DNA of 53,827 nucleotides. It comes from a virus. Under the pieces are notes generated by a model. The model was not told the origin of the DNA. It saw only the letters and a list, made by a program, of their open reading frames with translations, and ran no database searches. The position numbers and the translations under genes were made by a program. Numbering within the stretch: the stretch's first letter is position 1; the number at the start of each line of letters is the position of its first letter. Where the stretch lies: IMG/VR virus record IMGVR_UViG_3300035698_011686, positions 1 to 53,827 of that record, one strand, 5' to 3'. Below, piece by piece: positions 1 through 53,827 of this stretch.

Positions 1-1547
1 CTGGATGGATCGCCTGCGGTGGGTTTAGTATTGAACATTCTACGTTTGAGGACGTGGTAGTCACAGGCGCGACAGGAAATGCGGTAGGTGCCCTTAACAC
101 AACGCATTATTCTCAATGCGCATTGTGGGCGCACACAAACATCAATGGCGTATGCTTTGAAGGCGCCATGTTTGGTGCATGTTCTATACTTAATGAAGGC
201 ACATTTCTTTGTACGGGCACCACTTTTGGTGGATTGGCGGCATGTACTTTGACGCTTAATGCCCCCGCTAGTTGTGATATTCTGGATATGAAAGGGGCGG
301 TAACTCTTGTTGGCATGACAGGCGGCGTGTGTACTATTATGAGACAGAATGGGGCAGCAATTACAATTACTGATACTTGCACCGCTGGCACGATTACAAT
401 TAAGGGGGACGGGCCGACGCCGGTAGATAATAGCGGCGATGGTTGTACTGTAAATGTATCCCTTCCTGTTGCCAATACACAGCAAGTAGAGGGCGCGGAT
501 GCCAAAGATCAAATAGAGAATTCTGTTTGGGATACAATTCTCACTGGCGCAACCCATAATGTTGTAACTTCTGCTGGTAGAAGGGTACGAGAAATTGCAA
601 GCACGGTTGTTCTTTCAGGAACAGCGGCAGGGCCAGCGGAAAATGGGAATCAGATTGAGCTTAATGGAGATGCATCTTCTGTTGATGGTGCTTACGATCC
701 AGCAATGATTGCGATTACAGTAGGAACGGGAGCAGGACAGTGTCGCTTAATAGCTGAATATGATGGCGATAATAAAATAGCGACTGTTGACCGAAGCTGG
801 AAGGTGAATCCAGACGCAACGTCAGAGTATATTATTTATTGTAATCCTGGCAGAGAGACAGTCAATGAAGGTCTTGCCCAAGCTGGTGGGACTTCGACAA
901 TCACACTTAATGCTTTGGCATCTGCTTCGGATGATGCTTATAAAAATCAGGTTGTGTTTATCCGCTCAGGTATTGGCGAAGATCAAGTTGGACTTGTTAG
1001 GTCTTATAATGGAACAACAAAAGTCGCGACGATGTGCGAGGCTTGGGATGTTGTGCCGGATACAACTTCATGCTACTTTATGCTTCCTGCTCATTACAAA
1101 ACTAACCCTGAGGATCAAGCAAATACGGCAGCGGCTTTGGCGGCGTATCCAGTAGCCAAAAAAGAAGAAATGACTGCAGAACACGATGCCTTGAATGCTC
1201 AGAATGTATCAATCCTTGAGGACACAGGCACAACATTACCGGCTGAACATGATGCCTTGAATGCTCAGAATGTATCAATCCTTGAGGACACAGGCACAAC
1301 ATTACCGGCCACACTGGCTTTACAGGCTACCGCAGCGGCTCTAGCGGCGGCCCAGGTTGATATAACCCTGATCCGTAAGCTCAAGGCAAACCAACTAGAA
1401 CTCGATTTAATTACCTCTAAGGCATACGTCTGGAATGATCTTGATACTGAAAGAGAATACGAATCAGTCATGACTGATAGTGCTGGTGCGGCTGTGACGG
1501 TATCCACCGATGGCCCGATTAATCGTAGCATATGGAGTGCCATATAA
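1..1547 (+). CDS. Fibre- or adhesin-like structural protein, 5' end cut by the window
   Basis: The frame is open from the left edge, so the N-terminus is missing and GTG 54 is not the true start. The visible part is rich in Gly, Thr, Ala, Val and Cys, in short strand-turn repeats (many TxTxT-like stretches with spaced Cys), as in beta-solenoid or fibre proteins. A 22-residue unit beginning EHDALNAQNV occurs twice in tandem near residues 376-419. After it come an Ala-rich helix and a Leu-rich C-terminal segment. It overlaps the next gene as TAATG, so the two are co-translated. It probably belongs to a tail fibre, receptor-binding or decoration structure. No enzyme motif is seen, and the exact role is unknown. 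Confidence 0.6.
   Translation, partial: GWIACGGFSIEHSTFEDVVVTGATGNAVGALNTTHYSQCALWAHTNINGVCFEGAMFGACSILNEGTFLCTGTTFGGLAACTLTLNAPASCDILDMKGAVTLVGMTGGVCTIMRQNGAAITITDTCTAGTITIKGDGPTPVDNSGDGCTVNVSLPVANTQQVEGADAKDQIENSVWDTILTGATHNVVTSAGRRVREIASTVVLSGTAAGPAENGNQIELNGDASSVDGAYDPAMIAITVGTGAGQCRLIAEYDGDNKIATVDRSWKVNPDATSEYIIYCNPGRETVNEGLAQAGGTSTITLNALASASDDAYKNQVVFIRSGIGEDQVGLVRSYNGTTKVATMCEAWDVVPDTTSCYFMLPAHYKTNPEDQANTAAALAAYPVAKKEEMTAEHDALNAQNVSILEDTGTTLPAEHDALNAQNVSILEDTGTTLPATLALQATAAALAAAQVDITLIRKLKANQLELDLITSKAYVWNDLDTEREYESVMTDSAGAAVTVSTDGPINRSIWSAI
1179..1310 (+). repeat. Two tandem 66-bp units inside the fibre-like gene
   Basis: Units 1179-1244 and 1245-1310 are nearly identical (for example gaacacgatg versus gaacatgatg) and in frame, so each adds 22 residues. 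The near identity at DNA level points to a recent duplication. Confidence 0.9.
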
Positions 1548-2461
1548 TGTTTTCACGTGGGATTAATGGCAGTTGGGGGATTCTTGCGGCAACTGGTGGA
1601 ATACCACCGGCTAGCCCCGACCTATCATTTGTGAGTGGATTTGGCCAGGCAACCGTAACAATAGCTAATTCTACCACAGGAAGTTTTAACGCAATTTATG
1701 TCAAGGAGGTTGATGACCCACTATGGCCGGAAACGGCAAACACCACCATAGTAGGGGACGGAAGTGCGGTTATAGTACTTGATCCGGGGGATTATTTTGG
1801 AAAGGTTGTCTCAGCAAAGAGCGGCCTCGAGTCACCGGGCGCGTTGGACCCAGTACCATTCTCTGTGATTGGTCTGGACATGCCCGACTTATCATTTGTG
1901 AGTGGATTTGACCAGGCAATTGCAACAATAGCCAATTCCACCATAGGAAGTTCAAACGCAATCTATATCAAGGAGGTTGATGGCTCATGGCCGGAGGTGG
2001 CAAACGCCACCATTGCGGGGGATGGAAGTGCGGTTATAGTACTTGATTCAGGGGATTATCTTGGAAAGGTTGTTTCAACAAAGAGCAGCGCTCATCAAGG
2101 TGGCGCGTTGGACCCCGTATCATTTCCAGTATTCAATGATGAAGAGGGATTGACCAATGAGAATTGGTATTATTTATACTTAGAAGATGGCGATGGTGGA
2201 ACAGTTACAATTCCTCCAGAAACAAAAGTAGAACTTCCGGAATATTTTTTAAAATATCAAGATCATTTCGTTCGAGATGACACTCCTGGGGTTGTTCCAA
2301 CTGATGCCATATCACTAGGAACTCCCGTTCTTGTCTATGCCAATAGTAGCTTAAATGAAGAGACTGGAACTGTAATAGACAAAGATACATATAACTATCA
2401 AATTGAATTTGGTACAGAAAGATGTGTGTGGTTTCCATTCTCCGAGGTTAGACCGGCCTAA
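1547..2461 (+). CDS. Repeat-containing structural protein with a C-terminal SH3-like module
   Basis: The start is ATG 1547, which overlaps the previous stop and has GGAG about 10 bases upstream; ATG 1532 would put that ribosome site inside the gene. Of 304 residues, the N-terminal part holds two imperfect copies of about 89 residues that begin PDLSFVSGF, contain a KEVD segment and run to VPFSV or VSFPV. Each is rich in alternating hydrophobic residues, as in Ig-like beta sandwiches. The last 50 or so residues contain GTVIDKD, then Y, then VWFPF. The same arrangement (GIVIDKD, Y, VWLPH) ends the protein at 4261-4617 and resembles a small SH3/KOW-like barrel. It is likely a fibre accessory or virion surface protein; the function is not recognised. 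Confidence 0.7.
   Translation: MFSRGINGSWGILAATGGIPPASPDLSFVSGFGQATVTIANSTTGSFNAIYVKEVDDPLWPETANTTIVGDGSAVIVLDPGDYFGKVVSAKSGLESPGALDPVPFSVIGLDMPDLSFVSGFDQAIATIANSTIGSSNAIYIKEVDGSWPEVANATIAGDGSAVIVLDSGDYLGKVVSTKSSAHQGGALDPVSFPVFNDEEGLTNENWYYLYLEDGDGGTVTIPPETKVELPEYFLKYQDHFVRDDTPGVVPTDAISLGTPVLVYANSSLNEETGTVIDKDTYNYQIEFGTERCVWFPFSEVRPA
1616..2126 (+). repeat. Diverged tandem duplication with a 267-bp offset
   Basis: The DNA from about 1616 is repeated from about 1883: atcatttgtgagtggattt appears in both, and so does gaagtgcggttatagtactt. The copies encode the two 89-residue domains and have diverged by scattered substitutions and one small indel (gatgaccca versus gatggctca). Confidence 0.85.
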
Positions 2462-2497
2462 TCATCCCGTATTTTATTTCCATTAAGGAGATGAAAT

Positions 2498-3082
2498 ATG
2501 GGTCATCTTGAAAACACCAAATGTTATTTAGTTGGTCCAGTCGAACACGACAAATCGTTCGGTAAAGACTGGAGAGAAGTTGCTGTAGAAGAACTAAACA
2601 ATATAAATGTCACTCCATATAACCCACTTGATAGACCAAAATGGATGAGGCATATCGAACAATTTGTCCCAATGGCTGTGTCTAGGGACGAAGTGTTAGA
2701 CGCAATTGAAGAAATAAAAGATAAAGAGCGCAGATCAAAATATATCATTGCTCAGCAGTTTATACGTCACATCTGTTTAAGATATGTCCATTCTTGTGAT
2801 TTTGTGTTGTGTTATTTACCAAATGCAAAAACATTTGGGTCAACTGAAGAACTAGTTGTAGCTCACCAAGCCCGCAAACCAATCGTCATGATTTGTCCCG
2901 ATAGAATACCATCTTTATGGGTTTATGATATAGTCAAAGACCAACCAGTGTTTGATGATTTAAAGGCGGCACTTTGTTATATTCGCCAAGTAGATAGGGG
3001 CGAAGTTCCACTTGATCCTCTTAAATGGATATTCCTAAGAGACTATGAAGATTTAAAATTGGAGAAACAATATGATTGGTAG
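2498..3082 (+). CDS. Nucleoside 2-deoxyribosyltransferase-like protein
   Basis: This 194-residue protein matches the nucleoside 2-deoxyribosyltransferase fold: N-terminal KCYLVGPVEHD (residues 8-18), a WRE helix, NPLDRP, then SCDFVLCYLP (99-108) and GSTEELVVAH (114-123). The Glu of the last motif is at the usual catalytic position. Such enzymes transfer deoxyribose between bases or hydrolyse deoxynucleoside (mono)phosphates. A strong ribosome site (AAGGAG) precedes ATG 2498, and the gene overlaps the DeoC-like gene by 11 bases. With the dCMP deaminase and PurZ-like enzyme nearby, a role in reshaping the host deoxynucleotide pool is likely. Substrate specificity cannot be read from the sequence. 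Confidence 0.75.
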   Translation: MGHLENTKCYLVGPVEHDKSFGKDWREVAVEELNNINVTPYNPLDRPKWMRHIEQFVPMAVSRDEVLDAIEEIKDKERRSKYIIAQQFIRHICLRYVHSCDFVLCYLPNAKTFGSTEELVVAHQARKPIVMICPDRIPSLWVYDIVKDQPVFDDLKAALCYIRQVDRGEVPLDPLKWIFLRDYEDLKLEKQYDW

Positions 3083-3806
3083 CTGTATTGAACTTATTGC
3101 CCCCACTGAAGAGGAGCTAAAAGCAGCAGACAAGATTGCATCTTCTATTGGTTGCAGGGTTATTTATGTAACGCCAAATCTGGTGCAGATTGCTGGTGTT
3201 GCCCGATCTCTATCGGGTGGTAAATATAGTATTTATGTCATGGTTGACTATCCAAAAGGCTCAAAATATGGTGTAGATAAATTTAAAGGAACCTCTACTG
3301 ATTTCTTTTTAGCCGATGGATATGATATAATTTTAACTCAAAATAGAAGTGTGGGTGATCTTGAGAGAGAAATAGCAAATATTTATTCATTTGTTAAGAA
3401 AATGATCAGCCCACACGTAGATGTATGTTATACGATAAACGTATCAACCAGGAATGAAGAGGAGTTAAATGCCTGCGCACTCACATTTCATCGTAATCCG
3501 CCAACCAAAATAAAAACAGAGTCATCGGCCACAGTTCAGCCAACAAAAGCCAATCTTGATGTGCATAAAAACACAATTGAGATTATGAGAAAAAGATGCA
3601 CTACCCCGATGGTTATCTCTGGAAACATTAACTACAGTATTTATAAGGAATTGAGATCTTCTTGTAAAATAGCAATATCCCCAAAACAATATGACCAAAT
3701 AAAAAAGCAAGAAGATGAAGAACTAAAAAAGAAAAAAGATGAAGAACTAAAAAATCGGGAAAATGATGAAGAAACCAAAGTAATGAAACCACCCACAGGA
3801 GAGTAA
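3072..3806 (+). CDS. DeoC-like (deoxyribose-phosphate aldolase family) protein, diverged
   Basis: The 244-residue product follows the strand order of a DeoC TIM barrel: VMVDYPKGS (57-64), ADGYDIILTQN (81-91), NVSTRNEEEL (123-132), KIKTESSAT (146-154), then MVISGNI (180-186). By pattern alignment K148 fits the Schiff-base Lys and D85 the conserved Asp, while the second Lys (KASGGI in DeoC) is replaced by Ile. The last 40 residues are a charged KKKKDEE tail. The real enzyme cleaves deoxyribose 5-phosphate; here activity is uncertain and a binding role is possible. GGAG about 8 bases before ATG 3072 supports the start, which lies inside the deoxyribosyltransferase-like gene. Confidence 0.55.
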   Translation: MIGSCIELIAPTEEELKAADKIASSIGCRVIYVTPNLVQIAGVARSLSGGKYSIYVMVDYPKGSKYGVDKFKGTSTDFFLADGYDIILTQNRSVGDLEREIANIYSFVKKMISPHVDVCYTINVSTRNEEELNACALTFHRNPPTKIKTESSATVQPTKANLDVHKNTIEIMRKRCTTPMVISGNINYSIYKELRSSCKIAISPKQYDQIKKQEDEELKKKKDEELKNRENDEETKVMKPPTGE

Positions 3807-3808
3807 TA

Positions 3809-4267
3809 ATGGAATGGGATGAATATTTTATTAATTTGGTTTACGCCGTAGCCGAAAAGAGTAAGGATCGAAGTAGCAAGGTTGGGTGTGTCATTGTGGG
3901 TCCAGATAACGAAATAAGGAGCACAGGATATAATGGCTTCCCAAGAGGAATGGATGACGAAATAGAGGATAGACATGAGAGGCCAGCAAAATATAAATGG
4001 ACCGAACACGCCGAGAGAAATGCAATATATAATGCTGCTAAAATGGGCATATCATTAAACGGTTGTAGGCTATATCAAAAGTGGTATCCGTGCTGTGACT
4101 GTGCTAGGGCTATTGTACAAGTTGGAATAAGTGAGATGATTGTAGATGATAGAGACAACAATCCCTGGAAGTCAGAAGAACACATGAAAAGATGGAAAGA
4201 CGAAATGGAAATAGCTTTGCAAATTCTTACTGAATGCGGAGTTAATATTAGGCACTGGAAATGTTAA
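3809..4267 (+). CDS. dCMP deaminase family protein
   Basis: This is a 152-residue zinc-dependent cytidine/deoxycytidylate deaminase. Zinc and catalytic residues are intact: HAERNAI (H67, E69) and PCCDCA (C95, C98). VGCVIVGPDNEI, GYNGFPRG and the length match phage and cellular dCMP deaminases, which turn dCMP into dUMP for dTMP synthesis. It begins 2 bases after the DeoC-like gene with GGAGAG upstream and overlaps the next gene by 7 bases, so it is part of one operon. RNA or tRNA deaminases share this fold, but the FPRG segment and the nucleotide-gene neighbours favour dCMP. Confidence 0.88.
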   Translation: MEWDEYFINLVYAVAEKSKDRSSKVGCVIVGPDNEIRSTGYNGFPRGMDDEIEDRHERPAKYKWTEHAERNAIYNAAKMGISLNGCRLYQKWYPCCDCARAIVQVGISEMIVDDRDNNPWKSEEHMKRWKDEMEIALQILTECGVNIRHWKC

Positions 4268-4617
4268 TAAAAACAAAATGCTCATGTGGACACGTCAATC
4301 AGTCAGAAGTGTCATTAGAATGGGTGTCATGTGGTACCGCGCCAGTAACATGTGAGGATTGTGGAGATATTTATGTCGCGAACGAGACAATTGATGAAGA
4401 AACCGTAAGTGTTGAAGATGAATATCAACACCCAACCAAGGCAGAAACAAATTTTGACATAGCAAGCAGAGTCACTATTGAGAATAAAGAATATGAATAT
4501 GATGGACAAGAAGGTATTGTAATAGATAAAGATTTTTTACACTATAGGGTCAAACTAACTAGTGGTAGGATTGTTTGGTTGCCACACCACTGGGTCATTC
4601 TAAAAAAAACGACATGA
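4261..4617 (+). CDS. Zinc-ribbon protein with C-terminal SH3-like module
   Basis: This 118-residue protein has an N-terminal CSCGHVN and a later CEDCGD, a likely zinc ribbon, followed by an acidic linker. The C-terminal domain (about 65-118) shares GIVIDKD, then Y, then VWLP with the end of the 1547-2461 protein. The start ATG 4261 overlaps the deaminase stop. It may be a small nucleic-acid- or protein-binding adaptor; no family was recognised. Confidence 0.7.
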   Translation: MLIKTKCSCGHVNQSEVSLEWVSCGTAPVTCEDCGDIYVANETIDEETVSVEDEYQHPTKAETNFDIASRVTIENKEYEYDGQEGIVIDKDFLHYRVKLTSGRIVWLPHHWVILKKTT

Positions 4618-4715
4618 AGTATAAAATAATTCACTTCATAACCGTTTCGATTTTAGCACTGTCGATGGTTGGAATTTATACCGCCATAAAATTTATCGTA
4701 GGTTTATTATTTTGA
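4614..4715 (+). CDS. 33-residue single-pass membrane peptide
   Basis: The ATG overlaps the preceding stop as ATGA, so it can be translated by coupling. The product is almost entirely hydrophobic: a short MKYK start, then about 28 residues of Ile, Leu, Val and Phe with one Lys. That fits one transmembrane helix. Very small phage membrane peptides of this kind often act on the host envelope or lysis, but nothing here specifies a role. Confidence 0.5.
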   Translation: MKYKIIHFITVSILALSMVGIYTAIKFIVGLLF

Positions 4716-4726
4716 GGAGTCACTAA

Positions 4727-5264
4727 TTTTTTCATCCACGATTTTACCAATAAATTTCGGCTACAATTGTAGCCATAATTGTAGCCGAAATTGCCACACA
4801 TGCTCAAAAGAAAAAATTTGAGTCAGAAAAAAGATGTGGTATTGTTGAAGAAGTATTATATGCTTTTACTGATCTTAAGAGTTGTTATATCTTTTTTCAA
4901 AATCAAATGCTGGTTATCCGGGTTGTCGCACCGAAGAAGAACTAAATGAAGCTGTACTAAGCTTTTTTGATAAAGGATTAAGCCGCGATCAGGGGGAACA
5001 ATTAGATAATATTTTTGATAATAATGATATAAATGAAAGAATCAAACAATCTACTGAAAAATTTATTTTGCTATGCCCAAATCGAAGATCTTTTTAGAAA
5101 AATTAAATATTATTTTGGGTGATTATCAGACAAAACAAATGAATATTAAAAAACATCATTATAATAGAAATATTCATAGATGTCTAAAACTTTATGGGGA
5201 AAATATTCAAAATACTATAGAAAAAATTAATAAATTTAGCAAAAGATTTTGTTCTGCAAGATAG
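4727..5264 (+). pseudogene. Decayed gene broken by frameshifts
   Basis: From 4716 to 5265 no intact gene exists, but protein-like text runs through three or four frames in order. About 4727-4821 contains NCSRNCHTCS. Then 4802-4905 reads KRCGIVEEVLYAFTDLKSC, 4905-5085 reads CRTEEELNEAVLSFFDKGL, and 5073-5264 reads MPKSKIFLEKLN and a basic C-terminus. The changes fall near A or T runs. This fits a degenerate gene, or homopolymer errors in the assembly. The first part carries a CX3CX2C spacing reminiscent of radical-SAM clusters, but the palindrome there creates repeated codons, so that reading is weak. No member of the series has a convincing ribosome site. Confidence 0.45.
4753..4792 (+). repeat. 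Perfect inverted repeat with a nested palindrome
   Basis: The arm aatttcggctacaatt (4753-4768) is exactly complementary to 4777-4792 across an 8-base loop. The left arm plus loop also contains the self-complementary ggctacaattgtagcc (4759-4774). It lies just downstream of the dCMP-deaminase operon. It lacks a GC-rich stem and T-tract, so it looks more like a protein-binding site or a weak terminator than a standard rho-independent terminator. Confidence 0.75.
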
Positions 5265-5265
5265 A

Positions 5266-6084
5266 TCAAGCGACTAATTTTTGTAATTTTTGTAATTCTT
5301 CTAGCATAATAGCAACTTTGGGGTTTAGTTTATTTGATGTTTGATCTTTTCTAATCACTGCAATTTTGTAAGCCAATTCTGCATGCTTCTTTTTTAAAAC
5401 CAAATAATCAATAAACTTAGGAACAAACCGAATAATGTCATTAGACATTAACCTGACAGTTTTTGTTGTTCTTCTATCTCCCATAACTTTGTCTTCTTTT
5501 GGTGATTTTTTGTTGAGATGTTTTGCAATATGATCAATTGTGTGATGATTGGTCATTGCTATTTTTATATATGGTTTGGGGTTGTTATTGTTGAATTTTG
5601 CTGTAGTTATTGATCCATCGCCATCTATCATGCCAGCAAACCATTTCCAATTGAATTCATGATCTGGTACTGGCTCTCCTAACCAAGCTCCCTTTCCCCT
5701 TTTATTGAGTGTGCTGAGTTTTTGACACAAGTCATTCCATTCATTAGATTCCGATTCCGTATAGGGTGTGTTATCGCCATTTTTGATCATAATGGTGTCG
5801 TAAAAAATTTTAGCCTGTTTTCTTTTGGTATGTAATAATGGAATCAAATCTGGTAATATTCTCCTACACAACCCAGCAGTGATTGTTATGTTTTTGCGAT
5901 ATCCGCTATCAGAAAAGCCCGTATTTAAAACCCCAGCAACCTCTGGTATTATTTTATCATCGGTTGTACTTATTCTTAATCTATGATTTCGTACGAGTAT
6001 TTTATGTCCTTTTCTAGTGGTTGGTCTTATTGATATTGAAAATGATCCCTCAGAATCGACAATGCCAGCTATCCAATTTAACAT
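5266..6084 (-). CDS. Free-standing LAGLIDADG homing endonuclease
   Basis: The start is chosen at 6084, where AGGAGAAAATA precedes the ATG; the longer frame to 6231 would run into the purZ-like gene. The 272-residue protein has two LAGLIDADG motifs, WIAGIVDSEG (residues 4-13) and WFAGMIDGDG (148-157). It is therefore a monomeric two-domain enzyme, with the acidic metal ligands D10/E12 and D154/D156. Such enzymes cut a specific site and copy their gene into it. It is not inside an intron or intein: both neighbours are complete, and it lies between the decayed gene and the PurZ-like gene on the opposite strand. Confidence 0.88.
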   Translation of the reverse strand: MLNWIAGIVDSEGSFSISIRPTTRKGHKILVRNHRLRISTTDDKIIPEVAGVLNTGFSDSGYRKNITITAGLCRRILPDLIPLLHTKRKQAKIFYDTIMIKNGDNTPYTESESNEWNDLCQKLSTLNKRGKGAWLGEPVPDHEFNWKWFAGMIDGDGSITTAKFNNNNPKPYIKIAMTNHHTIDHIAKHLNKKSPKEDKVMGDRRTTKTVRLMSNDIIRFVPKFIDYLVLKKKHAELAYKIAVIRKDQTSNKLNPKVAIMLEELQKLQKLVA

Positions 6085-6130
6085 TATTTTCTCCTGTTTA
6101 TATTTTATTTTTGACTGAAGGATAAAACAC

Positions 6131-7348
6131 ATGGATACTAACTTTTGCTTTGCCCCGGGAACCATAACCACCGTACTAGACGCAAGCGCTGGAAGTTCTG
6201 GCAAGGGAAAAATCGGGTCTTTTGTTACCAAACATTCAGATAGCTGGCAATTTTGTTGTAATACGTTTCAACCCCAAGCCGGACATCACGTGTATGACAA
6301 CAATCAACACTTCTTTTATCAGACACTCAATTCATGCGCATATCTTCACGATAAATATGAGAAGATGTATATTGGCCCAGGGTGTACTATTGAATTACCA
6401 GCACTCTGGTGTGAAATGGAAGAAAACAATGTGCCAGCACACAAGCTTGGTATAAGCCCGGTCGCGGCAATATTACAGGATATTGACGGAGCATTCGAGA
6501 GAGGCGAGGTCGATCTTGACGGCAAACAATTAGCTGAGTGCCACTCCGGGACCATGAAGAGCGGGAGTACTTGCCACGGTGTTGGGGCCTGCAAAGCACG
6601 AAAGATATTAAGACGACCAAATATCAAACTGGCTCGCGACATCCCAGAGCTACAAGAATTCCTTTGCGATGTTCCTGGCGAGATTATGAATAGACTCGAC
6701 AACGGGCAGGCCGGTCTTTTGGAGATCGCACAGGGATTTCAGCTTAGTTATTTGTTACCAGAGTTTTATCCATATTGTACGTCTAGAAATTGTACCATAT
6801 CTGCCGGTCTAGATGACATGATGATTCCACCACGATATGCAGGAAACATGATCTTGAACGTCAGAACATACCCAATTAGAATCAATAATAAGAAATTCAT
6901 TGCTGAAGATGGACATCACTTGGTCTGGGACGAAATTAAGAGCGGTGTCCCGCACGATGTAAAAATATATAATTCAGGCCCGGGATATGAAGACCAGGAA
7001 GAAATAAGCTGGGAAGATTTAACTAAGATAAGTGGATCTCCAGAGGCCATTATGGAGATGACTTCAGTTACTAAATTACCAAGAAGAGTGTTTACTTTTA
7101 GCCAAAAGAATTTAGAGCAAGCAATACGATATAATGACACCGGACGCGCCATCTATTTGTCTGTTAATTTTGTAAATTATGTTGATCATGCAATGACTGG
7201 CATACGTGGAGGCAATGACGGCGTTACAGACAAACTAAAAAATTGGTTGAAGGAAAATATTAAACCATGTTGCGACAGCGCTCGCACCGCCGAGTTAATG
7301 TTTTTGGGAACTGGCCCGCTAACTGATGATATGATTACTCTATGTTAG
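6131..7348 (+). CDS. purZ: Adenylosuccinate-synthetase family enzyme, PurZ-like
   Basis: This 405-residue enzyme belongs to the PurA/PurZ superfamily. The nucleotide loop reads GSSGKGK (21-27) where PurA has GDEGKGK, so the catalytic Asp (Asp13 in E. coli) is replaced by Ser, as in phage PurZ. Other family landmarks remain: QAGHH with H52, SGSTCHGVGA (144-153), QGFQLSYLLP then YPYCTSRN (201-220), KLPRRVF (315-321), LSVNFVNYVDH (343-353) and GTGPLTDDMI (393-402). PurZ condenses dGMP with Asp to give the precursor of 2-amino-dAMP, whereas PurA makes adenylosuccinate from IMP. The surrounding dCMP deaminase and deoxyribosyltransferase fit deoxynucleotide work. ATG 6131 follows GAAGGA by 8 bases. 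The PurZ assignment rests on one loop and context, and DatZ, MazZ and DpoZ partners were not seen in this window. Confidence 0.72.
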   Translation: MDTNFCFAPGTITTVLDASAGSSGKGKIGSFVTKHSDSWQFCCNTFQPQAGHHVYDNNQHFFYQTLNSCAYLHDKYEKMYIGPGCTIELPALWCEMEENNVPAHKLGISPVAAILQDIDGAFERGEVDLDGKQLAECHSGTMKSGSTCHGVGACKARKILRRPNIKLARDIPELQEFLCDVPGEIMNRLDNGQAGLLEIAQGFQLSYLLPEFYPYCTSRNCTISAGLDDMMIPPRYAGNMILNVRTYPIRINNKKFIAEDGHHLVWDEIKSGVPHDVKIYNSGPGYEDQEEISWEDLTKISGSPEAIMEMTSVTKLPRRVFTFSQKNLEQAIRYNDTGRAIYLSVNFVNYVDHAMTGIRGGNDGVTDKLKNWLKENIKPCCDSARTAELMFLGTGPLTDDMITLC

Positions 7349-7357
7349 GAGATAAAA

Positions 7358-8173
7358 ATGAAGCTTCATTTTCTTGGAACTGGCGGCGGTTTGTGCTCGC
7401 CGAAGGATAATTACCACAGCAACATGATATTTATTGTTGATGGTGGTGCTGGTTCCGAGAAATATTTAGGCTTCGATTGTGGTGTTCATTGGCAACAATC
7501 TAGCGAAGAAGCAGGTTATAAGATAAAAGACATAGAGGGCTTTTTTATCTCTCATCTCCATGACGACCATGTTGGTTGTCTCGGGATAGTTGGTTTTAGT
7601 AGATTCTTTGGAACATTTCCATTTGGTCAAGATCGTCCCAAATTGTTTGCTAATATAGAAGTTACTGATGAATTATGGAGTAAATATTTATCAGCAGCAA
7701 TGGAGAGTGTTCAAGATAGGCGAAATTCTCTTGATCAATATTTTGATGTGGAGAGAATCAAACCCAATGGATCATTTACTTGGCGCAATACGACTTTCGA
7801 TCTTATACAAACTGTTCACGTTATTGATGATCGAAGGATGAAGCCGTCATATGGAATGATTTTCAAAACTGATGGTAAGACTGTATTTATTACTGGTGAC
7901 ACACAATTTGCACCAAATCAGTTGCTGACTTTTTACCAGAGATCAGATATCATATTTCAAGACTGCGAGTTAGCTGAATATTCAAATAGCGTTCATTCTC
8001 AATATCATGAATTGCTGGGATTACCAGATGATATTAGAAGCAAAATGAGATTATATCATAATGACGGGGAAAGACCAGACGCAATTGCAGATGGTTTTGC
8101 TGGTTTCATAAATAAAGGCGACATTTTTGATTTTTCTATGGATATGATTTTAATACCACGTGCGGAGAAATGA
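7358..8173 (+). CDS. Metallo-beta-lactamase-fold hydrolase (tRNase Z-like)
   Basis: This 271-residue MBL-fold protein opens with MKLHFLGTGGG and has the complete metal-site set: HLHDDH (66-71), H154, GD at 180-181 and H234 in LYHND, plus a VHSQYHE segment (212-218). The architecture is that of the tRNase Z/phosphodiesterase branch. Possible substrates are RNA ends, cyclic nucleotides (the phage Apyc1 anti-Pycsar enzymes have this fold) or nucleotide derivatives. It starts 9 bases after the PurZ-like gene with AGGAGA upstream, so it is expressed with it. Which substrate it uses cannot be told from the sequence. Confidence 0.8.
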   Translation: MKLHFLGTGGGLCSPKDNYHSNMIFIVDGGAGSEKYLGFDCGVHWQQSSEEAGYKIKDIEGFFISHLHDDHVGCLGIVGFSRFFGTFPFGQDRPKLFANIEVTDELWSKYLSAAMESVQDRRNSLDQYFDVERIKPNGSFTWRNTTFDLIQTVHVIDDRRMKPSYGMIFKTDGKTVFITGDTQFAPNQLLTFYQRSDIIFQDCELAEYSNSVHSQYHELLGLPDDIRSKMRLYHNDGERPDAIADGFAGFINKGDIFDFSMDMILIPRAEK

Positions 8174-8175
8174 CA

Positions 8176-8757
8176 ATGGAAGTATTAAGAAATGATGCGA
8201 TGAAGGCTCTAAGAAGACACAAGAGCGGTTGGATTGGTCTTGGAAAAGCTCTGATTGAAGTTCAAGCCAGCGATAAATGGAAGGACTGGGGCTTCGGTAA
8301 ATTTTGGGATTATGCCAAAGAAGAGCTTGGTTTGTCAATTATGACAGCCAAGGAAATGATGACTGCCTATGAATATATTAGGAACAATGAGCCGTCAGCT
8401 TTAAACGCAATTGAGGATAATGAAGACGCACATGTTCCAGATTATCACACACTAGCAACTTTAAGTAAAGCTAGTGAAAAATTGGGTGACGAGAAGGAAG
8501 ATGCCATCAGAGATACCTTATTCAATGCAACCAAAGAAACCGCTGTGACCGCCAATAGAGAGGCAAAAGACCTTCTTTCAGAGTCATCCAAGAAAGATGG
8601 AGAAGCTATTATGGATGATATTAAGAAGAAGACGAAGAGCATCCAAAAGAGGATGAAGAAATTAGATGGAGATATTCACAGCACATCTTCATTTGATAAT
8701 GATATTATTGAAACCTCTGAAAAGTTAAACACAATGATTGATGGTGTAAATGTGTGA
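8176..8757 (+). CDS. Conserved-looking DNA-metabolism accessory protein of unknown function
   Basis: About 193 residues. ATG 8176 is preferred because GGAG (8163-8166) is 9 bases away; ATG 8170 would leave only 3. The N-terminal half (GWIGLGKALIEV, KWKDWGF, YAKEELGLS, TAKEMMTAYEYI) looks like a helical domain found in plasmid or phage replication-region proteins. The C-terminal half is a charged, probably coiled-coil tail. Its stop overlaps the GTG start of the TOPRIM gene, suggesting coupled expression and a joint role. No named family was assigned with confidence. Confidence 0.7.
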   Translation: MEVLRNDAMKALRRHKSGWIGLGKALIEVQASDKWKDWGFGKFWDYAKEELGLSIMTAKEMMTAYEYIRNNEPSALNAIEDNEDAHVPDYHTLATLSKASEKLGDEKEDAIRDTLFNATKETAVTANREAKDLLSESSKKDGEAIMDDIKKKTKSIQKRMKKLDGDIHSTSSFDNDIIETSEKLNTMIDGVNV

Positions 8758-9704
8758 TTAAGCCATCCCCTGAACAAATAAAAGCCTGGATTAAGAAGAA
8801 CTTTGGCGATTATAAGGTCGCCAAACGTGGTACAGAGATAAGAATCAACAATCCACTATCTATAGATGATGATTATCATTTGTGGATAAATCTCAAAAAA
8901 GGTTTAGTTAATGATTTTCGCCCCAATTATAAGGGCAATGTTGCTGGTACTTTTCTATCGTTTGTAATGAAGCACAAGGGTATTGGATTCAGAGACGCCG
9001 CACAAGAAGTAATGGGTGACAATGTAGATTTTGGGCAGATGAGTGGCGATTTACATTATGAACAATCAGAACCCGATCAAGAAATTGAATTGCCAGAAGG
9101 ATTTAAGAAATTTTCTTACGAGGATAATTTAATATCATCAACATCAAAGAAATATCTGAATAGAAGATGTATATCTAATGGTAAGATGTATGTTCTTGGA
9201 ATAGGTCACTGTGGCACCGACGTTGTGTTTCCATATTATGAATTCAGAAAAATTGTATACTGGCAACAGAGATCAATAACCGACAAGATGTTTTTATTCC
9301 CAAGTGAATCAAACAAATCCAAATACATTTACGGGATAGATTCTATAGACCCGACCGATCCCGCCATTATTACCGAATCAATATTTAATGCGCTCATGTT
9401 TGAAAACGGCATTGCGATTGGTGGTAGCGATATGAGCGATGATCAGAAGATAAAACTTAGGAGGCTTGGAATTAAGAAGCTAATTTTGGCTTTTGATAAT
9501 GATAAAGCTGGAAGAATTGGCATGACAAAAGCATATGATAAACTTAATCCATATTTTGATCTTTATTTCAGTCTTACAGATAGTGAACCAGATTGGAATG
9601 ATGTTGCTGTAAAAATGGGGCCGGACGAACCATTGAGAATGTTAATGAGAAATGTCAAGAAACTTGATTTTAAGGCTGTTGTTGGACTGCGCGTGGCTTC
9701 GTAG
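8754..9704 (+). CDS. TOPRIM DNA primase-like protein with a cysteine-less CHC2-like domain
   Basis: This 316-residue protein starts at GTG 8754, overlapping the previous stop as GTGA. Residues 30-90 read like the primase CHC2 zinc domain (INNPL, LWINLKKG, GNVAGTFLSFVMKHKGIGFRDAA), but the zinc Cys residues are gone. Residues 203-262 are a TOPRIM domain, with E208 in IITESIFNAL and FDNDKAG at 247-253 supplying the metal-binding acids. No RecA/helicase domain follows, so it resembles the stand-alone primase half of gp4-like enzymes. It probably works in replication priming or DNA repair. Its end overlaps the end of the minus-strand gene by 35 bases. Confidence 0.72.
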   Translation: MIKPSPEQIKAWIKKNFGDYKVAKRGTEIRINNPLSIDDDYHLWINLKKGLVNDFRPNYKGNVAGTFLSFVMKHKGIGFRDAAQEVMGDNVDFGQMSGDLHYEQSEPDQEIELPEGFKKFSYEDNLISSTSKKYLNRRCISNGKMYVLGIGHCGTDVVFPYYEFRKIVYWQQRSITDKMFLFPSESNKSKYIYGIDSIDPTDPAIITESIFNALMFENGIAIGGSDMSDDQKIKLRRLGIKKLILAFDNDKAGRIGMTKAYDKLNPYFDLYFSLTDSEPDWNDVAVKMGPDEPLRMLMRNVKKLDFKAVVGLRVAS

Positions 9705-10134
9705 CTGCTTCTTTCTTTAAACTGATCAGTCTTAATTTCGGCTTAAATTGGTCAATGGCAGTTTCTAAATCACCTTCCAATCTTTCACTTCTAGGAATGT
9801 TCGGGATTGAGGACACAAGAACTGTCATTCTTGATAATGCCTTGCCTCTTTCTAGATTTATGACTCTTATGTTTTCCACTAAAATTTCTGAGGCTCTGAA
9901 GATGTGCTTAAACAGCTTGGCGAGTTTTCTCTCTACTGACGACCCATGAACAGTTATAATTACCTTATCAAAAAATTCATTGCTAATAACGACACCCATT
10001 TTATACCAATCCAAATCTCTTCTAACCCCATATTCATCAATACCTTCTTCCAATACATCCTCGCTGTTTAGAGCGAGTAGAATTTCATTAAGGCGGTATT
10101 CTATGAGAGATTCTTCGAGCAGTTTTTCAAACAT
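9670..10134 (-). CDS. Hypothetical protein
   Basis: The start is placed at ATG 10134 (MFEKLLEESL), which overlaps the stop of the upstream zinc-ribbon gene by 8 bases and suggests translational coupling; a longer frame reaches 10158. About 154 residues of mixed alpha/beta character, with VVISNEFFDKVIITVHGS and a basic, Gln-rich C-terminus. No family recognised. It converges on the TOPRIM gene and overlaps its end. Confidence 0.6.
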   Translation of the reverse strand: MFEKLLEESLIEYRLNEILLALNSEDVLEEGIDEYGVRRDLDWYKMGVVISNEFFDKVIITVHGSSVERKLAKLFKHIFRASEILVENIRVINLERGKALSRMTVLVSSIPNIPRSERLEGDLETAIDQFKPKLRLISLKKEAATKPRAVQQQP

Positions 10135-10354
10135 TAAGATCACTATTTGCAAGGGCAACTATATTCCAAATTTTTGCTTCTGAATTATATTTGCCAGTAG
10201 ATGGCGTTGGTTTCATATTTTTGGGGTCTTGTTTGTGTCCGCAAACTGGGCATGTTATAGTATTATTTTCTTTAATTCCTTCAAAGTTTGCGTCTAGAAC
10301 ACACTCACATTCTTGACATTTTCTTGGGTTCACGTCTTTGAAAGGAATTCTCAT
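10127..10354 (-). CDS. Small zinc-ribbon protein
   Basis: 75 residues with CQECEC (14-19) and CPVCGHK (35-41), a two-knuckle zinc ribbon, followed by a Pro/Thr-rich linker. AGGAGATAAAG precedes the ATG, one of the clearer ribosome sites here. A CAAATATA box lies 23 bases upstream and TATAAATA about 38 bases upstream. Such ribbons often bind RNA polymerase or nucleic acid; a transcription-related role is possible but unproven. Confidence 0.72.
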   Translation of the reverse strand: MRIPFKDVNPRKCQECECVLDANFEGIKENNTITCPVCGHKQDPKNMKPTPSTGKYNSEAKIWNIVALANSDLNV

Positions 10355-10368
10355 CTTTATCTCCTTTT

Positions 10369-10399
10369 TATATTTGTACTCCTCCTCTAATTATTTATA
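10369..10399 (-). promoter_or_regulatory. Candidate promoter for the minus-strand zinc-ribbon unit
   Basis: On the minus strand, TATAAATA (complement of 10392-10399) matches the T4 late promoter core exactly, and ACAAATATA (complement of 10369-10377) matches the box found before many structural genes in this window. Either could serve as a -10 element for the gene starting at 10354. Confidence 0.4.
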
Positions 10400-10421
10400 T
10401 ACCAAATGTTAAGTATTTTAA

Positions 10422-10430
10422 TTCAAAAAT
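10422..10430 (+). promoter_or_regulatory. Candidate late-promoter box driving the hub/tape-measure operon
   Basis: TTCAAAAATATCATG on the + strand matches the (T/G)CAAA(A/T)ATA box. The next + strand gene starts at 10735, only 12 bases from a divergent gene, so its promoter must lie further back. Transcription from here would run antisense through the 10432-10722 gene. Confidence 0.3.
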
Positions 10431-10431
10431 A

Positions 10432-10722
10432 TCATGAAGGACTGATCGGATATCTCTGTAATATTTGGAGATGCTGCGGGCTGTATGTCCTATAGACTTT
10501 AGACCATTCAGAAACTAGATTTTTTATTTCCGACAGGCGGTCTGCGAGGTTCATTTTCATGAGTTTTTCTGCTGAAGAGCGTATTTTGGTTATTGATCCA
10601 TTAGATAATAATTCTGGACTTGGTGGTTCCTGTACTTTCAGACCAATTATCTTGCCGTTGCTTAACCCAAGAGCTAGAAATAAAATGCGTTTTCCTTTAT
10701 ATTTAGCCCAACACAAAAACAT
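10432..10722 (-). CDS. Hypothetical protein
   Basis: 96 residues with a clear AGGAGAT ribosome site before ATG 10722. The N-terminus (MFLCWAKYKGKRILFLALGLSNGKIIGLKV) looks like a beta-hairpin module, followed by a helical part (SSAEKLMKMNLADRLSEIKNLVSEW). No family recognised. It is divergent from the hub gene, the two starts being about 12 bases apart. Confidence 0.65.
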   Translation of the reverse strand: MFLCWAKYKGKRILFLALGLSNGKIIGLKVQEPPSPELLSNGSITKIRSSAEKLMKMNLADRLSEIKNLVSEWSKVYRTYSPQHLQILQRYPISPS

Positions 10723-10734
10723 GGGGATCTCCTA

Positions 10735-12030
10735 GTGGGTGATGATAAAAGAGGACAAGATCGACACAATGTTGAATTCCACATTGGTGGAAAAGAAATC
10801 GGCTATTATTGCAATAAATTTGAATGGGTCTGTTTTGTTAATGGTGGACATAGAGTAACGGCATCATTTAAAGACACATATGAAAGCATACTAGATGAGG
10901 AAATGATAAAGGATCTTTTAAAGCAGGCCAAGACAGATAAGGGAATCGATGTTAAATTAAGAATTTGGCAGAATTATCAAAGAGGCCAAGCCAAAACACC
11001 CAGCAAGAAAACAGAAGAAAGATTATTTAAAGTTTTAACTTTAAACAGTAGTTTATTGGGTAGCCTTACAGAGGCTACATTAGAGCTTGTGTGTGTTGAT
11101 GCCTCGAGTTGGCTTCTTAATAAAGGGAAATGTGATGGGCACGCTTATAAGGGAAGTATTGGTGGCAACAATGGCGCAATAGCTCAAATTGTCAGAAAGT
11201 ATGCAAAGCCAGAAGTTTTAGAAGTAAAAGTTGATGACACCAAAGACAGCAAAAACAACTGGTGGTGGGATATGAGGCTTGATCCCAAAACTATTATTTC
11301 ATCTTTAATTGAGTGGTCTTCTTCGATCACAAAAGACGAAACACCATTGGTTGTTCATTGTCAAGATTTTGAATTTAAATGTAGAGAGTGGTCATCTTTA
11401 CCACCAACCAAAACGAACGGTAAGAAATTTTTTGTTGCTCACAGGGATGGGAATAAAAAAGAATGGACAGATAGAGGTGAGTTACAAATTCTTAGCAACA
11501 ATTTGCTCTCCCCAGCCGCAACTAGATTATATACAGGAAGCATTTCTGCAACCACTGGTCTTTATATTGATAAAGGCAATGAAAAATTAACGCCAAAGCA
11601 GAAATATGCCGATGATAAGTTAACGCCCAAAAAGCTGGGCCCAAAAGTAAAATCCGATCAGAGTTATACAAAGCCAAATGGCGAGTCTTCAACATTTATT
11701 GAGCCGGTTCCAGAACACAATAATGGTGATATTGGTATCAAATATGCAGATTATTCTGTTGGTAGGGCTCGAGACTGGTTTATAAAAACAATTTATACTA
11801 CCATGAGGGTCAAACTTACTATAGAACCGGGCGATACAGATTTTGATAGTATATATGCCTGTGGTAGAGACAGAATATTTTTAGAGGTTATTACGTTAGA
11901 TCAAAAACCATATTATATAAATGGAATCTGGATGCTATATGGTTTTAGACATATGTGTGACTGGGAACACTGGAAAACCGAACTTCTGCTTTGTAGAGTA
12001 GATTATAATGCTGAGGTAAAACCAATCTAA
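10735..12030 (+). CDS. Baseplate hub-like protein (gp27 / gpD type, tentative)
   Basis: This 431-residue protein starts at GTG 10735; no ATG is available nearby and the ribosome site is weak. Segments such as IGYYCNKFEW, GHRVTASFKDTYE, LTLNSSLLGSLTEATLELVCVDASSWLLNKG and AYKGSIGGNNGAIAQIV resemble the hub family that carries the tail spike (T4 gp27, Mu gp44, P2 gpD). Being first in the operon just before the tape measure, with the spike and wedge genes following, supports this. It ends as TAATG with the tape-measure gene. Direct similarity was judged by eye only. Confidence 0.55.
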   Translation: MGDDKRGQDRHNVEFHIGGKEIGYYCNKFEWVCFVNGGHRVTASFKDTYESILDEEMIKDLLKQAKTDKGIDVKLRIWQNYQRGQAKTPSKKTEERLFKVLTLNSSLLGSLTEATLELVCVDASSWLLNKGKCDGHAYKGSIGGNNGAIAQIVRKYAKPEVLEVKVDDTKDSKNNWWWDMRLDPKTIISSLIEWSSSITKDETPLVVHCQDFEFKCREWSSLPPTKTNGKKFFVAHRDGNKKEWTDRGELQILSNNLLSPAATRLYTGSISATTGLYIDKGNEKLTPKQKYADDKLTPKKLGPKVKSDQSYTKPNGESSTFIEPVPEHNNGDIGIKYADYSVGRARDWFIKTIYTTMRVKLTIEPGDTDFDSIYACGRDRIFLEVITLDQKPYYINGIWMLYGFRHMCDWEHWKTELLLCRVDYNAEVKPI

Positions 12031-15000
12031 TGGATAGTTTAGCTTATTCTGTAATGCTTGAAGTTAAGGCAAACACAGCGAGTCTAAATAAAGATTTGTC
12101 AAAATCTTTGACCATGGCTGATAATTATCACAAACAAATGGGCAAAAATTTTGACGCCAGTACTAAATCAATAAGGGGATACATAGATGCCCATAATGGG
12201 TTAAATAAAGTATATAAGGAAGAACTTAGCTGGTGGGATAAAATAGGACAAGCGGTGGGGGAAACTCTAAAATTCATGCTGTTCTTGCCAATAAAAGTTG
12301 CCAAAATGATTGGTGGTATTGCCATAGACGTGATTAAGATCACAGCCGCAGCAATTGTTGGGTCTATTGGCCATATTGATAAATATATTGAACAAGCAAT
12401 GGGTAATTTTGATACGTTGCTTGAGAGATATCGATTTGCAAATATTCAGGCCGCTGGTGGCGTCGGGCTTCTTCATGACAAAATGTCAGATCTTATGATG
12501 GTTTCCGGCGCTACCAGAGAAGCAGCAGAGAAAATAGTATTTGGGCTCACAAACGTCGGTTTCAGAGCCAAAGAAATGGGCAGAGGCTTCGGCATATTGA
12601 CCAAGACTCTTTGGGAATTTGAAAGAATAACCGGCGTTTCTGCCGAAACTTCTGCTGGTTTGGCTAAAAGCCTAACTGGTGTTGGATTCAGCATAGAACA
12701 TACCAACAAGATGTTTGCGATGTTTGCTAAAAGCTCGTATGCCGGAAATCTAAATGCGTCTGAGTTGACGTCTGTTATGAACAATCTTAGAGAAGAAATG
12801 TACCAGCTGGAGTTTGCATTTGATGAAGAAGCTGTTGAAACTTACGCTAAAGCAATGGTAGATCTTGCCGGTGCCGCTAAGATGGTTGGTGTTGATGTCA
12901 GTAAAGTAATCTCTCTGATGAGCGAGCTTAACCGGAATCCCATGAAATTTGTTGTTTCTTTAGGCTCCGACGCTTTTTATAAGAGCGCTGGCGAAAACAT
13001 GGAGACTTTGATATCTAACCTTGGGCAGATGAGAACAGTCCTAGATGGAATGCTGCCGGGATTGAATCCAGAAATATTGAGAGACATGTATGGTTTGGAT
13101 GCCGCTACGTTCAAGGCATTGGAAAGCATAGAAGAATTTAGAAAGAAGTATCCGGCCATCAGGAAATGGGGGGAGATGCTTGCTGAGGCCAATAAGAACC
13201 TAAATATGATGTATGAAATAGTCTATAATAAAATAATGGGTGTTTTCGAGAAGTTGGCTCAGAAATTTCAATTTATGAGAATAGATTTTTTCAAGGCGTT
13301 TACTAAAGATATTCCAGAAAAAATTCAAAATTTATTTGCTGCCATCTTCAATTTTGTTGAAAAGATATTCAACAAAGACAACATTAATAGCTGGGGAAAC
13401 ACAGCGATTGGTTGGGTTGAAAAAGTAAATGTGTGGTTTGGTGAACTCATAAATGGCGCCAATAAATGGATCACCGCTCTTTCTCAGCCAAAAGCCATGG
13501 AACGCATTAAACATTATTTATCAGAGGCTTACAGGATAATCAAACAACAAATTATTCCTGCGGCGATAGAGGTCGCTAGCAGTATTATGAATTTTGCGAT
13601 TGGGTTTGGGAAAGCAATATTATGGGTTGCTGGTTTGATGTGGGATTTTGGGAAAGCAGTGCTATATGTTGGTGGTCTAATCAAGGATTATTTAATCACC
13701 CCACTTATTAATTTAGTCTCCCCACTTATAGAAATGATGTGGAAATTTGGGGAAGCAATATATAAAATTGGCGGTTTAATTATTGATTATTTAATCACTC
13801 CACTTATTAAGTATAATCCAATAAGTCAATTAATACTTTCCATGTGGGGTTTTGGAAAAGCAATCATATCTGTTGCTGGTTTTGTTCAAGATTATCTCTT
13901 GGGCCCCATCGCAGAGGCTGCAAATAAGCTTATGTGGCTTGCAAATTTGGTTGGTTTGGGCGGCCCAGCTGGAATGCAGCGTGCAGTTTTCGGAGATAAA
14001 GGTGCCGCAAAGACAGAGGAGGCTGGATTAGATAAATTACTTGATGGCGTAACCAATCTTCACAAATCAATGAAAGGTGGTCTTGATGAATTGGCAGCAA
14101 TCTCAAAAGCGACCAAGCCCACTCTTGATAGGGGAAACGACATCGCCCAGAAAACAAATGATTTATTAAAAAATGAAAGATCGAAAATAGCGGAAGAACC
14201 ACTGTCTAAAATGGGATTGGCTTTGCAGGATCTTGGTAAGAAATATTATGATCCTGCAACTAAAAGCTTTGAGAAAATTGATTTAAACAAAGAAATAGAA
14301 ACACAACTCAACCAGCTCAGAACCATGGCGAAATGGAGAGGCGAAGAGTTTGATGAAGCATCGACCAGAAAGAAATTGGAGGGGCAAGTTGGCGAAGAAT
14401 ATTCAAGACTTTTTGGTAAAGTGTTTAAAGCATCCAAAGATTCTGGATTTGCAAAAGAATCTGATTTAAGTGGAAAGGCATTAAACGATGCTGCCATGAA
14501 ATGGACAAAGTCTTTGGTAACCATGAATAGTGAGGCCCTCAAGGAAAACAAAATATTTAAAAGTTTAAACAAGGAGCAACAGCTTTCAGTTCTAAAAGCA
14601 AATGATGTATTTACTAAATTCAAGGAACACGGCAATTCTGACGTTGATTATTTAGAAAAATCATCTGATTATAAAAACAAATTTGTTCAAGAAGTGTTAA
14701 AAAATGACGAAAAGATAGCAAAACAAGCCAAGAAGATAACAGGAGAAGAGGCGGAGAGAGCCAAAGAAGCGCAAGATACAGCAGGAAAATTGAAACAAGC
14801 AACAAAAACCACGACGTCTGCTGTTGTTGATCTCGGATCTAAAGCAACATCTGGGGCAAAAACTGCTTTAACATCCATAGCCTCACATGGGCCCGCTCTG
14901 GGAATGTTATTAAATATGTATAAAGCTGGCTCCATTGCTGTTTCTGCTGTTGTTGATCTCGGATCTAAAGCAGCATCTTGGGCAAAAACTGCTCTAACAT

Positions 15001-15635
15001 CCATAGCCTCACATGGGCTGGGAATGTTATTAAATATGTATAAAGCCAGCTCTATTGCTGCCTCTGCTGCCTATGCTGTTGGGGCTAAAGTAGCATCTTG
15101 GGCAAAAACTGCCGTAACGTCCATGGCCTCTGCTGCCTATGCTGTTGGATCTAAAGCAGCATCTTGGGCAAAAACTGCCGTAACGTCCATGGCTTCTGCC
15201 ACTGTCGCTGTTGGATCTAAAGCAGCATCTTGGGCAAAAACTGCCGTAACGTCCATGGCTTCTGCCACTGTCGCTGTTGGATCTAAAGCAGCATCCTGGG
15301 CAAAAACTGGATTTAATGCCCTAATATCTCCACTTGGAACGCTATATAATATGTATAGGGCTGGTTCTGCAAGTGACCGCATGTCAAGTTCAGAAATTCC
15401 CACCGGTGCCGCTGCTGGGACTAAAGCAACGCATGCAGCAACGTCTGCGATCGGCGGCAGTGCTAATGTTGTTAAGATTGATAAAGAAAGTCTTCAAGAT
15501 CTTGAAGAAATGGTTTCTATCAATAAAGATCAGGTTGGTATTCTTGATAGTATTGATAAAAAGATTGGCAAGAATATATATAATAGAAATGATCCCGCAC
15601 GCGATGAAGTTACATCTACAATTTGGGGTAACTAA
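12030..15635 (+). CDS. Tape measure protein
   Basis: At 1201 residues this is the longest protein here. Features: an N-terminal helical region, MIGGIAIDVIKITAAAIVG-type hydrophobic helices near residues 93-115, several amphipathic FGKAIL..V.GL..DYL segments (about 504-634), a charged helical stretch, and Ala/Ser/Lys repeats at about 927-1097. This matches tail tape measures, which set tail length and pass into the host membrane. The position between hub and baseplate genes agrees with T4 gene 29 and its relatives. At the usual 1.5 angstrom per residue the tail would be about 180 nm, an inference. Confidence 0.8.
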   Translation: MDSLAYSVMLEVKANTASLNKDLSKSLTMADNYHKQMGKNFDASTKSIRGYIDAHNGLNKVYKEELSWWDKIGQAVGETLKFMLFLPIKVAKMIGGIAIDVIKITAAAIVGSIGHIDKYIEQAMGNFDTLLERYRFANIQAAGGVGLLHDKMSDLMMVSGATREAAEKIVFGLTNVGFRAKEMGRGFGILTKTLWEFERITGVSAETSAGLAKSLTGVGFSIEHTNKMFAMFAKSSYAGNLNASELTSVMNNLREEMYQLEFAFDEEAVETYAKAMVDLAGAAKMVGVDVSKVISLMSELNRNPMKFVVSLGSDAFYKSAGENMETLISNLGQMRTVLDGMLPGLNPEILRDMYGLDAATFKALESIEEFRKKYPAIRKWGEMLAEANKNLNMMYEIVYNKIMGVFEKLAQKFQFMRIDFFKAFTKDIPEKIQNLFAAIFNFVEKIFNKDNINSWGNTAIGWVEKVNVWFGELINGANKWITALSQPKAMERIKHYLSEAYRIIKQQIIPAAIEVASSIMNFAIGFGKAILWVAGLMWDFGKAVLYVGGLIKDYLITPLINLVSPLIEMMWKFGEAIYKIGGLIIDYLITPLIKYNPISQLILSMWGFGKAIISVAGFVQDYLLGPIAEAANKLMWLANLVGLGGPAGMQRAVFGDKGAAKTEEAGLDKLLDGVTNLHKSMKGGLDELAAISKATKPTLDRGNDIAQKTNDLLKNERSKIAEEPLSKMGLALQDLGKKYYDPATKSFEKIDLNKEIETQLNQLRTMAKWRGEEFDEASTRKKLEGQVGEEYSRLFGKVFKASKDSGFAKESDLSGKALNDAAMKWTKSLVTMNSEALKENKIFKSLNKEQQLSVLKANDVFTKFKEHGNSDVDYLEKSSDYKNKFVQEVLKNDEKIAKQAKKITGEEAERAKEAQDTAGKLKQATKTTTSAVVDLGSKATSGAKTALTSIASHGPALGMLLNMYKAGSIAVSAVVDLGSKAASWAKTALTSIASHGLGMLLNMYKASSIAASAAYAVGAKVASWAKTAVTSMASAAYAVGSKAASWAKTAVTSMASATVAVGSKAASWAKTAVTSMASATVAVGSKAASWAKTGFNALISPLGTLYNMYRAGSASDRMSSSEIPTGAAAGTKATHAATSAIGGSANVVKIDKESLQDLEEMVSINKDQVGILDSIDKKIGKNIYNRNDPARDEVTSTIWGN
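14806..15313 (+). repeat. Tandem repeat array in the tape-measure gene
   Basis: The core ggatctaaagcagcatcttg recurs. Two units are about 120 bp apart (cores near 14851 and 14972). Then come four units at 66-bp spacing (cores near 15091, 15157, 15223 and 15289), each coding for about 22 residues of the type GSKAASWAKTAVTSMAS. All are in frame. The 66-bp copies are almost identical, which implies recent expansion or ongoing homogenisation. Confidence 0.9.
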
Positions 15636-15638
15636 AAA

Positions 15639-16241
15639 ATGCCTTTACCAGCACAAAAATCTTCTTTGGGTGAATTGCCCTCTCTTTCTTATGATCAAAA
15701 AGCAAAAGATCATTTTAAGATTGAAATTCCACCAGCCAAATTTTTAGATCTACAATTTCCACCCAAAATCACTACTGATTCAAAACAAGCCAATTGGCAA
15801 GAAGATATGAGATATGGTTATGAAGAATTCGCGCTATGGAAAGGCGCACTGGCCAGAAAAATAAATATTGAATTAAATTATGTTATGTGGGGTAAATGGA
15901 ATCAGGAAACAATATCTAATGAGGTTAGGAAAATCAAACGACATCTATACGTTAGCGGCATTGGTGTTAGAGATAAAATTCCGTTCATCTTTGTTAGTGG
16001 ATGGAAAATAGTTGATTCAACTAGCAGCAAGGTGGCGGCTTTTAGATTGATGAATGTCGGCATAGAATATTCTAGAGAATATGTTGGGTCTGGAAATAAT
16101 TATTGGCCATTACATACTAAAATTATGTTAGAATGTAAGTTGTTTACTCTTGTTGGTTCTACACCAGAGAAGCCAAGACTAAAAGATCTGAATTACGATT
16201 CCGGACGCCTACCAGTCGTTGTCCCCATAGAATGGGCTTAA
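15639..16241 (+). CDS. Baseplate or tail-tube-initiation protein (tentative)
   Basis: 200 residues starting 3 bases after the tape-measure stop. The middle (NWQEDMRYGYEEFALWKGALARKINIELNYVMWG) looks like the conserved core of small baseplate proteins that join tube and hub, such as the gp48/gp54 or LysM-adjacent proteins of other myophages. It ends in a Pro/Val-rich tail. It lies between tape measure and gp53-like genes and overlaps the latter region, so it belongs to the baseplate operon. The precise T4 counterpart could not be decided. Confidence 0.55.
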   Translation: MPLPAQKSSLGELPSLSYDQKAKDHFKIEIPPAKFLDLQFPPKITTDSKQANWQEDMRYGYEEFALWKGALARKINIELNYVMWGKWNQETISNEVRKIKRHLYVSGIGVRDKIPFIFVSGWKIVDSTSSKVAAFRLMNVGIEYSREYVGSGNNYWPLHTKIMLECKLFTLVGSTPEKPRLKDLNYDSGRLPVVVPIEWA

Positions 16242-16243
16242 TT

Positions 16244-16561
16244 ATGGCATTTGATCTTCCACACTATTCTCGATACATAAATTCTGAACGTATTTTTTGG
16301 GAAGATGAAGAATCGTTTGGTTTATATAAAGCCAATGAGAAAATTAAATCATTAACACCAGAAGATCTAATAAATGTGAAAATAACACCAGGATTGGCCG
16401 GAAGGCCAGATTTGATAGCCCAAGAATATTATAATACCCCATATTATTCGTGGATAATAGTAATTTATAATGCTCCATTAAATCCAATAGGATGGCCTAA
16501 GCAGGGTGATGTTATCACCATACCCAAACCATCTGTCGTAGATGATATAATACATGGTTAA
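16244..16561 (+). CDS. Baseplate wedge protein, gp53-like
   Basis: 105 residues from ATG 16244 (an in-frame ATG at 16232 overlaps the previous gene). The gp53 signature is visible: YSRYINSERIFW near the N-terminus, GRPDLIAQEYYNTPYYSWIIVIYN (53-76), and a C-terminal GDVITIP. In T4, gp53 joins neighbouring wedges into the hexagonal baseplate. The next gene, the spike-like protein, starts 6 bases later. Confidence 0.78.
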   Translation: MAFDLPHYSRYINSERIFWEDEESFGLYKANEKIKSLTPEDLINVKITPGLAGRPDLIAQEYYNTPYYSWIIVIYNAPLNPIGWPKQGDVITIPKPSVVDDIIHG

Positions 16562-16567
16562 TAAAAT

Positions 16568-19500
16568 ATGAAAGATGATTATCTAGAGAATCTATTTGGT
16601 AGATTCACCGCAGAACGACAACAAAGCGTTCAGGGCTTATTTAGTAAGTTTAAGGGCTTATATAGGGCCGTTGTTGTTGAAACCAATGACCCCCTCAATT
16701 TCCGTAGAATTCGCATAAAAGTTCCGGAACTTCATGATTTTAATTTGCCACCAGAAGAATTGCCTTGGGCAATTCAAATGAATTGGTTTGGTGGGCAGCA
16801 GTGTGGATCTTTTAACAATTATGCAATTGGCGACGTAGTATTTGTTTTGTTCGAGACAAACCACCCCTATTCTCCAATCATTATTGGTTCTGCAGACGCC
16901 ACCAGAAGAGCAAGATACCCTATTGACTCTGTTTATCACCACCCATCTCCTGGTGTTTTAGACGAAATGGGTGAGAAGATAGTAGAAACCCCAGTTGACT
17001 ACGAACAGTCATGGTTGCCAAAAGACAAAAGACCAATGAGTCTTGGCTTTAAGGATAGATATGGCCATTGTTTTCTTGTAAATTCAGTTGGATTCTATCC
17101 AGATGAACACAAAGAAAAACCATCCGATCCAGGTTGGGATGCTGTCTCTAAAAGAGATTTACAAGAAGGAGATGTCCCACAAAAGAACAAGCCAGATTCG
17201 AAGCATATGGTTATGTACTCTAAATATGGCAATTTTATAATATTTAGTGACGTTGGATATGACTGGAAGAAAGAATTTGATGGAAAGTGGGAATCGGATA
17301 AGGATAAAGAAAGAGACAGAACCAAGTATTACATGAAGCACTTTACTGAGCAGTCTCCAGAAGACAGAGACCAGCGTCGTATTGAGATGAGAACCAGATG
17401 TGGTCACTTTTATGAGATGCGTGATGTTGGATGGAAAACTGCTCGAGGCAGCGACCCGTGGGTTGCTGGGGTTCTTAATGAGGGCTCACAATCGGGGTTT
17501 GATGAGCGCTGGATGAAAATGAGAAGTAAGGGCGCTCATTTAATCCAAATAATGGATGCTGGTTTTGAAGAAGCTTCTGATAACAAGTATAAAAAATTAA
17601 ACAAAGATCAATATGGTGGTAAAGAAGATAGTGAAGAAGAGTTTTGGCAAAATCAAGATGCAAGACAAATAAGATTTATCACCAGACACGGATTTAAGTT
17701 TGTTCTCGATGATCGCGGGTCTGACAAAACACAAGCAGAATCTGACGACGTACCTCACGGCAATGGTCTTTTAATTAAAGGAAAAAGAAAGGCTGGAGGC
17801 GAAAAGCTTGGGTATGGCATTGAGTTCAACGAAAAAGACGACATGGACAAACTTGCGATTTATACACCACGATCGCAAGTCTTGGAAATGAATGATAGAT
17901 ACAAATATATTATCCTTTGTGGTGCCGTCAACAAGGCAGTATCAGAACCATGGCAATGGAAGAAGGATAACGAGTTTGCTAGAACTCCAGTAAGGGGATT
18001 CAATCCAGAACAGCACGCCAATTGTTTAACTATTGATGATTATAATGAATTTATTAGGTTTAGAACAGCTGGGCAGCAGGGTATTGAATTTCGTGATGGA
18101 GGTTTAAATCCCGGTTTTGAATGTGACGATGGCCCCGAAGAGGGTTCAGGAGGAGCAAGCAAATCTGGGTTCCAGGGCACGAGACTCTTTGGTGGCGGTA
18201 ACAAACCCGGTTGCAGACATAAGACTTGGGCTATCATAGAAGACAAAGAAAAGCGCTCTTTGTTTATGACTTATGATGAAAAAGCTATTGTAATACACTC
18301 CTGTGAATGCTGCGACACAAATTGCACCAACCCCATACCGGCAATGTGGCTCATTTTTGACGAAAAAGGGGAAGGCGCAGCTGGTATTTGGACAAAACAC
18401 ACTGAACCAAACACAATAATCATGCAAAATCTTTGTAATAAGATTAAGGTATATGCCGTAAACGATATTGAGTTTTATACATTAAAGAATTTCAGGATTA
18501 AGGCCCATGAAAATATTGAAATGCGAGCCTTAAAGGATATTGTTTGGAGAGCCGACAGAGACGTCAAGGGATCATCTGATCGAATAACTCACCATTGGTC
18601 TGGTGACGATTATAAGGTGAAGTCAAAGAAGAACATTTTTGAACATGCCATTCAGAGAATTACCAATTATGCAGAAGAGAGTCACTGTATTGAGGCTGAG
18701 TCACAAACAAGCAGCTGGTCAAAAAGTATCCCACACGTAACAAAGGGACCCGGAGACGCTAAGTGGGTTGTTGGTCCTGGTAAGGTTGGAACACAGGTTC
18801 CAATACATGCTCCGGAGATTAATGCCATCAATGGCCCTGGTTCTCAGGCCCACATAATATATGGATCGTCTCTTGGCGACCATCCAGTCGGCACAGCCAG
18901 TCCACATGACGGCGAGGTGTGTCCGACAGAAAGAGTTCCACACCCAATTAGAATTCCGCCATCCGATAACACATATCTGAGACCAGATGAGCAGCGATTC
19001 ATAGTGTGTGGCAGGAAGCACACTGGCAATAAACCATTTCAGACGGCACCACTTAGTTCTATTAGGGGCGCCCCAGGAGCACCAAATTCAAGCGGCGAAG
19101 GCAATCCATCTACATTACCTCCAGGTCCTGGCAACCCAAACACGCCAGGATACGACGGAGGCGATGTGGAAATACCAGACCCACCACCCCCAGCGCCACC
19201 CCCAGCGCCCCCACCACCACCTCCGGATCCAGAAAGTACGATTGACTGTTATCAGTCAATCGGATATGTTTTAAACACTGGTGACTATGTCAATTGGGAA
19301 GAAGCTAGAATTGAATGTGATGAAGCCCCAATTATCGAGGGAAGTTTTGGTGGACTGCAAATATCTGAGTTGATTATAGTAACTAGGGGCGGGTGTTCCA
19401 TTAACACAGCTGGCATAAACACACTAGAGTTGGATATATTGACCAACAAAGAATCAGACAATGATATAGTCTTTAATATAATATATTCATATTCACCGCC

Positions 19501-19753
19501 ATCTGTTGGTGCTGACTTTAATTATTGGTATTCAATTGGAGAAGTTGATAGTAGAACCGAGCAATGGAAATTAGATGTGACAAAATTGGTGGGCCCAGCC
19601 ATCAATGGCCCAATTTATTTTGCTGCAGTTGCTAAATCAGATAGATTTATGAGATCATGGCCCAAGATAATTCAATATGCGGACGAAGAGAAATGGTTCT
19701 GCATGCCAACATTTAGGTTTATAATAAATGGCAAACCTACTAATGGTGAATAA
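16568..19753 (+). CDS. Baseplate spike / gp5-like OB-fold protein, very long
   Basis: 1061 residues. Residues about 25-115 form the OB fold of gp5/gpV/VgrG-type spikes (YRAVVVETNDPLNFRRIRIKVPEL, then YAIGDVVFVLFETNHPYSPIIIGS). At least five modules follow with the pattern R..GH or K.G, then a hydrophobic pair, then D.G (DRYGHCFLVNSVG, SKYGNFIIFSDVG, TRCGHFYEMRDVG, SKGAHLIQIMDAG, TRHGFKFVLDDRG). A Cys-rich segment, a Pro-rich hinge (DPPPPAPPPAPPPPPP) and a beta-rich domain (about 885-1061) complete it. No lysozyme domain is present, unlike T4 gp5. It likely forms the membrane-piercing tip or hub. Confidence 0.75.
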   Translation: MKDDYLENLFGRFTAERQQSVQGLFSKFKGLYRAVVVETNDPLNFRRIRIKVPELHDFNLPPEELPWAIQMNWFGGQQCGSFNNYAIGDVVFVLFETNHPYSPIIIGSADATRRARYPIDSVYHHPSPGVLDEMGEKIVETPVDYEQSWLPKDKRPMSLGFKDRYGHCFLVNSVGFYPDEHKEKPSDPGWDAVSKRDLQEGDVPQKNKPDSKHMVMYSKYGNFIIFSDVGYDWKKEFDGKWESDKDKERDRTKYYMKHFTEQSPEDRDQRRIEMRTRCGHFYEMRDVGWKTARGSDPWVAGVLNEGSQSGFDERWMKMRSKGAHLIQIMDAGFEEASDNKYKKLNKDQYGGKEDSEEEFWQNQDARQIRFITRHGFKFVLDDRGSDKTQAESDDVPHGNGLLIKGKRKAGGEKLGYGIEFNEKDDMDKLAIYTPRSQVLEMNDRYKYIILCGAVNKAVSEPWQWKKDNEFARTPVRGFNPEQHANCLTIDDYNEFIRFRTAGQQGIEFRDGGLNPGFECDDGPEEGSGGASKSGFQGTRLFGGGNKPGCRHKTWAIIEDKEKRSLFMTYDEKAIVIHSCECCDTNCTNPIPAMWLIFDEKGEGAAGIWTKHTEPNTIIMQNLCNKIKVYAVNDIEFYTLKNFRIKAHENIEMRALKDIVWRADRDVKGSSDRITHHWSGDDYKVKSKKNIFEHAIQRITNYAEESHCIEAESQTSSWSKSIPHVTKGPGDAKWVVGPGKVGTQVPIHAPEINAINGPGSQAHIIYGSSLGDHPVGTASPHDGEVCPTERVPHPIRIPPSDNTYLRPDEQRFIVCGRKHTGNKPFQTAPLSSIRGAPGAPNSSGEGNPSTLPPGPGNPNTPGYDGGDVEIPDPPPPAPPPAPPPPPPDPESTIDCYQSIGYVLNTGDYVNWEEARIECDEAPIIEGSFGGLQISELIIVTRGGCSINTAGINTLELDILTNKESDNDIVFNIIYSYSPPSVGADFNYWYSIGEVDSRTEQWKLDVTKLVGPAINGPIYFAAVAKSDRFMRSWPKIIQYADEEKWFCMPTFRFIINGKPTNGE

Positions 19754-20451
19754 TGATTATTAGATACCCTACAGGTTTATATAATTTGTTCGGGAGCATA
19801 GAAGATACTCCCAATATTACTTGGTATATATCGAATAATGATCCACCAAGAAGCAATGATGTTATAATAAAAATTCCGGTTGCTGAGGAATTACAACCAC
19901 TTCCGGCTCCGGTGATTAGTAGAAAGACGAGAAGAAAGACCTATGGCGATCTTGTTTATACAATAAACGAAGCCAACAACAGCATTGCAAATTCTGGCAA
20001 GAAACAATATGGTGAGGGCGACATCTTAGATTTTGCAGAAGACGACAGAGAAAATATTGGAATTCCAAGAGGCAAAAGAGTTGAGCACAGACACAACTTA
20101 AATGAATTAGATATGGATGCCATAGGCCTAGACGAAGAAGATGTCCAGAAATTTAATTCAGATGTTTATGATAAGAAAGAAGAACTTGAACAACAATATT
20201 TATTAGTTAGGCAGGACATAGAAGACATAGAAATAAACATAGAAAGTGTTCAAAAGAATATAAATGAATCGAATAAGGCATTAAGTGCAGTGGTGATTCT
20301 TGATGACAAGGAATTAGAAGACAAAATAAACATTAAGAAATTAGAATATGAAGCTCAACTTGATGTGCTAATCAAACAACACGAAGAAGAGACGATACAA
20401 GTAGCCGCAATTGTTGATGATCTAATTAAGATAGATATGGTGGCAAAATGA
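19753..20451 (+). CDS. Baseplate-operon protein with a coiled coil
   Basis: 232 residues, TAATG-coupled to the spike gene. The N-terminus reads RYPTGLYNLFGSIEDTPNITWYIS. The C-terminal half is a long heptad-rich helix (KKEELEQQYLLVRQDIEDIEINIESVQKNINESNKAL). Its stop overlaps the gp25-like start. Likely a baseplate linker; no family recognised. Confidence 0.65.
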   Translation: MIIRYPTGLYNLFGSIEDTPNITWYISNNDPPRSNDVIIKIPVAEELQPLPAPVISRKTRRKTYGDLVYTINEANNSIANSGKKQYGEGDILDFAEDDRENIGIPRGKRVEHRHNLNELDMDAIGLDEEDVQKFNSDVYDKKEELEQQYLLVRQDIEDIEINIESVQKNINESNKALSAVVILDDKELEDKINIKKLEYEAQLDVLIKQHEEETIQVAAIVDDLIKIDMVAK

Positions 20452-20837
20452 GTGATTGGTTTGGTATTAATTATCCATTTACTGGTGGCATACAAAATGT
20501 CTTTTCTAAACAGATAGGCACAAGGCTTATTAAAAATGACATTTTGCAATTATTATTTACAAATCCCGGTGAGAGAGTGTATAGACCAGACTATGGTGCT
20601 GGAATCAGAACTTATGTATATGAGCAGTTAGATGATGATTCTCTGATTATTTTGGAAGCCAACATTAGAGAACAAATAAGCATCAATGAACCAAGAGTTA
20701 GTGTTGATCAATTAGAAATAAGATTAAAAGTAGATGACAATAGGCTAGATATCTTTATGGTGTTTTCTTTGATCCAATCTCCGGATGTGATATTTGAGAT
20801 CAATCTTGATCTGCCTATATTTGAGGGGGCAGCATAA
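20448..20837 (+). CDS. Baseplate wedge protein, gp25-like
   Basis: 129 residues with the gp25-like signature LLFTNPGERVYRPDYGAGI (35-53) and the EPR motif (81-83). The motif is needed in the family for joining the sheath to the baseplate wedge. The size equals the family norm. The start overlaps the previous gene as ATGA, and the end is TAATG-coupled to the gp6-like gene. The gp25-gp6 order is the usual one in contractile systems. Confidence 0.92.
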   Translation: MSDWFGINYPFTGGIQNVFSKQIGTRLIKNDILQLLFTNPGERVYRPDYGAGIRTYVYEQLDDDSLIILEANIREQISINEPRVSVDQLEIRLKVDDNRLDIFMVFSLIQSPDVIFEINLDLPIFEGAA

Positions 20838-22399
20838 TGTCCGAAAATTATTTCCGCACACCGGCTGATCCAGAAGGATTTGGCGTAAAGCTTCCCGAGA
20901 GAAGTTTTAGAAACATTGACTTTACAGCCCTGGAATTTGACACATTAATGCGGGCGATTACTGAATATGTTAGAACTTATTATAGAGATGAGTTCAATGA
21001 TTTTGTGGCGAATAATGGGTTTATGATGGTTGCAGAGATAGTTTGCTATGTTGGGTCTGTTTTGGCACAAAGGCTCGATATTCTATCAAATGAGGCATTT
21101 CTACCAACCAGCCAAAGCAATTCTGCCATAGTCAATCATCTGAATTTAATTGGCCAGGAAATGCAAAGACAAACCCCAGCCACTGTGCAGATAATGTGTA
21201 ACCTTACTTCTCCAGTTTCTACTGATCTTCATATTTCTGCCGGGACAATTTTTAATTTGACTGGCCCAGACAACGATGCTGTCACTTACGAACTATTTGC
21301 TGCTCCATATGATTGGAATTCTGATATTGTAATTCCAGCAGAGAAATTTGCTGTCATTGGGTGGGGAATAGAAGGAAGATTTCAGCCAGATTTTTTATTT
21401 ACTTTAGTTGGCGGCCCAAACCAGGTTGTTGTTGTGACAGATGATAACATCATAGATGAGCCGATCATTATAGACATTGATGATGTGAGATGGACCAGAG
21501 TAAAATTCCTAGAGCAATATGGAGCAAATGATCGCGTATATCGTGTTGATATAATTGATAATCAAATGTCTATAGTATTTGGTGATGATATTAATGGCAG
21601 ATCTCCGCTTAGTGGTCAAATTGCCAAGATTCGGTACAGAGTTGGTGGCGGCTCAAGGGGTAGAATAGGTACTGGTATTATCAGTACTACCCAAAATTTA
21701 TCTCCAGAGTACCCAGTTACGGCCCCTGTTCCGGTATTATTTAGAAATACCATTCCTTCATCTGGTGGTTATGATCAGGAATCTCAAGAAGACGCAAAAA
21801 AGAGAGCTCCGAGACAATGGGCCACACACGAAAATATCGCAACTGCAGATGATTATGTAGATCTTTCTGTTGCGTTTAAACATCCAGTTTATGGTGGCAT
21901 AGCTAAAGCAGTAGCTACTGTGTTTACTAGCATAAATGCTAATGTTGTTAGGGTTTTTGTTTTGGCCGAGGGTGAGGGTGGAGCGCCAGTAAAACCAAAC
22001 AATGGACTAAAGGATGGACTGAGAAATAAACTCAATAAATTTAATGTGTTGACAGATGATGTTGAAGTTGATGACGGAGATATTTTGCCGGTTGATGTTG
22101 ATATGGTTGTTGCGATGTATAAAAACTCTGATGCCGGTTCCATCAAGGAAGAAGTCGATAGTGCGGTCGAATCTTTCTTTGACCTTACGCAATGGAACAT
22201 GGGACAGCCATTATATGTAAGTGCGCTTTATGATATAATTATGAGTATTAATGGTGTAAAATTCGTAAATATATTTAGCCCAGCAGATGATATTCTGCCA
22301 CAGAAGGATGTCGGAGAAGTTACCGGGGTTATCACAGTTGATTTTAATGAGTTGATTACTCTTGGGAATAAGAGTATTAGATTGTATTACGAACAATAA
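20837..22399 (+). CDS. Baseplate wedge protein, gp6 / gpJ-like
   Basis: 520 residues. N-terminal helices (EFDTLMRAITEYVRTYYRDEFNDF, MMVAEIVCYVGSVLAQRLDILSNEAFL) are typical of the baseplate J / gp6 family. The central part has DDINGRSPLSGQIAKIRYRVGGG, and the C-terminal part has EEVDSAVESFFDLTQWNMGQPLYVSALYDIIMSINGV. gp6 dimers form the inner ring that triggers sheath contraction. It is the last gene of the baseplate operon; its stop abuts the stop of the minus-strand NYN gene with no gap. Confidence 0.87.
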   Translation: MSENYFRTPADPEGFGVKLPERSFRNIDFTALEFDTLMRAITEYVRTYYRDEFNDFVANNGFMMVAEIVCYVGSVLAQRLDILSNEAFLPTSQSNSAIVNHLNLIGQEMQRQTPATVQIMCNLTSPVSTDLHISAGTIFNLTGPDNDAVTYELFAAPYDWNSDIVIPAEKFAVIGWGIEGRFQPDFLFTLVGGPNQVVVVTDDNIIDEPIIIDIDDVRWTRVKFLEQYGANDRVYRVDIIDNQMSIVFGDDINGRSPLSGQIAKIRYRVGGGSRGRIGTGIISTTQNLSPEYPVTAPVPVLFRNTIPSSGGYDQESQEDAKKRAPRQWATHENIATADDYVDLSVAFKHPVYGGIAKAVATVFTSINANVVRVFVLAEGEGGAPVKPNNGLKDGLRNKLNKFNVLTDDVEVDDGDILPVDVDMVVAMYKNSDAGSIKEEVDSAVESFFDLTQWNMGQPLYVSALYDIIMSINGVKFVNIFSPADDILPQKDVGEVTGVITVDFNELITLGNKSIRLYYEQ

Positions 22400-23206
22400 T
22401 TACCATACCTTTGGCACCATTTTTATTTCGTCTTCCCATGAATTTGGGTGCCATTTCTTATTGAGAGCTTTTATGTGGCCTGGTTGGTGTTCAGACGATA
22501 AGTCATTAAGTTTGTCGAACATTTTTCTTATTACATCTTGATCTTTTTCATCCATCGTTTCTTGGAATACCTGTAGGAATCGTGCTCTAATTGACCAATA
22601 TGTCATATACTTCTTAAGGTCAATTTTATCATGATCCAAATTTCCATCAAAGAATTCAGATTTTACCTCTTCCATTATTGATTTAGAATTAATTTCGCCA
22701 TCAATTACTTTGTTAGCAATGGCATCTAAGACGGCATCTAGAGAGAATATATCGAAATCAAGCGGGCCGGTTTCATAATTTGTTTCTTTATATATTGAGC
22801 TTATTTTGTCTTGGAAATTACATATCATTATCTGTTTTCCAGCGGAGGCCCTAACTTCTCTAATGGCTGGATATAGGGCGATATTTCCGGACACTATTAC
22901 CGCAATGTCATAGATGTCTTTATATGCGTCCGAAATAAGCCTGGTGGTCATGGCAACATCGATAGCTTTATCCATATAATCGAGAGCGATGACATCGAAT
23001 TTGTTTTGGACCATCATGTCGGCGAACTGCGACTGCGGTTCTGTTGCCGGTGTTGAAATGAACACATACTTACGGGTTATCCTGACATCATTTCCTATTA
23101 TTTTAAATAAATGGTCATTGATTACGTTTGGAATCTGGAATATGTCAATCTGATATTCTGTTGACATGATGTTTTTAAAGTCTATAAACAGTACAATTCT
23201 ATCCAT
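22400..23206 (-). CDS. NYN-domain (PIN-like) protein
   Basis: The start is set at 23206 (MDRIVLFIDF), which has GAGAGGT 5 bases upstream; the frame reaches 23236. The N-terminal 150 residues match the NYN/LabA family: FIDFKN (D9), MDKAIDVAMTTRLI (D83) and YDIAVIVSGNIALYPAIREVR (100-119), then GKQIMICN. NYN proteins are usually metal-dependent ribonucleases. Two acidic positions are kept, but the third (SGDSDF in the family) reads SGNIAL, so activity may be reduced or lost. The C-terminal 120 residues are helical and unknown. It stands alone on the minus strand between virion operons. Confidence 0.8.
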   Translation of the reverse strand: MDRIVLFIDFKNIMSTEYQIDIFQIPNVINDHLFKIIGNDVRITRKYVFISTPATEPQSQFADMMVQNKFDVIALDYMDKAIDVAMTTRLISDAYKDIYDIAVIVSGNIALYPAIREVRASAGKQIMICNFQDKISSIYKETNYETGPLDFDIFSLDAVLDAIANKVIDGEINSKSIMEEVKSEFFDGNLDHDKIDLKKYMTYWSIRARFLQVFQETMDEKDQDVIRKMFDKLNDLSSEHQPGHIKALNKKWHPNSWEDEIKMVPKVW

Positions 23207-23220
23207 CGAATACCTCTCTA

Positions 23221-23230
23221 AGTATTTTGA
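23221..23230 (-). promoter_or_regulatory. Possible promoter box of the NYN gene
   Basis: On the minus strand TCAAAATACT lies 24 bases before the ATG. It resembles the recurrent (T/G)CAAA(A/T)ATA box with one base fewer. Confidence 0.25.
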
Positions 23231-23300
23231 GGACACCTTAACTATTGTGTTATAAAATTAGTAGGAATCAAGGCAATCTTAAAATACAAAGGTGATTAAA

Positions 23301-23828
23301 TTGGATTTGATTGGAATTCACAATGAGGAGGGAAATAGAGAGGATGATTTATATGAAGTGCTCAAGAATTCTACTGGAACTAAGAATGTAATCGAGATCC
23401 AAAACACTCGCACGGGCGAGAAGAGGTTGATACATAAGGATCGGACGTTTTTATTGGATGAGGATGACAAAGGGAGTACCACAATGGATGCCAAAGGAAA
23501 GAAATCACCGGTTAATAAGAAAAAGGCAAAGAAAAAGAAGCCTCTTGTGAAGTTCGATATTCGTGATCTTGACAATTCTGGTGTTTTGTTTAGGTCAAAA
23601 AAGAAGGGCAACATGGATGTTGGCGATCAGAAGATAGCCATAGAATCCTTCTGTATTGTCTCAGATGACGGTACTAAATGGAAGCATTTCAATCTTTACA
23701 ACAGCAGTCTTGGCAAGAAGGGCAAGCCCCCAGAGTTTAGCGATAACGACAATGTGAAGGTGGAGCTTTCCGGGAATCTTGATGCCATTGAAAAATACCT
23801 GGAGAAGAAGGGTTATTTGAAGACATAG
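23301..23828 (+). CDS. Hypothetical basic/acidic linker protein
   Basis: About 175 residues. TTG 23301 is preferred because AAAGGTGA (23288-23295) then serves as its ribosome site; GTG 23292 lies inside that site. The protein has an N-terminal small beta region, a Lys-rich linker (KKKAKKKKP), then KFDIRDLDNSGVLFRSKKKG and a C-terminal beta part ending in VELSGNLDAIEKYLEKKGYL. Not recognised. It is followed by a strong terminator, so it forms a unit by itself, divergent from the NYN gene. Confidence 0.6.
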   Translation: MDLIGIHNEEGNREDDLYEVLKNSTGTKNVIEIQNTRTGEKRLIHKDRTFLLDEDDKGSTTMDAKGKKSPVNKKKAKKKKPLVKFDIRDLDNSGVLFRSKKKGNMDVGDQKIAIESFCIVSDDGTKWKHFNLYNSSLGKKGKPPEFSDNDNVKVELSGNLDAIEKYLEKKGYLKT

Positions 23829-23849
23829 GTAATATTTGCTGCAATATTC

Positions 23850-23892
23850 CATCGGCGGGGAGGTTCTCAGGGACCTCCCCGCCGATGTATTT
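23850..23892 (+). terminator. Rho-independent terminator
   Basis: A perfect 15-bp stem (23850-23864 with 23873-23887), very GC-rich, an 8-base loop, then tatttta. Confidence 0.9.
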
Positions 23893-23907
23893 TAGGGATA
23901 GCTTCAA

Positions 23908-23918
23908 GCAAAAATATA
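23908..23918 (+). promoter_or_regulatory. Candidate late-promoter box GCAAAAATATA
   Basis: A member of the recurrent box family, 44 bases before ATG 23952 and directly after a terminator. Confidence 0.5.
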
Positions 23919-23951
23919 ATAACAAGTGGTCATTGTATAAAGGAGATAGAA

Positions 23952-24356
23952 ATGGCCGGACCGCAGGCACAACCATTGAATGCTGAGATTTCTGTTTTTC
24001 GCAGAGTTAGAGCGCAGACAGACCAAGACAGGCACGATCCAATTAAGGGCATGGGTCGTTTCAGACCGAAACAGGTAATTGCTCCTAGCCAGGAAATTAG
24101 AACCCTTGAGACTAAGGATGCTGCATCAGTTTCTGACGCATGGCGCTATGGTCACCCAGTTGTTCGCTACGTCCGTGGTAATGATTCAGGGACACCTGCC
24201 GGCGAACGTACCAAGACCTTGCAGCAGGTTTACGACGGTGTTGATGATCTTCACATGCCTCTCAGACTCACTGTTGAGAGACGTGACATTTACATTGAGA
24301 AGAGCCCCGCTGGTGTTTGTGACGATCTCCAAGAGGAGACTCGTGACGCAAACTAG
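23952..24356 (+). CDS. Hypothetical virion-region protein, single-gene unit
   Basis: 134 residues with AAAGGAGATAGAA before ATG 23952. Contains QPLNAEISVFRRVRAQTDQDRHDP, basic Arg-rich stretches and VYDGVDDLHMPLRLTVERRDIYIEK. It is flanked by terminators and by two candidate late promoters, so it is probably made in quantity. Codons look more GC-rich and more biased than in neighbours, as in the capsid gene, which supports an abundant structural or decoration protein. No family recognised. Confidence 0.65.
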   Translation: MAGPQAQPLNAEISVFRRVRAQTDQDRHDPIKGMGRFRPKQVIAPSQEIRTLETKDAASVSDAWRYGHPVVRYVRGNDSGTPAGERTKTLQQVYDGVDDLHMPLRLTVERRDIYIEKSPAGVCDDLQEETRDAN

Positions 24357-24378
24357 GTTGAACAGAAACAATGCATTT

Positions 24379-24414
24379 GGAAAGGGCGCGGGAAATCCTG
24401 CGCCCTTTCTTTTA
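24379..24414 (+). terminator. Rho-independent terminator
   Basis: The stem gaaagggcgc (24380-24389) pairs with gcgccctttc (24400-24409), followed by ttttat. Confidence 0.88.
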
Positions 24415-24419
24415 TCTCA

Positions 24420-24429
24420 GCAAATATAT
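24420..24429 (+). promoter_or_regulatory. Candidate late-promoter box GCAAATATATA
   Basis: A member of the recurrent box family, 36 bases before ATG 24456, just after the terminator. Confidence 0.5.
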
Positions 24430-24455
24430 ACTTAGAAACCAAGTGGGAGAATCAG

Positions 24456-24971
24456 ATGAATATACCATTCACTGTGTATGCTCGAATAGTGCCAGACAGG
24501 GAATGTAATAAAAGACGTACTTATATGAGGTCAATAGAGAAAATAGCCGTATTTGTAGCTGACGACATCGCCGACTATATTGAAGCCAACCCAACCTCTA
24601 TTAATATTAATGGCGTCCCTGCTGTCTTGGCAACCCCCCAATTTGCACAAAATCCTGCCAGAGTGACGATCACTGGGTGGGATTTACAAGAGGGACTAAT
24701 AAATTTCCAACCAGCCAGTAAGATTAATGTGGATGCTCCATATACAGATGCGGAGTGCGATGGATATGATGGAACTCCAGGCAAGGTTGTAGAGGGTTAT
24801 ACGGGTACCCAATATTTACACCCCCAAGGCCAGACAGTTGATCCACAACTCGAAATATTAGTTGCCGATCTGAAAGCAAGTCTTGAGGCTGCATGCCCAT
24901 ATCTTGATGAGATTTATCGTATTGATTACATGGGCTTCACCTTTGGCGAAACAGGATATAGCTTCCCATAA
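24456..24971 (+). CDS. Hypothetical protein of the neck region
   Basis: 171 residues with GGGAGA upstream. Contains PDRECNKRRTYMRSIEKIAVFVADDIADYIEANP and a C-terminal ACPYLDEIYRIDYMGFTFGETGYSFP. No family recognised. The stop overlaps the next start as TAATG, and the unit continues to the holin gene, so it is expressed late. Confidence 0.62.
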   Translation: MNIPFTVYARIVPDRECNKRRTYMRSIEKIAVFVADDIADYIEANPTSININGVPAVLATPQFAQNPARVTITGWDLQEGLINFQPASKINVDAPYTDAECDGYDGTPGKVVEGYTGTQYLHPQGQTVDPQLEILVADLKASLEAACPYLDEIYRIDYMGFTFGETGYSFP

Positions 24972-25564
24972 TGAAAACAATTTCTAAGTCCGTAGAAATT
25001 ATGCTTAATGGCGAGCGTTATCTCCTTGAAGAGGGAGATAAGATTGACCTCATTCCTGGCGGGAAAGCCGACAAACACACAATTGAAAGTATTGCTGAGA
25101 AGCATGGCGTCAGTGTTGATCTCATAAAAGAACAACTCAAGATCGGAATAAAGGTAGAGCTTGAACACACCGATAACGAGGCTATAGCTGCCGAAATTGC
25201 CTTGGATCATCTCTGGGAAATTAAGGACTATTACACCAGACTAGATAAGATGGAAAAAGAGGCCGATGTTGAAGAATCCGAAGAAAAAGATGGCGGATTA
25301 ATAACCGAGGCGGCTGTTCATCGTAGATATCTTCTTGTAAGCTGTAGCGATGAAGAAGATAGGTGTTTTTCTCCTTCCAGCGCCAACGATAATTATATGC
25401 TTTATTTTATGGAGCGCCTCTGCAGTAGTAAAAGATTTAATAGCAGATCTTATAAAGTCAAAATTGTGAGGAAGATTCCTCGGGGTTGTAGAAAAATGTC
25501 GTTGGAAACTTTTCTTAAGGAATTGATACCGGTTCCTGAGAAAGAAAAGGGAGAAAAGAAATGA
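24971..25564 (+). CDS. Protein with an N-terminal GDKI hairpin motif
   Basis: 197 residues. Residues 8-28 (VEIMLNGERYLLEEGDKIDL) form a short beta-hairpin motif that recurs in three other head and neck proteins of this window. A helical region follows, then a Cys-containing segment (RYLLVSCSDEEDRCFSPSS) and a basic C-terminus. The stop overlaps the holin-like start as ATGA. Function unknown; the motif suggests a shared assembly or binding role. Confidence 0.62.
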   Translation: MKTISKSVEIMLNGERYLLEEGDKIDLIPGGKADKHTIESIAEKHGVSVDLIKEQLKIGIKVELEHTDNEAIAAEIALDHLWEIKDYYTRLDKMEKEADVEESEEKDGGLITEAAVHRRYLLVSCSDEEDRCFSPSSANDNYMLYFMERLCSSKRFNSRSYKVKIVRKIPRGCRKMSLETFLKELIPVPEKEKGEKK

Positions 25565-26037
25565 AGAAGATTATGGCTTTTGTAATGGTTTTGATGATTG
25601 GTTGCTGCTATGCTTTTGGCGCAGATGAAGCAGCAGAAGCTGTAAAATTAAACCCATGGATGCCGGTAATTGGTGAATTGGCCAGCTTGATACTAAAGAT
25701 TGTTAGTCCAATTCTTGTTCTTTTGATCTCAGCTGCTGTTTGGAAACTTCTTGGTAAGCTGGGCATCGACAAAAATATTGTCATAGATACTCTTCTAAGA
25801 ACATACGTTAAGCAGGGTATTAATTATGCCGATAGCTGGGCGGATGGTCAAAAAGACAAACCAGTTAATGAACAGAAGATGGCTACTGCCATGAAGCATA
25901 TTCTTAGTCTTGTTTCTGATTCTAAGCTTCCAAAGGTTGCCGAAGATAAGCTTAAAGCAATGGTTGAGTCGCAATTGAAATTTGATAAGAAGACTCTGCC
26001 AGTACAACCAATTGTTGAAAAAGCAATTATTGAATAG
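25561..26037 (+). CDS. Holin-like membrane protein (holin LLH type, tentative)
   Basis: 158 residues: an N-terminal signal-like helix (MKKIMAFVMVLMIGCCYAFG), a second hydrophobic span (LASLILKIVSPILVLLISAAVW, about 40-61), then a soluble tail. The tail has the family pattern TYVKQGINYADSWADG, then EQKMATAMKHILSLV, then LKAMVESQL. This layout is that of LLH-type holins of phage, which open the inner membrane at lysis. It is the last gene before a terminator. No endolysin gene was seen nearby. Confidence 0.6.
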   Translation: MKKIMAFVMVLMIGCCYAFGADEAAEAVKLNPWMPVIGELASLILKIVSPILVLLISAAVWKLLGKLGIDKNIVIDTLLRTYVKQGINYADSWADGQKDKPVNEQKMATAMKHILSLVSDSKLPKVAEDKLKAMVESQLKFDKKTLPVQPIVEKAIIE

Positions 26038-26050
26038 ATAATCATTGGTG

Positions 26051-26092
26051 ATTGGGCGTAGGAAGATTCCCCCTACGCCCAATGTGTATTTA
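26051..26092 (+). terminator. Rho-independent terminator
   Basis: The stem attgggcgtagg (26051-26062) pairs with cctacgcccaat (26072-26083), followed by a T-rich stretch. A frame starting at 26052 runs through it and is not the true start of the next gene. Confidence 0.8.
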
Positions 26093-26101
26093 TCAAATAT
26101 A
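26093..26101 (+). promoter_or_regulatory. Candidate late-promoter box TCAAATATA
   Basis: 34 bases before ATG 26127 and directly after the terminator; same box as elsewhere in the structural region. Confidence 0.5.
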
Positions 26102-26126
26102 TTATAGAGAATTGTGGAGATATAAT

Positions 26127-26864
26127 ATGGCTATTATTGGTCCTGGGGATCTACCACATGTATTGAAAGCAGATTCCAACCCGCTCAAATTGCGCATGCT
26201 CCATCACTTTGGTCATCCTAATGTTCGAGTAGAATTGACCGAAGATCAAATGGAGGAGATGCTCAGGGTTACTGGTGACTTTATATGCCAATATTTCCCA
26301 CTTGAGGAAAGATATTCATACTTCTATACACAGCCACTTGTCGTAGAATATGATTTACCAGCAGATGCATATTGGATCAGAGATGTGGCTTGGGATCCAA
26401 TAATGAATAGGATTCAAGACATATTTGGCGCCGAGATGTTTCTATTTAATATAGGAAATATAACTGGTATCCAAAACATGTTAACTGATTATCATCTTCT
26501 TCAATCTTATCGTAAATTTTCCCAGAGAATTTTGGGTACAGAAGGAACTTGGGAAGTAACTGGAAACAACAAGATTAGATTAAAGCCGACTCCTAAAGGA
26601 TCATTCCCGGTTGTGGTGCGTTATCTTCCTTCTGTTGATGATTTCCAAATACCAAGCCACAAGGAAGTCTGTACAAGAGCACTTATCGCCGAAGCTAAGA
26701 TCATGATAGGTCACACTAGGCGCAAGATCATAGTCCCATCGCCAGATGGTGGAACTATGAATTTAGATGGCGATGCTCTTGTAACAGAAGGAAAAGAAGA
26801 AAAAGAAAAAATAATTGAATTGGCAATAAGTCTTGGTGAGCCTCTTGGTTTTATTGCTAGATAA
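26127..26864 (+). CDS. Neck / head-completion protein, gp13-like (tentative)
   Basis: The start is ATG 26127, with GTGGAGAT 8 bases upstream. 245 residues: RVELTEDQMEEMLRVTGDFICQYFPLEERY and VVEYDLPADAYWIRDVAWDP give the helix-then-strand pattern of T4-type neck protein gp13. Further features are YRKFSQRILG, TWEVTGNNKIRLKPTP and a C-terminal AEAKIMIGHTRRK. Its place upstream of gp14-, gp15- and sheath-like genes matches the T4 order 13-14-15-18. It would connect portal and tail. Assigned by pattern and order only. Confidence 0.55.
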   Translation: MAIIGPGDLPHVLKADSNPLKLRMLHHFGHPNVRVELTEDQMEEMLRVTGDFICQYFPLEERYSYFYTQPLVVEYDLPADAYWIRDVAWDPIMNRIQDIFGAEMFLFNIGNITGIQNMLTDYHLLQSYRKFSQRILGTEGTWEVTGNNKIRLKPTPKGSFPVVVRYLPSVDDFQIPSHKEVCTRALIAEAKIMIGHTRRKIIVPSPDGGTMNLDGDALVTEGKEEKEKIIELAISLGEPLGFIAR

Positions 26865-26877
26865 TGGGGATGATCTA

Positions 26878-27162
26878 ATGCCATCGAAGAGCAAATCTCA
26901 ACAACGATTCTTTGGAATGGTTAGGAAAGCCCAAAAAGATCCAAAGGCCATGAAAAAAGCGTCACCATCGGTTAAGAAGGCGGCGAAATCGATGAAGAAG
27001 AAAGACGTTAAAGATTTTGCAAAGACCAAAACTGGGAAACTACCCGAAAAGGTGAAAAAAGAAGAATACACTGTCACTGAGCCCACAGAAATTATACTTG
27101 GTGGTGTTAAATATTTGTTAGAAGCTGGCGACAAGATAATGGTGGAAAATGAGAACGATTGA
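26878..27162 (+). CDS. DUF3008-like basic protein with a C-terminal GDKI motif
   Basis: 94 residues from ATG 26878; the longer frame from 26833 lacks a ribosome site and overlaps the gp13-like gene. Residues 1-58 match a small basic family common in phages (PSKSKSQQRFFGMV, SPSVKKAAKSM, KDVKDFAKTKTGKLPEKV). Residues 71-90 carry the hairpin EIILGGVKYLLEAGDKIMVE, also seen in three other proteins. The fusion suggests that the hairpin is a portable module. Role unknown. Confidence 0.72.
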   Translation: MPSKSKSQQRFFGMVRKAQKDPKAMKKASPSVKKAAKSMKKKDVKDFAKTKTGKLPEKVKKEEYTVTEPTEIILGGVKYLLEAGDKIMVENEND

Positions 27163-27562
27163 AATATCAAATAGGCTTAGGATTTATGAAGGAAATATCA
27201 TCCTAATCCCAGGATGTGAACCTATTTCTGTTGTTACCCATATTTCTAATTATCAGTACAATTCAGACGTCACTACATTATATAATAATTACCAGGATAT
27301 ATGTAAGGCTTCCTATGTAACACTTAATAAAGCAATGGAATTAATACCCGATGCTACTTTATATTACATACACGATATGGCCAATAGATGGTTCATATTG
27401 CCGGACGGACCACCACCATCGAGTAAATGTCCAAAGGACTGTACCGAAGATTGGTATAAAATCCTCAGAGAAGGGGCAGACGGGGTGATTTTAGAAGATG
27501 GGACATCTGTTTCCGATGGCGAAGAATGCTCCGCTTTTACTTTCAATTGGAGTTGTCAATGA
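27149..27562 (+). CDS. Hypothetical neck-region protein
   Basis: 137 residues, overlapping the previous gene by 14 bases with GGTGGAAA upstream. It starts with a possible diverged hairpin (IEISNRLRIYEGNIILIPG). A helical part follows, then a Cys-containing region (CPKDCTEDWYKILREGADG, ECSAFTFNWSC). Ends coupled to the next gene. Not recognised. Confidence 0.6.
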   Translation: MRTIEISNRLRIYEGNIILIPGCEPISVVTHISNYQYNSDVTTLYNNYQDICKASYVTLNKAMELIPDATLYYIHDMANRWFILPDGPPPSSKCPKDCTEDWYKILREGADGVILEDGTSVSDGEECSAFTFNWSCQ

Positions 27563-28359
27563 GATTAGACATCATAACTGAAGACAAAGACGTCTTGTTG
27601 GTTGAAGAAATGTTGCAGAATGAAACGATCGATGAAGACGCGCTTGATTTAGTAGACACCGCAACTGAAGTTCTCTTTGGTGCTGCTGGATTTATCCCAA
27701 TCGCTGGCGACTTCACAGCCGATTTGTCCATGGTGATTAAGAATTTAATGCAGGGTGATTATCTTGGTGCTGCTATTTTCTTGGTGTCGATGGAACCAAC
27801 TCCGATTTCTGACACAATAGCGAAGACTTTGAGGGCAATACAAAAATTAGCAAAACATACTGGACAAGAGGAAAGATTAAATAGACTTATAGGGTGGTTA
27901 ATTGAAAATTATCCAAGCCCGACAAATGTGGTTCTTAAGCTGTTTGATAAAGCCCAAGAAACAATGGTCAATGTTGAAGATGAGGCAAATAAGGCCGGTA
28001 ATACGACTGGAGATGTTAAAATCAAGAAAGCTTCTGGCATAATGGATAAAGTGACAAAATATGTAGCCGACAACACGGATAAGATGAAAACTGCTCTTGA
28101 AGAATTTCTTAGTCTTATTGAGGAGAGAGCAAAACAGATAGAACCAGTTGGTGGCGCAGATGAAATGCCAGACCAATATGTGACTGATTTGACAAAAGAG
28201 ATTAAAGAAACTTACCATCGACTCAGAGAAAGTGACATCAAAGATGGCACCATCAAAGCTCTTCTCTATAAGAAGAAGCTAAGATCAAATGCAGACAAAA
28301 AATCAGAAGTCAAGAGCGCTTATGAAGAAGTGTTCGGCCCAATACCAGAGATTGAATAA
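27559..28359 (+). CDS. Hypothetical protein with amphipathic N-terminus and coiled coil
   Basis: The start is ATG 27559, overlapping the previous stop as ATGA and preceded by GGAG; the frame also contains an upstream ATG at 27526. 266 residues: a Gly/Ala-rich hydrophobic segment (VLFGAAGFIPIAGDFTADLSMVIKNLM, GDYLGAAIFLVSM), like two-helix membrane-active segments of toxins and internal proteins. Long charged helices follow to the C-terminus, which ends in AYEEVFGPIPE. It may be an internal or ejected protein. No family recognised. Confidence 0.62.
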   Translation: MRLDIITEDKDVLLVEEMLQNETIDEDALDLVDTATEVLFGAAGFIPIAGDFTADLSMVIKNLMQGDYLGAAIFLVSMEPTPISDTIAKTLRAIQKLAKHTGQEERLNRLIGWLIENYPSPTNVVLKLFDKAQETMVNVEDEANKAGNTTGDVKIKKASGIMDKVTKYVADNTDKMKTALEEFLSLIEERAKQIEPVGGADEMPDQYVTDLTKEIKETYHRLRESDIKDGTIKALLYKKKLRSNADKKSEVKSAYEEVFGPIPEIE

Positions 28360-28919
28360 TGGCAATTCATAATTTTGATCCAGCTCAGCGATTTAGTACC
28401 ATTGATTCGGTGCCGGACTTTAGGTCACCAAATGATCAACTAAATCCGCAGCATGCTTTATATGATCACAATAATCCTGACATTGCAACAGCCGAGCGCT
28501 ATGCTCTTGAAAACATAAGAATCTCAGGCGCCTGGGTTACGGTTATTCCACGTACCGAGGATAATAAGTTTGATAAGACTTGGAATGAAGATGCTGATCC
28601 AACGTATTATGCTGGTTATGATTTTAAGGCTTTTTTCGCGCCGCCAGCCCCAGAGGTGACGCTGACAAAATTTGGAATTGATGCCCCAAACAAATTTGAT
28701 CTTACTTTCTCCAGAGCGGAAGTGTTGGGCGTAATTGGTGAAAGAATGATACGAAATGGTGATGTAATTATAATTCCACACAATAGTTTAGTCATAAAAG
28801 CCACAAGATTTAAAGTATTACATGCTCAAGACATGGGAAATTATAGATATAGATGGATGTATTTAAGTTGTACAGTTGAGAACATGAATAAGGATGAATC
28901 GTTGATTCCGAGGGTTTAA
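28359..28919 (+). CDS. Neck protein, gp14-like (tentative)
   Basis: 186 residues. The C-terminal half (FDLTFSRAEVLGVIGERMIRNGDVIIIPHN, then FKVLHAQDMGNYRYRWMYLSCTVENMNKDES) resembles the beta-barrel end of T4-type gp14 and other head-closure proteins (GD, then a hydrophobic strand, then Y.R..Y..C). TAATG coupling on both sides and its place between gp13-like and gp15-like genes support a neck role. Assigned by pattern only. Confidence 0.5.
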   Translation: MAIHNFDPAQRFSTIDSVPDFRSPNDQLNPQHALYDHNNPDIATAERYALENIRISGAWVTVIPRTEDNKFDKTWNEDADPTYYAGYDFKAFFAPPAPEVTLTKFGIDAPNKFDLTFSRAEVLGVIGERMIRNGDVIIIPHNSLVIKATRFKVLHAQDMGNYRYRWMYLSCTVENMNKDESLIPRV

Positions 28920-29218
28920 TGCCAGTTTATAATGATCTTGATAGATTAAGTTTTGTGATCAGAAGAGATATTAAATCTTCTATTAAGAATGATTCCATTA
29001 AGGCCCTCACAGAAATTTCAGACAAGATATCACCAATTCTTGATGAAGTTGATGCTTCCCACAGTGAATTACACATTAGTAGGGGTGATTCTGGAGCCAA
29101 ATTGGAAGTCAGAACAAATGTACCAATTGATAATGCAGCAGAATTTGCCGCTAAAGTTGATGCTTCCATAAAAGGAACATTTCGTTTTGGGAATTGGTCT
29201 GAGATGAGGGTTGATTAA
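28919..29218 (+). CDS. Small hypothetical neck/tail-completion protein
   Basis: 99 residues, coupled on both sides as TAATG. Predicted alpha/beta: N-terminal RLSFVIRRDIKSSIKND, then ISRGDSGAKLEVRTNVPIDNAAEFAAKVDASI. The size and context fit a tail-terminator or completion factor, but no family was recognised. Confidence 0.58.
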   Translation: MPVYNDLDRLSFVIRRDIKSSIKNDSIKALTEISDKISPILDEVDASHSELHISRGDSGAKLEVRTNVPIDNAAEFAAKVDASIKGTFRFGNWSEMRVD

Positions 29219-30036
29219 TGCCTATTCACGATTTTACACAACAACCACCCAAATCTTTAAATCCACAAGATCCTGTCTTCCAGGGCGATCAGACTCTATC
29301 TATAACCAGGAAACCAAAGACTGTTCCAAGTCTTGAGAAGAAAACCATTGTTGCTGATTCTCCATTGAATTATGCACCAGAGGAAGTTAGGGAGGTAGCG
29401 ACAAGGGGATTTTTTGCTTTAGATGATGGGCTCAAGAATTGGTTCAGTGGAATTAAAATTCCCACTCTTGATAGTTATAAGGTGGCTTCGGTTCATGTTG
29501 TCAATCAAGATAGATCAATTATGTCTTGGGCTCAAGAATTTATTGATGGAAGAGTTTCTCTTCCAGTTGTTTCAGTGCAGAGAATGTCATGGAATTTCGA
29601 TTCTAATAGATTTACGCCGCCGTATGTTCCAATAAGGACAGAGTTTACAGATCAAACCATGAGACGCAAAAGGCTTATTTATAGACCAATGCCATTCAAG
29701 GTTGAATATTCGGTTTATGTGTGGTGCCAGTTCAAACAAGATGCAGAATATATAGATAATTATGTAATTAGGAGAAGTAATCCCCTTGGTGAATTTACCA
29801 TCGAAGATGAACATTATTCCCAAATTGCTAGAATAAAACATACAGGAACTAACGATAGCAGTGATATTGACGTTGCGAAGGACAGAGCAAAAGTAATTTA
29901 CAACATGAGCTTTTCCGTGGAATATGCTCTACCAATTAATGAGAAGATTGCTCCTACTGTTTTGGGCAGGGTGGCTACCATAAAGGAGTCACCCGTTGGT
30001 GAGGTTTTTGACGTGTATAGAGTTGATGATTTCTAA
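29218..30036 (+). CDS. Tail-completion / sheath-stabiliser, gp15-like (tentative)
   Basis: 272 residues. PVVSVQRMSWNFDSNRFTPPYV and RPMPFKVEYSVYVWCQFKQDAEYIDNYVIRRSNPLGEFTI are similar in pattern to T4 gp15 (PFPY.Y...V..R..DD...I...IL..F.P..). In T4, gp15 caps the tube and sheath at the head end. It is followed by a short gene and then the sheath, as in T4 (15-18). The N-terminal 80 residues are Pro-rich and unlike T4. Confidence 0.6.
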   Translation: MPIHDFTQQPPKSLNPQDPVFQGDQTLSITRKPKTVPSLEKKTIVADSPLNYAPEEVREVATRGFFALDDGLKNWFSGIKIPTLDSYKVASVHVVNQDRSIMSWAQEFIDGRVSLPVVSVQRMSWNFDSNRFTPPYVPIRTEFTDQTMRRKRLIYRPMPFKVEYSVYVWCQFKQDAEYIDNYVIRRSNPLGEFTIEDEHYSQIARIKHTGTNDSSDIDVAKDRAKVIYNMSFSVEYALPINEKIAPTVLGRVATIKESPVGEVFDVYRVDDF

Positions 30037-30047
30037 GGAGAATAGTA

Positions 30048-30311
30048 ATGGATAGGGCACTGACTCAAAGAGACATTAAAAAAGAGAAGAGATCAAAGGC
30101 AGAGGAGCCAAGAACCACTGTTGAGAACATGACTAAGAGAACATTGATTCTGCAATTGAGAGACAAGAACGCAGATTTTTACGTAGGGGAGAGATCAATC
30201 CATATTGGACCACATAAGTCCATTACGGAGAGGGATTCTCTATTCAATACCGATCAACTATCCAATTTGAGGGCCAGAGGTGAAATTAGGATAGTTGGGG
30301 GGACTATGTAA
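30048..30311 (+). CDS. Small hypothetical protein upstream of the sheath
   Basis: 87 residues with AAGGAGAATAGT before the ATG. A basic, charged N-terminus (MDRALTQRDIKKEKRSKAEEPR) precedes a small beta domain (RTLILQLRDKNADFYVGERSIHIGPHKSI and NLRARGEIRIVGGTM). Comparable short proteins precede the sheath gene in other large myophages, but the role is unknown. Confidence 0.62.
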   Translation: MDRALTQRDIKKEKRSKAEEPRTTVENMTKRTLILQLRDKNADFYVGERSIHIGPHKSITERDSLFNTDQLSNLRARGEIRIVGGTM

Positions 30312-30325
30312 AATCTGTCTTCTGA

Positions 30326-30336
30326 GCAAAAATATT
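30326..30336 (+). promoter_or_regulatory. Candidate late-promoter box GCAAAAATATT
   Basis: 42 bases before the sheath start 30368; same box family. Confidence 0.45.
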
Positions 30337-30367
30337 GTAATGAGAGTATCTGACATAGGAGACAGTC

Positions 30368-33268
30368 ATGGCAGTATATTTGTCGCCTGGGGTTTACGTT
30401 AACGAAATAGATGTAAGCTACCTGGTAACTGGATTTGGAGCTCTGCGCCCAGCTATCATTGGTACGGCCCAAAAGGGACCCCTGAACCAACCGACATTCA
30501 TCACCAATGCACAACAATTTATCGATACATTCGGTGAGCCGTTCGCTGAGAGTTATCTCGGCTATGCTGTTTTAGCATATTTAGAAGAAGGCAACCAGTG
30601 TTATATTGAGAGAGTTGGCGTGGCTTGGGAAGAAGGAATGCCGGAAGATCTTGACAACATAGCAATTGATATTTCTGGAGCCAAACGTTATGGTTGGGGA
30701 AGAATCCCGCTATTCTCGGGCATTGATCATGGCCGAATTGCGCTTAGGATTCCAACTGAAGAGAACCCAATTGAATTTCACAATGATGCCATAACCAGTA
30801 TCGATTATAACGACATCGATGCGACTTCTCCTACCAATGCCACTCTAGATTTCACTGGCGCAGGGCTCAGTGATGCCTACATTGGCGTGATTGATGATAC
30901 ATTTGTAGTTTTAATCACCGATGATCCAATTGCAACTGGCGGTTCATCGATGGATGGTGCCTCCTATGAGATAACAAGAAATAGTGATGGAGAAGTTGTA
31001 GCAGAGGGCGTCATTGTTGAGAGTGTTACTCCAGGTGAATCTGAACCAGTTGTGGTTGGTACAGGCGATGACGCTTCTGGTTTGATCTTTAAGTTTGTTG
31101 TAACATCTGGAATTCTTTCTCAGAATGATAGCTTTACCTTCTCAGTTCAACCAGACAACAGAACTTTTGCTTTCTGGGTCGATAGAGAAGAAGACACAAA
31201 TGGTCCTGTTATTAATGATTATCAAATGACAGCCAATGCTTGGTACGATGGCGTTACTACTGGCCATACAATTGATGACTTTGTTACAGATTTTAATGCA
31301 ATTGATATGGGTTCTGGCGCTTTGAGCTTGATTGAAGAGTACAAGCTAGCTAATATTGATGGTGTTCCAACTGTTGTTACAGATGATCGCGGACAAACCC
31401 TGCAGATTATGCCCGATCCAGTTAGTGGTCTTGGCGAAGCTTGGTCTTTGGAAGTTGGTAAGAGCTTGTATTCTTGGGATGTTCCGAGAGCCAAACTTCT
31501 TGGCACAGATGTTGGTCCGTTTAACATCAATTCTACAAATAACAGAGTCAATATCAATGCTATAGCCAGCGAAGAGACAACTGAAGTTGAATTTTCGATT
31601 AGCACCGGAAGTAGTTTACCAGTTAGCACGGTAGCACTGCAGTGCCACGCTGGTGGTGTTCAAGCTGGTGTTAGATATTGGAGATCATACGCTCTTCAGA
31701 TTACAGACGATAATTACGTCTTGGTGATCGAGGCCGATCCAACCAATCAGCTTCTTACGCTCGAAATGCTTGCTAACTGGTCCAACATCAAGACACTGAG
31801 ATTCGCTGAGGAAGTTGAGATTGTATATCCATACAAGGATTCTTATGATGGATTCTTTGATCCAAGAACAAATCTCCCAGAACAGGGGGTGTTAGATCCA
31901 TCAACACCATTGAGTTGTGAAGATAGCCCACTTAGCGTCCAGTGTTCAGTTGATTCCGATTATTACGAGCACATTGTTGGTTATTTTGTGGCGCCATCTT
32001 CTGGAACTTGGGTTGACAATCTATCTGTTACTCTTGAGGTGTTTACACAGGGCGTCGGAGACAGTGCTGGTAGATATACCATCATAGTCCAGGACAGCTC
32101 TGGTTTGACTGTTGATCAGACTCAGGATGTTTCATTTGACAGCACTGAAGATAGATATATTGGCAACATATTGAATCCAGGAAGCACTCTTGGTGGCATA
32201 AATGGCAACGCCTTTGTCAACTGGGAAGATCGCCCAGCGGCCTTGGGTGAGGATGTTAGACTCCCATCCACTTTCGGTGGAAAAGAATTTGACGGCCAGG
32301 CCAACGGTATTCCGGACGATCCGATCTATAGCACTGAGCTTGATAGGGTTGTTATTGGCAATCCGGCTCTTGCGACCGGTATTTTCGCCTTTGAGAATCC
32401 TGAGACTTATGACATCAACCTCATTGCAACTCCTGGATTTTCTTCTGGCGCAGTTATTGGCCAAGCAATTCAGATGTGCATGTCAAGAGGTGATGTTCTT
32501 TATATCGTTGACCCTCCTTACGGATTGCGTCCGCAGCAGGTTGTTGATTGGCACAACGGCATGCTCTTGTCTGATCTCAGACAGGCAATTAATAGTTCTT
32601 ATGCAGCTCTTTACTGGTCCTGGTTACAGATCTTTGATCAGTTTAGTGGCGAGAACATCTGGATTCCACCAAGTGGACACGCTCTGGCCGTATTTGCCAG
32701 AACATCCAGAGTTGCAGAGCAATGGTTTGCTCCAGCCGGTCTGCGTAGAGGTCGCTTGATCACTCCGATCGATGTTGAATACAGCCCGACATTACCAGAA
32801 CGCGACCTATTATATGGTTCTGGCAATGCCGTGAACCCGATTGTGAATTTCCCGCAAGATGGTATCACAATTTGGGGCCAGAGAACTTTACAGCGCATGG
32901 CTTCTGCTCTTGATAGAGTAAATGTCAGAATGCTTCTGTCCTACATCAAGAAGAATCTGACCAGAGCTTTGAGACCGTTCGTTTTTGAGCAGAATGACTC
33001 AATTACCTGGGAACAGGCTAAGTCCATTTCGGAATCCTTCTTGGCTGACATTAAGGCCAGAAGGGGTCTTGAGGATTTCCGCGTGGTTTGTGATGAGACA
33101 ACAAACACGCCGGAAAGAAGAGATCGAAATGAGATGTGGATTTCGATCTTCATCAAGCCGACGAAGGTCATCGAGTTTATTATACTTAATATCGTGGTAA
33201 TGAGAAGTACCCAGAGCTTTGCTGCCGAGGAAGTCCTCTCAGCTGGCGGTGTGGTACAAGGCAACTAA
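30368..33268 (+). CDS. Tail sheath protein, gp18-like, enlarged
   Basis: 966 residues, with ATAGGAGACAGTC before the ATG. The N-terminus has the sheath hallmark YLSPGVYVNEID, GALRPAIIGTAQKGP and a linker arm. The C-terminal 150 residues (GLRRGRLITPIDVEYSPTLPERDLLYGSGNAVNPIV, GITIWGQRTLQR, NVRMLLSYIKKNLTRALRPFVFE, NEMWISIFIKPTKVIEFIILNIVVMRS) form the conserved core that contracts. Compared with T4 gp18 (659 residues), the middle is expanded by large beta-rich surface insertions at about residues 130-560. It is flanked by a candidate promoter and a terminator, fitting an abundant product. Confidence 0.95.
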   Translation: MAVYLSPGVYVNEIDVSYLVTGFGALRPAIIGTAQKGPLNQPTFITNAQQFIDTFGEPFAESYLGYAVLAYLEEGNQCYIERVGVAWEEGMPEDLDNIAIDISGAKRYGWGRIPLFSGIDHGRIALRIPTEENPIEFHNDAITSIDYNDIDATSPTNATLDFTGAGLSDAYIGVIDDTFVVLITDDPIATGGSSMDGASYEITRNSDGEVVAEGVIVESVTPGESEPVVVGTGDDASGLIFKFVVTSGILSQNDSFTFSVQPDNRTFAFWVDREEDTNGPVINDYQMTANAWYDGVTTGHTIDDFVTDFNAIDMGSGALSLIEEYKLANIDGVPTVVTDDRGQTLQIMPDPVSGLGEAWSLEVGKSLYSWDVPRAKLLGTDVGPFNINSTNNRVNINAIASEETTEVEFSISTGSSLPVSTVALQCHAGGVQAGVRYWRSYALQITDDNYVLVIEADPTNQLLTLEMLANWSNIKTLRFAEEVEIVYPYKDSYDGFFDPRTNLPEQGVLDPSTPLSCEDSPLSVQCSVDSDYYEHIVGYFVAPSSGTWVDNLSVTLEVFTQGVGDSAGRYTIIVQDSSGLTVDQTQDVSFDSTEDRYIGNILNPGSTLGGINGNAFVNWEDRPAALGEDVRLPSTFGGKEFDGQANGIPDDPIYSTELDRVVIGNPALATGIFAFENPETYDINLIATPGFSSGAVIGQAIQMCMSRGDVLYIVDPPYGLRPQQVVDWHNGMLLSDLRQAINSSYAALYWSWLQIFDQFSGENIWIPPSGHALAVFARTSRVAEQWFAPAGLRRGRLITPIDVEYSPTLPERDLLYGSGNAVNPIVNFPQDGITIWGQRTLQRMASALDRVNVRMLLSYIKKNLTRALRPFVFEQNDSITWEQAKSISESFLADIKARRGLEDFRVVCDETTNTPERRDRNEMWISIFIKPTKVIEFIILNIVVMRSTQSFAAEEVLSAGGVVQGN

Positions 33269-33279
33269 GGAATAAATTT

Positions 33280-33306
33280 GTGGGGGCGATAATCGCCCCC
33301 ACTATA
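33280..33306 (+). terminator. Hairpin terminator after the sheath gene
   Basis: The stem gtgggggcg (33280-33288) pairs with cgcccccac (33294-33302) around a 5-base loop; the following tataat stretch is only moderately T-rich. Confidence 0.75.
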
Positions 33307-33311
33307 ATATT

Positions 33312-33506
33312 ATGTGTTGCGGTCATATTAATAGTAGAGTTGTGGCTAGCAATGCGAGAAGGCCGCTAAATTCGGCGAATAGATTAAATATTGTTACCTG
33401 TCCGATTTGTGGCTCATTGATGAAAAAATTAAATAAGTATGATGGTCGTAGAGTTACTAAGAAATTAAGCTGCACAAATAGACATTGTTCAAACTACAAT
33501 AGATAA
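33312..33506 (+). CDS. Small zinc-finger protein
   Basis: 64 residues, starting with MCCGH. Paired metal ligands CPICGS (35-40) and CTNRHC (54-59) resemble the topoisomerase/zinc-ribbon type. The ribosome site is weak, and the start lies just after the sheath terminator. It is kept because the Cys pattern is well formed and it fills the gap exactly between terminator and promoter. Function unknown. Confidence 0.5.
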   Translation: MCCGHINSRVVASNARRPLNSANRLNIVTCPICGSLMKKLNKYDGRRVTKKLSCTNRHCSNYNR

Positions 33507-33514
33507 TCCTACGA

Positions 33515-33523
33515 TCAAAAATA
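33515..33523 (+). promoter_or_regulatory. Candidate late-promoter box TCAAAAATA
   Basis: 37 bases before the tail-tube start 33552; same box family. Confidence 0.5.
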
Positions 33524-33551
33524 GATTAGAGATTTGTTAAAGGAGAATACA

Positions 33552-34076
33552 ATGCCTGGTTTTTCAATTTGCGGGACTGGCGCACACCCAGAAACCCAAG
33601 CTGATGGTAAAGTTGAGACTCGTAGAAAATATCGTTATATTCTTAATGTCCCTGAACTTGGTGGTAGGGCTTGGGCGTATGTGAAAACTGCCAACAGACC
33701 CAAAATGACTCTTGGTACCATAGAACAACACCACAACCAAGAGAAGGTCTGGCACGAAGGCAAGACCTCGTGGAATGATTTGACATGTGCATTCTATGAT
33801 GTTGAGAGCCAGCCAGATGTTTCACACGAAATATATACATGGTTACAAGCTACGACTTATAACATTCCAGAAGCACTCCCGCTTCACCCAAGAAGTTATA
33901 AAAAGGATGTGCTTTTAAAGATGTTGAAGAATGATGGCAGCACAAGTGAGCAGTGGAAATACTGTCACGCTTGGCCATATGATGTAGATTGGGGTAATTT
34001 AGATTATACTGCAGAGGAACTCTGCGAAGTTACAGTATTATTCAAGTACGATAGGGCCCAAAAGGTCGGTATATAA
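33552..34076 (+). CDS. Tail tube protein, gp19-like (first paralogue)
   Basis: 174 residues from ATG 33552, preceded by AAAGGAGAATAC. MPGFSICGTG, YRYILNVPELG, LTCAFYDVES and a C-terminal YTAEELCEVTVLFKYDRAQ match the T4 gp19/Hcp-like tube fold. It directly follows the sheath unit, as usual in contractile phages. The neighbour at 34080 shares the N-terminal MPGF..(N/C)GTG and the general strand order. Confidence 0.88.
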   Translation: MPGFSICGTGAHPETQADGKVETRRKYRYILNVPELGGRAWAYVKTANRPKMTLGTIEQHHNQEKVWHEGKTSWNDLTCAFYDVESQPDVSHEIYTWLQATTYNIPEALPLHPRSYKKDVLLKMLKNDGSTSEQWKYCHAWPYDVDWGNLDYTAEELCEVTVLFKYDRAQKVGI

Positions 34077-34079
34077 ACA

Positions 34080-34616
34080 ATGCCTGGTTTTACAATTAAT
34101 GGCACCGGAAATACAGATACGGTAGATGCTAAAACTGGCGTCTACCGTACCTATAGGTGGAGGGTGCCCAGCATTCAAGCTCCAGTTAGTTTCGATCGCA
34201 AAGAGCTAAGCATGGCTCTAGATGTTAACATGCCATCTATAGATTTTGAAGTTCTCCAAGTTCAGGGAATGAGTTTAGAATATAAGATACCCAAAAAGCC
34301 GATATTTAATAATGTAGAAATAACATTTTATGACATATCGGGATTACAAACAAAATTTGAAACATGGACTGATAAAATCTGGAACCCATCAGATGGGTTG
34401 TTTGAGGGTAAATCACCAACCGACATAAAAGGTGTGATAGTATTAAATCTACTAGATAATGCTGGTGGTACAACTAGGACGATATACATACGCGGGGCTT
34501 GGCCTAAAAGAATATCACATTCCAAGCTGAGCATGTCAGATGACAGCCTGAAAACACTCATAGTAGAATTTGTATATGATTATTACGAGTGTTCTTCAGG
34601 ATCTACAGGATTTTAG
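34080..34616 (+). CDS. Tail tube protein, gp19-like (second paralogue)
   Basis: 178 residues, starting 3 bases after the first tube gene and probably co-transcribed. MPGFTINGTG, TYRWRVPSIQAP, LSMALDVNMPSIDFEVLQVQG, NVEITFYDISGL and LSMSDDSLKTLIVEFVYDYYE fit the tube fold. Sequence identity to the first copy is limited mainly to the N-terminus. One copy may form the bulk tube and the other a special ring or initiator; which is which cannot be told. Confidence 0.82.
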   Translation: MPGFTINGTGNTDTVDAKTGVYRTYRWRVPSIQAPVSFDRKELSMALDVNMPSIDFEVLQVQGMSLEYKIPKKPIFNNVEITFYDISGLQTKFETWTDKIWNPSDGLFEGKSPTDIKGVIVLNLLDNAGGTTRTIYIRGAWPKRISHSKLSMSDDSLKTLIVEFVYDYYECSSGSTGF

Positions 34617-34679
34617 TATAACTTAACGTAGACTTAGACAGTATTTCACAAATTAGATTAAAAATTTAAGGAGATAAAT

Positions 34680-35789
34680 ATGCCTGAGAATTCTCAGAAT
34701 ATACCAACGCCTAATGATAGTCCACGTGATGATCCACGTAATGATCCACAGTCATTACCAAAGAAGCCAGTTGATGAACTCAAACCGGAATCTGAATCTG
34801 ATGGATTTGATAAGAAGAAATTTGATGCTGATGATGCTGATAATGCTGATGGTGTCGATTCTCTAGATACATTTGGTGAACACAAAATAGATTTTTCTGG
34901 TGAGTTAGATGGAAAATCAGATGGAGAAGTTCTTGATTTTATTTTGGGTAAGGATGATAACGAGATCGTCCCATGGGAATCTACTACCCTTCCAAGTAAG
35001 GGAGTTTATTACGACGATATGGTTCCTGGCGGTGTGGTTCAAGTTCGCCCAATGAGCATTTATACAGAGAAAATTTTAGCCACAATGCGCTTGGCTAAGA
35101 CTGGACAAGCGCTTGATATGATATTTAAGTATTGTGTTAGATTTCCGAACGAAGAGTTTGATCCGGCCAATCTTTTGGTTGGTGATAGTACATTTTTATT
35201 ATTTTATTTGCGTGGTATCACATTTGGTAATTTATATGATTTTACTGTCAAATGTTCTGATGAGGATTGTAATTCTGTTCAACATCACACATTTGATCTC
35301 AACCAGTTAGCTTCTACCATTAAGGGGCCGATTGGTGATGTTGATGAAGAGCCATATGAGGTTCGTCTTCCATATCTTTCTGAGGCCACTGGTAGAGATT
35401 TTATTGTGAAGATTAGGATGCTACGAAGATATGATCTTACCACAATGACATCCGATAAAAAGCACAAGAAGTTGATTGGCCCATCCAATGCTAGGGTCAG
35501 TAAACTTACCAAAAGATTTAAACAGGTACAATCAATAGAATCTCTAAATGATGTGGTTGAAAAGAACCTGTCTTTAGTAATTGTTGAGATCATGGAATCC
35601 AAAGACAGATTTAAAATTGATAAATTAGTAGAGAGAATGCATTCTTCAGACACTGCCGAAATAAGACAATTTTTGGATGAGAAGAGTCCGGGAGTTGACA
35701 CCACAATCGTTGTTAATTGTAATGAGTGCGGTAATGAGATGAAAATCTCGCTACCGATTACCGAATCATTTTTTCGTCGGACGGTCTGA
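34680..35789 (+). CDS. T4 gp26-type baseplate/tail-assembly protein (zero-frame product)
   Basis: 369 residues with AAGGAGATAAAT before the ATG. After an acidic disordered N-terminus (1-95), the family core begins at VPWESTTLPSKGVYYDD (97-113) and continues with QVRPMSIYTEKILATMRL and FLLFYLRGITFG. A possible zinc ribbon follows, with Cys at 192 and 197 and a late CNECGNEM. T4 gp26 is a baseplate hub assembly factor; related genes next to the tube serve as tail-assembly chaperones. The frame ends at TGA 35787, but the coding text continues without a start codon in the +1 frame (see the next entry). Confidence 0.78.
   Translation: MPENSQNIPTPNDSPRDDPRNDPQSLPKKPVDELKPESESDGFDKKKFDADDADNADGVDSLDTFGEHKIDFSGELDGKSDGEVLDFILGKDDNEIVPWESTTLPSKGVYYDDMVPGGVVQVRPMSIYTEKILATMRLAKTGQALDMIFKYCVRFPNEEFDPANLLVGDSTFLLFYLRGITFGNLYDFTVKCSDEDCNSVQHHTFDLNQLASTIKGPIGDVDEEPYEVRLPYLSEATGRDFIVKIRMLRRYDLTTMTSDKKHKKLIGPSNARVSKLTKRFKQVQSIESLNDVVEKNLSLVIVEIMESKDRFKIDKLVERMHSSDTAEIRQFLDEKSPGVDTTIVVNCNECGNEMKISLPITESFFRRTV
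35766..35789 (+). other. Candidate programmed frameshift site (+1 or -2)
   Basis: The zero frame reads TCA TTT TTT CGT CGG ACG GTC then TGA. A run of six T followed by C lets a tRNA-Phe slip from TTT to TTC (+1), or the ribosome slip back by two. Both lead into the downstream frame, which is open from 35743. Confidence 0.6.
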
Positions 35790-36009
35790 GGAGGAAATAG
35801 AGAATACCTGGGAATATTTACAAACCCAGATATGCCAACTTAAATATTTCATGGGATTCTCAATCTTCGAGATGTCTACAATGACAGCCGAGGAGAGGGA
35901 ATTTTATTTAAATTGGTTCGTTGAGATCAAGAGAAAAGAAAACGAAGCCAGAGAAGCAGGTAATGCCCCAGCCGATACTGGACCGAAGCTTGGACCCGCC
36001 GCGACCTAA
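35776..36009 (+). CDS. Frameshift extension of the tail-assembly gene (gp51-like segment)
   Basis: The frame continues for 77 residues to TAA 36007: VGRSEEEIENTWEYLQTQ, then CQLKYFMGFSIFEMSTMTAEEREFYLNWFVEIKRK, and a Pro/Ala-rich tail. The first ATG in this frame is 35851, inside the apparent domain, so separate initiation would lose about 25 residues. GAGGAGG at 35788-35794 has no ATG, GTG or TTG at suitable distance in this frame. A shift at the T6 run would give a 442-residue product. The MTAEER(E)FYLNWF pattern resembles the small helical partner found after gp26 in T4-like phages. Confidence 0.65.
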   Translation, partial: VGRSEEEIENTWEYLQTQICQLKYFMGFSIFEMSTMTAEEREFYLNWFVEIKRKENEAREAGNAPADTGPKLGPAAT

Positions 36010-36042
36010 TCAAATATACCACAGGATTGTTATCAAAAATAA
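36010..36042 (+). promoter_or_regulatory. Two candidate late-promoter boxes
   Basis: TCAAATATA (from 36010) and TCAAAAATA (from 36033); the second lies 37 bases before ATG 36070, as in the tube and prohead units. Confidence 0.45.
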
Positions 36043-36069
36043 TTAGCAATTCTGTATATGGAGATAAAT

Positions 36070-36876
36070 ATGACTGCTACGGATCCTGTATATAATCGAA
36101 TGTCTGGGCGAGTTGGAAACAATATTAATCTGGACATGACTTTCTATAAGAATGGAATTTCAACCGACCCATACGCAATTAGAGTAGTAAAGATTTATAG
36201 GGGATCGGTCGAAGATTCTAATTTGGTCATGGAGATACCATTTCCAGACCCAGATTCTACTGAATACCCATTCCCAGCCGTTAAGGTTGAGGGACCATGT
36301 GGTGTAGATGGGGCGTATAGTCTTATTGTTGAGATTCCATGCGATTTTCCAACCCCCGATGTTTTTATCGATGTTTGGCACTTTATTCCGGATCTGATTT
36401 GTTTTAATGAGGCTGCTTCTGGAGAGCCGGACTTAGATGATGAATCTTTGTGGATAAACAAATGTGGTAAATTTTGGATATTCCCAGATGGCTGGTATGC
36501 TGACGATGGTCTTATGGTACCAGATCTTGGGTTTGAGCCATTGGATTCGCAATTTAGAGCCGGAGAGAAGAGATGGTTAGAAGTTGGGATTATGCCGCTT
36601 CCTTTATATGATTTTAATTATAATCAAATTATGCCATTAATTCCGTTTCTCGAGCCAACTATAACCATTACCCATTCTGGATGTGATGTTATTGTAGACG
36701 CAGAAGATATGGTGATGGGACTGAGACAGGGTAGTTATAGGACCAACCCATATGTTACTAAATATCTTTTAGACACTGAAAGATTTCTTAGAGGAACATA
36801 CGATTATCGGCTTACTTTAAAGTTACCGGACTGCCAAACCATTGTTAGTCCGAAATATACATTCACAGTTTCTTAG
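36070..36876 (+). CDS. Hypothetical structural protein, beta-rich
   Basis: The start is ATG 36070, with TGGAGAT upstream; the frame's earlier ATG 36058 overlaps that site. 268 residues: an N-terminal NINLDMTFYKNGISTDPYAIRVVKIYRG resembles a beta-sandwich adaptor domain. It has many aromatic and acidic residues, repeated Cys (GPCGVDG, VEIPCDFP, INKCGKFWIFPDGW) and a C-terminal ITHSGCDVIVDAED strand region. It may be a minor virion or decoration protein. No family recognised. Confidence 0.6.
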   Translation: MTATDPVYNRMSGRVGNNINLDMTFYKNGISTDPYAIRVVKIYRGSVEDSNLVMEIPFPDPDSTEYPFPAVKVEGPCGVDGAYSLIVEIPCDFPTPDVFIDVWHFIPDLICFNEAASGEPDLDDESLWINKCGKFWIFPDGWYADDGLMVPDLGFEPLDSQFRAGEKRWLEVGIMPLPLYDFNYNQIMPLIPFLEPTITITHSGCDVIVDAEDMVMGLRQGSYRTNPYVTKYLLDTERFLRGTYDYRLTLKLPDCQTIVSPKYTFTVS

Positions 36877-36885
36877 GAAAATAAT

Positions 36886-37503
36886 ATGAAGATCGCTATT
36901 TTAGACGAAAAAGTCATAAAAGATGTGGTTGATATTCTTATTGATAGGCCAGAGGTAATAAGTGTATTTGTAGAGGGTTTGAATATCGACATAGAATCAA
37001 TTGATATAAATTCTCTCGTCGAATATCTAGAGAAAGAACATGGCATTCACTTAATTGTTAATGGTAATTCTTATATGGTAGCCTCCCAAATGAATGAAGG
37101 ATTAGCCCAGGACGCATCCGAGGCTGGCGCCCGGGCAGCCGATGCCGCCAGTAGTGGTTTGGTTAGTAAGACTCAAGAATTTATGAAAAAGAAGAGAGAT
37201 GAAGTGAGAACGGACACCGATGCAGAGCTTGATGAAAAAGCAAAAGAAGAAGTTCGAGATGCGGAAGAAAGAGGCGAAATTGGTGATGAAGTGGTAGATA
37301 AATTTAGAGGCATAAAAGCAGCCAGTAAAGAAACAAACCCAGATGTGATAGAAAAGACAGTGCAGTCAAGAGAAATTAAAAAGATGCTAGATAGAGACCC
37401 TCAGTTTGTTAAATTGTTGAAGATGATGGTTGCACAGGCTGACGAAGACGGTAATGAAGAAGAATTTGTTAGGGTTCCAAGAAGTGTTTTAGAAAAAGAA
37501 TAG
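36886..37503 (+). CDS. Hypothetical helical protein
   Basis: 205 residues, starting 9 bases after the previous stop. The N-terminal part is alpha/beta (MKIAILDEKVIKDVVDILID, HLIVNGNSYMVAS); an Ala-rich helix and a charged coiled coil follow. Ends with a 15-base convergent overlap with the malectin-like gene. Not recognised. Confidence 0.6.
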   Translation: MKIAILDEKVIKDVVDILIDRPEVISVFVEGLNIDIESIDINSLVEYLEKEHGIHLIVNGNSYMVASQMNEGLAQDASEAGARAADAASSGLVSKTQEFMKKKRDEVRTDTDAELDEKAKEEVRDAEERGEIGDEVVDKFRGIKAASKETNPDVIEKTVQSREIKKMLDRDPQFVKLLKMMVAQADEDGNEEEFVRVPRSVLEKE

Positions 37504-38463
37504 ATTTCTGCTCCGCAGTATTGATCTCTGAATTTCCAAGAATCTTGATTCCAACCTATCCTCAGATATGTTTATTGTTTTATTCACAAACAGATATATA
37601 TCTTTATTCGCTATTTCATCATTTCTATTTGCTTCTATGAATTCCACATCTCCCTTATCTAGTCTATAAATTTCCAGAGCGTTTAGGTGTCCCCTACCAA
37701 CTATGGATAATTCCATTTTGTTTTTATTTACTGGAACGCGGAAGTTAAGATCTGTTCTTTTAAATGGAGCACCAACTCTTTCTATAATGTCGAAGTCTTC
37801 TTTTCTTTTCCAGTCATTAATATTTATATCTGCTGTTCTAGATATATTCCAGAAGTCTGCAAACCTGAGTATTATTTTATAAAATGTATTGGTATTAAAG
37901 GAGAAATCCCAAGATAAAGTTCCTCTACCAGATTCACCAAAACTTCTTGCTGTCTGATATAATTCTTCCCATTTCCCACCACTAACAATCTGTTCATATG
38001 GTTCGCTAAATGAAGAACCCCCCAGACCGGTGTCTGGGGAATAAACTATACCATCTATATCGATGGCCTGGTTCGATCCGCAATTCATATATGTGACACC
38101 AACAGCTGTGTCTTTATTGATGACTTTTAAGATATGATAGTCGTTTGTTTTTAGTCCCATATACCCAATAAGTTCTTTGACCTGATCGTATCTATTGTTT
38201 TCTATGAGTTCGTAGTGGTTGGGTCCGAAATTTTGATTATCTCCACCAGATGATTTTGTTTGGTGGACTAAGCCCTCTTGAACCAACCCCCCTTCACCAA
38301 TAACGAGTGTTGGGAGACGGGGTCTTTCAACAACTTTTGATTGGTTCGGTTTTTGTGTACTGAAATTATAAATACCAATATTATTCATAACGCAAATTTC
38401 TACGCGATTCGTTAAGCCTCTAGTAATATTGGCAGTTTCAGTAATTATATCTTCCGTGCTCAT
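37489..38463 (-). CDS. Malectin-like carbohydrate-binding protein
   Basis: 324 residues, with GGAGAACAT before the ATG. Residues about 125-268 follow the malectin domain: YMNCGSNQAIDIDGIVYSPD, GGSSFSE, then WEELYQTARSFGESGRGTLSWDFSF, FYKIILRFADF and ADININDWKRKEDFDI, ending NALEIYRLDKGDVEF. In known proteins this fold binds di-glucose or other glycans. The N-terminal 120 residues look like a virion-attachment region. It is the only minus-strand gene between 23206 and 50813, placed among head and tail genes with its own candidate promoter. A sugar-binding surface or fibre protein is the likely role. Confidence 0.72.
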   Translation of the reverse strand: MSTEDIITETANITRGLTNRVEICVMNNIGIYNFSTQKPNQSKVVERPRLPTLVIGEGGLVQEGLVHQTKSSGGDNQNFGPNHYELIENNRYDQVKELIGYMGLKTNDYHILKVINKDTAVGVTYMNCGSNQAIDIDGIVYSPDTGLGGSSFSEPYEQIVSGGKWEELYQTARSFGESGRGTLSWDFSFNTNTFYKIILRFADFWNISRTADININDWKRKEDFDIIERVGAPFKRTDLNFRVPVNKNKMELSIVGRGHLNALEIYRLDKGDVEFIEANRNDEIANKDIYLFVNKTINISEDRLESRFLEIQRSILRSRNLFFF

Positions 38464-38473
38464 ATGTTCTCCT

Positions 38474-38486
38474 GCAATATTTTTGA
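38474..38486 (-). promoter_or_regulatory. Candidate promoter of the malectin-like gene
   Basis: On the minus strand TCAAAAATATTGC begins 23 bases before the ATG; same core box as the + strand units. Confidence 0.4.
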
Positions 38487-38528
38487 TCCTATAATTGGTT
38501 CAAAAATAACGGAAATGATTTATCTTAT

Positions 38529-38537
38529 TCAAAAATA
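38529..38537 (+). promoter_or_regulatory. Candidate late-promoter box TCAAAAATA of the prohead operon
   Basis: 37 bases before ATG 38566, identical in core and spacing to the tube unit; it lies in the 102-base divergent gap. Confidence 0.5.
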
Positions 38538-38565
38538 GCATGTAGACTGTACTAAGGAGATCAAG

Positions 38566-40953
38566 ATGTCTAAAAGCATTACTTTGGATGCCAGAAAAGT
38601 TATAAAATATATTAACGATTCTGCGCAAAGCCAAGCCGCTGTCATCAAAGAAGTATTGGCAAGACTTGGTGAGAAAGTCGGCCAGGAGTATTCATTGGTC
38701 GCTTTGCACCAGAAGAATGTCATGTTCGAAGATGCGAATGGTCAGTATTACATGGCTGATTATGCCAAATCAAAAGGCAGCCGTGTAAACTTTTCTAAGG
38801 TTACAAAGGTTGACATTGAAGAATCAAAGAAATCTCATGTCTTCAATAACGCCTGTGTTGATCTTGTCGAGTCCATATCGAAAGAAGACGAGAAAGGATC
38901 GGAAGTCTCTTTTAGAAAATTAGAGAGCTGCCGTTTTCGTTCTACTGTTGCGTCTTCAGACGGATATGTGACCACAAAAGACGGCCAGAGAAGAAAGTTT
39001 ATCACTGAGTCTCCTTTGGTTACACAAGACGCGATTAAACTTATCGTTGAGGCTGTATCTAAGGCAATGCAGGAAGATGTCATTGTTGAAGACAATCAGG
39101 TTGTTGGTGCAAAGATTGGTGATGTTGAAATCATATTGCCAATAACTGAGACCACAAGACGCTGCAATGTTGCCAAGAAAATGAAGTTGATTGCTGAGGA
39201 TGCGTGGAGATCACCGAAATTCCAAAAGTTCCTCGGCAATGTTGCTGGTATGGTTTCAAAGAGTTTGGTCAAGGAAGCCGTAGCTGAATCAGTTAAATTC
39301 CTAAAGGAATATCAGGAATTTAGTCTTCTCAATTTAACAGAGATGGAGACTTTAGTTGAGAGCACTATGGCTCTTGTAAATCAATATAATCCTGTTCTTA
39401 CCGAAAACACTGCTCTGCTTCTTTATAAGACCAATACAAAAGCAAACAGAGAAGACATCCTCAATGCTTGGGAGAAGACCGCACGCGTAGCTTCTGATCC
39501 AGTGCTTTTAGAAGATGTTTTTAATCTTTCACGCTCCGAAGATTTCAACAATGATTATCAAGAATTTTTACATAGAGTAATTGTTGAAGGCACTAAAGTC
39601 CCAGAGGATTTCCTTCTTAAATTCTTGCTTGTTCTTCTTAAATTGTTTAATGAACAGATAGAATCAATGGAAGGCGAGGCTGTTGGGCAGGAAGAATCAG
39701 ATGAAACTTCCTCTACCATCAATGATCTTCTTAGTGGCGAGGGTGGCGAGATCGAAGCAAACAATGTTATTCAGATGCCACAAGATGATAAATTGATGGC
39801 GGCTGATGTTGATAAGACTGGCCAAAAGGTTGTTCTTGAGGGCGAAGATCCGTACCTAGCAAGAGTAAAGAGCGCACGCGATGCCATACAGAATATGGTT
39901 ACTGGGGTCAAGAATGGCGATCCAGATCAGGTGGCGGCTTCTACAAATATGGTTGAGATAATTGATGCTGATCGCATTATGTCTGGCGATACTCTTACTT
40001 CTTATGGTCAAGAGGAAGAGGTTGATGGTCTTGGTGCTGGAGACGTTATTGATGCTACAGAAGAGGCCGGAGAAGAGGACGAAATAGATCTTGGTGCCGA
40101 ACTCGGTGCTGAGGGCGAGCTTGGAGATCTTGGTGGAGAGCTTGGTGGTGGAGAGCTTGGCGGAGAGATTGATGGAGAGCTTGGTGGTGAACTTGGTGTT
40201 GAGGGCGAGCCTGGTGTTGAGGGCGAGCCTGGCGCTGAGGAAGCGTTCGGTTTAGAGTCTGAGGAAGACGAAGACGAAGATGATGAAGAAGATTTAATGC
40301 TGGCGGCTGATATTAATAAGGATATTTACGCCGATTACGCCATCTCTGAAGACCAGAACATTAGTGATGATTATGGCACCACAGAAAAACCAAATAGCGA
40401 AGAGGAAAAAATAGCATCCGAGGCGATGGATGATGTTGTTTCTGATCTTAGAAATCTTTTTGAATCTGGTGAAAAGCCATGGGAAAAGGAAGAGGTAGAG
40501 AAAGACGGCGAAGATGTCATTAAAGAGAAAGATGATGACGATGACGCAGAGGGTGGATCGGATGACGATGACGCAGAGGGTGGATCGGATGACGATTCAG
40601 GCAAGCCATTCCCTGGTGCTGCAGAACCATTTAAAAAGAAAGACAGCGTAGAAGAAGGCAAAGAAGACATCCAGAATAAAGACGTTATCAGCGGCACTGA
40701 AGGAGTAAAAGCCGCTGGTGGTGCTGCAGAAGATTCGATGCCAAAAAATCTTGGCGGGAAGATTCCTGGTACGCAGAAGTTAAAAAAGGATTCCAAGCTA
40801 GGAAATAAGGGAAGTGATAGCGACTGCAAAGAAGTTGGCGGCAAGGATCCCATCAAGAGAAAACCAAAGAATGACGATAGCACAGCTGTTTTAAAAGAAG
40901 ACAAGGCCAAGAAGCCAACATTTGGTAAAGGCCCCTTCAAGAGAGTAAAATAG
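38566..40953 (+). CDS. Large prohead-region protein (core or internal protein, tentative)
   Basis: 795 residues, ATG with CTAAGGAGATCAAG upstream. The N-terminal 380 residues are folded and helical (MSKSITLDARKVIKYINDSAQS, MTEAV-type helices). A disordered acidic C-terminal half follows: Gly/Glu triplets (EGELGDLGGELGGGELGGE and GVEGEPGVEGEPG, about 505-565), a repeated DDDDAEGGS (about 655-675) and a Lys-rich end. Position directly before the prohead protease matches T4 genes 67/68, whose products fill the prohead core and are cleaved. No portal signature is visible. Confidence 0.6.
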   Translation: MSKSITLDARKVIKYINDSAQSQAAVIKEVLARLGEKVGQEYSLVALHQKNVMFEDANGQYYMADYAKSKGSRVNFSKVTKVDIEESKKSHVFNNACVDLVESISKEDEKGSEVSFRKLESCRFRSTVASSDGYVTTKDGQRRKFITESPLVTQDAIKLIVEAVSKAMQEDVIVEDNQVVGAKIGDVEIILPITETTRRCNVAKKMKLIAEDAWRSPKFQKFLGNVAGMVSKSLVKEAVAESVKFLKEYQEFSLLNLTEMETLVESTMALVNQYNPVLTENTALLLYKTNTKANREDILNAWEKTARVASDPVLLEDVFNLSRSEDFNNDYQEFLHRVIVEGTKVPEDFLLKFLLVLLKLFNEQIESMEGEAVGQEESDETSSTINDLLSGEGGEIEANNVIQMPQDDKLMAADVDKTGQKVVLEGEDPYLARVKSARDAIQNMVTGVKNGDPDQVAASTNMVEIIDADRIMSGDTLTSYGQEEEVDGLGAGDVIDATEEAGEEDEIDLGAELGAEGELGDLGGELGGGELGGEIDGELGGELGVEGEPGVEGEPGAEEAFGLESEEDEDEDDEEDLMLAADINKDIYADYAISEDQNISDDYGTTEKPNSEEEKIASEAMDDVVSDLRNLFESGEKPWEKEEVEKDGEDVIKEKDDDDDAEGGSDDDDAEGGSDDDSGKPFPGAAEPFKKKDSVEEGKEDIQNKDVISGTEGVKAAGGAAEDSMPKNLGGKIPGTQKLKKDSKLGNKGSDSDCKEVGGKDPIKRKPKNDDSTAVLKEDKAKKPTFGKGPFKRVK

Positions 40954-40963
40954 GAGGGTAGCC

Positions 40964-41638
40964 ATGTCTGAGATTACTACCACTGCGGCTGACTGGCAAA
41001 AGGTATCCCAAACTGGCGAATTGCCAGTTGGGATGTCCTTATTGAAAGAAGATTTTGAATTTAAGGTTGTCAGAGCCAGAGAAATTAAAGAAGAGAAGAC
41101 CGGTAAGAGATCTATGCGACTTACTGGTGTTGTTCAAAAAGCCGATTCATATAATGAGAACGGGCGCATATATGCTAAATCTGTTCTTAGTGAGGCCATA
41201 GAAGCAATACAACCAGCCATTAAATCAAGAAGAGTTATGGGTGAATTTGACCACCCACAAGACGCCAAAATTCACATGGATAGAGTTAGCCATCTTATGA
41301 CTAAGGTCTGGATGGAAGGTAATAACGTTCTTGGTGAGCTTGAGGTTCTCGAAGCGATGCCATGCGGTACTATGCTTGCCGCTCTTGTTCGTGCTGGCGT
41401 AATGGTTGGCATTTCATCTCGCGGTATTGGAGATATGAAACCCACAATGACAGAAAGTATGCAGGAAGCATACGAAGTCTTGCCGGGTTACAGATTTGTT
41501 ACCTGGGACACAGTAGCTGAGCCGTCAGTGAAAGAGGCTGAACTTAGTGTTATGGAGTCCAAACAGCGCGTTCTTGTGGCAAAGAAAATGATTGAACAGA
41601 ATCTTCTAGCTGCGATTTCTGAACACTTCAAGGGATAA
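40964..41638 (+). CDS. Prohead core protease, gp21-like
   Basis: 224 residues with TAGGAGGGTAGCC upstream. It fits the T4-type prohead protease: MRLTGVVQKADSYNENGRIYAKSVL (51-75), GEFDHPQDAKI with H97, and MVGISSRGIGDMK with S151/S152, together giving the His-Ser catalytic arrangement of the family. It cleaves the scaffold, core and capsid N-termini during maturation. Downstream genes for scaffold and capsid are in the T4 order 21-22-23, with two extra genes in between. Confidence 0.9.
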   Translation: MSEITTTAADWQKVSQTGELPVGMSLLKEDFEFKVVRAREIKEEKTGKRSMRLTGVVQKADSYNENGRIYAKSVLSEAIEAIQPAIKSRRVMGEFDHPQDAKIHMDRVSHLMTKVWMEGNNVLGELEVLEAMPCGTMLAALVRAGVMVGISSRGIGDMKPTMTESMQEAYEVLPGYRFVTWDTVAEPSVKEAELSVMESKQRVLVAKKMIEQNLLAAISEHFKG

Positions 41639-41644
41639 CTAACC

Positions 41645-42766
41645 ATGGACCGGCTCGTCTTATCAGAAGATGCCACGGTCGAGCTGGATGGTAAGAAAGT
41701 AATATTAAAAGAAGGTAATTCCATCCAGGTTGATAGAACGATTTTTGGTGTCGATAAAGAATTTGAGGTAAACACCAAAGATGGCAGAATGTTAATCGAG
41801 CCTGGAGACAAAATTCAGGTTGGTGGTAAGCATCAAATATCGTCCCCTACCGAATTCTCATCTAATGGCAAAAAATTCATGTTTGAGAGGGGTGACACCT
41901 TTGACGTTCTCGAGGAGAGCTTTTGGGAAGCTCTCAAAATGGGATTCAGCGGTAAGACAAAAATTCAGGCCATAGCTAAGACATATAATATTGTTAGAGA
42001 TGTCACCGACATGATTATGGAGATGCATAGTGATTGGGTTGGAGAGAATCCAAGTTTGCCCAAAGAACAATCTCCATATGGTGAAATGATTTCATCGAAA
42101 GCGTTTTATATGATGCGCAGGATTAGCCAAACCGGCGGCGATCCGAAGAAAATAAGACAATTGATGATAGTAAAGAAAATTGATCCAATTAGGGCCATAA
42201 ATCAGATTCGTGATAGAGCTGCCGATGTTGGTGCAACTGAACTTGCTAAATATATAGATGAAGTGACCCCACCAAGTGATATTATGGACAAATTAGGTAA
42301 GGTTTGGCGCGGAGTGGTCGGTCAGCCCGGTAGTAGTGGTGCCAAGTTAGAGAAACGCATACAGCAGGTTGGAACTGCAGAAGATGGTGGGAAATATATT
42401 ATTGTTGGTTCTGAAGCCTATGGTCCTATTGGCTCATCAACAGCTGGATGGATCGCCCAGACTGGAACCAATGAATTTGGCCCAGCAAAGATTATGAGTG
42501 TTAAATCTGAGGTTGCTCCACCACCCCCTCCCCCACCTGCAGCTTCTAAATCGACCACGGCTTCCAAGCCGACCCAGCCGACCCAGCCAGAATCAAAAAA
42601 GCCGGTTTCGGCGCGTCCAGAAATTAAGACAAAGACCAAAGCTCAGCAACTTGCAGAGCGTTTGCGTTTAGAATTAAAGTCAAAGAAATCACAACGAAAG
42701 AAATCTAAGAAACTTACAGCACTTGCGGCACCCGCAGCAACACCATCATTAAAGGTTGGGAAATGA
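41645..42766 (+). CDS. Prohead-region protein with three GDKI-type motifs
   Basis: 373 residues, starting 6 bases after the protease stop. Three hairpin motifs lie at residues 11-30 (TVELDGKKVILKEGNSIQVD), 42-59 (VNTKDGRMLIEPGDKIQV) and 69-88 (TEFSSNGKKFMFERGDTFDV). A helical middle follows, with a KIDPIRAINQIRDRA region. The Pro-rich (PPPPPPP) and Lys-rich C-terminus looks disordered. It overlaps the next gene as ATGA. Possibly a core protein or protease substrate; not a recognised family. Confidence 0.68.
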   Translation: MDRLVLSEDATVELDGKKVILKEGNSIQVDRTIFGVDKEFEVNTKDGRMLIEPGDKIQVGGKHQISSPTEFSSNGKKFMFERGDTFDVLEESFWEALKMGFSGKTKIQAIAKTYNIVRDVTDMIMEMHSDWVGENPSLPKEQSPYGEMISSKAFYMMRRISQTGGDPKKIRQLMIVKKIDPIRAINQIRDRAADVGATELAKYIDEVTPPSDIMDKLGKVWRGVVGQPGSSGAKLEKRIQQVGTAEDGGKYIIVGSEAYGPIGSSTAGWIAQTGTNEFGPAKIMSVKSEVAPPPPPPPAASKSTTASKPTQPTQPESKKPVSARPEIKTKTKAQQLAERLRLELKSKKSQRKKSKKLTALAAPAATPSLKVGK

Positions 42767-44796
42767 AGCAGGTCGTCCAGCTAATAGAAGATGAAGAAAA
42801 AAAGAAAAAAGACCCGGAGTCCCTAGAGGAACTCTGGAAGGAGAAGGGTCCAGCACACCATGAGTCATCCTTTAAAGATTTGTTGAGTGAATTCCCAGAG
42901 CTTGGTGAAGAAGAGGGTGAAGAAGAGGGTGAAGAAGATGATCCACAGACTCTTGGTGAATTATGGGGATATGACGAAGAAGATGAAGAGGAGCCGTTTT
43001 TCTCTGGACCGGAAGCAATAACGTCTTCTGAATTGGCAGAATTTGAATATTCAGATGAGGAAGAGAATCCGACACAACCAGAGCCTGCACCAAGGCCCAA
43101 AGATCTTCCCAAAGAAGACATATCAACGATCAGGCCAACCATGGCCAAGATTACCAGCGATGATATTTCTGAATATTCTTCACAAAAACAAAAGCAGAGA
43201 TTTGAGCTTCTTAAGAAGCTCCTTGAAAAACATGGTGTCGATATAAGCAATTATGATCCCAAAGAGATGGATTGGAACGAATGGATAGATCATAAAGCAG
43301 ACGACCCATATGAAGATATCAGAACATATAATAATCTGATTGATTACATGAAATTTGATAATCATGATTGGTCAGGCAAGAACATACCAAAAAGAATAGA
43401 TGTTTATGCTCTAGCTCAGATACCAATAGAATTATGGCCAGATATAGCTATTGACGAGCCAAAATATGGAATTCGTGATACAACAATAAGACAAGCAGTG
43501 AAGGATATATTACATACTGGCGATCCAAACAGGTGGTCGCAGATAGTAGAAGTAGCTGGTGATGATAATGATTACAATCGCCTGAAACTTTTATATGGCT
43601 TGACTTTTGAGTATTATGCGAATTCGACAGAAAAAACACCTAGTATTAATACAATGCAATTTTTAAATAGATATGGCGAACATAATTCTGCAACTCCTCT
43701 TACGAAGAATCTTTTAGTCGGTTTGTGGAAAATTAAGGGCACTGGCAGATATTTTGTCCTTACCTACAACAAGTCAGAAGAATTACAAAAGACAGCAAAA
43801 AAGAACAAACAGGATGAGGTCACAATAAGAGTTGGTAAAACAGATTATCCAATTGAACCAATAATGTCTGAACCTGTCGAGGTTAAAGGAAGAATGTCAT
43901 TCTCCCCCCACAATGGCAGGAGAGTTCTTGATGATAATTCGGCGCCAAAGAATCAAAAAGTTGGTGCTTTAAATAATGCCATCGCTAACCTATTCTCATC
44001 TGTAAAGTTCACATCCTATGTGATGAAACAGGAGCAATCTGGTATTGATTGGGGAACCATCGCTAAATTAGATGCCCCTCTTGAATACTATGATACAGTC
44101 AAGGCAGAAAAAGGCCCATATTTGCTCGGGTGGGATGATGATGAATTATTGAAATTATATAGGATGTTTGTTAGTGTTTTGCCTCATCCTTCGAAATATT
44201 TTGATGAACTTTCGGTTTTAGAAGAAAGAAAAACTCTAGCTAAGAGTGAAGAAGAGCTTCGAACTATAGACCAAAGAATGAAAGAACTTAATGGATTAAT
44301 AAAAAATCCACCATCACCAAACAGGATGGAGTGGGACCAGAACTTTGTTGAGGGATATAATAGTCCATATCCATCAAGAATGACCTCACCGTCTGCTTCA
44401 TCTAATTTATTAAAAGCTATCAATAGTAAAGAACGATATGTATATGAATATGTTGGCAAGGGTAAGCATCTTCACAATAAACTTGTAACTTCCACATCGA
44501 AAATTGAAGATGGCATTGGGGATTATGAGTATCGTGGTCCATATAAGAAAGTCATTAAGAATCTTGGAATTGTTGGCAAGTTGAAAGAAATTGAGTCAAC
44601 GGTAAGAAAAGCGCAAGAAAAATCACAAAAGACACAGCCAGAAGAACCACAAGAAAACATACCGGACGAGGGAGTTGTAGAGGGAATTATAACTACTCCG
44701 ACGGTTATAATTGTTGATGGAAATCCTTTCAAATTGCTCTTGGGCGACAGATTAATAGTTGACTATGTTAAAGAAATTAACTCTCATCAAAAATAA
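42763..44796 (+). CDS. Prohead-region protein of unknown function with C-terminal GDKI-type motif
   Basis: 677 residues, ATGA-coupled to the preceding gene. An acidic Glu/Asp-rich N-terminus (residues about 45-85, EEEGEEEGEEDD) is followed by a folded middle (NYDPKEMDWNEWIDHKADD, PIELWPDIAIDEPKYGIRDTTIRQAVKDIL, GRYFVLTYNKSEEL). The tail carries IIVDGNPFKLLLGDRLIVD (649-667), a diverged copy of the hairpin motif. No enzyme motif was recognised. The length and position suggest a large prohead internal protein. Confidence 0.62.
   Translation: MKQVVQLIEDEEKKKKDPESLEELWKEKGPAHHESSFKDLLSEFPELGEEEGEEEGEEDDPQTLGELWGYDEEDEEEPFFSGPEAITSSELAEFEYSDEEENPTQPEPAPRPKDLPKEDISTIRPTMAKITSDDISEYSSQKQKQRFELLKKLLEKHGVDISNYDPKEMDWNEWIDHKADDPYEDIRTYNNLIDYMKFDNHDWSGKNIPKRIDVYALAQIPIELWPDIAIDEPKYGIRDTTIRQAVKDILHTGDPNRWSQIVEVAGDDNDYNRLKLLYGLTFEYYANSTEKTPSINTMQFLNRYGEHNSATPLTKNLLVGLWKIKGTGRYFVLTYNKSEELQKTAKKNKQDEVTIRVGKTDYPIEPIMSEPVEVKGRMSFSPHNGRRVLDDNSAPKNQKVGALNNAIANLFSSVKFTSYVMKQEQSGIDWGTIAKLDAPLEYYDTVKAEKGPYLLGWDDDELLKLYRMFVSVLPHPSKYFDELSVLEERKTLAKSEEELRTIDQRMKELNGLIKNPPSPNRMEWDQNFVEGYNSPYPSRMTSPSASSNLLKAINSKERYVYEYVGKGKHLHNKLVTSTSKIEDGIGDYEYRGPYKKVIKNLGIVGKLKEIESTVRKAQEKSQKTQPEEPQENIPDEGVVEGIITTPTVIIVDGNPFKLLLGDRLIVDYVKEINSHQK
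44787..44795 (+). promoter_or_regulatory. Candidate late-promoter box TCAAAAATA of the scaffold-capsid unit
   Basis: 34 bases before ATG 44821, overlapping the last codons of the preceding gene. Confidence 0.45.
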
Positions 44797-44820
44797 TGTG
44801 ATATTATAAGGAGTGCATAA

Positions 44821-45588
44821 ATGGATAAGATTAAGGGCTTGCTTCAGCAAATTGGTGCCTCTAAGGAGCTCGCGGGTCAACTATGCGAAGAACTTGAGCG
44901 CTATGACGGGCAGATCCAAGAGAAGTACGAGGGTGTGTACAAGACTAAAATCGATCAAGCTAAGAAAATTTGTGTCGAAGAGGTCCAAAAGTACAAAGTT
45001 GAATTGGCACGTAAGGTCAGACTTTTCTTGGAAGGTAAATCCGGCCAAGTTGAAAAGCGTCTGGATCAGCAGAGAGCCATTGAAGAAGGAGAGGCCAAGG
45101 CAAAGCTTCGCATGGTGAAGGAAATCACCGAAGAAATCGAAGTTGCCGACGATGCCGAACTTCAGACTCTCAGAGCTAAGCTCGATAAGCTGGAAACTAA
45201 GAACGCTCAACTAACGGAAGACAAGAAGAGAGCACTGGTAGCTGCCAACCGCGCTAACAAGATTGCACTTGAGGTTCTTGAGCGCAATAACAACAAGACA
45301 GTTAGTGAGGAAGCTAAGCCCGAGGAAACTGCTGAAGCCGGTAAAAAGGGCAAAAAGGTAGTAAGTGAAGAAGAGAAGAAAGTAGTTGAAGAGAAAAAGA
45401 CAGACAAAAAGAAGAAGGCCCTTAAAGAAGACGTAAAGAAAAAGAAGGTCAAACAAGCTAAGCCCAAAACAACTCGCCGCACTTTAACTGAGTCCCAATC
45501 CCCCAAACAGCCTAAGAAGCCGGTGGATGAAACAACTGGCATCGAGGCTGATGAAGATATACTTGATATTGCTAAAGACATTGAATAG
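44821..45588 (+). CDS. Scaffolding (prohead core) protein, gp22-like
   Basis: 255 residues with TAAGGAGTGCATAA upstream. Almost wholly helical and charged, with long heptads (ELERYDGQIQEKYEGVYK, LQTLRAKLDKLETKNAQLTEDKKRAL) and a Lys/Glu-rich C-terminus ending in DEDILDIAKDIE. The position just before the major capsid gene and after the protease corresponds to T4 gene 22. It would be degraded by the protease. Sequence similarity itself is low, as usual for scaffolds. Confidence 0.8.
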   Translation: MDKIKGLLQQIGASKELAGQLCEELERYDGQIQEKYEGVYKTKIDQAKKICVEEVQKYKVELARKVRLFLEGKSGQVEKRLDQQRAIEEGEAKAKLRMVKEITEEIEVADDAELQTLRAKLDKLETKNAQLTEDKKRALVAANRANKIALEVLERNNNKTVSEEAKPEETAEAGKKGKKVVSEEEKKVVEEKKTDKKKKALKEDVKKKKVKQAKPKTTRRTLTESQSPKQPKKPVDETTGIEADEDILDIAKDIE

Positions 45589-45599
45589 GAGAAATTCAA

Positions 45600-47150
45600 A
45601 TGAAGTATCTTGGTAAAGCAGAAGAAGCCATTACTGAGTCTAAGGGTGAAGTTAAGAACGAAATGCTTCTCCTTGAGGCTAAAAAGAATGAGACAGTGAA
45701 GCGTTGGGCACCGGTTATTGGTAAAATGACCGAGGTTTCATCCAATAAGTATAGCCTAATGGCTGCACTTCTTGAGAACCAGCACAAGGCTATGGAAGGC
45801 AAGGGCTCGTCCCTTCTTTTCGAGGACGCATTCCAGACAGGCAACATTGCTGACTTCACTCGTTTTGCTCTTCCATTGATCCGCAAGGCTTATCCGAAAC
45901 TTATTTCGGACAACCTCATTGGTGTTCAGCCCATGAGTCAGCCAGCCAGTCTGATTTTCTACATCAGATATCGTTATGGCATCAGCAAGGGCCAAACGGT
46001 TGCTGGAACGCAGATCATGCGTCAAAACACATCGGCACAGTTCGCCCGTCAAAACGGTTGGGCTCTTGACCCTTATTATAGCAGCCAGACTGTTGGCGGC
46101 CAGGGTTGGGACGGTGAAGACCTCACCAATACCGGCGGCACCGTAACTGGCGTTCTTGTTCATAAGCCAGTTCTTGCTGGTACAGTTATTGTCAACCTTT
46201 ATACAGCAGACGCCGTTGGCGACAACTGTGAAGGCAATCCAGAAGCCGAGATTCAGGTTTCTTTCGATGCATCCGGTGATGTTGAATTGGCTGCAGTTAA
46301 GAACCCGACCACTTACGCGGTCGACGTTAATAACTCCAGTTTTGACCATAGCACTGGTACTGTTCTTGTCACCTTTAGTACTGGTGACGTTTCCGCTCTC
46401 GTTGCTCGTGCCTCTTATGAGTACGATCTCGAGAACAACCCATTCCAGCCAGAAGTTACGATGAGCATTGACAGTGACTCCATGAGTGCACTGACTCGTA
46501 AGCTCAAGACTTCTTGGTCCCTGGAAGCCGCTCAGGATCTCAAGTCGGTTCATAATATCGACGCCGAGGCAACCCTGACCGATCTCATGGCTGATGAGAT
46601 GGTTGCTGAGATTGATCGTGAAATCATCAACGATCTACTTATTGCGGCAGCAATTCGCGCAACTCACAACTTTGCAACAGCAGCCGGCGCATCGGTGAAC
46701 TTTACCGACCGCAACATTGCTCTGCTCTATAAGACCATTGAAGTTGCCAATATCATCCACAGAACGACCCTGCGTGGCCCAGCCAACTGGCTCGTAACAA
46801 GTGCTGATATCGCTTCGAAGTATGAGCAGCTCAATGACTTCCGTGGTTCTGACGCTCTCGCCGAAGACGGAATTGACATTGGTATCACCAATGCCGGTAC
46901 CATCCAGTCGAAGCTGAAGCTCTACAAAGATCCGCTCTTCCCGAACTGTAAGGTGCTTATGGGTTATAAGGGTGGAAATGTTATGGATACCGGTTACGTT
47001 TACGGTCCTTATATTCCACTTCTGAGCACCCCAACAGTGATGGATCCGAACTCATTTACTCCTAATAAGGGTATTATGACGAGATACGGTAAGAAATTGG
47101 TCGAGGATGGTGGCCTTTATTATGGTACGATCACGGTCACAAATCTGTAA
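45600..47150 (+). CDS. Major capsid protein, gp23-like
   Basis: 516 residues with ATAGGAGAAATTCAA upstream. HK97/T4-type capsid features: N-terminal removable segment (about 1-75), ADFTRFALPLIRKAYPKLISDNLIGVQPMSQPASLIFYIRYRYG (85-128), a long insertion with Gly/Thr strands, LETSWSLEA-like SWSLEAAQDLKSVH (306-319), MADEMVAEIDREIINDLL, and a C-terminal YGPYIPLL, MTRYGKKLVEDGGLYYG. The protease probably cuts near SLLFE/DAFQ or LLLE/AKKN, both (L)xE sites. Codons are more GC-rich at third positions, as in a highly expressed gene. A terminator follows. Confidence 0.95.
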   Translation: MKYLGKAEEAITESKGEVKNEMLLLEAKKNETVKRWAPVIGKMTEVSSNKYSLMAALLENQHKAMEGKGSSLLFEDAFQTGNIADFTRFALPLIRKAYPKLISDNLIGVQPMSQPASLIFYIRYRYGISKGQTVAGTQIMRQNTSAQFARQNGWALDPYYSSQTVGGQGWDGEDLTNTGGTVTGVLVHKPVLAGTVIVNLYTADAVGDNCEGNPEAEIQVSFDASGDVELAAVKNPTTYAVDVNNSSFDHSTGTVLVTFSTGDVSALVARASYEYDLENNPFQPEVTMSIDSDSMSALTRKLKTSWSLEAAQDLKSVHNIDAEATLTDLMADEMVAEIDREIINDLLIAAAIRATHNFATAAGASVNFTDRNIALLYKTIEVANIIHRTTLRGPANWLVTSADIASKYEQLNDFRGSDALAEDGIDIGITNAGTIQSKLKLYKDPLFPNCKVLMGYKGGNVMDTGYVYGPYIPLLSTPTVMDPNSFTPNKGIMTRYGKKLVEDGGLYYGTITVTNL

Positions 47151-47160
47151 GTTTACACTA

Positions 47161-47199
47161 AGAAACCCCGTTGGATATGTTCGACGGGGTTTCTTTTTA
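47161..47199 (+). terminator. Rho-independent terminator after the capsid gene
   Basis: The stem agaaaccccgt (47161-47171) pairs with acggggtttct (47184-47194), then tttttatatt. Confidence 0.93.
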
Positions 47200-47231
47200 T
47201 ATTTAATTAGAGAAAATTTATAAGCACAATA

Positions 47232-47453
47232 ATACCATTTGGTATGTTTTATTTTCTCATAATACCATTCACTCAAAGATACCATATGGTATCTTTTTCC
47301 CATAGATATAACATGCATACCTCGAGTCAAACATAAAACAGAAGATAACACATTTATGGAAGGAAAGATACCATATGGTAAACGTATATCTTTTATCGCT
47401 AGTATATTTAAATTTATATTGATGATATTTATTAAAGAGAAGATACCAAATGG
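47232..47453 (+). promoter_or_regulatory. Array of operator-like palindromes before the endonuclease-methyltransferase gene
   Basis: The 313-base gap 47151-47463 holds the capsid terminator and five related sites: ATACCATTTGGTAT (47232), ATACCATT half-site (47262), GATACCATATGGTATC (47278-47293, part of a perfect 22-base palindrome 47275-47296), GATACCATATGGTA (47367-47380) and GATACCAAATGG (47442-47453). The last touches the ribosome site GGAGG (47452-47456). No long coding frame is convincing here. Confidence 0.8.
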
Positions 47454-47463
47454 AGGATTTGAG

Positions 47464-49224
47464 ATGGGTAAGCTTATCGATTCACAAATTAAAATTTTGA
47501 TAGAAGAATATGGGACAGGTTCAGACAAAACAATGAATTATTTTGCCAAGAAATTTGGGGTGCATAGCGATACCATCAAAAGAGCATTGATTAGTAATAA
47601 CGTCGAAATAATATCCACCCAACAATTAATGTCTAAATATTATTCAAAGTGTGGGAATCATAATTATTTTGGAAAAATAGATACTGAACATAAAGCCTAC
47701 TGGATAGGTTTTCTGGCTGCAGATGGCCACCTTGTTGGCAGTGATAAAAATAAAATATGTAGAGTGCAATTTTCATTGGTGAAAAGTGATAGTGATATGG
47801 TAGAAGCACTGGCTGCCGACCTAGGGATAGATTCTATCAAACATGAAACCAGGGAAAGAAGAGGCAAGAAATATTATAGTGCTATTTTGTCATTTAATTC
47901 TAAACAGATGTGCTCACATCTAATTGGTCATGGTTTACTTGATTGGAAAAAGTCGGGTAGTCAAAATCTAATAAATTCAATACCACCGGAGTTATATTCA
48001 CACTTTGTGCGGGGAATTTTCGATGGTGATGGGTCAATTCAAGTTAAACAACGCAAGGATAGACCCTCAAAAAGTTATTATATCAGAATAGCTGATCATT
48101 TTCATGACACATTGGCTGCCATAGAAGACATATTGGTCGGTGTTGGTTGCAACAAAAATGGAGTTAAGAAATCATCAACCGATGACAGCCATTATATAAG
48201 ATGGGGAGGAACCCAGCAAGTAAAAAAGATAGCAGAGTGGATGTATAAAGATGCAACTATTTTTATGAAGAGAAAAAAAGTATTATTTCCCGGACATGTC
48301 AATATTCAATGTGGTGGAGTTAATAATGAGAGTAAATATAATTATTCGAATTGGAAAGTGACATTTGATTCTGCCGAAGAATGTTTCGAGTGGCTGATTG
48401 AATATGGATTTCATCAGCCAAAATATAATATTTCAACTGAAGATATCAAATTTGATATGGATGATAAATTAAATGCCAACATCCGCAATGTCAAGGTATT
48501 GGATATAATCAAAAATTTTTCTCCGCATTATTGGCAATCGACCCACAAAAACTATAATTCCATATCTGATGCTTGGGAGAAAGGCAATCAGTCAATTTTA
48601 AGGATGGCAATCGAGAGAATATGGGACAAGAAAATTGTCAATATTTATTCTTTGTTACAATCAATTACAAGGCATTTCAAGGATTTTACTATTGTATCGG
48701 TTTTTAAGCCCTGGGTTGCTCGATATGTTTATGAAAAATTATTGCCAAATGGCGGAACCGTGGTTGATCCTTGTATGGGATGGGGCGGTAGGCTAATTGG
48801 TTGCATCGGTTTGGACATAAATTATATTGGGTATGATTTAAATCAGAATGCAGTACGATCACACAACAATCTCCTGGCGTTTCTTGGGAGCAAAATCAAA
48901 TCAGCCAAGTTTGAGAAAGCAGATAGTTCAAAAATTGATTTTCCCAGCGCAGATTTATTATTTACTTCTCCGCCATATGATGATACTGAGAGATATTATG
49001 GTATTGATTCGGCCAAGACCATCACTAAACTAATATATGAGAATATATTTTCTAAGTTTGTTGGTATTATTGCTTTAAATGTGCCACTAAGACATGCTGG
49101 AGAATGCACCGAAATAGCAAACGCAAATGGGTGGGCTGTGTCTGATGAATATCAAATGAAAACTTCGTCTTTTATGGGTAGAGAAAAAACACATGAACCC
49201 ATTATTGTTTATGGAAAGAGATAA
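47464..49224 (+). CDS. LAGLIDADG homing endonuclease fused to a DNA methyltransferase
   Basis: 586 residues from ATG 47464 (GGAGG 7 bases upstream); the longer frame from 47356 lacks a site and runs through the palindromes. Residues 21-45 look like a helix-turn-helix (DKTMNYFAKKFGVHSDTIKRAL). Two LAGLIDADG motifs lie at 80-89 (WIGFLAADGH) and 182-191 (VRGIFDGDGS). Residues about 400-586 form a methyltransferase: VVDPCMGWGGRL (433-444) as the AdoMet site and LLFTSPPYDD (498-507) as the catalytic motif IV, typical of N4-cytosine or N6-adenine enzymes. Both activities in one chain are unusual; it could cut unmodified DNA and protect its own copy. No intein splice residues were found. Confidence 0.82.
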   Translation: MGKLIDSQIKILIEEYGTGSDKTMNYFAKKFGVHSDTIKRALISNNVEIISTQQLMSKYYSKCGNHNYFGKIDTEHKAYWIGFLAADGHLVGSDKNKICRVQFSLVKSDSDMVEALAADLGIDSIKHETRERRGKKYYSAILSFNSKQMCSHLIGHGLLDWKKSGSQNLINSIPPELYSHFVRGIFDGDGSIQVKQRKDRPSKSYYIRIADHFHDTLAAIEDILVGVGCNKNGVKKSSTDDSHYIRWGGTQQVKKIAEWMYKDATIFMKRKKVLFPGHVNIQCGGVNNESKYNYSNWKVTFDSAEECFEWLIEYGFHQPKYNISTEDIKFDMDDKLNANIRNVKVLDIIKNFSPHYWQSTHKNYNSISDAWEKGNQSILRMAIERIWDKKIVNIYSLLQSITRHFKDFTIVSVFKPWVARYVYEKLLPNGGTVVDPCMGWGGRLIGCIGLDINYIGYDLNQNAVRSHNNLLAFLGSKIKSAKFEKADSSKIDFPSADLLFTSPPYDDTERYYGIDSAKTITKLIYENIFSKFVGIIALNVPLRHAGECTEIANANGWAVSDEYQMKTSSFMGREKTHEPIIVYGKR

Positions 49225-49329
49225 AAAAGAACCCCCACTGAGGCGAAGCAGGTCTGGTAAAAGCGTTGTGAAATGGGGAAAGGCATGGGAATCATTGGGA
49301 AAATGAAAAAGAAATAATTCTGTCCTGAT

Positions 49330-49362
49330 AAGAACCCAGGTTTCGGCCTGGGTTCTTTTTTA
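49330..49362 (+). terminator. Rho-independent terminator
   Basis: The stem aagaacccagg (49330-49340) pairs with cctgggttctt (49347-49357) across a tttcgg loop, followed by tttttatc. Confidence 0.93.
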
Positions 49363-49422
49363 TCTGTGGGGGAGGATTAATTCTTCCATAGGTTATATAA
49401 AGAGTAGCACCGGAGACCAGTG

Positions 49423-49650
49423 ATGTCAGATGGTATTATTTGTTGTGTAGATGGATGTAATATCGAAGCAGAGATTGAAGTTGAGCGCCAAGACTCAACT
49501 CTTTGGATTTGTTCTGATCACTATATTGTGTTCTTTTCAAAGAAAAAAGCTCTTGATTCTGCTGGTCCAAAGGCTGAGACATTGGATCGCCTGATCACCA
49601 CGCCGATCAAGCCGCAGATATCAAAGAGAGGATTGGGCAACATATCCTAA
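49423..49650 (+). CDS. Small Cys-containing protein
   Basis: 75 residues from ATG 49423 (GGAG 7 bases upstream; GTG 49420 is less well placed). CCVDGC near the N-terminus plus CSDHY 20 residues later suggests a zinc-binding knuckle. Not recognised. First gene after the terminator, followed closely by another small gene with its own ribosome site. Confidence 0.6.
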   Translation: MSDGIICCVDGCNIEAEIEVERQDSTLWICSDHYIVFFSKKKALDSAGPKAETLDRLITTPIKPQISKRGLGNIS

Positions 49651-49661
49651 AGGAGAGCAAA

Positions 49662-49913
49662 ATGCCAGAAGAATATGCATTTGGGATGACTAGGTGGAGT
49701 AGGGCTCATCAGAAGTTACATGTTGTGAACACGCGCACCCACAGACCACTTTGTGGCATACACATAGGAGGCACTTGGGATTTGGAAGAAGACAAATTAA
49801 GTGGTCTGTTGATACTTGGTGCAGCATTCGGCGACGAGCCTGTCTGTAAAAGATGCTTGGCGGCTAGCGACAATGTGTCCGAGTTGTCGTGTTGTCGAGC
49901 CGGAGACATATAA
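49662..49913 (+). CDS. Small hypothetical protein
   Basis: 83 residues, with AAAGGAGAGCAAA before the ATG. N-terminal RWSRAHQKLHVVN, CGIHIGG, then PVCKRC and CC near the end: possible metal ligands. Not recognised. Confidence 0.6.
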   Translation: MPEEYAFGMTRWSRAHQKLHVVNTRTHRPLCGIHIGGTWDLEEDKLSGLLILGAAFGDEPVCKRCLAASDNVSELSCCRAGDI

Positions 49914-49937
49914 GCGAAGAATTTAAAGGAGAAACAA

Positions 49938-50219
49938 ATGAGGAAAGAAGGACAGAAAACACCAGTGGAAGATTTGATGAAGAACCCAGTTAGGAAGTTG
50001 ACTGGAGAAGTACTAAAGCAGGTCAGATCTGATTATGGCGGTCAGGACGCAATATCGGTCATAATGAAGAAAATTCCTGGGTTGACTACCACACAGGCCG
50101 AGCAAACCAAGGAGTTTGTGAAAGAAATGATGGCTGGGCGCAGGGAAAGTATCAAAGACAAACTGTCAGAGATAGACAGAAGATTCGATGAAATATTGGG
50201 AACAATCCAGCCCAACTAA
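49938..50219 (+). CDS. Small helical hypothetical protein
   Basis: 93 residues with AAAGGAGAAACAA upstream. Wholly helical and charged (ISVIMKKIPGLTTTQAEQTKEFVKEMM, ESIKDKLSEIDRRFDEIL). Not recognised. Confidence 0.6.
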   Translation: MRKEGQKTPVEDLMKNPVRKLTGEVLKQVRSDYGGQDAISVIMKKIPGLTTTQAEQTKEFVKEMMAGRRESIKDKLSEIDRRFDEILGTIQPN

Positions 50220-50278
50220 GGATCCTTCCTTGGGATGACGTCACTCGCAGGAAAGATTGGAAGATCCATTGGAAAATC

Positions 50279-50812
50279 GTGGGAGAAGACGGAAACGCCA
50301 AACTCAAGGATGCTTTGAGCGAGGCAGCTAAATTTCACAAAGAAGCTATGAAGCCAATCAAATCAAAGAAAGCCTTCGTTAATTGGTGGGCAAACATTTA
50401 TAAGCCCGACCAAACACAGATACCACAAGATCGATATAGCGAAATGTCTAGTGGCTGGCATAAATGGTTTAAATTTATCGGATCCAGCGGAGGTTATCAT
50501 CGAGATACAAATCAACAAATGTTTCGAATCGCTTGCGATCAGAGAAAATCTCTCAAAGATCACATAAAAGAGGTTGAGTTTGTTATTCCATACATAAAAG
50601 AACACGAAGGATCTAAATATTTGAGTGTGTTTGAGCATACTCTTTCCGAAGGTGGTAGCTATTCTATAAAGATCAAAGGAAGCAAAGCAACATTTGAAGT
50701 TATGAGGTGGCACAATCCTAGTATTATTAAAAAGGGAACGATAGAAGAGATAATCGAATATGTAAGAGAGAATCACCCATACCATCATCTCGGACTGAAA
50801 AATGATTGGTAA
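50279..50812 (+). CDS. Hypothetical protein, start uncertain
   Basis: 177 residues from GTG 50279, but the same frame is open and protein-like upstream to the previous stop (WDDVTRRKDWKIHWKI) with no ATG, GTG or TTG; the real start or an unusual start codon is unresolved. Contains KAFVNWWANIY, GGYHRDTNQQMFRIACDQRKSLK and SYSIKIKGSKATFEVMRWHNPS. Not recognised. Confidence 0.55.
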   Translation: MGEDGNAKLKDALSEAAKFHKEAMKPIKSKKAFVNWWANIYKPDQTQIPQDRYSEMSSGWHKWFKFIGSSGGYHRDTNQQMFRIACDQRKSLKDHIKEVEFVIPYIKEHEGSKYLSVFEHTLSEGGSYSIKIKGSKATFEVMRWHNPSIIKKGTIEEIIEYVRENHPYHHLGLKNDW

Positions 50813-50965
50813 CTAATTCGCCTCGTCCAAACTACGCCCATGGCATTCTTCATCCCCTTCCCCTCGCGCTTTTGCGACACGATCGGCGACACGTGCATCT
50901 CTCAAGTTCTCCCTAGACTTTCGTACTTCGGATGCGGTTGGCTTCTTGCGTTTGCGTTGTGCCAT
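50813..50965 (-). CDS. 50-residue basic protein
   Basis: ATG at 50965 with AAGGGGAATTTG upstream. The sequence starts MAQRKRKKPTASEVRKSREN and ends DEECHGRSLDEAN: Arg/Lys-rich in the first half, acidic at the end. Convergent with, and abutting, the 50279-50812 gene. A small nucleic-acid-binding role is possible. Codons look GC-rich compared with its neighbours. Confidence 0.5.
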   Translation of the reverse strand: MAQRKRKKPTASEVRKSRENLRDARVADRVAKARGEGDEECHGRSLDEAN

Positions 50966-51046
50966 CAAATTCCCCTTCGATGTTACATATCATAATTATT
51001 AATTATGTTATAGAGAAGAACGAAAGACAAGAATAAAGGAGATGTG

Positions 51047-51406
51047 ATGGGGTACGATCTTGGACCAATGAGACCGTCGGGTCCTCGCACCGAGATGAGG
51101 CGCAGCCGCGACTGGCCGATAGAGTTCTTTCGGAGCAAAGGTTGTGGGTTTAACTCTACTGTCATCGCCAATCCGCCGTGGTATGTGGTGCGATATCGTG
51201 GCGGAATATGGAATAGGAAGACGTGGAATTACTTGTGGATAGATTACGGTGGTCCTCCAAAGGTGTTCTTAACCAGGAAGCGAGCCGATGGCGAGGCCAA
51301 GCGGTTTCGAAAACAATATGGCGGTGTAGGTAAGGACGAGTTGGGCAAGAAATATCCCAACGGTCGATTGGTGGTTGAAGTTGTGCCGATGAGTCCAGGA
51401 GAATAG
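51047..51406 (+). CDS. Hypothetical protein
   Basis: 119 residues from ATG 51047, with AAAGGAGATGTG upstream (GTG 51044 is inside the site). Arg-rich N-terminus (GPRTEMRRSRDW), aromatic middle (PPWYVVRYRGGIWNRKTWNYLWIDYGG) and basic C-terminus. Not recognised. Confidence 0.6.
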   Translation: MGYDLGPMRPSGPRTEMRRSRDWPIEFFRSKGCGFNSTVIANPPWYVVRYRGGIWNRKTWNYLWIDYGGPPKVFLTRKRADGEAKRFRKQYGGVGKDELGKKYPNGRLVVEVVPMSPGE

Positions 51407-51407
51407 A

Positions 51408-51587
51408 ATGGATATTTCGGAAGAAGCCAAGGCATTTGAAGAGAAACACGGATCTGAAGAGTTTGGGAAGGTTGTCATGTCCAATCTTAATAGGTTGCTG
51501 GTTCAGAAAGGCATATTAACAGAAGATGAGTTGAAGGTGGGCTTGGTTGAAACAATGCGTTGGTTTGAAGAGGGAGGGGTTGCATGA
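51408..51587 (+). CDS. Small acidic helical protein
   Basis: 59 residues, starting one base after the previous stop, with CCAGGAGAATAGA upstream. MDISEEAKAFEEKHGSEEFG, then NRLLVQKGILTEDELKVGLVETMRWFEE. The stop overlaps the NADAR start as ATGA, so the two are translated together. Confidence 0.65.
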   Translation: MDISEEAKAFEEKHGSEEFGKVVMSNLNRLLVQKGILTEDELKVGLVETMRWFEEGGVA

Positions 51588-52021
51588 ATTTAGACGAAAT
51601 ATCTTCATTCGATGGGGAGCATGAATTCCTGAGTAACTTCTATCTATCTAATGTAGATCTTGATGGAGTGACTTATCCAACAGTGGAGCATGCCTTTCAA
51701 GCAGCCAAGACCGCCAAGCCAGAAGAACGATCAGCGATTTTGGCAGCACCAACTCCATGGAAATCCAAAAGGTTGGGAAGAAAGGCTACTCTGAGGCCAG
51801 ATTGGGAATCTGTAAAGATAGGAATTATGACGGATTTGGTGGCGCAGAAATTTCGAGATCCGAAGTTGGCTGAATTACTTAGGGCGACCAAAAATGTAAA
51901 ATTGATTGAAGGTAATAATTGGGGAGACACATTTTGGGGTGTCTCTAGAGATGTTGGACAGAATCACCTTGGACAAATATTGATGAAGGTAAGATCTGAA
52001 TTAGACGATAGCCAGGGATAA
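51584..52021 (+). CDS. NADAR-family (YbiA-like) protein
   Basis: 145 residues, the family's normal length. Landmarks: HEFLSNFY (13-20), VTYPTVEHAFQAAK (29-42), APTPWKSKRLGR (55-66), NNWGDTFWGV (111-120) and NHLGQILMKVR (127-137). NADAR proteins process N-glycosidic bonds of ADP-ribose-related and riboflavin-pathway molecules; some remove ADP-ribose from DNA guanine and act as antitoxins to DarT-type toxins. In a phage this could neutralise an ADP-ribosylating defence. Coupled to the small acidic gene before it. Confidence 0.88.
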   Translation: MNLDEISSFDGEHEFLSNFYLSNVDLDGVTYPTVEHAFQAAKTAKPEERSAILAAPTPWKSKRLGRKATLRPDWESVKIGIMTDLVAQKFRDPKLAELLRATKNVKLIEGNNWGDTFWGVSRDVGQNHLGQILMKVRSELDDSQG

Positions 52022-52024
52022 TAA

Positions 52025-52456
52025 ATGTATATTTATGTGCTGATTTTTGTGTTAATATGCATAATTCCAATATCTAACAGGATGATTCGTAGGTTTGAAA
52101 GAAATGGGTCATTAAAAGAATCACTGCCAAAAGGCGTTGCTGGCGAATTTTATAATATATTTCTAAGACAAATCGCAAAGAAGTGTAGGTTGGATATATG
52201 GGGATTGGTGGGCGAATATCGATTGCGTCTTTGGGAGCGGCCTTTTGATTTTAATTATGGTGTTGGAATGTTTAAGCGCGATAATACTACTGTCGCTGTT
52301 TATGTATTAGAAAATAATTTGCACATCTATCTTAATGGACACGACTATCTACACTTAGTGGGTGTTTATGATCTTGGCAATCCTGAGAATGATCAAGACA
52401 GAATATCTAAAGATATAACTGACAATTTGTGTAAGGAAAAATTTGAGAGAATATAA
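52025..52456 (+). CDS. Hypothetical protein with N-terminal membrane helix
   Basis: 143 residues. Residues 2-19 (YIYVLIFVLICIIPISN) form one hydrophobic helix, followed by a soluble beta-rich domain (YRLRLWERPFDF, TTVAVYVLENNLHIYLNGH). Probably membrane anchored. Not recognised. Starts 3 bases after the NADAR gene. Confidence 0.6.
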   Translation: MYIYVLIFVLICIIPISNRMIRRFERNGSLKESLPKGVAGEFYNIFLRQIAKKCRLDIWGLVGEYRLRLWERPFDFNYGVGMFKRDNTTVAVYVLENNLHIYLNGHDYLHLVGVYDLGNPENDQDRISKDITDNLCKEKFERI

Positions 52457-52730
52457 ATATAAGGTTATCCATTTTAACGGACACATACCACAAGAATGGA
52501 GGTTGTATCAATCTGACGAGTGTGGGTTTTGGTTTGAAATAGCGAACAGAATAGAGAACCAAAAATGGCAAAAATGTTTTAATAAAGCTTCAGATTTTTT
52601 CCAATCAAGATTGTCGGGATTGTCAGATCATGTATGGGGAACCAAAATTTCAGAAGAAGAGGCTGCGAAAATAATTGATCCCAACAGTTCCTTGATTGGG
52701 GCTGTTGGTGTTAGAGATCTTGACATATGA
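52443..52730 (+). CDS. Hypothetical protein
   Basis: 95 residues. Start TTG 52443 overlaps the previous gene's end; no strong ribosome site. Contains HFNGHIPQEWRLYQSDECGFWFEIANRIENQKW and a C-terminal GAVGVRDLDI. Its end overlaps the next start as ATGA. Not recognised. Confidence 0.55.
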   Translation: MREYKYKVIHFNGHIPQEWRLYQSDECGFWFEIANRIENQKWQKCFNKASDFFQSRLSGLSDHVWGTKISEEEAAKIIDPNSSLIGAVGVRDLDI

Positions 52731-53053
52731 GAGAAATATTTGAAGATCTTATTAAAAAGATTAAAAGAACGAGGTGCGTCGTTGATTATGTTGAATCCGA
52801 GGATTTCTTCGGAATAGAAATTTTTCGAAGAAACGAAGATAGAATCACCGGAAAATTCATAGGAAAATGCGGATTTGCAGGTGATCGTCTGAAAATGGTC
52901 TCATGGGCCAAATCACGTAGAAATAGAAGTCTTTGTGAGCCAGGTGATCCAATAAAAATAATCACAAAATTCATTAAGAAGGAAGTGTTAAATAAACATG
53001 AACTTAGAATATGGACTTATTTTGATATGATTGATGGCAGACATGAAAAATAA
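52727..53053 (+). CDS. Hypothetical protein
   Basis: 108 residues, ATGA-coupled to the previous gene. Contains DFFGIEIFRRNEDRITGKFIGKCGFAGDRL and NKHELRIWTYFDMIDGRHEK. Not recognised. Its end overlaps the next gene. Confidence 0.55.
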   Translation: MREIFEDLIKKIKRTRCVVDYVESEDFFGIEIFRRNEDRITGKFIGKCGFAGDRLKMVSWAKSRRNRSLCEPGDPIKIITKFIKKEVLNKHELRIWTYFDMIDGRHEK

Positions 53054-53501
53054 AAAAGAAATTACATCCCTATCACAGGTTCTCGCAGACCGAATTGCTG
53101 ATAGATTGAATAAATTGTCGCCCATAGTTGAGGATGGAGGACTCCCAGACAAATACAATATAAGATTTTCTAGTTGTAATTTAAGTGTCATTATTACTAT
53201 AGACGACAACCGTGTAATAATTGATATAATGGAAATTAAACACAACGAGAATAAAGAGTTTTTGCCCACAACAAATGGTTTGATCTGTTTTACGTCTTTA
53301 TATAAAGTCAATGTGTCTTTCGATCCTGAGGCCTTTATTGATGAAATTAAATCGGTTGTCGAGCGAAGTATTGCTTTTCATAATGATATAAATAGACACA
53401 AAACCTCACTGGCAAAATATGGTGGCATGCAATTGCTTGATGATCAGCACAAATCTGGCGAGAAACGAACTAGATATAAGAGAAAAAAGAAAAAGGCATG
53501 A
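53034..53501 (+). CDS. Hypothetical protein with basic C-terminus
   Basis: 155 residues from ATG 53034 (a TTG at 53031 and an ATG at 53043 are alternatives; none has a clear site). Mixed alpha/beta (LADRIADRLNKLSPIVEDGG, LSVIITIDDNRVIIDIMEI), then a Lys/Arg-rich tail (RTRYKRKKKKA). Not recognised. Confidence 0.55.
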   Translation: MADMKNKKEITSLSQVLADRIADRLNKLSPIVEDGGLPDKYNIRFSSCNLSVIITIDDNRVIIDIMEIKHNENKEFLPTTNGLICFTSLYKVNVSFDPEAFIDEIKSVVERSIAFHNDINRHKTSLAKYGGMQLLDDQHKSGEKRTRYKRKKKKA

Positions 53502-53508
53502 TAGGAGA

Positions 53509-53827
53509 TTAAGATACACTATTTGCGAATGCTATTGCGGTTTTCTTTGGGTCTTTTATTTTGATCTTTTTATCTGTATTGGGAAGATTACCTTTTTTAG
53601 ACACATCTCCCTTTTTAAAACCATAAATTGCTCGATGGCTCCATCCGTACCATTTACCATCTTTTTCGCAAAATCCGATTGAGCATACTTTGTCGTCTGG
53701 GTGCGCGGGCTCTGGAGCTATACCGCGTTTGTCGACAAGGTGCTTGGCATCTTCTTCAGATCCAATATAATGCCCATCTTTGGTGTAGGCCGACATCATT
53801 TCGAATGGTTTATCTTCAGGATTCTGA
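53509..53827 (-). CDS. Conserved phage protein with a WYGWSHRAIYGF motif, 5' end cut by the window
   Basis: The frame stays open to the right edge (QNPEDKPFEMMSAYTKDGHYIG), and the ATG at 53799 has no ribosome site, so the true start probably lies outside. Motifs EDAKHLVDKRGI, VCSIGFCEKDGKWYGWSHRAIYGFKKGD occur in many phage proteins of unknown function. It converges with the 53034-53501 gene. Confidence 0.6.
   Translation of the reverse strand, partial: QNPEDKPFEMMSAYTKDGHYIGSEEDAKHLVDKRGIAPEPAHPDDKVCSIGFCEKDGKWYGWSHRAIYGFKKGDVSKKGNLPNTDKKIKIKDPKKTAIAFANSVS

Follow-up and report, generated by a model that had tools for sequence, protein, structure and literature searches.

2-Aminoadenine (Z) DNA has been described so far from siphoviruses and podoviruses (PMC8342488, PMC8599892), and all published phages that carry both purZ and datZ are of one or other of these morphologies (PMC8342488, PMC8599892). 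Many PurZ0 genes are accompanied by an NDT-family protein, DmtZ, which turns dAMP into adenine (PMC12884076). Most described Z-DNA phages have genomes of about 40–50 kb. We found no paper that ties 2-aminoadenine to jumbo phages of the kind considered here, in a search that left the subscription literature mostly uncovered.

The viral DNA analysed here (IMG/VR record IMGVR_UViG_3300035698_011686, 53,827 nucleotides, referred to as the window) carries a gene that falls beside these systems:

6131–7348, + strand: PurZ-clade 2-aminoadenylosuccinate synthetase (predicted reaction dGMP + Asp + ATP -> dSMP; assigned from Pfam, PDB, tree and residues)

The open reading frame encodes 405 amino acids and runs from ATG to stop without interruption. 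Judged from its sequence, the product is a PurA-superfamily protein: Pfam Adenylsucc_synt matches it at 3.9e-17, and the top PDB matches are to phiVC8 PurZ (6e-23). Translation and comparison with E. coli PurA confirmed the initial annotation in that GSSGKGK (residues 21–27, window 6191–6211) stands in place of GDEGKGK. The Asp-to-Ser exchange lies at residue 22 (codon 6194–6196), and the adjacent Glu is likewise Ser. GSSGKG is present in 13/13 members of the window's PurZ branch, and comparison with the nearest relative shows strong purifying selection on the gene (pS 0.82, pN 0.21). The Pfam and PDB matches, this conservation and this selection together argue that GSSGKGK is not a chance feature. 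Relatives within the branch share 35–69% identity with the window protein, which carries insertions around residues 123–143 and 253–281.

Serine at the catalytic position had been taken as a known mark of PurZ, which proved insufficient on its own. A scan of cellular genomes (loci L141–L211) identified a short (~340 aa) adenylosuccinate-synthetase paralogue with GSEGKGK that is widespread in bacteria and archaea. GSEGKG was present in 27 of the 32 cellular loci examined, using a search pattern that favoured it, and 9/10 genomes examined encoded a full-length Asp-type PurA alongside the short paralogue. Ser alone is thus ruled out as proof of PurZ identity, and further evidence is required.

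Maximum-likelihood trees were built twice with IQ-TREE, first from 64 and then from 67 proteins. The window protein formed a branch with those of G001, G003, G004, G005 (first run only), G007–G012 and Flavobacterium phage MaF61, supported at 100/100 in the first run and 100/99 in the second. This branch is nested in the PurZ superclade (100/98 and 98/98, respectively). The window protein lies outside PurZ0, which is monophyletic (100/100), and outside the PurA clade (100/100, second run); the cellular paralogues are likewise separate from its branch in both trees. Clustering with ordinary PurA, the outcome named at the outset as refuting the proposal, was therefore not obtained. No member of the branch was found in a search of cellular genomes.

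Ligand residues were taken from the S-2L PurZ structure (PMC8342488) and mapped onto the alignment. Nearly all dGMP- and ATP-binding residues are retained in the window protein (S22, A50, H52, S146, T147, R161, Q201, T217, R250, T311, T314, R318, N346, F347, N349, G395 and P396), the exceptions being N49Q, T53H and V241I (I251 in the window). Its N346-F347-x-N349 motif (NFVN) matches the pocket in which phiVC8 PurZ takes up the ATP adenine; at this position the residues are Thr...Asp in both PurZ0 and E. coli PurA. Tree and pocket (NFVN, no TxxD) rule out assignment to PurZ0, an option that the initial annotation had kept open, and PurA membership is ruled out by Ser22 and by a PurA clade that forms at 100/100 without the window protein.

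Profile–profile comparison of the branch with nine canonical PurZ proteins gave a probability of 100% (E 2e-60). The best NCBIfam model was PurZ NF038379, which the window protein matched at 140.4 bits against a cut-off of 300; other branch members scored 131–145 bits and E. coli PurA 127. As the cut-off was missed, we file the protein as a new PurZ-clade lineage outside NF038379 as now drawn. The proposal of a PurZ-type enzyme is upheld by its position in the PurZ superclade (98/98) and by the retained ligand residues and ATP-type pocket, and the alignment and trees support a previously unsampled, putative PurZ branch distinct from PurZ0, PurA and the cellular paralogues.

The neighbourhood of the gene comprises:

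2498–3082, + strand: NDT superfamily protein, candidate dAMP hydrolase/transferase (Pfam, alignment, AlphaFold)
3072–3806, + strand: DERA-fold TIM-barrel protein, partner of the NDT gene (AlphaFold pLDDT 86.9, PDB matches)
3809–4267, + strand: dCMP deaminase, pyrimidine supply (Pfam PF00383, 3.9e-24)
4261–4617, + strand: small conserved protein, also encoded close to the pair or to PurZ in G003, L217 and L222; G009 has it at another location
5266–6084, − strand: LAGLIDADG homing endonuclease gene (Pfam PF00961, 3e-7)
7358–8173, + strand: metallo-beta-lactamase (MBL)-fold protein, anti-Pycsar Apyc1 family (Pfam PF23023, 70.9 bits, cut-off 50)

A deoxyribosyltransferase-like neighbour had been noted and is found in the NDT gene, but the DERA-fold gene that follows and overlaps it had been missed. 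Pfam PF15891 matches the NDT product at 2.3e-5, under its cut-off. An alignment of eight homologues places the triad at Tyr10, Asp101 and Glu118, all invariant, and Glu16 sits at the position of DmtZ Asp12. Confidence in the AlphaFold model is moderate (pLDDT 76), and the best PDB matches of this model are NDTs, DNPH1 and MilB (best E 7e-5). As far as the model and alignment go, the gene meets the criteria of an NDT fold and a Tyr/Asp/Glu triad. Identification as DmtZ itself finds no support in sequence, with no phmmer match at 1e-3 and an hhalign probability of 12% against a single Glenn sequence.

For the partner, the 31 best structural matches of the AlphaFold model are all DERA-type aldolases, with deoxyribose-5-phosphate aldolases on top in the PDB (E 1.6e-9, TM 0.62–0.77). 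Neither Pfam nor a PDB profile search gave sequence-level evidence of DERA, and hhalign with E. coli DeoC reached 1%, such that the DERA identity is visible in the predicted fold only. The search alignment was narrowed because the initial set was too diverse for searching. Motif alignment places the Schiff-base lysine at Lys148 and Val180 at the second lysine position. The Schiff-base Lys is likewise kept and the second lost in G003 and L217; the reverse holds in most other members, which have Arg and Lys at the two positions. The window protein does not meet the test of both active-site lysines and, with one of the two missing from each protein, aldolase activity is doubtful.

The NDT and DERA-fold genes were observed overlapping or adjoining in 12 phages, all of which encode PurZ (12/12). 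Seven phages carry a related NDT without the DERA-fold gene, and none has PurZ (0/7; one is a 5-kb fragment). The association gives a Fisher p of 2e-5, or 0.008 for records not found through PurZ, a small set, with relatedness uncorrected. PurZ was itself the route to nine of the 12 phages with the pair (the window is one of them, as G000), so the co-occurrence is partly by design. The pair lies ~26 kb from purZ in G009 and ~170 kb in G033, and adjacency alone is thus no explanation. It also accompanies other PurZ lineages, in L217 (GSSGKGS) and in L222 and G033 (GSSAKG, GSCGKG). The NDT and DERA-fold genes of L217 are close to those of the window, yet its PurZ scores only 118 bits against the window protein; in L217, purZ lies in one operon with the genes for the dCMP deaminase, the small protein and the MBL protein.

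Pfam confirmed the dCMP deaminase that the initial annotation had placed among the neighbours, and deaminase or dCTP-deaminase-fold genes lie near the pair in L217, G009, G004 and G033. The LAGLIDADG gene is directly upstream of purZ and divergent from it, in a frame open to 6231 with a likely start Met at 6084. The MBL hydrolase named among the neighbours does have that fold, but reads as an Apyc1 counter-defence gene and not as a pathway enzyme: its Apyc1 score makes a role in the Z pathway unlikely, as does its restriction, among the records searched, to the window and L217, where the gene order is the same. Farther along the window, a 622-aa open reading frame (47356–49224, + strand) has a LAGLIDADG domain amid a weak DNA-methylase (N6/N4) match, and a NADAR-domain protein (51584–52021, + strand; PF08719, 4.2e-26) belongs to a family tied to ADP-ribosylation and defence.

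Structural genes place the carrier among tailed phages:

30368–33268, + strand: tail sheath protein (PHROG 23, 3.3e-86; homologues in G004, G009 and G010)
45600–47150, + strand: major head protein, common to 320- and 341-kb PurZ phages (PHROG 138, 8.9e-80)

Genes for a tail tube and for baseplate wedge proteins of the T4 type are also present in the window, and by its predicted gene content the phage is contractile-tailed. G010 (341 kb) and G009 (320 kb), both found through PurZ, have sheath, tube, capsid and baseplate in common with it; on the strength of these shared structural genes, the window is probably part of the genome of a jumbo contractile-tailed phage.

The sole cultured relative found is MaF61 (168 kb, complete), a myovirus by electron microscopy whose describing paper is silent on 2-aminoadenine (PMC13269007). 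MaF61 and G011 lack the pair and encode an HD_3 hydrolase, an adenylosuccinate lyase, a guanylate kinase and a family-B DNA polymerase, of which the lyase and kinase are the next two pathway steps after PurZ. A MazG-like protein is also present in MaF61. HD_3 was found only in MaF61 and G011 and MazG only in G010 and MaF61; neither was seen in the fragmentary window. Adenylosuccinate lyases occur in G007 and G010 too; single-protein patterns found no relatives of the MaF61 lyase. G007 encodes a 997-aa family-A polymerase (L079:12734–15724, − strand) one gene upstream of purZ, and G001, G005, G006, G009 and G010 have only a short family-A polymerase-like open reading frame (~375–415 aa). By eye, the long N-terminal part of the G007 polymerase has a uracil-DNA-glycosylase-type look, with no Pfam match. 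Immediately upstream of purZ in G012, a single frame (L094:4045–5250, − strand) joins HTH, LAGLIDADG and dCMP deaminase domains, which might represent an intein or a homing endonuclease fusion. In G003, the closest relative, a protein with an orotate phosphoribosyltransferase-like phosphoribosyltransferase domain is encoded near the purZ operon (L086:13294–14034, − strand).

Neither DatZ nor the DUF550/DUF5664 proteins known from Z phages had a homologue in the records searched, which are mostly fragments, and no standard DpoZ was found, the window being itself a fragment. Since IMG/VR contigs are mostly fragmentary, such absences are weak except in the complete MaF61. The suggestion of a pathway variant with neighbours other than DatZ/MazZ fits the data.

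Sequence, clade position, ligand residues, the pairing of the two genes and the contractile-tailed carriers are observed. The locus most likely serves 2-aminoadenine DNA synthesis aided by a new set of accessory genes, Z in DNA being inferred. We regard it as probable that this is a deeply divergent true PurZ, that dZTP is used in place of dATP, and that the dATP pool is lowered by the NDT and not by DatZ. PurZ would convert dGMP and aspartate, with ATP or dATP, to N6-succino-2-amino-dAMP (dSMP), an activity on dGMP and ATP inferred here. Adenylosuccinate lyase, host-made in most and phage-made in some relatives, would act next, followed by guanylate-type kinases to give dZTP, which the phage polymerase would insert instead of dATP; Z in virion DNA is likewise an inference. 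In the window subgroup the most likely role of the NDT would be to split dAMP into adenine and deoxyribose 5-phosphate, by analogy with DmtZ in PurZ0 phages, and the DERA-fold partner may bind, sense or remove the deoxyribose 5-phosphate. Both roles are inferred from family and pairing, and only the PurZ step has homology strong enough for prediction. Counting against this explanation are an NF038379 score (140 bits) near that of E. coli PurA (127), the differing Q49 and H53, the failure to find DatZ, DUF550 or a standard DpoZ (in a window that is only a fragment), the missing DERA lysine, the moderate confidence of the NDT model, the MaF61-type PurZ phages without the NDT pair, and the lack of any enzyme or DNA measurement for any member.

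Alternative explanations must be set against this. The 2-amino product might serve merely to skew nucleotide pools or to place a little Z in DNA, the genome remaining mainly adenine. We consider this unlikely without dismissing it: the NDT/DERA pair or HD hydrolase and the extra lyase and kinase genes point to a dedicated pathway, and adenine replacement is complete in S-2L, whose polymerase nonetheless accepts A as well as Z (PMC8065100). Nonetheless, DatZ is not recognised in the window subgroup, nor a Z-specific DpoZ in most members; the family-B polymerase of MaF61 and G011 is of a type undescribed from Z phages in the literature found; and the S-2L Z-cluster expressed in E. coli gave partial replacement (PMC8342488). 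That the enzyme is PurA-like, with dIMP or IMP as substrate for supplying dAMP/AMP or some other N6-succinyl purine, and bears Ser for some other reason, seems improbable. Ser is common at the same place in the short cellular paralogue, whose role is unknown, and Q49 and H53 are unlike canonical PurZ, but the protein groups neither with cellular paralogues nor with PurA and has the PurZ-type NFxN pocket.

We give very little credence to a pathway that ends in another purine, such as a further modified or N6-substituted 2-aminoadenine derived from the PurZ product. The partners are unlike those of known Z phages and a DNA-methylase-like reading frame with a homing-endonuclease domain lies at 47356–49224, whereas no obvious base-modifying enzyme adjoins purZ in the relatives inspected and the adenylosuccinate lyase in four relatives would strip the succinyl group. 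Finally, a real PurZ could have the pair as a chance neighbour serving general deoxynucleotide salvage or thymidylate supply, which is compatible with the best PurZ explanation and which we consider less likely than not, though a real possibility. Genes for dCMP deaminase, dCTP-deaminase-fold protein and thymidylate kinase do adjoin the pair; set against them is its occurrence with PurZ in 12/12 phages, remote from purZ in two, with ascertainment bias for nine.

Returning to the preferred explanation of Z-DNA synthesis by a divergent PurZ, a broader form of it can be offered only tentatively: a separate 2-aminoadenine lineage in contractile-tailed and jumbo phages, in which dATP is cleared via dAMP by the NDT and DERA-fold proteins and not by DatZ, and some members encode the entire dGMP-to-dZDP route (PurZ, lyase, kinase) and copy Z by a family-B polymerase. 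A PurZ branch in contractile-tailed phages of up to 340 kb would carry adenine replacement into large, self-reliant phages and, if true, would add a third route for clearing dATP. MaF61 raises the question of a family-B polymerase copying a Z genome and, as it is already cultured on Flavobacterium, makes the Z-DNA idea directly testable there.

Compared with canonical PurZ (phiVC8, S-2L, Acinetobacter phages), the window branch shares Ser for Asp, a common clade (98/98), the T-[TS]-V-T-K-x-x-RR loop (window TSVTKLPRRVFTFS, S-2L PurZ TTVTKLPRRIFTFS) and the adenine pocket NFx[NQ]. Identity between the two is ~28–31%; the window branch has GSSGKGK and 405–450 aa with clade-specific insertions, whereas canonical PurZ has GSTGKGL and ~340–390 aa. 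Unlike the canonical carriers, those of the window branch are contractile-tailed, partly jumbo, and have no DatZ-MazZ adjoining purZ. PurZ0 (Arthrobacter, Gordonia and Microbacterium phages) also has Ser for Asp, but with a TxxD nucleotide pocket and a clade of its own (100/100). MaF61 ORF141, annotated ‘putative adenosuccinate synthetase’ (PQ858689), belongs to the same branch as the window protein, with GSSGKGK and 35% identity, in a phage that, unlike the window, has no NDT/DERA pair. The DERA-fold protein is alike to DERA/DeoC in predicted fold, its sequence match to E. coli DeoC not being significant. The DmtZ–DutZ system parallels the window pair in the NDT fold, the Tyr/Asp(Asn)/Glu triad, an acidic residue at the place of DmtZ Asp12 and, in some relatives, dUTPase or dCTP-deaminase-fold genes nearby; it differs in that the Glenn DmtZ domain has no detectable match at 1e-3 and the window partner is DERA-fold. 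The variety of partner sets among these phages recalls the functional convergence reported between PurZ and PurZ0 phages (PMC12884076).
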